Shown here: piece after piece, positions 1 through 30,949 of the stretch | How positions within the stretch are numbered: position 1 is the stretch's first letter | Layout of the letters: every line of letters starts with the position of its first letter | Notes under the pieces: model-generated | What the model was told of the DNA's origin: nothing | Seen by the model: only the letters and a program-made list of their open reading frames with translations | Database searches by the model: none | Source: a virus | Reading direction: 5' to 3' (one strand) | Virus record (IMG/VR): IMGVR_UViG_3300003702_000018 | Span: 1 to 30,949 of that record | Length of the DNA stretch: 30,949 nucleotides | Program-made: the position numbers and the translations under genes

Positions 1-136
1 CAACACCAAGTTCTCTCCACTCAGAAAAATATTGATGAGCTTGAGCAGATAAAAACCATAAGTCTTTATCTAGTTCCCAATGACGAGGTCCGTGGAAGGT
101 ACATTTAAGTTTACCAGACCATACTTTACTTGCCAC
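1..136 (-). CDS. Unidentified protein, 3' end cut by window edge
   Basis: The first 45 codons of a minus-strand gene run off the left edge. I place the start at a GTG (134-136), because an AAGGAG ribosome binding site lies about 10 bases upstream and the frame is open from there to the edge. The start lies inside the 3' end of the lipoprotein gene, an 11-base overlap typical of this tightly packed genome. The visible peptide is rich in Trp and aromatic residues (WELDKDLWFLSAQAHQYF) and has no signal peptide. I do not recognise the family. Its position after lysis-like genes suggests a late gene, but that is inference. Confidence 0.55.
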   Translation of the reverse strand, partial: MASKVWSGKLKCTFHGPRHWELDKDLWFLSAQAHQYFSEWRELGV

Positions 137-479
137 CTTCGTAATACTCCTTATACTTTTGTAGAATGATTACATACTCGCCCAGCTTTATTCTTATCTC
201 TGCTAAGTTTAACGCCAAAGTTCCATAATCTTTATGTCGCAATGCAAACAATGCTACACCTTCATTATCTTTTCTTAGTGTTTCCCACACTTCAGTTATA
301 TTTTCTTCCGTCACAATAATCCACTCAACATCGTGTAAAACTACAGGTTTAGGAGCATCAATACTTAACTGTAATTTTTCTTTTGGAGCAGTAAGAATTT
401 CAAGTGACTTTATTCCTTTTCCTGCACACCCCATTAATAAAAGTGGTGTCAATATCAAAATCATCATCAACCTTTTCAT
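126..479 (-). CDS. Putative lipoprotein, outer-spanin-like
   Basis: This 117-residue protein has a classic lipoprotein signal: MKRLMM, a hydrophobic stretch, then the lipobox LMGC with Cys18 as the expected lipidated residue. The mature part (about 99 residues) ends in a charged region rich in Lys, Glu and Tyr. The ATG at 479 is chosen over an upstream in-frame ATG because a GAGGA ribosome binding site precedes it and the signal sequence starts there. It is the last of three exported proteins (933-1397, 490-933, 126-479). An outer-membrane spanin partner for the coiled-coil protein at 933-1397 is a reasonable role, inferred from the lipobox and neighbours rather than from a domain match. Confidence 0.65.
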   Translation of the reverse strand: MKRLMMILILTPLLLMGCAGKGIKSLEILTAPKEKLQLSIDAPKPVVLHDVEWIIVTEENITEVWETLRKDNEGVALFALRHKDYGTLALNLAEIRIKLGEYVIILQKYKEYYEGGK

Positions 480-489
480 AATTTTTTCC

Positions 490-933
490 TCAATCATTAG
501 CATATATACCAAGTTGAGTTGCACAAGTATTAGTAGGTCCTAATACAGCATGTGCAGCTTCCTCACTATTAACACCATTCACATCTATCTGTGGCACTAT
601 CTTATTTAAAAAATCTTCTTCAGTATATTCTAACTGAAATCTCCTAACAATACATCTACAAAATTTAGGACCTATAGATATTAACAATTTTAAATCATAT
701 CCAATACCTGTTAATCTACCATTAGACACCCTGGTCTCTAATCTATCCATACACATAACATCCCATTCTTCTATAGTACTATCTTCATAAGGACAAGCAG
801 CACGACTTACTCCGTCATATGCTGACATACACGGGCCCGAAGGCCATGGATTACCACGAACAACGTCAGCAGCATATATTTTAGATGTAAATAATAACAT
901 TATTAACAACCCACCAAGAAAAGATATCTTCAT
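490..933 (-). CDS. Secreted cysteine-rich protein of unknown function
   Basis: A 147-residue protein with a Sec-type signal peptide: MKIS, a hydrophobic core to about residue 18, and a likely cleavage after the Ala-Ala near residues 21-22. The mature part has six cysteines, an even number that would allow three disulfides in the periplasm, and no further membrane segment. The start has a good ribosome binding site (GGAGAAGG) and its ATG overlaps the stop codon of the preceding gene (TAATG), so translation is probably coupled. It lies between a membrane-anchored coiled-coil protein and a lipoprotein, which suggests a lysis or envelope role. I do not recognise a catalytic motif. Confidence 0.7.
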   Translation of the reverse strand: MKISFLGGLLIMLLFTSKIYAADVVRGNPWPSGPCMSAYDGVSRAACPYEDSTIEEWDVMCMDRLETRVSNGRLTGIGYDLKLLISIGPKFCRCIVRRFQLEYTEEDFLNKIVPQIDVNGVNSEEAAHAVLGPTNTCATQLGIYAND

Positions 934-1397
934 TACTTACCTTCTCCGGTGTATTTAGGATGTATTGAGGGACACTCACTATTAAACTGAGAAGGCTTAC
1001 TAGCATTCTTTTCTTGTTCTGTTAATGGTGAACCAGTCAATATCTCAAAACACCTCATAACTCTATCAGAGGCTCTGTTAATAACTCTTTGGACAAGGAC
1101 AGGTTTATTCTGGGCAAGAATATCTAATTCATGCTTGCCTAGTTTGCCAGCGAGATTATTTTTCTCAGTAGTTAATTGATTAGTTCTATCACGCAATTCA
1201 TTATTAGCTTTTTGAATGGCCTCAGCCTGTCGTGATAGACTTTCTATAACAGCGTTCTGCTCTGTAACAGCACCTTCAAGTTTTGCATGATTAACTTCTA
1301 ATACTTTATTGTCAGCTTGTAACTTTTGTATCCAAGTATAGCCTCCAAAACCACCTGCACCTAGTAAGATTACTAGAATAATAACAACTTGTATCAT
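933..1397 (-). CDS. Membrane-anchored coiled-coil protein, inner-spanin-like
   Basis: The 154-residue protein starts with an uncleaved-looking membrane segment (about residues 2-20, VVIILVILLGAGGFGG) followed by a long Gln/Asn/Glu/Lys/Leu-rich coiled coil (about 25-95) and a C-terminal part with two cysteines. One membrane anchor followed by a periplasmic coiled coil is the architecture of phage inner spanins (Rz type), which join the membranes at lysis. The start at 1397 follows a strong GAGGAG ribosome binding site. The lipoprotein encoded 450 bases downstream is the natural candidate partner. The assignment rests on architecture and context only. Confidence 0.65.
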   Translation of the reverse strand: MIQVVIILVILLGAGGFGGYTWIQKLQADNKVLEVNHAKLEGAVTEQNAVIESLSRQAEAIQKANNELRDRTNQLTTEKNNLAGKLGKHELDILAQNKPVLVQRVINRASDRVMRCFEILTGSPLTEQEKNASKPSQFNSECPSIHPKYTGEGK

Positions 1398-1416
1398 AAT
1401 AACTCCTCGTCAATAT

Positions 1417-1875
1417 TTACTTCACGTTACTGAAAGCTAACTGCGCTACCTTCTTAAAACTATTAATATCTTTATTTAAGAGTTTGTTCATTTTCTGTTG
1501 ATTAACAGTATTCACTTTATTATAAACTTGTTGTATAGCAGAAGCGGTATACAAATCTACCATATGTTTCTTGCCACCCAACTTAACGTGACTTGCCTGT
1601 TTATCTTTTACAATACGATCAATCGTAGCCATTGCATCCACTTTTGCTTCAGAGACTTCTACTTCTTCTTTCTTAGCAGTTGCCTTTTGACGTTGATATC
1701 GTGCCTCTCTTTCATCGTGTTGTTTCTCACTCTTTCGACGGGCTTCTCTATCAAATTTAGCCTGCTTCTGCCACTCTGTCTCATCAATTTCTACTTCTTC
1801 TTTAGTAGGTTGAAACTTGGCCATACCAGATTTCCCCACTTTATACTTCGCAAGTTTACCAGGCTTTTTAGGCAT
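1417..1875 (-). CDS. C-terminal part of the large modular virion protein (frameshifted)
   Basis: Read from its first ATG (1875) this gives a 152-residue, highly charged protein (Lys, Glu, Gln). The ATG has no ribosome binding site, and the frame stays open upstream to about 2256 without any other start codon, overlapping the 3' end of the 1085-residue gene. In that upstream stretch it reads as a smooth continuation of the large protein (FANKRRKGIATAADKLSKED), with a tail of Glu/Lys-rich sequence. It is therefore best seen as the C-terminus of the 2133-5390 product, separated by a one-base shift. Its last 60 residues (a HVKLGGKKHMVDLY segment, then Asn/Lys-rich helix) look like a folded domain. 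Function is unknown. Confidence 0.7.
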   Translation of the reverse strand: MPKKPGKLAKYKVGKSGMAKFQPTKEEVEIDETEWQKQAKFDREARRKSEKQHDEREARYQRQKATAKKEEVEVSEAKVDAMATIDRIVKDKQASHVKLGGKKHMVDLYTASAIQQVYNKVNTVNQQKMNKLLNKDINSFKKVAQLAFSNVK

Positions 1876-2132
1876 GGCTGACTTAGGTATACTCGCAGGA
1901 GCAGACCACTCTTTATGTTTTTCCGGTTTGAACTCAGGAGTAGGACCTTCATCAACCTCACGGGCTTCTGCTTTGCTATAAAAGGTGCCGCGGGAGGTCT
2001 CAATCTTCTTTACTCCTTTTTTCTTAAGCGCAAGCTCTCTATCGTCAGCTTCTTTCTCTTTTGCTCTACCTCGTGCAATGGCCTGTGCAGATGCTATCTT
2101 TCCTGCTTGAGCAAAACCAATCTCATCTAACT

Positions 2133-5100
2133 CTACATCTTCTTTTGATAATTTATCAGCTGCCGTTGCAATACCTTTCCGTCTTTTGTTTGCAAAGCCA
2201 TACCAGCATCGGTCGATGACGATGCTGCCTTTTTCACATAAGAACCCAATGTCTTTTTAGAAAGTTCATCAATCGTTGCCTGGATCAACAGATTAGTTTC
2301 TTCTACTTCTTCAGCTTCCATACCTGGGGTTGATTTAGGTACAACTTTAACATTACCATTAGGCAGTGTAATCAACTTATGAGTTTTGGTATTATACTGA
2401 GGTTTGATTTTATGTTTTGTACCTACTGATGTGTGCGTTGCTGTAGTTTCACCCGGCACGTGCTTCTCTGTTACAGCTACCTCTACATTTTCATGCACAT
2501 CTATATCAGGAAACTTTTTCTTAACTGCTTCTCGGACTTTGCGGATTTCAGCTTCCGTTCCATGTTGTGCAACTCTAGCTAATGCATTACGAGCATGGGA
2601 CGCATCAGGAATAGGATATGAACCCCCCTGTTTTCCTTCGGGTCCCGTTCCCTTACCAGGCAATGCAAAGTCTCCCTTCGGAAGATCCTGTCTTTCTTTG
2701 TATGAAAGTTTATCATCTCTCATAAAATGAATCTTATCTACCGTAGCCTGTATCAGCGGATTGATTTCTTCAGCAGTAGAACCTTTAGGAGCTTTCTCTT
2801 TTTCTTTAGCCTGTAAGGCTTTAGTAGTAGCACCCTTAGGTAACTTACGCATGGTCTCTTTATCTTTAAGTTGGTCGTGCCACTTTGACTGTCCCATCTT
2901 AGGTTCGATATAATCATTTTCTTCAGTTTTCTTATCCGCTCTTGCTTTAGCAGCTATAAGACTTTCTTTTTCCCTAGCCTTTTGAGCAGCCGCTTGTGAT
3001 TTATAACTAGCATCATACTGCATACGGGCGGCATCACTCAATTCATCAAGATTAACATCTTCACCATGCATACCCGTGTGACCCTTCTTATGTTTCCAAT
3101 CCGGATCATCTTTGTCTATCTCACCACGTTCTTTCTTGGCATACTTCTTTTCAATATCGCCTTTCTTTTTCTTACCTTTATCAGTATCGGATGTAGCATC
3201 TCTACTAGCATCTTTTGCACGATAATAAGCTCGAATGGCATCTACTGTACGACGAGTATCTGGAACATCAACTTCCTTTTCAGATAACGCTCTCGTTACT
3301 GCTTCAACTGTCGAATGCGTTTCTTCAGCAGTAGGATGTTTCTTACTGCGAGTTGCTTCGGCTTCATCATCTCGGTCAAGTAGATTTTGCTTCTTCATCT
3401 TCTTATGAGCCTTAATAGCTTCAGCCGTAGGATATTTCTTGCTTCGAGTTGCCTCGGCTTCGTCATCCCGATCTAATAGATTTTGTTTTTTTGTTGTTTT
3501 TAATTTTCGATTGGGGCCCCACTTCTCACCTAATCTATCAACGACGGCAGCAAGTAATGGAGACATCTCTTCCTTTTTCTCTTTCTCGCCGGTTTCATCT
3601 TTGGCGTGCTTCCAATCTTTGTCTATTTTTTTCATTCTTTTTCGATCCTCTCCAGCATCTGCTCGATCCTGTTTAGCCATTTTCTCTCGACCATGTTCTT
3701 TATCCCAATCTGCTCTCTTACGATCTTTCCATTGATCTTTATAAAGAGCCGTTGCATGATCGTCCTTAGGAGTGCTTGCTGCTTCCTCTACGTCACCTTT
3801 AATACGACCTCGCAATTCTTTTTTATAATCTGTAGTAGTAATACGATCTACCGTTTCTATATCTTCTGGACGTTTTACCATCTTGCGTAAACTCGCCTTA
3901 ACTGAACCTGAACTTGTTCCGTCCATATAGATAGTGGGCAACCCAGCTACTTTTACTTTAAATGTTGCTTCTTCTAAAGTATCTTCTTCTGTTTCCTCTC
4001 CCACTGCTCGTCTTTTCAAACGTGACATTCTTGTGATATGTTGTTTTGTCAAACGATCTTTCATATTGCTAAAATTCTGTTTTTGAGCTTCAATCGCAGG
4101 ATCGACTGCATCATCAATGCGGGTAGCCTGTCTTTCTTTTTGTGCTTGAACCGCCTTGGCCCATATAGCAGCTTGTCTTTCATCTTTTCCTTTTACTCGA
4201 ACATCAGGTTCTTCACCCGGCGTCATTTCTTTTGCATAATTCGCATAGGCCGCAGTTCCAATTTCACGGGCTTCTCGTTTTAATGCTTTATGCATTTTCT
4301 TTTGAGCACTAGGCATCCCCTTTAATCTAGCTCCAGGTTTCAGCTGTTGAACTTCTCCACCCTGCTTCTTAAATTTAGCCAATGATTTATTAAGCTGTGA
4401 ACCATCTTTAGCTGAATGAATTTCATCAACCTCTTCTTCTTTTCCAACTGGATCTTTATCTTGATCTTTAGCATCTTTTTCTTGAGCAAGCCATTCTTTA
4501 TGATTAATTTCTGGATGCACCGCCTCACAATTATGATCTTCTTTCTGCACAGATTTACTAATAGCTTTACGTCGCTTGTGCAAATACTTGTCCGTAGAAT
4601 CTACATCACCATCATTATCAATATCTGCGTCCTTACGGTCTTTATGTTTACCTTTAAGTGCTTTAGGGTTTACATCATCTAAAGCCTCAGCTAAAGACCA
4701 TCCCTGTTGCCGCAACACTTTACCACGAGCACGCCAAATAGCTTTAGCGATAACCTTAACCGTACCATCTTTGACGATCAATCTATGTGTCTTGGTGTTA
4801 AAACTAGGTTTAATTTTTTGTCTCGATCCTACCTGAGTATGTGTAGCTGGATCATAATCACTAGGATCATGCTTCTCTACTAGTACTTGTTCAACAGCAT
4901 TTTCAAGACTACCTTCCTTTGTATTAAGATACTTATTCTTAGGTAAAGTAAGAATTGCTCTTCCTGTGTCAGGATTTATTTGCGGTGTCTCACTATCTAC
5001 AGCCCTATGCACAGCTGCCTCAAGACTACCAGGTCTAGTTTCAAGATATTTCTTACTCATAATCGTATCTTCCTTTAATTCGGTTTCTTCCTTTGTAAAT

Positions 5101-5390
5101 GTTGGAATGAAAGGGTTGCCCTGCATACCAAACATACTTAATTTTTTCTTCAATTCTCTCTCTCGGAGTTTTTCTTGTCGTTCTCTAATTCTCTTTACTG
5201 CGGCTCGATAATTTTTTTTTCTACCATCTACTTTATAATCATTCAAATTTGTCAAATTTACCAAATCTAATTTCTTTTTCTTTCTCACCATTACTCTAGG
5301 TGATTTACCTAAAAGAGGATTCCAATTTGCTACACCACTTGTATTATTTGCTGGCGCATCTTCCTTTTTATAATCCTTAAACTTTTTCAT
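2133..5390 (-). CDS. Large charged modular protein, probable virion or internal protein
   Basis: The 1085-residue product is dominated by Lys, Glu, Asp, Arg and Ala, with many predicted helices and no membrane segment. It is modular. A KYLETRPGSLEAAVHRAV unit (about 112-131) is repeated as KYLNTKEGSLENAVEQVL (about 148-167). A THTQVGSRQKIKPSFNTKTH unit (about 180-200) recurs as THTSVGTKHKIKPQYNTKTH near the C-terminus. A KKQNLLDRDDEAEATRSKK unit is tandemly duplicated (about 635-690). A DIDNDGDVDSTD segment (about 255-266) looks like a calcium loop. I associate KYLETxPGSLE proteins with marine T4-like phages, where they are unassigned. The ATG overlaps the previous stop (ATGA). The C-terminus probably continues in another frame to 1417. 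Scaffold, internal or baseplate-associated roles are possible. Confidence 0.8.
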   Translation of the reverse strand: MKKFKDYKKEDAPANNTSGVANWNPLLGKSPRVMVRKKKKLDLVNLTNLNDYKVDGRKKNYRAAVKRIRERQEKLRERELKKKLSMFGMQGNPFIPTFTKEETELKEDTIMSKKYLETRPGSLEAAVHRAVDSETPQINPDTGRAILTLPKNKYLNTKEGSLENAVEQVLVEKHDPSDYDPATHTQVGSRQKIKPSFNTKTHRLIVKDGTVKVIAKAIWRARGKVLRQQGWSLAEALDDVNPKALKGKHKDRKDADIDNDGDVDSTDKYLHKRRKAISKSVQKEDHNCEAVHPEINHKEWLAQEKDAKDQDKDPVGKEEEVDEIHSAKDGSQLNKSLAKFKKQGGEVQQLKPGARLKGMPSAQKKMHKALKREAREIGTAAYANYAKEMTPGEEPDVRVKGKDERQAAIWAKAVQAQKERQATRIDDAVDPAIEAQKQNFSNMKDRLTKQHITRMSRLKRRAVGEETEEDTLEEATFKVKVAGLPTIYMDGTSSGSVKASLRKMVKRPEDIETVDRITTTDYKKELRGRIKGDVEEAASTPKDDHATALYKDQWKDRKRADWDKEHGREKMAKQDRADAGEDRKRMKKIDKDWKHAKDETGEKEKKEEMSPLLAAVVDRLGEKWGPNRKLKTTKKQNLLDRDDEAEATRSKKYPTAEAIKAHKKMKKQNLLDRDDEAEATRSKKHPTAEETHSTVEAVTRALSEKEVDVPDTRRTVDAIRAYYRAKDASRDATSDTDKGKKKKGDIEKKYAKKERGEIDKDDPDWKHKKGHTGMHGEDVNLDELSDAARMQYDASYKSQAAAQKAREKESLIAAKARADKKTEENDYIEPKMGQSKWHDQLKDKETMRKLPKGATTKALQAKEKEKAPKGSTAEEINPLIQATVDKIHFMRDDKLSYKERQDLPKGDFALPGKGTGPEGKQGGSYPIPDASHARNALARVAQHGTEAEIRKVREAVKKKFPDIDVHENVEVAVTEKHVPGETTATHTSVGTKHKIKPQYNTKTHKLITLPNGNVKVVPKSTPGMEAEEVEETNLLIQATIDELSKKTLGSYVKKAASSSTDAGMALQTKDGKVLQRQLINYQKKM
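2190..2200 (-). other. Probable single-base frameshift site
   Basis: Around 2194-2196 the minus strand reads GCTTTGC. Adding one T restores a continuous frame from the 1085-residue protein into the frame that ends at 1417. Without it the large ORF ends at 2133 after a short, unconvincing tail (LQTKDGKVLQRQLINYQ). I cannot tell a sequencing or assembly error from a true mutation or a translational -1 shift. No classic X-XXY-YYZ slippery heptamer is in the right frame here. Confidence 0.6.
3330..3490 (-). repeat. Tandem coding duplication in the large protein
   Basis: Two adjacent copies of about 78 bases encode KKQNLLDRDDEAEATRSKK, followed by YPTAE or HPTAE. The peptide copies are nearly identical, but the codons differ at many third positions. 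The duplication is therefore old enough to have drifted, or has been kept under protein-level selection. Confidence 0.8.
4591..4632 (-). other. EF-hand/dockerin-like calcium loop coding segment
   Basis: Residues about 254-267 of the large protein read DADIDNDGDVDSTD. Acidic residues at alternating positions with a central Gly fit the 12-residue Ca-binding loop of EF-hand and dockerin proteins (D-x-[DN]-x-[DN]-G-x-[VI]-x). Only one loop is obvious, and calcium binding is inferred. Confidence 0.55.
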
Positions 5391-6010
5391 TTTTCTTCTA
5401 AATCTTCAAGTGATACAAAAATTTCTTCCTTAGATTTTTGATGTACCACATTAAAAATGTTCTGTCCTAATATTTCTCCTGTTGGGGAAGTCTCTCCAAA
5501 AGCAACAACTATATCTCCTTTGCGACCTTTGATCTCTCCTTGATTACCAGCAAAAATATCAACCTTTAATCTATATGAACCCTTAGGTAAAGTTTCTCCT
5601 ATTCCCAATACTTCTTCGGCTAGTTCTTCCTCAGTAACATAATTATTTCCCACAAGCCATTTCTTAAATGCTCGCTCTATCATCTCCTCATCGTCTACTT
5701 GCCCAGCGAAATGTTGTTTAAGTAGAAAGAGAGCTGTTGCATAGGTACCTATCTTAGTTCTAACTCCTGGAATTTTATGCAGTATTCTTTTAAGATTAAA
5801 AATTAATCTATGCAGAAGGGTGAACGATTGTTTTTCTTCTGTGGTTGTGAGGGTGTTCGCCTTCCGTAAGAGTTTACCATCCTTATCTATGATGCCTAGT
5901 TTGTAAGCAGGCTGGTCTTCCCACGGTGTAGTTAAAATTCTTAAAAACCTGTAAGCAACAAACAGGTCAATTGCTACACCTTCACCTAAATATTCTCTAT
6001 TGTTTCCCAT
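5387..6010 (-). CDS. Conserved-looking phage structural protein, function unknown
   Basis: A 207-residue soluble protein. Its N-terminal part (YLGEGVAIDLFVAYRFLRIL, then a TPWEDQPAYKLGIIDKDGK segment) is followed by a helical middle (about 60-130) and a beta-rich C-terminal third with many Gly and Val. Proteins with a LGEGVAIDLF...AYKLGIIDKDGK start are familiar to me from marine T4-like phages as unassigned virion-region proteins. The ATG at 6010 lies 25 bases inside the upstream gene and has no clear ribosome binding site, so coupled translation is likely. A slightly later start cannot be excluded. Its stop overlaps the ATG of the large modular protein. Confidence 0.7.
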   Translation of the reverse strand: MGNNREYLGEGVAIDLFVAYRFLRILTTPWEDQPAYKLGIIDKDGKLLRKANTLTTTEEKQSFTLLHRLIFNLKRILHKIPGVRTKIGTYATALFLLKQHFAGQVDDEEMIERAFKKWLVGNNYVTEEELAEEVLGIGETLPKGSYRLKVDIFAGNQGEIKGRKGDIVVAFGETSPTGEILGQNIFNVVHQKSKEEIFVSLEDLEEK

Positions 6011-6348
6011 ACAAATTTATCTATTGGTATCTCTTCCATCTCTCTTGGTCGTAACATTTGTAACTTTTTCAAAAAAACTATTAATGTTGGCCAATAAGGC
6101 TGTTCTATTTTAAACAATAATAATGTACTTGCAGCTTCCACTCCGAACACATTTTGCAAAATAATAATATGGTTTAATATCAGCCGTTCTTTTAAAACGC
6201 CCGATTCATAATATTTTTTAAAGAGTCGTTTCAGATATTTAAATCTCTTTATATCTTCTTCAAACTCCCTTTCACCATCCACATGGGGATTTTCATAATG
6301 ACGCCAGGCGAACTGTTGCCAATTCTCCTGGGTAATTCGCTCAAACAT
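5986..6348 (-). CDS. Conserved small phage protein, helical
   Basis: A 120-residue protein, mostly helical, with the segment EFEEDIKRFKYLKRLFKKYY (about 28-47) followed by ERLILNHIIILQNVFGVEAA (about 54-73). I recognise this pattern as a small protein common in T4-like phages next to structural genes, but no function is known to me. It is separated from the upstream gene by four bases and overlaps the downstream gene by 25 bases. No signal peptide or catalytic motif is visible. The hydrophobic stretch in the middle is too broken for a membrane span. Confidence 0.7.
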   Translation of the reverse strand: MFERITQENWQQFAWRHYENPHVDGEREFEEDIKRFKYLKRLFKKYYESGVLKERLILNHIIILQNVFGVEAASTLLLFKIEQPYWPTLIVFLKKLQMLRPREMEEIPIDKFVWETIENI

Positions 6349-6352
6349 TAAA

Positions 6353-6790
6353 TCATACTATCTTTGCATATACTTTGGTACTTCCTGTAGGAAGAGTTTC
6401 AAACTCCATTCGCAAACTCAAGCCTGCTCCATCAAGTCGATTAGTTATTCCATCATCATCTACAAACTCATCATATGGAGTATCTAAATCTTTACCAAAT
6501 CTACCACCCCACTGTGACAATGGAACTGTAACGTCTCCTTTTCCTTCAGGTAAATCTACTTTTGGAAATTGTAGTCCTAGTCTCATCAAAAAATTTCTTA
6601 ACTGATGTACAGCCGATTCGGGAATAAGATATTCACGATCAGCAATAGAACCTACAAAAGCATTAATCCTTTTTAATACTACTGGATTAGTTACATCAAA
6701 CGGATCAAATTCGTTATGTGTAACGGGTTCTTGATTCCAAATACCTGTAGCTCCTGTTACCTCTGTAATGTATTGTTTAAAATTTTTCAT
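6353..6790 (-). CDS. Virion-region protein with capsid-targeting-like N-terminus
   Basis: A 145-residue protein beginning MKNFKQYITEVTGATG. The first ten residues fit the pattern of T4 capsid-targeting sequences (MK-x-aromatic-x-x-aromatic-[LI]-x-E), which the T4 prohead protease cuts after (L/I)xE; here the site would be ITE/V. The rest is acidic and beta-rich (WGGRFGKDLDTPYDEFVDDD, about 93-112), with no recognised domain. The ribosome binding site is weak (GAGAAAAC). The targeting motif is shared with genes at 8218, 9810, 11036 and 11367, suggesting that it is packaged inside the head or processed during assembly. Confidence 0.7.
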   Translation of the reverse strand: MKNFKQYITEVTGATGIWNQEPVTHNEFDPFDVTNPVVLKRINAFVGSIADREYLIPESAVHQLRNFLMRLGLQFPKVDLPEGKGDVTVPLSQWGGRFGKDLDTPYDEFVDDDGITNRLDGAGLSLRMEFETLPTGSTKVYAKIV

Positions 6791-6805
6791 TTTTGTTTTC
6801 TCGGT

Positions 6806-6988
6806 TTATTCTTCTTCTATTGTATCAAGAAAATTATCACACTGTTGTAAAGCACCATGCAGAGCATACAGTCTAGCCCGTAATTGTTCTTGCTGTTCTG
6901 TATACTCTGTTAGTGTTCTCTCCACATTGCGTATATCGTTTTGAATTGCTGTTTTTCTTTCCTCAATAGCATCTTTATCAATTGACAT
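6806..6988 (-). CDS. Short coiled-coil protein
   Basis: A 60-residue protein that is almost entirely one amphipathic helix (about 8-58, rich in Glu, Gln, Arg and Leu), consistent with a dimeric coiled coil. The start is set at 6988 rather than the upstream in-frame ATG (7006), because the GGGGAG ribosome binding site lies between the two. It sits between a decoration-type protein and a capsid-targeted protein in the late block. The role is unknown; a small structural, chaperone or linker protein is possible. Confidence 0.65.
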   Translation of the reverse strand: MSIDKDAIEERKTAIQNDIRNVERTLTEYTEQQEQLRARLYALHGALQQCDNFLDTIEEE

Positions 6989-7020
6989 AATAAAATTACT
7001 CCCCATTCAATTATATAAAA

Positions 7021-7476
7021 TTAAGCAACAGTTGCACCTCGCACCGAAAGAACGTGCCATAATGTATTGGTATACATTAATGCAACATTCTGTCCGATTG
7101 CTGTGAACAGTATTGTAGTATAGTCGCCGGCACTGTTTGTTGGTGTTAAGGTTGCGTCTCCACCATCTGCCACAAAAACTACCCACTTAATTTGACCTTC
7201 TGTACCAGCAGCCATTGTTACACCGGTGTCAGCTGAGGTACTGGTTAAATGTGTAATCGCTGTAGTTACGTTTACAGCACCACCCGAACCCGACACACTC
7301 AGGGCCTGTGGTGTTTGTGCAATACCCAACCACGAAGGTAAGTAATTCAAAAAATTAGATACAACCATTTTCTTATTAACAGGTGTACCTGCAGGATCAT
7401 CAATCACATGGAACAAGTCTGCCGCAGCGATTGCTGTTCCTATATCAGTTAAAGCTGTAATCTTTTTATCAGCCAT
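7021..7476 (-). CDS. Probable virion surface/structural protein
   Basis: A 151-residue protein with the N-terminal segment [13 protein letters not shown] (residues 1-13), then [11 protein letters not shown] (about 18-28) and PVNKKM (about 32-37). I associate this opening with phage tail-fiber-like or head-decoration proteins. The rest is Gly/Ala/Thr/Val-rich beta sequence ([13 protein letters not shown]) with no cysteines, as is common in virion surface proteins. An AGGAG ribosome binding site precedes the ATG. A TTTAAATA element (7490-7497), seven of eight matches to the T4 late box, lies directly upstream. It is in tandem with the larger beta-rich protein at 7551-8126. Confidence 0.7.
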
Positions 7477-7515
7477 TTTTCTTTTCTCCTATTTAAACCC
7501 TTTCGGGAATTCTAC

Positions 7516-7533
7516 TCCATGCATCTACATGGA
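7516..7533. other. Small inverted repeat between two structural genes
   Basis: TCCATG and CATGGA form a perfect six-base stem around a six-base loop in the 74-base gap between two structural genes. On the minus strand it is followed by a second mini-hairpin (CCC-GAAA-GGG, 7498-7507). Neither has a T-run, so I do not call a terminator. RNA processing or leader structure is possible. Confidence 0.3.
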
Positions 7534-7550
7534 TCACATTTAATACATTA

Positions 7551-8126
7551 TTATGCTACTACAAGTATACTACCAGCTGCATTACCAAGTGCCGCTGTGT
7601 TTGTAATAGTAGCTACTTCAGCATCTGAAGTTGCCTTGATCGTACCACCAGCCAAGGAAATAACATTGGCCGCATTTATGTGTAATACATCATCTGCATT
7701 ATGTGTTACTGAACCAGCAGCAACCACCAAACTAAAAGTCAACTCCTCAGTAGTAGTGCCTGAAGCATAAACTAGTACATCAGGTCCGCGGCCCGTGCCG
7801 GAGCCTTCGTTTCCGTTAGTGACTGTTAATGTTGGGCTGCCTGTAACTGTTACAGCCTGACTAAAATGTGTTACAATTGTAAGAGTACCACCAGCTGATT
7901 TATCAAGTTGATCGCCCACGGGTGATGTCCAAGTAAAACCAGAAATTAATGGTGTTAGTCTTGCAGGTGTTGTAAGGGGATTATCATTCCCCGAATACTT
8001 ATATGAATCTGAATCTTGTACACGCACCCAGCCTGAACTAGTTGCGGTTACATTTAATTTTTGTGCGTCACTGAAAGGCCGGGCCCCTGTGGTATACGGC
8101 TTATGTGCGCTTGACGGATCTGACAT
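7551..8126 (-). CDS. Beta-rich virion surface protein, possible Ig-like/decoration protein
   Basis: A 191-residue Ser/Thr/Gly/Val-rich protein without cysteines. An N-terminal part (MSDPSSAHKPYTTGARPFSD) precedes a region (about 60-150) of alternating beta strands (QAVTVTGSPTLTVTNGNEGS, then FSLVVAAGSVTHNADDVLHI) that resembles Ig-like or cadherin-like modules of phage surface proteins. An AGAGGA ribosome binding site precedes the ATG. A perfect T4-type late promoter box (TATAAATA on the minus strand, 8195-8202) lies about 70 bases upstream, giving a leader of roughly 60 bases. This supports strong late expression of a structural protein. The exact virion location is unknown. Confidence 0.7.
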   Translation of the reverse strand: MSDPSSAHKPYTTGARPFSDAQKLNVTATSSGWVRVQDSDSYKYSGNDNPLTTPARLTPLISGFTWTSPVGDQLDKSAGGTLTIVTHFSQAVTVTGSPTLTVTNGNEGSGTGRGPDVLVYASGTTTEELTFSLVVAAGSVTHNADDVLHINAANVISLAGGTIKATSDAEVATITNTAALGNAAGSILVVA

Positions 8127-8194
8127 TATTCTTTCCTCTCTTTTCGGTTTGTCATATCACCTACTCGGCATAATATATTCGTTATTCTTTTTAT

Positions 8195-8202
8195 TATTTA
8201 TA
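8195..8202 (-). promoter_or_regulatory. T4-type late promoter box
   Basis: The minus strand reads TATAAATA, a full match to the T4 late promoter consensus recognised by gp55 with the gp45 clamp. It sits in the 91-base gap 5' of the beta-rich structural gene starting at 8126. Transcription would start near 8189. Confidence 0.7.
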
Positions 8203-8217
8203 ATAATTCAAACTTCT

Positions 8218-9063
8218 TTAAGCAGATAATCGTTTTGGCCATTTTCCAGATTTAACTAGATCATTAATCACCACTTGTAATCCTTTATCACTAACATGAC
8301 GGTGGGTACTAGCTGCTCGATGCAATGCCATTCCAGATTTCTCACCTCGTTCTCGTTGAAGTTTATACAGTGTAAGAGCAGCTATATATTCCCTCTTAAA
8401 AATCTTCTTACTACCAAATTCTTGAGCCTTCGTCAACAGAGAGGCTTCGTCTATTTCCATCCATTCTCTTAAAGATTTAACTGACATTTTTTGCTGTAAC
8501 TCTTTAAATAATTTTTTACCACCTCTAAACCCTACAGGCAAACCTTTTTGAAATGATTTATAATCGTTATCTTGTGCGGCCGTTCGCATCTTTGATGCAG
8601 ACATGCCCGATATCCCTTCTGCATCTGGGTCACGTGCACCTGCACTCGCCACATTAATCTTATCAAACTTATAAAACCCATGACGTGCCTGTTTACCATT
8701 GTAATCATCTAATAATTTCTGAAAAACTCTAACACGATCTGAACCTACGACCATAGTAAGATTCTTAAATCCCTCATCGTGGAGTTTAACGGCAACATCT
8801 ATTGCAGTTCTAGCTTCATCACTTTTAATATTTCGTGAATGATTACGAAACATACTTTTCATATATTTGATTTTTGTTTCATAATCTAAAGGATTCTTAC
8901 TAGAATCTTGAGAATGAGATGCATAGACACGGTAATTTCTACCACCAATTTTTTTAGTAGCATCTATTAATTTTTCATGCCCGGTAGTAGGTGGGTTAAA
9001 GCGTCCAAAAGTAAATGTTATATCATCTCCTCGAGCTTCAACTAATTTTAAATGTGTTTTCAC
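8218..9063 (-). CDS. Nucleotidyltransferase (NMNAT/cytidylyltransferase-like) with capsid-targeting-like start
   Basis: A 281-residue protein. After a ten-residue leader (MKTHLKLVEA) comes FTFGRFNPPTTGHEKLIDA (about 16-34), whose TxGH is the nucleotide-binding signature of the cytidylyltransferase-like superfamily. ISGMSASKMRTA (about 150-161) matches the superfamily's second ISSTxxR-like motif. These enzymes transfer a nucleotide to a phosphorylated substrate, for example NMN plus ATP giving NAD. The substrate cannot be read here. The C-terminal 90 residues are basic and helical. The start is GTG, overlapping the previous stop (GTGA). The LVE/A in the leader fits a prohead-protease cut, so the enzyme may be packaged. 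Confidence 0.75.
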   Translation of the reverse strand: MKTHLKLVEARGDDITFTFGRFNPPTTGHEKLIDATKKIGGRNYRVYASHSQDSSKNPLDYETKIKYMKSMFRNHSRNIKSDEARTAIDVAVKLHDEGFKNLTMVVGSDRVRVFQKLLDDYNGKQARHGFYKFDKINVASAGARDPDAEGISGMSASKMRTAAQDNDYKSFQKGLPVGFRGGKKLFKELQQKMSVKSLREWMEIDEASLLTKAQEFGSKKIFKREYIAALTLYKLQRERGEKSGMALHRAASTHRHVSDKGLQVVINDLVKSGKWPKRLSA

Positions 9064-9341
9064 TGTGAATCATTATCCCAACGTGTCATCATCAATCGAA
9101 TTTCTTGAACAATATTTTTTATTTCTTTATTGTCCACTTTGATATCAGTAATATCTTTAATAATCTCAGTTTGTTGTACTTGAACAATAGCAATATGCTT
9201 TTCGTTAGTAACAACCTGTTCAATTTTAACCGAATTTTGTTCTACTTGTTGGTCAGTACCTGATGCCCACCATACAGCAGCTGTTGCCTGTGCGATTACT
9301 GCGACCCATATTGTGGGAATAGACCATCCATTTAACATCAT
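9060..9341 (-). CDS. Small membrane protein with coiled coil
   Basis: A 93-residue protein with one N-terminal membrane segment (about residues 8-27, PTIWVAVIAQATAAVWWASG) and a C-terminal coiled coil (about 30-85, rich in Val, Ile, Gln, Glu and Lys). This layout resembles small phage membrane proteins of hemolysin XhlA type and some holin-associated proteins, but there is no family signature. A GAGGAAAAAT ribosome binding site precedes the ATG, and the stop overlaps the GTG start of the nucleotidyltransferase. A role at the membrane, in lysis or injection, is inference. Confidence 0.6.
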   Translation of the reverse strand: MMLNGWSIPTIWVAVIAQATAAVWWASGTDQQVEQNSVKIEQVVTNEKHIAIVQVQQTEIIKDITDIKVDNKEIKNIVQEIRLMMTRWDNDSQ

Positions 9342-9350
9342 ATTTTTCCT

Positions 9351-9713
9351 CTACGACTTTGTTTGATAAATTTTTGCGATTCTCTCCGATTCCTTTTTTC
9401 TTAATTGGGGAATCATTTTCTTAGCTATTTTATTAATCAAAGCTTGTTTTTTCTGAACAATTCTTTTATCCAACATCATTCTTTGCTGTAATGAAAGCTC
9501 ACTATAATCAGCTTGTCCTGAAAATTTCTTGATTACAGCCATTTTTGCTTTTTTGCGAGCCCTCTTTTGTAATTTAGATATCCCCGCTCTCTTCCTTAAT
9601 GCCCGTTTCTTTTTCATTTTAATATCTGAACGCTTTGCCAACCTCGACATTCTACGAGCCATCTTTCGTCGCCCAGCAATATCTAGCGCTTCATATTGTA
9701 AATAACTAATCAT
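9351..9713 (-). CDS. Very basic helical protein, possible prohead-core or DNA-binding protein
   Basis: A 120-residue protein with extreme Lys/Arg content (for example RRKMARRMSRLAKRSD, about 15-30) and a long helical C-terminal half ending in KKMIPQLRKKESERIAKIYQ. I associate proteins of this composition and size with the prohead region of T4-like phages, where they may act as core or DNA-condensing proteins. The N-terminus MISYLQYEALD is a variant of the leader seen on neighbouring packaged candidates. The ATG overlaps the stop of the Cys-rich miniprotein (ATGA), so the two are probably translated together. Confidence 0.65.
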   Translation of the reverse strand: MISYLQYEALDIAGRRKMARRMSRLAKRSDIKMKKKRALRKRAGISKLQKRARKKAKMAVIKKFSGQADYSELSLQQRMMLDKRIVQKKQALINKIAKKMIPQLRKKESERIAKIYQTKS

Positions 9714-9805
9714 TTTTCTTCACACCCACACGGTTCACCAACTGTACAATAACACGGATCACAAATACAATTATCACATGGACATTCTGGATTTTTACAC
9801 ATCAT
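9710..9805 (-). CDS. Cysteine-rich 31-residue miniprotein, metallothionein-like
   Basis: This short gene encodes 31 residues with nine cysteines, at positions 3, 8, 10, 13, 15, 18, 20, 26 and 28, mostly as CxC and CxxC pairs. Such spacing is typical of small metallothioneins and zinc-cluster peptides; the acidic C-terminus (EEK) also fits a metal-binding peptide. It begins with ATGATG after an AGAGGATAAG ribosome binding site, and its TGA overlaps the ATG of the basic protein. It lies exactly between two confident genes, four bases after the stop of the KWDG protein. No signal peptide is present, so it should act in the cytoplasm or the virion. Metal binding is inferred from the cysteine pattern. 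Confidence 0.75.
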   Translation of the reverse strand: MMCKNPECPCDNCICDPCYCTVGEPCGCEEK

Positions 9806-9809
9806 TTTC

Positions 9810-11036
9810 TTATCCTCTTACCCAATTTTTATCAGCTGTAAAATTGGCTCGACTAAACTCCAATCTATCTACCAACTTTAAAGCCTTTCCTATATGGTCT
9901 ATAGCAACAAAACCTTCGGGGGCAGTTACTTTATAGCCATCAGGTGTTTTTAAAAATGTTCCTATACTCTCTGCCTTTTCTAATTTTCGTATCACCATTG
10001 TCTTCGCAGTTTGTAATGAGATATATGTTGCAATAACAAAATACAATGAGGTTTTATGTTTCTTTAACTCCCCTAGACCTACCTTCTTATGTTGGGTCCA
10101 TTTCTTCTTAGCAGCTTCAGTACGAACGGAATCTATTTTTTTCTGCAACACATCTTTATAATAGGTTTCAAATTTTACCAAAACATTTCGTGTGTCTCTG
10201 ATTTGTTCCCCACCTCGAATATATGAATTTAGAAAAATTTTCAATCTCGTACCTAATGCTAAATCTCCCCGAGATTGTGCAAGTGTTCGTAAATATGATG
10301 AAGCTTTCTTTAATGAACCACTTGCCATGTTCAATATATTTTGAAATTGTGTTGCTTCTCTTGGAGTAAATGTTAAATTTCCTGATGTATCTCTAAAAGT
10401 TGCATCAGTAGACCACACATTATTAGTACTATTTAGTTTATTTACACTCGCCCCAAATTTGGCAGACATCGCATCCATTGTCCTACCTGTATAAGTTGTG
10501 TGCCATACTACACCAATCTTCGATCTTTTAATTTCTTGAGCCAACTTATCTTGTGAAGGTACGGCGTAAGTAATTGTGTTAGGTGTAAACACAATCATGC
10601 TAATAGCATCTATGGTGTCTGTAGATAAATCTTCGGATGTATATAACAAATCACCTTGCCAGATGCCTGGTATCTTTAAAGCAGGAAAATATTTTAATGC
10701 GACTTTTAACTTGTCTGCAAGTCCGCCACCATGATTTGCATCTATGTCTGCATTGGTGTAATTAATCTTAGGAGTCTTATTAAAAATCGACTTAGTGCCT
10801 ACAAAAAACTTGTCGTTGTCTGGATTAGTACCAGCGAAAATGGCGGGGGCGCCATCCCACTTAACAGTTACATTCATTGATCGTCTTGTATTACCTTCAA
10901 GCATATCTTTTAAGGCCACCAAAAAATTTATTGCGTTCTGTCCTCCCGCAAAGCCATGATTGAGAATATCATCTTCTAAATGTTCTAGATGGGTATTCTT
11001 ATCTTCAGTTAAAAAAAATTGCGAAAGTGTTTTCAT
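9810..11036 (-). CDS. KWDG-motif protein, nucleic-acid ligase/nucleotidyltransferase-like, probably packaged
   Basis: A 408-residue protein. The N-terminus MKTLSQFFLTED matches the capsid-targeting pattern with an LTE/D cut. The segment VTVKWDGAPAIFAG (about 56-69) contains K-x-D-G, the nucleotidylation motif of DNA/RNA ligases and capping enzymes. FFVGTKSIFNK (about 77-87) and GIWQGDLLY (about 123-131) could correspond to the following strand motifs. I associate this sequence type with an uncharacterised protein of marine T4-like phages (probably DUF6267). The ligase fold is a motif-based inference, and the C-terminal 200 residues are helical without a known domain. The ATG overlaps the previous stop (TAATG). 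Confidence 0.75.
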   Translation of the reverse strand: MKTLSQFFLTEDKNTHLEHLEDDILNHGFAGGQNAINFLVALKDMLEGNTRRSMNVTVKWDGAPAIFAGTNPDNDKFFVGTKSIFNKTPKINYTNADIDANHGGGLADKLKVALKYFPALKIPGIWQGDLLYTSEDLSTDTIDAISMIVFTPNTITYAVPSQDKLAQEIKRSKIGVVWHTTYTGRTMDAMSAKFGASVNKLNSTNNVWSTDATFRDTSGNLTFTPREATQFQNILNMASGSLKKASSYLRTLAQSRGDLALGTRLKIFLNSYIRGGEQIRDTRNVLVKFETYYKDVLQKKIDSVRTEAAKKKWTQHKKVGLGELKKHKTSLYFVIATYISLQTAKTMVIRKLEKAESIGTFLKTPDGYKVTAPEGFVAIDHIGKALKLVDRLEFSRANFTADKNWVRG

Positions 11037-11326
11037 TAACTAAGTTCCAATTCAGCATATTTGTTATTCATTACCGCAGGCTTTAATTTAAAACCTTTAT
11101 CGGGTATGAGTATAGTAAAATTGTCAGTACTTTTCGTTGACGACCACTTCGGTGAACCATCTTTTTTTAATTGTTGAAAAGAACCTTTACTTAATTGTTT
11201 TACCCAATTTGTCTGTTTCTTACCTTTAGGATTAGTCCAAGTCAACTGAAATATTTTCTTTTTAGTTGCCCCTGCTCCTAATCGGTACTCTCTATCTTCA
11301 CTGAAAAAGGTTTTAAATGTTTTCAT
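11036..11326 (-). CDS. Small basic protein with capsid-targeting-like N-terminus
   Basis: A 96-residue protein beginning MKTFKTFFSEDREYRLGAG, where FSE/D would be the processing site. The remainder is Lys- and Thr-rich, with aromatic beta-strand-like segments (IFQLTWTNPKGKKQTNWVKQ, about 26-45), and I do not recognise a family. A sigma70-like promoter (TTGACT, 17 bases, TATAAT) ends seven bases before the ATG, and an AAGAAG that could be a weak ribosome binding site fills the gap. Its stop overlaps the start of the KWDG protein, so both are likely co-expressed and co-packaged. Confidence 0.65.
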   Translation of the reverse strand: MKTFKTFFSEDREYRLGAGATKKKIFQLTWTNPKGKKQTNWVKQLSKGSFQQLKKDGSPKWSSTKSTDNFTILIPDKGFKLKPAVMNNKYAELELS

Positions 11327-11333
11327 TCTTCTT

Positions 11334-11362
11334 ATTATAACACATTTGTAAGATTAAGTCAA
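11334..11362 (-). promoter_or_regulatory. Sigma70-type promoter, nearly leaderless
   Basis: On the minus strand, -35 TTGACT (11357-11362), a 17-base spacer and -10 TATAAT (11334-11339) with an extended TG. The -10 ends seven bases before the ATG at 11326, so the predicted start of transcription lies at or within a base or two of the start codon. Confidence 0.65.
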
Positions 11363-11366
11363 ATTC

Positions 11367-12812
11367 TCATACACTCAACCAATTATATCTAAATTTAACA
11401 TCCCCATGTATATCAAAAGCTAACATGAATATGCCTACATTTCTAGCCAAACGTGCAAACCAGCTTCCTACTTTAATAAAAAATTCTCTTAACTTAACTA
11501 CTAATGCATCAATACCTTGTTTCAGTTTAGCCTTAATAGTATTAAGTAAGACCTTACCTTGTTTTAATGCACCCTTAGCTATATCAAGAAGGCCTTCCTG
11601 CAACAATATTTCTTGAGCAAATTCTAGATTTTCTGTCAAAAAAGTACGATGAGTTTCTGCCATTTCATCTGCCATCTCTGTAATATATTCTTTAGTTTCG
11701 TCATCTATATCTACCATATAATTATTATGAAGTGGTATCTTTTTTACTTCCATTCTCCAAGCACCACCACGTCCCATGGCAATTATCTCAGCATCCGTAG
11801 CTCGTCGCTGAATTTCTTTAAATCCTTTTCCAGATGACACACCACCCCTATCAGACATTCTAAAATTAGAGCTTATACCTCCCGCAAATATAGAATCTAC
11901 AAATTCTTGAGCAGTTTCAAATGCATAACCTGGAGAGTCTGGGTTAGTTCCCCATGCAAACATATAATTTGCTATTGATGTTTTCTTTTTAAATTTATAT
12001 TTACCTGTCGCAGCTTCTAAAAATAGTCCCTTCTTTACTACTTCACTCTCAAAAAACGCTGGTAGCTGAGCAAGTATCTCTTTATCTAATCCAAACTGCT
12101 TAGCCCAACCTTTTAATACTCTTATTTGTTTTTTTGTAGGACTGGTATCACTAAATCCCAACATCTGATTTAAGTCCTTATCAGCGGCACTTAATTTCTT
12201 TTCTTTATTCTGTAATCTTTTCTTAACTGGATCTGGCAAGTTACCTCGGCCTGTTTGATATTTTAATCGAGCTCTTAATTCAGAAGGCCTAATAGCTCCA
12301 CCTCGTATTTTATAAAAAGTTTCAGGCGCCGCTATTTGTTTTACAAACTTAGCCGCTTCTTTAGAAAGTGCAATTGATTTCCGAGAAACTTTAGGATCGT
12401 GTAATACAGCCGCTTGAATCATTGCAGCAAATTCTGGGCCCTGTGCTGCAGATAATTGTGCAGCATCAGCCTGTTTAACTGAAACATTCTTCCTACCAAA
12501 TATAATATCTGTTTTTGGCTCACCTGACTTAGCTCCCATCTCCAAATATAATTTAGTCAAATCTCCTTTACCACCACCTCCGGAAGCTCGTCGAGCTCCA
12601 CTTACGGATATACCATTAGCCCGCATCTTCTCTACTATACCTTGAGCTAGTTTAACATTTGGATCATTAGGATCAGGAGGATCCCAAGTAGCATTACTAC
12701 TACCAGGATCTGGAGCACCCATTGCAGCTATAAGGTCACCCTCAAACTTGGTTGCATCATTTTTTATTTTCGTCTTTGCTTCGTGTAAAAGAAATTGACT
12801 AAATGATTTCAT
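11367..12812 (-). CDS. Probable packaged protein with possible nuclease-like core and membrane-active tail
   Basis: A 481-residue protein starting MKSFSQFLLHEAKTKIK, the best capsid-targeting match in the window (cut at LHE/A). Residues about 75-125 contain a Gly-rich stretch (ASGGGGKGDLTKLYLE), then KTDIIFGRKNVSVKQ. An Asp and a strand ending in V-K resemble the PD-(D/E)xK nuclease core, but the acidic residue before Lys is missing, so this is weak. The last 75 residues form amphipathic helices and a hydrophobic segment (GSWFARLARNVGIFMLAFDI). The gene has a late box five bases before its ATG and no ribosome binding site. A head-packaged effector injected with the DNA is a plausible inference. 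Confidence 0.65.
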   Translation of the reverse strand: MKSFSQFLLHEAKTKIKNDATKFEGDLIAAMGAPDPGSSNATWDPPDPNDPNVKLAQGIVEKMRANGISVSGARRASGGGGKGDLTKLYLEMGAKSGEPKTDIIFGRKNVSVKQADAAQLSAAQGPEFAAMIQAAVLHDPKVSRKSIALSKEAAKFVKQIAAPETFYKIRGGAIRPSELRARLKYQTGRGNLPDPVKKRLQNKEKKLSAADKDLNQMLGFSDTSPTKKQIRVLKGWAKQFGLDKEILAQLPAFFESEVVKKGLFLEAATGKYKFKKKTSIANYMFAWGTNPDSPGYAFETAQEFVDSIFAGGISSNFRMSDRGGVSSGKGFKEIQRRATDAEIIAMGRGGAWRMEVKKIPLHNNYMVDIDDETKEYITEMADEMAETHRTFLTENLEFAQEILLQEGLLDIAKGALKQGKVLLNTIKAKLKQGIDALVVKLREFFIKVGSWFARLARNVGIFMLAFDIHGDVKFRYNWLSV

Positions 12813-12814
12813 AT

Positions 12815-12852
12815 CAATATTTATATATATTATAATTTTACTATAAATATTG
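12815..12852. promoter_or_regulatory. Divergent T4-type late promoters within an 11-base inverted repeat
   Basis: The arms CAATATTTATA (12815-12825) and TATAAATATTG (12842-12852) are perfect inverted copies around a 16-base AT-only spacer plus one C. Each contains the late box TATAAATA (minus 12818-12825, plus 12842-12849), five bases before an ATG (12812 and 12855). In T4 the start site is six bases past the box, which here is the A of each ATG. No ribosome binding site is present on either side. A TATAAT overlaps the spacer on both strands, so sigma70 use is also possible. Confidence 0.7.
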
Positions 12853-12854
12853 TT

Positions 12855-14345
12855 ATGGCAGGTATTACTTTAGACTCACTCAAAAAAACAGAAAGAGGTA
12901 AGGAAACTGGTCATAGAATCCTTACTCTTTTTTCTAAATTTCTCCAACCTACTTATAAATTTAGTATGTCATCGCCTTTAAATAAACAGGCTCAATCTCT
13001 AGGTCTAACTCCCACTACTCAACTTCCTCTCTTAGCTATTGAAGTATGGAAACCAGGTGGTAGAAGTTGGAGTATTCAAAAACAAAATCTACGTTCAGAG
13101 AATGAAAAAGAAACTGCTAAAAAATATATATTAGGAGCTTCTGAAGTATACTTTACTGTCAAATTGCAAACTCCCGCAGTAAAAGGTCTAGAATCTATTC
13201 CTTTAAGTTGGGTTGATAAACAAAATATTTTAGCTCCTACAACCGCAGCTACCGGTGGGGGAAGTGAATCTCTTGGTGTTAGAGCTGAAACGCTAATTAT
13301 AGATGGAGTAACAAAAGATGATTTCATGTTCATGGGCAAACCGGTAAAAGTAAAATGCTTTGATAGTGCTCAAGGTATAAAATCTTCAATCGTTAATGGG
13401 CTAAAGAAAAATAGTAGAGTGAGTGACGTTATTATAGATACCTTTAAGGCGTGGGGAAAGAAAAATTGGAATACTATAACATGGAAAGGAAATATTCCAG
13501 ACAACGAAATAAACCAATTAGGTAAATATGGAGGTGAGGTTATAACAGGAGTAATGGGGTTTGAAGATGAACGTGCATTTCACTGGCAAGGAACAAATCC
13601 TTTAGCGGGAACACAAAAGAAAGTAAAGTTTTTCTGTGTACCTATTGATCCTGCCTTTGCAGGTGTAGATACATTTTTAGAATTACAAAATGGCTGCAAG
13701 GTAGCCATCTCTAACAAATATGGTAAGGGAGCTGCTGCATCTTTTTTTGCCAACATTCTACCATATGCAATGAAATATAAAAAAGAAAGTAAAGCTCGCA
13801 CAACACTAAGATATCTTATAGAGATAGCTGAAAGTAAAAGTACCGCTGAAAAAATGAAAGGTAGAGGAGCACCGTCTAAACAAATACTATATGAATATGG
13901 CTTTCGTCATATTCTAAACATATCTCCTACTGTTATTCGTGATCCCTACAGTATCTATACAAAAATAAAACAAGGTATTAATGATAACGATATTGCTATT
14001 ATAATTAACTCAGTAAAAACCTACCTTGACGATAGAACTACAACTCTCCTAGGAACAGCTGATATAGAAAAGCATCTCCCAAAGTCTTTAACTTCATTCT
14101 TTGCTAGAGTTACAGCAGAACAACTCAATCAAAAAGAAAACTTAGATCCTATGATTGATATACTCGCTGGTAAAAATTTTTGGCAAGCTAATTTAGATAC
14201 CAGAAAATGGAAAGAAGGTATAATATCGTATAGTATGTTCAACAGTGGAGAAATAAATTTACAAATTATTGGCTCTAAAGGTGCAATCAAAGATATTGAA
14301 ATGAAGGAAGGAATGATTAACTACTTTATGGGACCTAAATCTTAA
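12855..14345 (+). CDS. Unrecognised 496-residue protein, the only plus-strand gene
   Basis: A soluble 496-residue protein with no signal or membrane segment. Its middle (about 275-300) reads VDTFLELQNGCKVAISNKYG, followed by GKGAAAS. An Asp, a Glu and a strand ending in Lys loosely recall PD-(D/E)xK nucleases, but this is speculative. The C-terminus is a compact beta/helix region ending INYFMGPKS. It is divergent from the 481-residue packaged candidate and convergent with the gp41 helicase, overlapping its end by 11 bases. The start is the ATG five bases after a TATAAATA box; no ribosome binding site exists, so leaderless translation or a later start (Met38) must be considered. Codon use looks like that of its neighbours. 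Confidence 0.7.
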   Translation: MAGITLDSLKKTERGKETGHRILTLFSKFLQPTYKFSMSSPLNKQAQSLGLTPTTQLPLLAIEVWKPGGRSWSIQKQNLRSENEKETAKKYILGASEVYFTVKLQTPAVKGLESIPLSWVDKQNILAPTTAATGGGSESLGVRAETLIIDGVTKDDFMFMGKPVKVKCFDSAQGIKSSIVNGLKKNSRVSDVIIDTFKAWGKKNWNTITWKGNIPDNEINQLGKYGGEVITGVMGFEDERAFHWQGTNPLAGTQKKVKFFCVPIDPAFAGVDTFLELQNGCKVAISNKYGKGAAASFFANILPYAMKYKKESKARTTLRYLIEIAESKSTAEKMKGRGAPSKQILYEYGFRHILNISPTVIRDPYSIYTKIKQGINDNDIAIIINSVKTYLDDRTTTLLGTADIEKHLPKSLTSFFARVTAEQLNQKENLDPMIDILAGKNFWQANLDTRKWKEGIISYSMFNSGEINLQIIGSKGAIKDIEMKEGMINYFMGPKS

Positions 14346-15735
14346 AATCTTTAAACTTATCATCACCAAAAGATGTATTATCAAAAACAGGTGTTTTTGT
14401 TTGTCCTGAATCGACCAAATCTTCTTGAGCAGTAGCTGCCACATCATATAATTTCATCTTAGCTCTATCTACACCTATAACAAATCTCTTATTCGCTGTG
14501 GGATCGTTATAACGATTCTTCAACTGTTTTACCAACATCTGATTCAACCCCTCTAACTCCTCAGTTGAAATCAATGCAAACATTAAATCTGCTGTCGCTG
14601 GTAAACCAAATGATTCAGACGTATCTTCCAGACCAATATCAGTTGATGTAAAACCTTGTCTGGTTGTTTGTGTTGCAGATACGATTGGAACATTTAACTC
14701 TACGGCTAGGCCTCTCATCTCCTCTGCAATACCTTTAATGTATGTGTAAGAGTTTACGTTACTACCATATCTAAATCTCTGTGATGCACAGATGTTAATA
14801 TAATCTACAAAGATAATATCTGGTCTAAATGCCTTTTTCAATAGCAACTCATCATGTAATGCACGAAAATGTCCACAATGGGCAGTCGCTGTAGGATACT
14901 CTTTAACAATTAATCTACCCGTTGTCTTTTTTTGTATCTTAGATACTCGGCTCTCAAACATTCGTCGTGGTAAATCATGTAAATCATCTAATGTTATATT
15001 CATTAAATTAGCATCTACTCTTTCGGCTACCTTTTTCTCTGACATCTCTAAGGTGATATACAATACATTTTTATTCTGCATCAATGTAGACGCAGCAACA
15101 TGACACATGAATAATGATTTACCTACACCGGTACCTGCAAGACATATATTTAGTGTTTTGTTTGGTAGACCACCTTTAGTAATTCGATTAAAGAAATCTA
15201 AATCAAATGGAATCTTATCTTCTTTTGTATGATAAAATTCATAGCGTTCTTCTGACTGTTCTATATAATCATGTCCGATGTGAGTATCAAAAGATACTGA
15301 CAATGCATCCGTTAAAATTGCTGGGATAGCTTCTGCTGTTTGGTTTTTAGACTTACCCTCTATAATATGAATCCCATCTAGTATTGCATTATAGATAGCT
15401 CGATCTTTACACCATTTTTCTGTTTCGTCCAACAACCATTGACTATCAACTTTGGGTACATACGTTTCTAACTCACTAAGATATTCAAACGCATCTCTAT
15501 ACTGTTCTTCACTTAAAGAAACTTTTTGAAGATCAATACTAATAGATTCTACATTAGGTGTACCATTATACTTCTCCACATAGTGAGAGATAACCTTAAA
15601 GATAGTTTTTTCTTTAAAATCTGCAAAGTATTCTTCCTGTATAAAAGGAAGAACCTTGCGTATATATTCCTCATCATAAATGAGGCTAGCTAGGATCGTT
15701 GTTTCTATTCGTTGTGTTAAATTTGATTTGGTCAT
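14335..15735 (-). CDS. 41: Replicative DNA helicase, T4 gp41-like (DnaB family)
   Basis: A 466-residue protein of the DnaB/gp41 size class. An N-terminal helical domain (about 1-150) precedes a RecA-like motor domain with Walker A LAGTGVGKS (about 198-206) and Walker B PDIIFVDYINIC (about 300-311). It has an SATQTTR segment with the typical sensor Gln and a C-terminal arginine-containing region. It should form the hexameric 5'-3' helicase that unwinds the fork and loads primase. Position downstream of uvsX matches T4 order. The start overlaps the 3' end of the preceding gene by about 50 bases, and the end meets the plus-strand gene head-on. Confidence 0.9.
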   Translation of the reverse strand: MTKSNLTQRIETTILASLIYDEEYIRKVLPFIQEEYFADFKEKTIFKVISHYVEKYNGTPNVESISIDLQKVSLSEEQYRDAFEYLSELETYVPKVDSQWLLDETEKWCKDRAIYNAILDGIHIIEGKSKNQTAEAIPAILTDALSVSFDTHIGHDYIEQSEERYEFYHTKEDKIPFDLDFFNRITKGGLPNKTLNICLAGTGVGKSLFMCHVAASTLMQNKNVLYITLEMSEKKVAERVDANLMNITLDDLHDLPRRMFESRVSKIQKKTTGRLIVKEYPTATAHCGHFRALHDELLLKKAFRPDIIFVDYINICASQRFRYGSNVNSYTYIKGIAEEMRGLAVELNVPIVSATQTTRQGFTSTDIGLEDTSESFGLPATADLMFALISTEELEGLNQMLVKQLKNRYNDPTANKRFVIGVDRAKMKLYDVAATAQEDLVDSGQTKTPVFDNTSFGDDKFKDFKI

Positions 15736-16024
15736 GTTCTATACTTGTGTCAATAACATCTAATAATATATCACCGATGGTTGCACTAAACTCACCAGTT
15801 TTTAAATCTTCATCATTTGGATTATACATCACTTCATAGTCAAATGTCAAGGGAAGTTCATCTGCTAATTCAGGATCAACTATATTACCTGCCTCATCAT
15901 AAATTGTCATCTTAACATCGCTATAATTCCACACCACACCTGCATACTTGCCTTCATTTATTTTATAGGCAATTTCATTTGTGTTCTTGTGTTCTACATA
16001 TTGATATGATACACACTTAGACAT
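15686..16024 (-). CDS. Small acidic protein of unknown function
   Basis: A 112-residue acidic protein (many Asp and Glu), mainly beta strand, with the segments EGKYAGVVWNYSDVKMTIYD (about 24-43) and LTFDYEVMYNPNDEDLKTGE (about 59-78). No known domain or catalytic motif is visible. It lies between the 2OG oxygenase and gp41, overlapping both (8 and 50 bases), so it is read in a tightly coupled operon. I associate similar small proteins with the uvsX-41 interval of marine T4-like phages but know no function. Confidence 0.65.
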   Translation of the reverse strand: MSKCVSYQYVEHKNTNEIAYKINEGKYAGVVWNYSDVKMTIYDEAGNIVDPELADELPLTFDYEVMYNPNDEDLKTGEFSATIGDILLDVIDTSIEHDQIKFNTTNRNNDPS

Positions 16025-16595
16025 AATGACAATACGAATGTAATAGATATTTCTTACCAGATACAGGCTTTAACCCTGCATGATACCACATCCATAGTGG
16101 TGGAAACATCAACATACGTCCTCTCTTTGGTTTAATTTGATATGGTATATAAGTTCCTATTTTCTGTAGATTTGCAAAATGTGTCTCTCCCCCTTCTTCA
16201 ACATCATTCAAGTAAATGAAAAAAGCTAAAAATCTTCTAGCTGTCTCATAATTCAAAACATCTACATGAGAATCGAATCTATCATAATCATTAGGTAAGT
16301 AGCGTTTTATTCGGACAGCTTCATATCCATAATTTTCAGGCCACTGTTTAGCATGAATCTTACAATCAATTTTATATCGCATAATATGATCTTGGAATAT
16401 TTCCATCAGTCCTTCTTGTATTTCTTTCCATTCGGGATGATTGGCTAGTGTTATCTGTTCAAAAGATATTACTCCAGACTGATCTTCCAGATGAACAGTA
16501 TCATAGTATTCGTGCGAATCTTCAAACTTTTCTATTAAAGTTTCACATGAAACTTTATCTAATACATCATCATATATTTTTATAAAATTATCCAT
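16017..16595 (-). CDS. 2-oxoglutarate/Fe(II)-dependent oxygenase (prolyl-4-hydroxylase-like)
   Basis: A 192-residue protein with the double-stranded beta-helix signature of this family: an HxD metal motif in FDSHVDVLNYE (about 103-113), a distal His in MWYHAGLKPV (about 167-176), and a basic residue soon after (GKKYLL) for 2-oxoglutarate. The FIYLND-x-x-EGGET-H-F strand (about 125-140) is typical of P4H-like enzymes. The start is the ATG at 16595, which overlaps the previous stop (TAATG) and has an AGGAAAAT ribosome binding site. The target, whether protein, nucleic acid or a small molecule, cannot be read from the sequence. Such genes are frequent in marine T4-like phages. Confidence 0.85.
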   Translation of the reverse strand: MDNFIKIYDDVLDKVSCETLIEKFEDSHEYYDTVHLEDQSGVISFEQITLANHPEWKEIQEGLMEIFQDHIMRYKIDCKIHAKQWPENYGYEAVRIKRYLPNDYDRFDSHVDVLNYETARRFLAFFIYLNDVEEGGETHFANLQKIGTYIPYQIKPKRGRMLMFPPLWMWYHAGLKPVSGKKYLLHSYCHYV

Positions 16596-16834
16596 TACCA
16601 TTTTCCTAGAGGACATTCAGTTCCTTTGGGCCAAAGAACTTTTAATGGCATATAACAATCACATTCTTTACATAGTGGTTTGCTATATCTATCGCATTGT
16701 TCACAAATTTCTATTCTGATATGAGCTCTATCCAAATGTTCCTGAGAAAGGTTTTTCATCCACGAAAGATATCTTTTATTCAATGGAAGAAATTTCTCAT
16801 TATATTTTGTTAGTAAATCTTTTAGCTTATCCAT
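16595..16834 (-). CDS. Small zinc-binding protein
   Basis: A 79-residue protein with a helical N-terminal half and a cysteine-rich C-terminal half: CEQC, then CKECDC, then a final Cys in TECPLGKW. Four or more cysteines in CxxC pairs suggest one structural zinc site. The C-terminal pattern C-x2-C...C-x2-C-x-C...CP-x-GKW is one I have seen in small phage proteins of unknown function. The start is set at 16834, where the ATG overlaps the uvsX stop, although an upstream in-frame ATG (16855) inside uvsX is possible. It lies between uvsX and the 2OG oxygenase. Confidence 0.75.
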
Positions 16835-17831
16835 AACTAAACTTTTCTTTTGCATAGGTGTCTAATTTTTCCATTATTTCGGGGGTGTAATATTTTTCTG
16901 GATCATTATTGATTGTCTTGCCAAATGTCTTTGTACCATCAGGTAATTCTATACGAGTAGATACTGCCTTAAAAATACCAGCCTCTACCGCCAACTCTAA
17001 CAGACCGTAATACTTATCTAAACCCTTCGTGTAAGACAGCCTAACGTCTACCATTTGATTTTCTTTTGTTAGTCGTGACTTGTATGTCTTACAATGGATG
17101 ATGTTACCTACCACCTCTGTACCATCTTTATCTTTCTTCTTTGAAAGATAAATGATCTGTGAAGCAGCATACTTGAGTCCTGAACCACCACCCATCTCTT
17201 TCTGTGGAAACATAGAACCAATCACATCATAGGTATGATTAGTGAGTATCAATGGCACTCCAAGTTTACCTAATTTCAATGTCAGTACACGAAAAGTAGC
17301 CTTAACTATTTGAGACCTGGTCATATCTCTAGTTTCTTTACCAGCTTCTGTATCTTCAATCTCTTTTGTAGTAGACAACATACCTAAGCTATCAAGGCAC
17401 ATCATCATAGGTTTCTGTTCACTATCTCTATAAGTAGCAAGTACGGCTAATGATTGATGACGAAACTCTTGTACTGTGGTAACTGGTAGTATCACCATAC
17501 GAGTAGAATCTATACCACGTTCCTCAATCATATCTTTAGTGATAGCCGACTCACTCTCAAAGAAAACTACATTGGCCTCTGGATTTTCTTCTAAAAAATT
17601 TTTACAAATACCTAAGACAAAAAATGTTTTGCCTGTTGCTGATTCCCCTGCCAGTGCAGTAATTTTATTTTGAGGTAACCCACCATAAAGGCTACCGGAA
17701 CAAAGAGCATTAAAAATAAAACTGCCAGTACCGACATAACCACTGACATCAGCAGTAGCAAGACCATCACTAACAATTGTACCGTATTCATTTCCAGTTT
17801 CCTTAATTACATTTTTCAAGAAGTTTGACAT
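16827..17831 (-). CDS. uvsX: RecA-like recombinase UvsX
   Basis: A 334-residue RecA-family strand-exchange protein. It has Walker [11 protein letters not shown] (about 57-66), Walker [12 protein letters not shown] (about 138-148) and an LILTNHTYD segment corresponding to the sensor region. It should form filaments on single-stranded DNA for recombination-dependent replication. The start at 17831 is chosen because AAGGAG lies about 8 bases upstream; an earlier in-frame GTG would sit within that ribosome binding site. A 55-residue ORF overlaps its first 29 bases. The location between gp43 and gp41 matches T4. Confidence 0.92.
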
Positions 17832-17970
17832 CTCGTTTTTCTCCTTCACTATAACTCATAGTATACCATTCTATATTATTTTCTTTAAAAAAATTTTCTA
17901 TTTCTCCTTTCTTCTCTAAAGGAGCAAGAAAAGTAGAGTATTTTTGATTTTCATAAACAGCTACTAACAT
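17803..17970 (-). CDS. Small 55-residue ORF upstream of uvsX
   Basis: This ORF of 55 residues ([20 protein letters not shown] at the start) fills the gap between the GNAT-like gene and uvsX. Its ATG overlaps the previous stop (TGATG) and its end overlaps the uvsX start by 29 bases, so it keeps the genome's gap-free pattern. It looks like a small alpha/beta protein with a [17 protein letters not shown] segment. No ribosome binding site stands out, so coupling to the upstream stop is likely. I do not recognise the family. Confidence 0.6.
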
Positions 17971-18398
17971 CAAATATACTCATAATTATCTGTCATTTCA
18001 TTTTCACTAATCAATTTGGCTCCATTTTTTGTATGAAACTTGTAAGCCATTTCAGTTTTAGGTGAAAGTGTAATGTATCGTTTTATTTCTTTCTTATTTT
18101 CTTTAAGAAAGTCCCATGTCTTAATAACAATTTCTCTACCGGCACCTTTACTATAACTCCACACTGTATAAAATACCGCACACTCTTTCCCCATGGGATC
18201 TACTAAATCTTCTACTGTTTTAGGAACTAGATTAGTATACGCCACACATAAGACAGCATCAACTTCTTCTTCTCTCTTTAAAGCATAAACTTCTCTATTA
18301 TAATTCCATCTAAATTGTTTGTCTAATTCTGGACGTACGGGATCATCTTCCCATTGAGGAAAATACTCTTCCTCTTTTATCCTAATTAAATTTCTCAT
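17970..18398 (-). CDS. GNAT-like acyltransferase fold protein
   Basis: A 142-residue protein that resembles a compact GNAT fold: central strands (DAVLCVAYTNLVP and CAVFYTVWSY), a SKGAGREIV segment (about 94-102) that could serve as the acetyl-CoA pyrophosphate-binding loop (consensus Q/RxxGxG/A), and a closing MAYKFHTKNGAKLI region (about 120-133) like the C-terminal GNAT motif. The acceptor is unknown, and the loop is only a partial match, so the call is tentative. It overlaps the upstream methyltransferase by one base (TAATG). Confidence 0.55.
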   Translation of the reverse strand: MRNLIRIKEEEYFPQWEDDPVRPELDKQFRWNYNREVYALKREEEVDAVLCVAYTNLVPKTVEDLVDPMGKECAVFYTVWSYSKGAGREIVIKTWDFLKENKKEIKRYITLSPKTEMAYKFHTKNGAKLISENEMTDNYEYI

Positions 18399-19648
18399 TA
18401 AAATAAACTTTCAAGAGTAGCTCTACGGGTGTGTCGAAATAAATCTAAATCAGTATTTTTTCCAAAGCACCATACATTCTCTATATAACTCTTTGCCATA
18501 AATTTTTCAAGTTCTTCCTTTGTTTTAAACACATTCTTACCCTGAGGTCTTTGCATAATTCTCATACCCAATTGTCCTAAAAAATTAGGCCGCAAACTAT
18601 CTACTAGTTCATCACAGGAATGATAACGTGTCCCTTTAACTTTAGGATCCATAATGTTAGTCATTAGAAATCCCTTATCACTTAAAGAGGTAAAACTATT
18701 TATTGCCACGGGGAGATAGAACTCATCTCTCCATCGTTCATAATGATTAAATTTTGACCACGACTGATCTTCCTCAAACTTACCTCCCTCATTATATCTC
18801 TCTGTAGAAAAATATGGAGGAGATGTAAATGCACAATCAACATCCTTTATCATATCCCATGGCAAATCTTCAGCACCACATCTATGAAACTGAACAGTCT
18901 TGCCTGGTGCAAGTTTATCAAACTCTTTTACCATCTCTGAATATATTTGAAATGTATTTGGGTTTGGATCACAACCAATATAATGCGTTGCGTTTGATGC
19001 ATAGAAACCAGCAAGTCTATCTCCCCAACCCATAGATGTATCCAATACCGTCTTGGCATCTGTCATGTTATAGATAGTCTTTGCTACAATAGGTTTAAAC
19101 TGTGTTGCAATATATGTACCAAGACGGAGCACTTCCATCACACTCTTGGGACTTAAATCTTGTGATGTATTAACGCCTCTCCATAAACCACCTATAGATG
19201 ACCATACTCGTTTCCAATTTCCTTGTTCCCACACTTGAGCTGGAGCCATAAAACCATACGACCCGCACCGTAACCGTAATTGATTCATAAAATAATCACT
19301 ACACGCATTAAATACTGAAGGTGTATTGATTATTCCTATCCCAAAATTTCTAAAAGAATATTTGTAATCATCATATTTTTCAATCACTTCATTTTCTAAA
19401 TGATCTGTAGGATGATCTATAGGTGTAATGAATTTACTATAATCTGCCTTTTGTAATTTACGAAAGTTATATATCATGTCACTATATTGAAGCTCACGAA
19501 AAGGAAAAGGTGGCCTTTCTTGTTCAACATACTTCGCAATAGTAATTCGGAATTCCTCTTTACCATAGAGCTCTGTACAATAACGAAACTCACCTTTGTT
19601 CAAATAGAAATCATGTTCTTTCAAATAATTATATAGTTTTTCGTTCAT
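18398..19648 (-). CDS. DNA methyltransferase-like protein (SPPY type)
   Basis: A 416-residue protein whose C-terminal two thirds hold a class I methyltransferase: the SAM-binding motif VLDTSMGWGDRLAG (about 198-211), an acidic end of strand 2 (IGCDPN), and the catalytic motif IV TSPPYF (about 274-279), typical of N6-adenine or N4-cytosine amino-methyltransferases. The N-terminal 190 residues are a separate helical region. It resembles the protein at 27206-28210 in motif order and in the unusual GWG/GYG loop. The N-terminal ATG overlaps gp43 by four bases. No restriction partner is adjacent, so self-DNA modification or evasion of host restriction is the likely role. Confidence 0.8.
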   Translation of the reverse strand: MNEKLYNYLKEHDFYLNKGEFRYCTELYGKEEFRITIAKYVEQERPPFPFRELQYSDMIYNFRKLQKADYSKFITPIDHPTDHLENEVIEKYDDYKYSFRNFGIGIINTPSVFNACSDYFMNQLRLRCGSYGFMAPAQVWEQGNWKRVWSSIGGLWRGVNTSQDLSPKSVMEVLRLGTYIATQFKPIVAKTIYNMTDAKTVLDTSMGWGDRLAGFYASNATHYIGCDPNPNTFQIYSEMVKEFDKLAPGKTVQFHRCGAEDLPWDMIKDVDCAFTSPPYFSTERYNEGGKFEEDQSWSKFNHYERWRDEFYLPVAINSFTSLSDKGFLMTNIMDPKVKGTRYHSCDELVDSLRPNFLGQLGMRIMQRPQGKNVFKTKEELEKFMAKSYIENVWCFGKNTDLDLFRHTRRATLESLF

Positions 19649-22125
19649 CCAAATAAATGCTCCAATGTCGTTTGAGTACCATAACTCCTATCTACTTGCC
19701 AATCAATCTGGTCTAAAATAAAAGTTAAAGGCTCAACAAAACTCTTATCAAACATTATATCATAATTTACTAGATCATTCAAGTTAAATTCTTTCGGAAG
19801 TTGTGTCATAAATGAAATAACATTTGATTGATGACCATTAGGTAATCTCAATTCTAAAAATTTTATCTTATCCCCTTCTTGTATTAAAGGATACTTGTTA
19901 ATTAATTTTTTTTCCTTGAGTAGATGATTATATAACAATGCACCTTTAACATGAATAGGTGTTCCTTTTTGAAAGATAGAGGATCTGCTTGTATACTTTT
20001 TTATATTATTACATGATCTAGGATAGGCAATATTTTCAGGTGCCATATTCATAAAAGTTTTACGAAAATCTTGTATAAATGTATTCAATGTTTTCTCATC
20101 TTCATTAATGATAATCTTCAAAGCCGACCTAATCATTTCTCTACATGGTGCTGGCGTCGATGACTTTACTGCCTCTATACCCATAACCTTAATCTGTGGT
20201 TCTGCATATCGGACACCTTCACTATCATATACATTCAAAATATATCTTTTCTTTGCAGTCCAAATACCTTTATCAGCTATAACTTCCCTCGCCATATCCA
20301 TCTTCTGTTGATATGCATTTACATATTCAGCCAACTCCTCATAACATTTGGTGATGTATGGTTCAATCTTTTCTGTTGCAATCTTGGCCAAAAAACTTAC
20401 TGGATCCTTTGGTGTAACTTTAGAAACTAACTCATCAAACCGTACATAAATTGAATCTGTATCTGCTGCTATAATATAATCTACATCAGTTGTCGCTAAA
20501 ACTTTATTAAGATAATCATTTACTTTATTTTCTATCCATCGAATACTCAACTGACCAGATGTTGTAACCGCAGTTGCTAATCTTTCATCATAATATCTGA
20601 AGTATTGATTACCAATTGCACCATAAGCACTATTCAATGCAATCTTTCTTGCCATCTGAATGTTATTATATTTTGAAATTTCGTTTAAGTATTTTTTATC
20701 TTTAGTTTCTTCAAATTTTTGTTTTGCTTGTAACGTCCATTTTTTAAACTTCACTCTTTCATTATACATTTTCTCCATCAACTCAGGTAGAAAGCCTTGG
20801 GCTTCAATAGTAAATCGAGCTCCATTAGGAGTCACTGTAAATTTGCCTTTAGGTACTTCAACCTCTTTGCCTAATAATTTCTCTACATTTACTTCGCCCA
20901 TACCCTCGGGAGCCATAGTTTCTGGTGAAATATTATACTGCATAATCAAATGTGGATACAAACTATTCAAATCAAATGACATGACCCAATTATGCAATCC
21001 TGTTTGTGGCTCTTTAACATATGCACCTTCATACTTTGCATTTTTAATTCTTAGAGATTTCATAGGAATCACAATATTCTTAGTCTTTAAGAAATTGTAA
21101 ATAATAATATCCCACATACGAACCTGTGAATACACGTCCATATAATTTACTTTTGCTTCATAAGCTAGAGTTAGTGCAAGTTCGATAAGTTTCATCTTAT
21201 CTTCCAGTGCATCTACTAATTCAACATCTTTGATATTGTAATCAATGAATGACTGATAATCCTTCGTGTACCATTCTTTGAATGTATCATAAGGATTAAT
21301 ATCTTTTTTGGTCCCCAACTCAACCTCACTTATATAATTTAAAGTATATGATTCTCGATTGGTGTAAGTAAACTTGCGATACAAGTCCAAATAATCTAAT
21401 GATGATATACCTAAGATATTAAATTTCTGTTGGTCTTTACCATATTGTCTAATGTGTTGTTCGCCAACAAAACCCCACGGCGATAAAGTATGCATTACTT
21501 CTTCACCTAACAGTTTAGAAATTCTATTACACAGATATGGTAAATCAAAAAATTGAGTATTCCATCCAGTTACTACATCAGGTGCAGTCGTTGTCCAAAA
21601 TTCTAAAAATTGTTTGAGAAGGTTTAATTCATTTTCACATTGTATATAACGTACATTGGATTTTTCATTCTTGTATTCACCTATACCCCATACAATAATA
21701 GCCTTATTGGAATGATTTTTAACTGTAATAGCTAAGAGAGGTTCAATAGCTTCTTGTGCATTAGGAAAACCATTCTCGCACGCCACTTCAATATCTAATG
21801 TAATAATAAGAATCTTATCTATATCCCAATTGATATAGTCTTCATATTTTTCAGCAATATAACTGTATTGAAAATTATTCAATCCATAGATAAGATGATT
21901 TTGTTCTTTATAATTTTCTAAAAATTCTTTACTATCTTTTATAGAATTAAAAGAAAGAGGTGATACAACAGTACCATTTAAAGTTTTAAATTGTGACGTT
22001 TTTTGAGTAGGGACGTAGAACTCAGGCTTCCATTTAACTTTTTTATTAATGCGCTTGCCATTTTCTATTTCCCTAACTAAAAGGAAATTACCACGTTGAA
22101 TGACATTAATATAAAAATTATTCAT
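19645..22125 (-). CDS. 43: DNA polymerase, family B, T4 gp43-like
   Basis: An 826-residue replicative polymerase with 3'-5' exonuclease and polymerase domains. Exonuclease motifs are DIEVACENG (about 110-118), VTGWNTQFFDLPYL (about 183-196) and YNIKDVELVDALE (about 293-305). Polymerase motifs are SFDLNSLYPHLIMQ (about 380-393), ALNSAYGAIGNQY (about 492-504) and ADTDSIYVRF with the two catalytic aspartates (about 552-562). An extended -10 promoter (TATAAT) ends six bases before the ATG and no ribosome binding site is visible, so the message may be leaderless from that promoter. RegA and clamp genes just upstream follow T4 order. Confidence 0.95.
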   Translation of the reverse strand: MNNFYINVIQRGNFLLVREIENGKRINKKVKWKPEFYVPTQKTSQFKTLNGTVVSPLSFNSIKDSKEFLENYKEQNHLIYGLNNFQYSYIAEKYEDYINWDIDKILIITLDIEVACENGFPNAQEAIEPLLAITVKNHSNKAIIVWGIGEYKNEKSNVRYIQCENELNLLKQFLEFWTTTAPDVVTGWNTQFFDLPYLCNRISKLLGEEVMHTLSPWGFVGEQHIRQYGKDQQKFNILGISSLDYLDLYRKFTYTNRESYTLNYISEVELGTKKDINPYDTFKEWYTKDYQSFIDYNIKDVELVDALEDKMKLIELALTLAYEAKVNYMDVYSQVRMWDIIIYNFLKTKNIVIPMKSLRIKNAKYEGAYVKEPQTGLHNWVMSFDLNSLYPHLIMQYNISPETMAPEGMGEVNVEKLLGKEVEVPKGKFTVTPNGARFTIEAQGFLPELMEKMYNERVKFKKWTLQAKQKFEETKDKKYLNEISKYNNIQMARKIALNSAYGAIGNQYFRYYDERLATAVTTSGQLSIRWIENKVNDYLNKVLATTDVDYIIAADTDSIYVRFDELVSKVTPKDPVSFLAKIATEKIEPYITKCYEELAEYVNAYQQKMDMAREVIADKGIWTAKKRYILNVYDSEGVRYAEPQIKVMGIEAVKSSTPAPCREMIRSALKIIINEDEKTLNTFIQDFRKTFMNMAPENIAYPRSCNNIKKYTSRSSIFQKGTPIHVKGALLYNHLLKEKKLINKYPLIQEGDKIKFLELRLPNGHQSNVISFMTQLPKEFNLNDLVNYDIMFDKSFVEPLTFILDQIDWQVDRSYGTQTTLEHLFG

Positions 22126-22131
22126 TTAATA

Positions 22132-22160
22132 ATTATATCATATATTAGCCAGTAAGTAAA
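22132..22160 (-). promoter_or_regulatory. Extended -10 promoter directly before gp43
   Basis: Minus strand: -35-like TTTACT (22155-22160, four of six), a 17-base spacer, extended -10 TGA-TATAAT (22132-22140). The -10 ends six bases before the gp43 ATG at 22125. It occupies the only gap (19 bases) in this stretch. Confidence 0.6.
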
Positions 22161-22462
22161 GTTTTTCCGTCCACTCTTACATCGGGAACAACTATACCTG
22201 AACCAAATATCTGATTATAATTATTGAGAATATCTTTTACTGGTGTTGTTACAAAAACAACCCAATCTCGATCTACTTTAACTTTGCTTTCGTGTGAAAA
22301 CGGAGACCAAGGTACCAAACCAACATTCACTTTATTACTTCTCCCATCTGCCAATTGCATAATGACCGCAGGATTCTCTATAGTCAAATTTTCTTCATTT
22401 TCACCTACGATATCTCCTACAATATCTTCACCCGACTTCACTCTAATCAATTTTATCGCCAT
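22145..22462 (-). CDS. Sm-like small protein
   Basis: A 105-residue beta-rich protein that starts IKLIRVKSGEDIVGDIVGE and continues with NLTIENPAVIM, matching the strand pattern of Sm/Hfq-like folds (a bent sheet with a conserved Gly-Glu turn). DWVVFVTTPVKDILNNYNQI and FGSGIVVPD close the protein. I associate such Sm-like proteins with the RegA-gp43 interval of marine T4-like phages. RNA binding is expected for the fold but not shown. The ribosome binding site GGAG lies nine bases upstream of the ATG. Confidence 0.6.
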   Translation of the reverse strand: MAIKLIRVKSGEDIVGDIVGENEENLTIENPAVIMQLADGRSNKVNVGLVPWSPFSHESKVKVDRDWVVFVTTPVKDILNNYNQIFGSGIVVPDVRVDGKTLLTG

Positions 22463-22468
22463 TATATA

Positions 22469-22873
22469 TTACTCCATTCGTTTTTTACCAATACTATATT
22501 TTGTTTCTAATTCCCAGTCATCTTTTTCTTTATAAGATAAAACTTTAATTTGTGATAACGGAGCTTTATCTACATCATCACCAATAATTTCTAACAATTC
22601 CCAATCCTGTAATAAACTTGCAATTGTATTTCTTCGTTGAAGATCATTCTGTGATAGATTTGCTTGTTTACCATCAAGTGCAAACAACTCTTTAAAGTGT
22701 ACTATAAAATATCGTCCTTGTTTATGTAAAATATGACAAGATTGATATAATCTTCTTTCCTTACGAGAAGCAACTCCGATACGGGAAAGTGTTTCACGAA
22801 TTTTTAAAAAGTCATCTGCTTCCTTTAGCTTTACCTCGAGCATTAGATCGGGAGTCCATTTCAGGTCTTCCAT
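22469..22873 (-). CDS. regA: Translational repressor RegA
   Basis: A 134-residue protein that matches T4 RegA along its length: DFLKIRETLSRIGVA, then LYQSCHILHKQGRYFIVHFK, LDGKQANLSQNDLQRRN and LLQDWELLEII. RegA binds AU-rich start regions of early mRNAs and blocks ribosome entry. The start is placed at the ATG 22873 with a GAGG ribosome binding site. It adds about ten residues before the usual MLEVKLKEADDF start (22843), which is an alternative. Its 5' end overlaps the gp62 gene by about 60 bases, an unusually long overlap that could couple the two. Confidence 0.92.
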   Translation of the reverse strand: MEDLKWTPDLMLEVKLKEADDFLKIRETLSRIGVASRKERRLYQSCHILHKQGRYFIVHFKELFALDGKQANLSQNDLQRRNTIASLLQDWELLEIIGDDVDKAPLSQIKVLSYKEKDDWELETKYSIGKKRME

Positions 22874-23267
22874 GTTTTCCACCTCGATTTATTATTCTTT
22901 TTATATGTTCAATTTGTTCATCATCTAGTATGTCAAGAGCCTGCCGGGCCTTTTCATTATTATAGCCATAATATTCTTTAACATACTCTATATTTTTTAT
23001 CGTACTCGACCTTAACCACTTACTAAATCTCCTTTTAGGTCTTATACTATTTAGAAAAAATTGAAATTGAAGACACTTATCGAGGTAATGCATTCTATTC
23101 ATTTCATTTACATACAAAATACAATCTGGAAAAGCTGACAATGCTTTATTAATAATGTATGATGGATATTTCTTCTCCCAAAACTCATCTTCACCTGCCA
23201 TTAAATCATCCTTCTGATGATTGATAGCATTAAGATAATGTTTTAATTGATATGGTTGTTCACTCAT
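22812..23267 (-). CDS. 62: Clamp loader small subunit, T4 gp62-like
   Basis: A 151-residue helical protein in the T4 gp62 position between gp44 and RegA. The segments PSYIINKALSAFPDCILYVN (about 35-54) and FFLNSIRPKRRFSKWLRSS (about 70-88) correspond to gp62's ALSQFPECMPAVYAMN and PRGKRYGKWAK stretches. It should join gp44 in the loader that opens gp45 around DNA. Sequence similarity in this family is low, so the call relies partly on order. The start overlaps the SAM methyltransferase gene by eight bases. Confidence 0.85.
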   Translation of the reverse strand: MSEQPYQLKHYLNAINHQKDDLMAGEDEFWEKKYPSYIINKALSAFPDCILYVNEMNRMHYLDKCLQFQFFLNSIRPKRRFSKWLRSSTIKNIEYVKEYYGYNNEKARQALDILDDEQIEHIKRIINRGGKHGRPEMDSRSNARGKAKGSR

Positions 23268-23838
23268 TATATAACCAAAGATTATTTAAGTACTGTTCTT
23301 CATTGTAGATACGCAATTCATCATTACTATTACCGTAAGTATGTATAGATGTATAAACACCTTCTGTATTTGCCTTTACTATTTTTTGTTCCCACCAATC
23401 AGTATCCTCTACTGTGCAATGAGCATTCTCACCATTAGGTAAAACAGCTTTGGATAGCGCTGTAGATATACCTAAAAATACAAATCTTTCAGCTCTATCA
23501 AATATATCTTTCAACACCCCATCAACTTCCTCATAGGGAATATGTTCCATAACATCAACAGAAAAAACTCCATGAAAAGGTCCATCAGGTAATTTTTCAT
23601 GTTCGGTGATAGCCGGATCATACAACGATGGTAATATCCCACCCCATGTGTCATGGATTTTTGTATGGGTATACACTGTACCTTTACCACAACCATAATC
23701 TAATAGAGTTTGTGACTTAGTATCTAAAATTGCATCTATAATAAATTGCAAATGAAATTTCAATGCACCGCCACCACCATAAACTTTACTTTTCTTATGA
23801 TGTTCTCTATAAAGTTCTACATTTTTCATACATCTCAT
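23260..23838 (-). CDS. Class I SAM-dependent methyltransferase
   Basis: A 192-residue protein with motif I LLDYGCGKG (about 45-53), an acidic strand-2 end and a VFSVDVMEHIPYEEVDGVL segment (about 93-111), the typical motif IV-V region of small-molecule or sugar methyltransferases. No SPPY motif is present, so it is unlike the DNA methyltransferases nearby. The substrate is unknown. Its start lies inside the formyltransferase end; Met4 (23829) is an alternative start. It closes an island that also encodes a glycosyltransferase and a formyltransferase, so a sugar or nucleoside substrate is a reasonable inference. Confidence 0.75.
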   Translation of the reverse strand: MRCMKNVELYREHHKKSKVYGGGGALKFHLQFIIDAILDTKSQTLLDYGCGKGTVYTHTKIHDTWGGILPSLYDPAITEHEKLPDGPFHGVFSVDVMEHIPYEEVDGVLKDIFDRAERFVFLGISTALSKAVLPNGENAHCTVEDTDWWEQKIVKANTEGVYTSIHTYGNSNDELRIYNEEQYLNNLWLYNE

Positions 23839-24487
23839 CTTCTAATTCTGGAGGAAAATATCCATAAGGCTTCGGTGCATCTAAAGGTACATACTCAAAG
23901 TCTTCCTTCTTCTTTCCTTTCACAGCTGATATACTTTCTCTGAAGATAGCCAACTGGCCATAATACAATAACGATCCAATATCCTGTAGAGTATAATCTT
24001 TAGGTTTATTAAACTCTTGTCTCTTTATAATCCAACCACCATCAACTCTACCATCAATAAAATGACTAGTGACTGCCACTGCTAATTCATTATACATTAT
24101 CCAATGAGCTGTGTCAAGACCTCTACAATCTGGAATACCACCAGGATGAAAATTAATAATACCTAAACTAAATTTATCTATAACTTCTTTCTTGAGTATT
24201 CTAGCGCCGGATATCAAACCAAGTTTAGGCTTAATTCTATCTAGATATTCTAAACATTCTGGAGAATTATGGCCCATCATATAATAGGGTATCTTCAACT
24301 TCCAACACATCTCTCTAGTGTCATGTAAACCTATAGTAGGAACACCTGAATGTTGTTTTTGTTCTGGTATTTTTAAAAGTTGTTTAGGTGCTCCAATAAC
24401 CGCATCTAATTTGAAATTATAATACCGTAGATAGTTAATAAAATCTTGTGTTTTTCTATGAGGAAAATCATATGCAAATAGTATCAT
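23807..24487 (-). CDS. Formyltransferase-like protein
   Basis: A 226-residue protein resembling the catalytic domain of 10-formyl-THF-dependent formyltransferases (Fmt/PurN/sugar formyltransferases). SGARILKKEVIDKFSLGIIN leads into FHPGGIPDCRG (about 111-121). The N-x-HPG signature is visible, and the usual catalytic Asp may be in SHFIDGRVDGG (about 136-146), where family members have a D-x-G motif. The ATG at 24487 overlaps the stop of the glycosyltransferase gene (ATGA), so they are likely co-translated. A sugar-amine N-formyltransferase is my preferred reading from context; methionyl-tRNA or GAR formylation would fit less well. Confidence 0.75.
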   Translation of the reverse strand: MILFAYDFPHRKTQDFINYLRYYNFKLDAVIGAPKQLLKIPEQKQHSGVPTIGLHDTREMCWKLKIPYYMMGHNSPECLEYLDRIKPKLGLISGARILKKEVIDKFSLGIINFHPGGIPDCRGLDTAHWIMYNELAVAVTSHFIDGRVDGGWIIKRQEFNKPKDYTLQDIGSLLYYGQLAIFRESISAVKGKKKEDFEYVPLDAPKPYGYFPPELEDEMYEKCRTL

Positions 24488-25221
24488 CGCCAATACTCTT
24501 TAATCCAACCTTGACTTGCTATCAATTGCTGGGGTTTAGGTTTACCATGAAAATAAACTATACTAGCTGTTTTTACCAAATCAAAATTCTTTTGTAAATG
24601 CATTTTATAACTTAGTAATCTCTGTGGAAAAACTACATCTAATTTGGGACTATTATTATAGTAATTTCTCATCACTGCCATTTCAGACGGTACATTAAAA
24701 AAAATACACTTCTCTAAAATCTCTTCCTCTTTAGTTTGCCACAATTCCCACAGCTGCTCACAAAATTTTGGAGTAGCGAGCGTTACTGCATTACACACCA
24801 AATCAGGTGTATTTGGATCTCTACATAAAGCTATTTCGTGTGGTGGACCTGCATCCCTTGGAGGATCATAAGCTAATATATCATCTAAAGAACCTGTTAT
24901 AATAGTATCTAAGCCTGCGGTAAATCTTTTACCATCGCATAAATCTGGTCTGTATAAATCCATAAGGCTCATCCAGCCATATTGATCTACTGATTTTGAC
25001 AATCTTACTTGTCTAATATTTTCTTCAAACTTATAATTTGCATCCGTTAAACAAACAAAATCAAATAGACCACTATAATGTCTTGCAATACCTCGATACA
25101 ATTTATCAACCCATATTGGATCGTATATACCCACGGAATGTGGAATGTTTGTATTCTCTCCTTTAAATAAAGCTGTTACAACAGTTATATCAGCCTTATA
25201 CTTTTCTCGATTTTGCCACAT
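24484..25221 (-). CDS. Glycosyltransferase (GT-A-like)
   Basis: A 245-residue protein with a GT-A-like opening (ITVVTALFKGENTN, about 12-25), a strand FDFVCLTD and a metal-site-like LDTIITGSLDDIL (about 103-115) in place of the DxD motif. SIVYFHGKPKPQQL (about 222-235) at the end holds the conserved His-Gly seen in such enzymes. It would transfer a sugar from a nucleotide donor. The acceptor may be phage DNA, a virion protein or a host surface glycan. The gene starts inside the AbrB-like ORF by 26 bases and ends in an ATGA overlap with the formyltransferase. Confidence 0.75.
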   Translation of the reverse strand: MWQNREKYKADITVVTALFKGENTNIPHSVGIYDPIWVDKLYRGIARHYSGLFDFVCLTDANYKFEENIRQVRLSKSVDQYGWMSLMDLYRPDLCDGKRFTAGLDTIITGSLDDILAYDPPRDAGPPHEIALCRDPNTPDLVCNAVTLATPKFCEQLWELWQTKEEEILEKCIFFNVPSEMAVMRNYYNNSPKLDVVFPQRLLSYKMHLQKNFDLVKTASIVYFHGKPKPQQLIASQGWIKEYWR

Positions 25222-25438
25222 ACGTTTTAGTACCTATATATTTAGATGCTGCAACCTTACTCTGTTGTATTACCCAACCACCTTCAGTCTGTTTAAACTC
25301 TAATAGAGTTTTTTCCTCCCAGCCTAAATGTTTCATTACTTTATCGGGTACTGGAAGTGTATTATCTTTCACCGTCCAAGCTTCCCAGAACCAATAGATA
25401 CCTCGTTGAAATTGTGGGTATCTATCATGGTAACTCAT
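25196..25438 (-). CDS. AbrB-like small protein
   Basis: An 80-residue protein with LPVPDKVMKHLGWEEKTLLE (about 28-47) followed by a Gly-Gly-Trp-Val-Ile strand. The order (hydrophobic-Pro-x-x-hydrophobic, then LGW and acidic turn, then beta strand) fits the swapped-hairpin AbrB/SpoVT fold of DNA-binding transition regulators and antitoxins. No toxin gene is adjacent. The ATG overlaps the methyltransferase stop (ATGA). Confidence is limited by its small size. Confidence 0.5.
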   Translation of the reverse strand: MSYHDRYPQFQRGIYWFWEAWTVKDNTLPVPDKVMKHLGWEEKTLLEFKQTEGGWVIQQSKVAASKYIGTKTYVAKSRKV

Positions 25439-26085
25439 ACTATTGCCGTCCTCATTAATGAAGCTTCATATATCTCTTTATTTATTTCACAACCGAGATA
25501 CTGTCTATTCATTTTACAAGCGATATATGGTACAACACCTGAACCTGAAAATGGATCTAACACCTTATCATTCACACTACTCAAATTCTCAACTACTAAC
25601 TTAACAAAGTTTTCATTCCATACATAATACGGACCAACAATATGTTTTTTCATCTCATACACCGCAATATGTTTTAACCAATCTCCTTTACGTTGTATAG
25701 TTCCTTTACGAGTAAACACACACAAATGTTGGTAAGGAAATTTATATTGATCTTTACTCTCCACAACATTAACAACCATTATCTTATAATCTTTTAATAT
25801 AAATCCTAAATTCTCCATATTACGAATGATAAATGAATGTTTAGAATAAACTTGTGCATTTATTTTTCTATCTGTCTGACACATAGCAATAAATCCTGTG
25901 TCATTAATGAGGCGATGAAATTCATTCATTGTATTAATTAAAAATGTTTCATATATAGCAATGTCTTTTATACCAATATCATTTAAATCTGGAACACTTG
26001 TAAAAATTAAATCTACAGACCTTTCCTCAAGTTGAGGCATTAACTCAAAACAATCCCCATTAATAAATTGATTCCATCTTAACAT
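25435..26085 (-). CDS. DNA-methyltransferase-like protein with altered catalytic motif
   Basis: A 216-residue protein with beta-class order: catalytic region first, SAM-binding motif last. GDCFELMPQLEERSVDLIF (about 10-28) leads into TSVPDLND (about 29-36) where N6A/N4C enzymes have (D/S)PPY. VLDPFSGSGVVPYIACK (about 174-190) is a normal FxGxG motif I. Loss of the PPY suggests altered chemistry, a different base target or loss of activity. The ATG overlaps the end of the 2OG protein by seven bases. Two other methyltransferase-like genes in the window keep TSPPY. Confidence 0.7.
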   Translation of the reverse strand: MLRWNQFINGDCFELMPQLEERSVDLIFTSVPDLNDIGIKDIAIYETFLINTMNEFHRLINDTGFIAMCQTDRKINAQVYSKHSFIIRNMENLGFILKDYKIMVVNVVESKDQYKFPYQHLCVFTRKGTIQRKGDWLKHIAVYEMKKHIVGPYYVWNENFVKLVVENLSSVNDKVLDPFSGSGVVPYIACKMNRQYLGCEINKEIYEASLMRTAIV

Positions 26086-27209
26086 ATCAATGCCCTTACC
26101 TTATCATTGGCCTCAACATCTATAACCAAATGAGTTCTCATATCTACACCTGCATTGATTGCCTGATGTGGTTTTCTAACATCTAGATACCAACACTCAC
26201 CTACTTTCATATGACAAGAAACTCTTTCTGCTTTGTAATCCCACTGACTGAATAAAACTTTATCATTAGTCACGATAGGAAAATGAAATCGCATTAACTT
26301 ATAATCATTTACTCCTGCATCAGGATCTACTTGGTCAGTATGTCGTTGTAATTCTCCACCGCCAGGTGACAATTTCATAAAACGTATTCTATGAGGTTTG
26401 CCTGGTAACAATCTCAATAATTCTTCTACCTGTGGAAACTCTTTGCGGAGTTCTGTGTCTTGAAGTTTAAACTCTACATCTTTATTTTCTGCTTTCCACT
26501 TCTTACTCATTTCTTCTGGCTTAGTAATAAACGACCAATCTGATGTATACCCACGGAGAGATATTGCACTCCACGACTTATCTTTATTATAATTAGAGTA
26601 GTGATTTGTAAACTCGTAGTCCATTCTATTTACTTGTTGTGCTATTGTTTCACATATATTAGATACATCAGGTATACTTGTCTTTCTTAGCACCAACTTT
26701 TCTTCAGGCAACATCATATTCTGTTCTTTAAATTCTCTTATGTCACCAAGAAATGATGATTGATCTTTAAAGTAGACACCTTGAATATCTCCAAAGGTGT
26801 TTATCTTGATACCTAACTTTCTATAACTCGATTCGTAGGCGATCTCTCTATCCCCAAAATGTTCTTCATTAATATACAAAAAAGTATCTTCATCATAAGA
26901 CCTAAGTTTATCAATTAAGTCATCTGTCTTATCATAGGCCATTCTATCTACAACCCTATCACCTTTCTCTACAGTGGCGATAGGTATATCATAAGCAGAA
27001 TACATATTGATTTTAGTTCTAACTTTGAGCACTCTACTTTGCACTGCCCAACCATCACCACATACATAATTGTCTGTATCAATAGCGGCAGCAATCTTAT
27101 TCTTTTTCATCTCCAAAAACGGAGACAAACATCGCTCATTATAACCTTCCCAAGTTTTCTCTTGGTCTAAAAGGTAATCTAGTTCTATTCCTTTCTGCCA
27201 GTCTTTCAT
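26079..27209 (-). CDS. GNAT-like domain fused to 2OG oxygenase (Asp/Asn hydroxylase type)
   Basis: A 376-residue protein with two parts. The N-terminal part (about 1-150) looks like a GNAT fold: WQKGIELDYLLDQEKTWEGY at the start and REIAYESSYRKLGIKIN near residue 130, resembling the closing GNAT motif. The C-terminal part (about 200-376) has the jelly-roll oxygenase signature: HxD in ELQRHTDQVD (about 285-294), distal His in RKPHQAIN (about 343-350) and the 2OG-binding Arg in MRTHLVID (about 357-364). This is the aspartyl/asparaginyl hydroxylase layout. Substrates are unknown. The ATG overlaps the previous stop (ATGA). Confidence 0.75.
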   Translation of the reverse strand: MKDWQKGIELDYLLDQEKTWEGYNERCLSPFLEMKKNKIAAAIDTDNYVCGDGWAVQSRVLKVRTKINMYSAYDIPIATVEKGDRVVDRMAYDKTDDLIDKLRSYDEDTFLYINEEHFGDREIAYESSYRKLGIKINTFGDIQGVYFKDQSSFLGDIREFKEQNMMLPEEKLVLRKTSIPDVSNICETIAQQVNRMDYEFTNHYSNYNKDKSWSAISLRGYTSDWSFITKPEEMSKKWKAENKDVEFKLQDTELRKEFPQVEELLRLLPGKPHRIRFMKLSPGGGELQRHTDQVDPDAGVNDYKLMRFHFPIVTNDKVLFSQWDYKAERVSCHMKVGECWYLDVRKPHQAINAGVDMRTHLVIDVEANDKVRALIC

Positions 27210-28210
27210 TTTTGAAATATAAAAATTGGTTCGTACTTAGGTGTACCTGTTTGTGATGAGAGCTGAAGTTTCCATGTATCTGTGTGTTTAAATCCACTTT
27301 CTATTCCTAGTCGCACTGTATCCTTTTCAAAAGTTTTAATGCGTCTAGTGTTGGCTACATTCATAGCTAAGATGCCACCCGCCTTCAAACCATAGTAACA
27401 ATTCTCTATAGTTTTCCTTAAAAAATTTTCTATCCAATCTTCCACCGTAGGAAACTTTTTATACGATTGAGTATCTTCTTCAGAATATTTTTCCCAATCA
27501 AAATATGGAGGTGATGTGAAACAAAAATCAACACTATTTTTATCTGGTCTAAATTCTTCACTACCCATTTGATGAAGTTCTATAGTCCTATTTAGGCCAG
27601 CCCAATCTTCTTTAATTTGTTTTAGTCCTTCAAATGTTTCAGTACATGGATCAGTACCAATGTAATTCACATCGGCGGCTATTGATCCAAGTAAACGGCC
27701 GCCATACCCACAACTCATATCCCATGTTGTGCCTGCTTGTGTTCCAAATAAAGGAGATGCTTTTTCTATAAATTTATCATACAACAATGCTGCGGCAGTA
27801 GGTCTGAAATTAGAAACGGCTTGAGTACCTGAATACCTGCGTAGTAATGACCGCATATCAGAGGCAGTTATTCTATGGTGTTCTTTCTGTTCCCAAAAAG
27901 TTCCTGTCAATAACTTGTTAATACCTTTCTTGAAATGTTCTTCATCATTCCAAATCTCTAACGGAGTTTTCATTGTACCACATAGTATACCCCAATGATG
28001 TGGCATATAACTCCAAGCCAGAGATAATCCATGTGCTGATGAGCCTACGATTTTATCTTTTGGTTTGAGAAGTGTAGACCTGTCAAACCGCATCATCTTA
28101 GCAAATTGACCTTTGCGCCAATTGTAATCTGTAGGATAATATGGAAAACCTTTAGCCTTCCATATATCATACACTTCATTTATTACATCATCACTTACTT
28201 GAATTGACAT
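27206..28210 (-). CDS. DNA methyltransferase-like protein (SPPY type), paralog
   Basis: A 334-residue protein with motif I TWDMSCGYGGRLLG (about 161-174) and motif IV FTSPPYF (about 228-234), the N6-adenine/N4-cytosine type. A helical N-terminal region (about 1-150) precedes the catalytic domain. It shares motif order and loop style with the 416-residue protein at 18398, so the two are probably divergent paralogs with different targets. The start is placed at the ATG 28210 with GGAG upstream; GTG at 28234 is the alternative. It begins inside the 3' end of gp44 and opens the inserted island. Confidence 0.8.
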   Translation of the reverse strand: MSIQVSDDVINEVYDIWKAKGFPYYPTDYNWRKGQFAKMMRFDRSTLLKPKDKIVGSSAHGLSLAWSYMPHHWGILCGTMKTPLEIWNDEEHFKKGINKLLTGTFWEQKEHHRITASDMRSLLRRYSGTQAVSNFRPTAAALLYDKFIEKASPLFGTQAGTTWDMSCGYGGRLLGSIAADVNYIGTDPCTETFEGLKQIKEDWAGLNRTIELHQMGSEEFRPDKNSVDFCFTSPPYFDWEKYSEEDTQSYKKFPTVEDWIENFLRKTIENCYYGLKAGGILAMNVANTRRIKTFEKDTVRLGIESGFKHTDTWKLQLSSQTGTPKYEPIFIFQK

Positions 28211-29133
28211 TGTGACATTATCTCCGTCAAACACGCCAACAAATTAATCTCTTGGTCAGCTACAAAGGCCGACTTATATTGATACTCACCCAACACAATA
28301 ATTGCATTAGGTATGGATGTAGGTTCCATATATTCATACAATCTATCATAAATTTTCCGAAATACTTTCACGGGATCGTTATCTATATTGTTTACTACCC
28401 ATTTCCGAACTTGGGTAAATTCTTTATTTTTTAAATGCTTCATCAACTCTTTCAAATTGACTTCAGCTATATTTACTAAGATACCTGTATCTATTGTACC
28501 ACTGACACTATATCTCTGTAACTCATTCAACACTCTCCGCCAATCAGGAAAGTGTTTCATTATTAATTCTGCAACTACAGGTTCTTCAAATCCTATACCT
28601 TCAGCCTTAAGGATATCTTCTACCCTATTCATAAACTGTGTAGCAAGAATGGCCTTATTACCATTAATCTTAAACTCTATTACAGCACACCGAGAATGTA
28701 ATGGCTCTATAATTCTATTCTTAAAATTACAAGTAAAAATAAACCGACAGTTACGATGGAATTCTTCAATGAATCCTCGTAATGCCGGTTGTGTAGATTG
28801 TGGATTTAAATAATCAGCCTCATCTAGTATGACCACTTTTCTACCGCCTTGTAAAGATACTGTAGAAGCAAACTGTTTAATTTTATTTCTTAAAACATCA
28901 ATACCTGATTCTTCTGATCCATTGATAAGGATATAATCAGAATTTAATTCCTCACATAAGGCTCTAGCTACCGTGGTTTTACCTACACCAGAACCACCAG
29001 ACAATAAGAGATTTGGTATCTCCTTCTGTCCAACGAACTCTAAAAATGTATTTTTGATTGATTCAGGAAGAATACAATCAGTTATTTTTTGCGGCCGATA
29101 CTTCTCCACCCATAGGAATACTTGCTTGGTCAT
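28195..29133 (-). CDS. 44: Clamp loader ATPase subunit, T4 gp44-like
   Basis: A 312-residue AAA+ protein with the N-terminal clamp-loader signature FLWVEKYRPQKITDCILP (about 6-23), Walker A SGGSGVGKTT (about 45-54), Walker B VVILDEADYLN (about 96-106) and the SRC box LHSRC (about 146-150). It loads gp45 onto primer-template DNA with gp62. Its start lies 56 bases inside a small zinc-ribbon ORF, and a weakly placed GGAG lies 12 bases upstream. Order gp45-gp44 matches T4. Confidence 0.95.
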   Translation of the reverse strand: MTKQVFLWVEKYRPQKITDCILPESIKNTFLEFVGQKEIPNLLLSGGSGVGKTTVARALCEELNSDYILINGSEESGIDVLRNKIKQFASTVSLQGGRKVVILDEADYLNPQSTQPALRGFIEEFHRNCRFIFTCNFKNRIIEPLHSRCAVIEFKINGNKAILATQFMNRVEDILKAEGIGFEEPVVAELIMKHFPDWRRVLNELQRYSVSGTIDTGILVNIAEVNLKELMKHLKNKEFTQVRKWVVNNIDNDPVKVFRKIYDRLYEYMEPTSIPNAIIVLGEYQYKSAFVADQEINLLACLTEIMSQCQFK

Positions 29134-29269
29134 AATCAGAATTTACTCCACACCATGGACAATACCATCTTCTATGGTTTGCCCCCATAAAATTTTCCAT
29201 TGCAATACTCCACCAACCCCCACAAGATTTGCAAGAGAAATGATAGAGAATTTCAATACTACTGCCCAC
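29078..29269 (-). CDS. Small zinc-ribbon protein overlapping gp45 and gp44
   Basis: A 63-residue ORF with a GTG start and two CxxC pairs (CKSCGG, about 13-18, and CPWCG, about 37-41) spaced like a zinc ribbon. It overlaps the gp45 end by 11 bases and the gp44 start by 56 bases and fills the interval between them. The cysteine pairing in an otherwise overlapping frame argues that it is coding. Later starts (an ATG at residue 24) would lose one CxxC. Function is unknown. Confidence 0.65.
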   Translation of the reverse strand: MGSSIEILYHFSCKSCGGWWSIAMENFMGANHRRWYCPWCGVNSDYDQASIPMGGEVSAAKNN

Positions 29270-29930
29270 TACTCTGTTCTAGTGCAATCCAATATTGGAT
29301 TGCCAATGTAGTATGAACCCAATGACTTACGTTTTTCTCTGTCGATATATGCAATTCATAATCGCCTGGAATCATTTTCAAATTATCAATCTTAAAATGC
29401 AAATCAACTGGACCATTACTGTTACCTACCATAGTAACCTCTACCTTATATTCATGTGAGGTAGTATTTTTAAGATCGGTAGCTACCATCACTGTGGTAG
29501 AATTTTCTTCTCGTATAACTACATCTGGTAATTGCAACACAGCACACGCCTTTGCCACAGCTGTCAATAATTTATTAGTAATTGAAAATTTACAATTTGT
29601 TTCAGGTGGGCTAAATGTATCAGGCGGCGATACAATGATAGAAGGATCTGAATGAAAATATTTAACAGAGGATCTACCACTCTCAATAGTAAGATAACTC
29701 TCATTCTCAAAATGTATTTCTGGATCCTCTGACATAGTTAATACACCAAGAAATTCATTCAAATCATAGATACCAAACTGTTTTGGAAACGCCTCAGTTA
29801 TTTCTGCCCTCCCCAAAATATTTTTCATTGTAGACACTGTTCTTAAAACATTTCCTTTTTCAACCAAAATGTTTTGATTAATGTCTGCAAAATTCTTTAA
29901 TACATCTTCAGTTTCTTTACTTAACTTCAT
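29259..29930 (-). CDS. 45: Sliding clamp, T4 gp45-like
   Basis: A 223-residue protein in the gp45 position before gp44, with the alternating helix/strand pattern of processivity clamps: MKLSKETEDVLKNFADINQN, then MKNILGRAEITEAFPKQFGI and YDLNEFLGVLTM. The start at 29930 is chosen for its GGAG ribosome binding site seven bases upstream. As in T4 it would act as polymerase clamp and, with gp55-type sigma, as coactivator of late promoters such as those at 8.2 and 12.8 kb. The late sigma itself is not in the window. Confidence 0.9.
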   Translation of the reverse strand: MKLSKETEDVLKNFADINQNILVEKGNVLRTVSTMKNILGRAEITEAFPKQFGIYDLNEFLGVLTMSEDPEIHFENESYLTIESGRSSVKYFHSDPSIIVSPPDTFSPPETNCKFSITNKLLTAVAKACAVLQLPDVVIREENSTTVMVATDLKNTTSHEYKVEVTMVGNSNGPVDLHFKIDNLKMIPGDYELHISTEKNVSHWVHTTLAIQYWIALEQSSGQ

Positions 29931-30201
29931 CTTCACTCTCCGTATCATGTATATGTAACATGATTATACCATAATGTAAAATTTTCATAAGATCGCCTCT
30001 ACTCTTTCCGTTCTTACGACCATATCGTTGGGTATATTTTAAAATGTTACCCATACAAAAGCCCTCTCCATGTCCACATTCTTCTATAAACTGCATGGCT
30101 TGGTACTTACGTTTAGCATAATGCATATCGTAAGTACCATCCACATACTTTTGTAAATCACGGATGACCTTATCTTCACTGAATGCATAATTTATTGCCA
30201 T
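29917..30201 (-). CDS. DUF3310-like small protein
   Basis: A 94-residue helical protein. DLQKYVDGTYDMHYAKRKYQ (about 15-34) is followed by AMQFIEECGHGEGFCMGNI (about 35-53), then LKYTQRYGRKNGKSRGDL and MKILHYGIIMLHIH. The GxGFCxGNxxKYxxRYGxK core is the DUF3310 pattern found in many phages, where it is often annotated as nucleotide-kinase-like without proof. A near-consensus sigma70 promoter ends six bases before the ATG, and no ribosome binding site is visible. It is the first gene of the clamp operon and overlaps gp45 by 14 bases. Confidence 0.8.
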   Translation of the reverse strand: MAINYAFSEDKVIRDLQKYVDGTYDMHYAKRKYQAMQFIEECGHGEGFCMGNILKYTQRYGRKNGKSRGDLMKILHYGIIMLHIHDTESEDEVK

Positions 30202-30207
30202 GTACTT

Positions 30208-30236
30208 ATTATCTCATACTTGATTGCATTTGTCAA
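30208..30236 (-). promoter_or_regulatory. Strong sigma70-type promoter, leaderless geometry
   Basis: Minus strand: -35 TTGACA (30231-30236, perfect), a 17-base spacer, extended -10 TGA-GATAAT (30208-30216). Six bases separate the -10 from the ATG at 30201, placing the predicted transcription start at the start codon. The -35 overlaps the stop of the SbmA-like gene. This should drive the clamp-polymerase operon early. Confidence 0.75.
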
Positions 30237-30949
30237 GTCAAAATTCTTTCATATTTGTCTAGGTTTCGTTCAAATTCATGCAGACGTTTCCAAATACTTC
30301 TCAACTCTGTGATGGTTGTCCAATTGTGTAAGAACAATGCAAACCCACCGTGTACCTTTTGAAAAGCATTAGATACTTGTACTAATATACCTAACATTAT
30401 TGCACCAGTAAATAGACTCGGTCCCATAATCAAATATGGAACAATAACCATAAACTGGTCATAGGTAATCATCCAAGTATCAAAATAACCATAGTGTAAG
30501 TACAGTCTATGATAGTTGAATTTTATGCCAGTAAATAAACTCCATATAGTTTCAGGCTGTGCGTAGTTGGCTTTATCATCTTCACCTAGTACTAAATCTT
30601 TTCTAAATGCTGCCTCTACCTTCTGGTTGTTATACTCAAGGCCTGGTAGTTTCCAACCAACGAACCATGAGACTACTAAACCACCTAGAGATACAACAAT
30701 AGTTACCCATACTAACGAGCCGGGGATTTCACTAAAGAATGGAATTGTAACGTGGGCACTCAATCCCCATAGTACTGGAATAAATGCCACTAGTGTCATC
30801 ACAGCTCTAACAACTTGCAAACCTAATGACTCTACAATTCGAGCAAATCTATTACAGTCTTCCTGTATACGTTGAGATGCACCTTCTATTTCTTCCTCTA
30901 CTGCTCTCCATCTTGGAATATAATCAAACGTAATTGCTTCACGCCATCG
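30233..30949 (-). CDS. SbmA/BacA-like peptide transporter, N-terminal part cut by window edge
   Basis: The 238 visible codons are open to the right edge; the true start lies beyond it. The sequence contains a region typical of SbmA/BacA, including GASQRIQEDCNRFARIVESL (visible residues about 23-42) and VVRAVMTLVAFIPVLWGL (about 46-63), then further membrane segments (SLVWVTIVVSLGGLVVSWFV and YLIMGPSLFTGAIMLGIL) and a C-terminal helix ending KRLHEFERNLDKYERIL. SbmA and BacA are inner-membrane proton-driven importers of peptides and related compounds, about 400 residues long, so roughly 160 residues are missing here. It ends as the strong promoter for the clamp operon begins. It is an uncommon cargo for a T4-type phage. 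Confidence 0.85.
   Translation of the reverse strand, partial: RWREAITFDYIPRWRAVEEEIEGASQRIQEDCNRFARIVESLGLQVVRAVMTLVAFIPVLWGLSAHVTIPFFSEIPGSLVWVTIVVSLGGLVVSWFVGWKLPGLEYNNQKVEAAFRKDLVLGEDDKANYAQPETIWSLFTGIKFNYHRLYLHYGYFDTWMITYDQFMVIVPYLIMGPSLFTGAIMLGILVQVSNAFQKVHGGFALFLHNWTTITELRSIWKRLHEFERNLDKYERILT

Follow-up and report, generated by a model that had tools for sequence, protein, structure and literature searches.

The virus record analysed here in full, 30.9 kb from an uncultured T4-like phage (30,949 bases; hereafter the window), contains a mini-gene for a 31-residue peptide with nine cysteines. On the strength of its cysteine motif, this gene belongs to a large, unannotated family that occurs in many unrelated phages and in some cellular genomes. 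The gene is accessory, and we think it likely that its product is a metallothionein-like peptide with a role in metal buffering or delivery in the infected cell; in the branch of the family linked to IscU, the metal is perhaps iron.

The mini-gene is located at 9710..9805 (-) and encodes MMCKNPECPCDNCICDPCYCTVGEPCGCEEK. Translation of the window ORF gave 31 codons and a stop, with nine cysteines in 31 residues, and re-reading the window returned the position and cysteine count of the initial annotation. The cysteines have spacings of 4,1,2,1,2,1,5,1 and form four CxC motifs. Small size, a very high cysteine content with CxC/CxxC motifs, and few or no aromatic residues or histidines are hallmarks of metallothioneins; the window peptide has no histidine and one tyrosine. 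Its ATG at 9805 follows the stop codon of the upstream gene (9812-9810) after the four bases GAAA, the minus strand reading ...GTA AGA GGA TAA GAAA ATG ATG TGT... at this point. A second ATG at 9802 is an alternative start that would match the MC start usual in the family. The Shine-Dalgarno-like AGAGGA at 9813..9818 (-), inside the end of the upstream gene and approximately 8 nt from the first ATG, is a good site. At the other end, the four bases ATGA are common to the TGA stop of the mini-gene and the start codon of the gene that follows (ATG, 9713). The ribosome binding site and the 4-base gap and overlap with the two neighbors that were reported initially are thus present. We simulated the window (30,949 bases) 200 times with a Markov-1 model, and none of the replicas contained an ORF of 20-60 aa with at least 8 cysteines and a cysteine content of at least 25%, while the real window contains one.

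The upstream gene, which marks the insertion site, encodes a 408-aa DUF6267 protein (PF19782 / phrog_455; 9810..11036 (-); E=3.1e-126). Its relatives are mostly from cyanophages and the best is from Pelagibacter phage HTVC008M (52%). A helicase gene followed downstream by DUF6267 forms the same neighborhood in HTVC008M, S-CAM9, P-HM2, and Melnitz-1, and the mini-gene profile had no match in these four phages. Other ORFs of the window resemble T4-like replication genes, namely those for DNA polymerase, sliding clamp, clamp loader, UvsX, and a DnaB-type helicase. The neighbors of the mini-gene, described initially as late genes, could not be identified as such. Elsewhere in the window there is a 2OG-Fe(II) oxygenase gene confirmed by Pfam; it is adjoined by a second small cysteine-containing protein (16595-16855), which is DUF6171-like at a score below the cut-off.

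We collected relatives of this site through the DUF6267 gene, blind to cysteines. The mini-gene follows DUF6267 in L002/L006, L009, and L016, the only DUF6267 relatives with profile matches to it, and all nine cysteines are in register. L002/L006 is a near-identical virus with two residue changes in the peptide, and the DUF6267 proteins of L009 and L016 match that of the window at 69% and 66%. Many other core positions have changed in these orthologues. Between the window and L016, cysteine codons differ at two synonymous and no nonsynonymous sites, and the other codons at one synonymous and 12 nonsynonymous sites. The initial annotation had staked its reading on the cysteines being conserved in close relatives; with 9/9 retained in L002, L009, and L016, a real and easily missed metallothionein-like gene is upheld. 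In eight other relatives (L007, L008, L011-L015, and L017), some of them near-identical to each other, the mini-gene is absent after DUF6267. Instead, the ATG of a WWAS-type gene is found approximately 12-31 bases after the DUF6267 stop, and this gene comes next where the mini-gene is absent. Presence in some relatives and absence from eight at one site shows that the mini-gene is an accessory gene.

The WWAS gene of the window (9060..9341 (-)) encodes a 93-aa small protein with an N-terminal hydrophobic stretch, a WWAS motif, and a weak match to an Rz-like spanin PHROG. Between it and the mini-gene is a gene for a basic 120-aa protein (9351..9713 (-)), previously suggested to be a packaging protein with which the peptide could structure a nucleoprotein. 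We rejected this partnership. The basic gene accompanies the mini-gene only in the window and L002; L009 and L016 keep the mini-gene at the same site with the WWAS gene directly after it, so the basic gene is not a fixed partner and the nucleoprotein idea is unsupported. Nor did a packaging function emerge: the PHROG matches of the basic protein are all to families of unknown function, and it otherwise resembles one segment of a larger phage protein. This segment comprises residues 617-720 of a 754-aa AAA/zeta-toxin-like (zeta-kinase-like) protein (L240), so the basic protein may be a split-off domain of such a protein.

The family to which the mini-gene belongs has the core C-x-NP-x-C-x-C-x2-C-x-C-x2-C-x-C and the consensus M-x-C-x-N-P-E-C-x-C-x-N-C-T-C-D-P-C-x-C-T-x3-P-C-G-C. 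Scanning DNA for this pattern located the core in at least 119 stretches of viral sequence and in 65 stretches from cellular genomes. Removal of repeats and duplicates left 78 distinct viral peptides, approximately 19 to 70 residues long, that fall into about 20 gene-context groups. The window peptide is a member, with a Shine-Dalgarno site ahead of a short stand-alone reading frame that contains C.NP.C.C..C.C..C.C. Such a site precedes 53 of 76 viral members, while its frequency at random ATGs is 6.1%. In 47 of 76, the gene upstream stops between -20 and +30 nt relative to the start. Because many members were collected by their cysteine pattern, family-wide cysteine conservation is partly by construction, and we base our claim of conservation on the sets anchored by DUF6267 and by IscU. 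Searches of isolated phages with tblastn and blastn returned chance matches only; low-complexity filtering perhaps masks cysteine-rich queries, and isolates may carry members. We regard this as a new and widespread phage family whose members are metallothionein-like and probably bind metal. One subfamily (L260, L261, L289, L399, L407, L421, L425, L430, and L447) lies in a head/tail-like gene module, and most of its members end in RGGQ; the L260 member overlaps its upstream gene by 4 nt. The IscU-linked members of L404, L405, L413, L435, and L453 have conserved VAPV or VAAI ends, possibly a degradation or docking signal.

Clustering of neighboring genes revealed one contig group in which one or two A-type carrier genes and IscU precede the peptide gene. 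IscU lies directly before the cysteine-rich gene in L404, L405, L413, and others, and in L251, L409, L433, and L453 of the same group the Fe-S genes are 1-3 kb away. In a different order, seen in L309 and L269, a nuclease gene is followed by the cysteine-rich peptide, glutaredoxin, and an A-type carrier, with the peptide and glutaredoxin genes overlapping. Pfam confirmed neighbors as NifU_N (5.6e-53), Fe-S_biosyn (5e-18 and 1.1e-9), and glutaredoxin; the A-type carrier of L269 scored below the Pfam cut-off (18.5 bits). Glutaredoxin neighbors in L330 and L411 were dropped as Fe-S evidence since the adjacent gene is NrdB-like and these glutaredoxins probably work with ribonucleotide reductase. 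Overall, 16 of the 78 members have an IscU, A-type carrier, or glutaredoxin gene within 3 kb, compared with 1 of 193 control loci taken whole (0/77 DUF6267 loci and 1/116 loci from a general CxC pattern, the latter set being mostly frame translations of repeats and poly-Cys). The Fisher p of 9e-9 is inflated by relatedness, and the 16 members represent two gene arrangements rather than 16 independent events. Starting from IscU, a same-strand member was present at 24 of 80 loci and a family-like antisense ORF at none.

Eleven peptides near IscU genes, collected by IscU and picked by a loose cysteine-content filter only, were used to examine selection. Their cysteine codons differ synonymously (TGT/TGC) in 172 of 495 pairwise comparisons and nonsynonymously in none, whereas in the rest of the core nonsynonymous differences number 389 and synonymous ones 198. 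Because the pairs are not independent of one another, we give these counts as a description and not as a p-value. A further relative, L532, has a different spacing and could not be aligned.

The IscU and A-type carrier genes are known phage auxiliary genes, and marine T4-like viral genomes that carry them contain further Fe-S genes (PMC5332604). This, with the many members directly after IscU and the glutaredoxin overlap followed by an A-type carrier in L309 and L269, would suit a dedicated Fe-S accessory. Instead of buffering zinc or copper, such a peptide would partner with IscU, A-type carriers, and glutaredoxin, and its cargo would be Fe(II), persulfide sulfur, or a labile Fe-S cluster. 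We consider this unlikely, as such a gene is missing within 3 kb of 62 of the 78 members, and 56 of 80 IscU loci lack such a peptide in the DNA examined. Furthermore, the 31-kb window contains no A-type carrier (PF01521) or glutaredoxin (PF00462) gene by Pfam, and home-made profiles detected no A-type carrier, glutaredoxin, or IscU in the window or its same-site relatives. A broader proposal is that a tiny gene passed among phages of many lineages, this one included, encodes a metallothionein-like peptide for handling iron or Fe-S and so adds a new small component to viral Fe-S assembly; we regard it as doubtful.

Metal buffering or delivery remains our preferred reading. Thiolates of CxC and CxxC motifs bind thiophilic metals in clusters, the chemistry of metallothioneins. 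Those of the window peptide would wrap two or three thiophilic ions, whether Zn(II), Cu(I), or Fe(II), and the resulting cluster would resemble that of the nine-cysteine beta domain of animal metallothioneins. The gene contexts suggest that the peptide would buffer metal or hand it over inside the infected cell. This supply could help viral and host metalloproteins mature, and buffering could limit free-metal damage during remodeling of host proteins. Where the gene follows IscU and A-type carriers, the peptide would probably act in Fe-S assembly. Nine cysteines in 31 residues, together with the two contigs in which the gene overlaps that of a glutaredoxin, might also indicate a thiol redox buffer, that is, a reducible cysteine reservoir and glutaredoxin/thioredoxin substrate against oxidative stress in which metal binding is incidental. 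We judge this improbable because fixed CxC spacing and invariant cysteine positions are more to be expected of metal clusters than of a generic pool of thiols. The conserved C-terminal tails of some subfamilies (VAPV and RGGQ) are potential docking signals and would fit a zinc-folded adaptor that binds nucleic acid or a protein, of host or phage, and acts in host takeover or a nucleoprotein; the window member has no such tail and neighboring genes vary across contexts, making this very unlikely. A chance or non-translated ORF, which the very short length and the lack of annotation or a family model might suggest, is the least credible reading in view of same-site conservation, Shine-Dalgarno enrichment, synonymous cysteine-codon changes, and the chance test: the 31-residue, nine-cysteine ORF is a real gene.

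Genes of 20-45 codons usually escape annotation. If these peptides bind metal, then metal buffering is a common and overlooked phage function, and the linkage to IscU and glutaredoxin offers a direct, testable route to phage support of Fe-S proteins.

The core is also encoded by short chromosomal ORFs in Segetibacter, Chitinophagaceae, SAR202, Pelagibacteraceae, and others. Contigs of Pelagibacteraceae and one binned as Polaribacter (L333, L344, and L369) have in common a chromosomal cysteine-rich ORF of 39 aa in which the core is the same; its flanks are also similar, so candidate hosts may have their own version. Among 119 proteins encoded near cellular members were HxlR (5), AraC-type (5), cation-efflux (2), and ArsR (2) proteins. 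These counts, which have no background rate, are a mild hint of a metal or stress response.

By its anatomy the window peptide is metallothionein-like, and by sequence comparison it lies outside every curated metallothionein family tested. It had no match in Pfam or NCBIfam and thus to no curated metallothionein, including the bacterial SmtA type; one of 20 members, not that of the window, touched Metallothio_Euk at E=3.1. PHROG models did not match the window peptide (best E=2, in other members), and PDB sequences gave no significant match (best chain 1m0j, E=5.6). No paper on a phage metallothionein was found in the open literature, subscription papers and preprints being outside our scope. 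The animal metallothionein beta domain (MT_nc, PDB 1m0j) shares nine cysteines arranged as CxC/CxxC pairs in approximately 25-30 residues, and its spacing of 1,5,1,3,1,2,1,2 resembles the window spacing read backwards (1,5,1,2,1,2,1,4). However, the order is opposite and the window peptide has a tyrosine between two cysteines; the likeness is probably convergent. Bacterial SmtA/BmtA are alike in small size, high cysteine content, and prokaryotic setting, but the window peptide is much shorter and has no histidine; SmtA binds 4 Zn (PMC10612145). Some members share gene clusters with the Fe-S auxiliary genes of marine T4-like phages (IscU, A-type carriers, and Grx), yet a cysteine-rich peptide is not among the described viral Fe-S gene sets, and neither cysteine-rich proteins nor metallothioneins are named in the main text of PMC5332604. 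The same C-x-NP-x-C-x-C-x2-C-x-C-x2-C-x-C motif occurs at the N-terminus of CopY/BlaI-type repressors (Penicillinase_R, PF03965) in Acidimicrobiia-type MAGs and a Dormibacterota MAG (L335, L354, L363, L371, L375, and L385, with the domain confirmed for two). These proteins, in which a DNA-binding domain is joined to the motif, may be metal-sensing regulators that have gone unrecognised, whereas the window peptide is free-standing.
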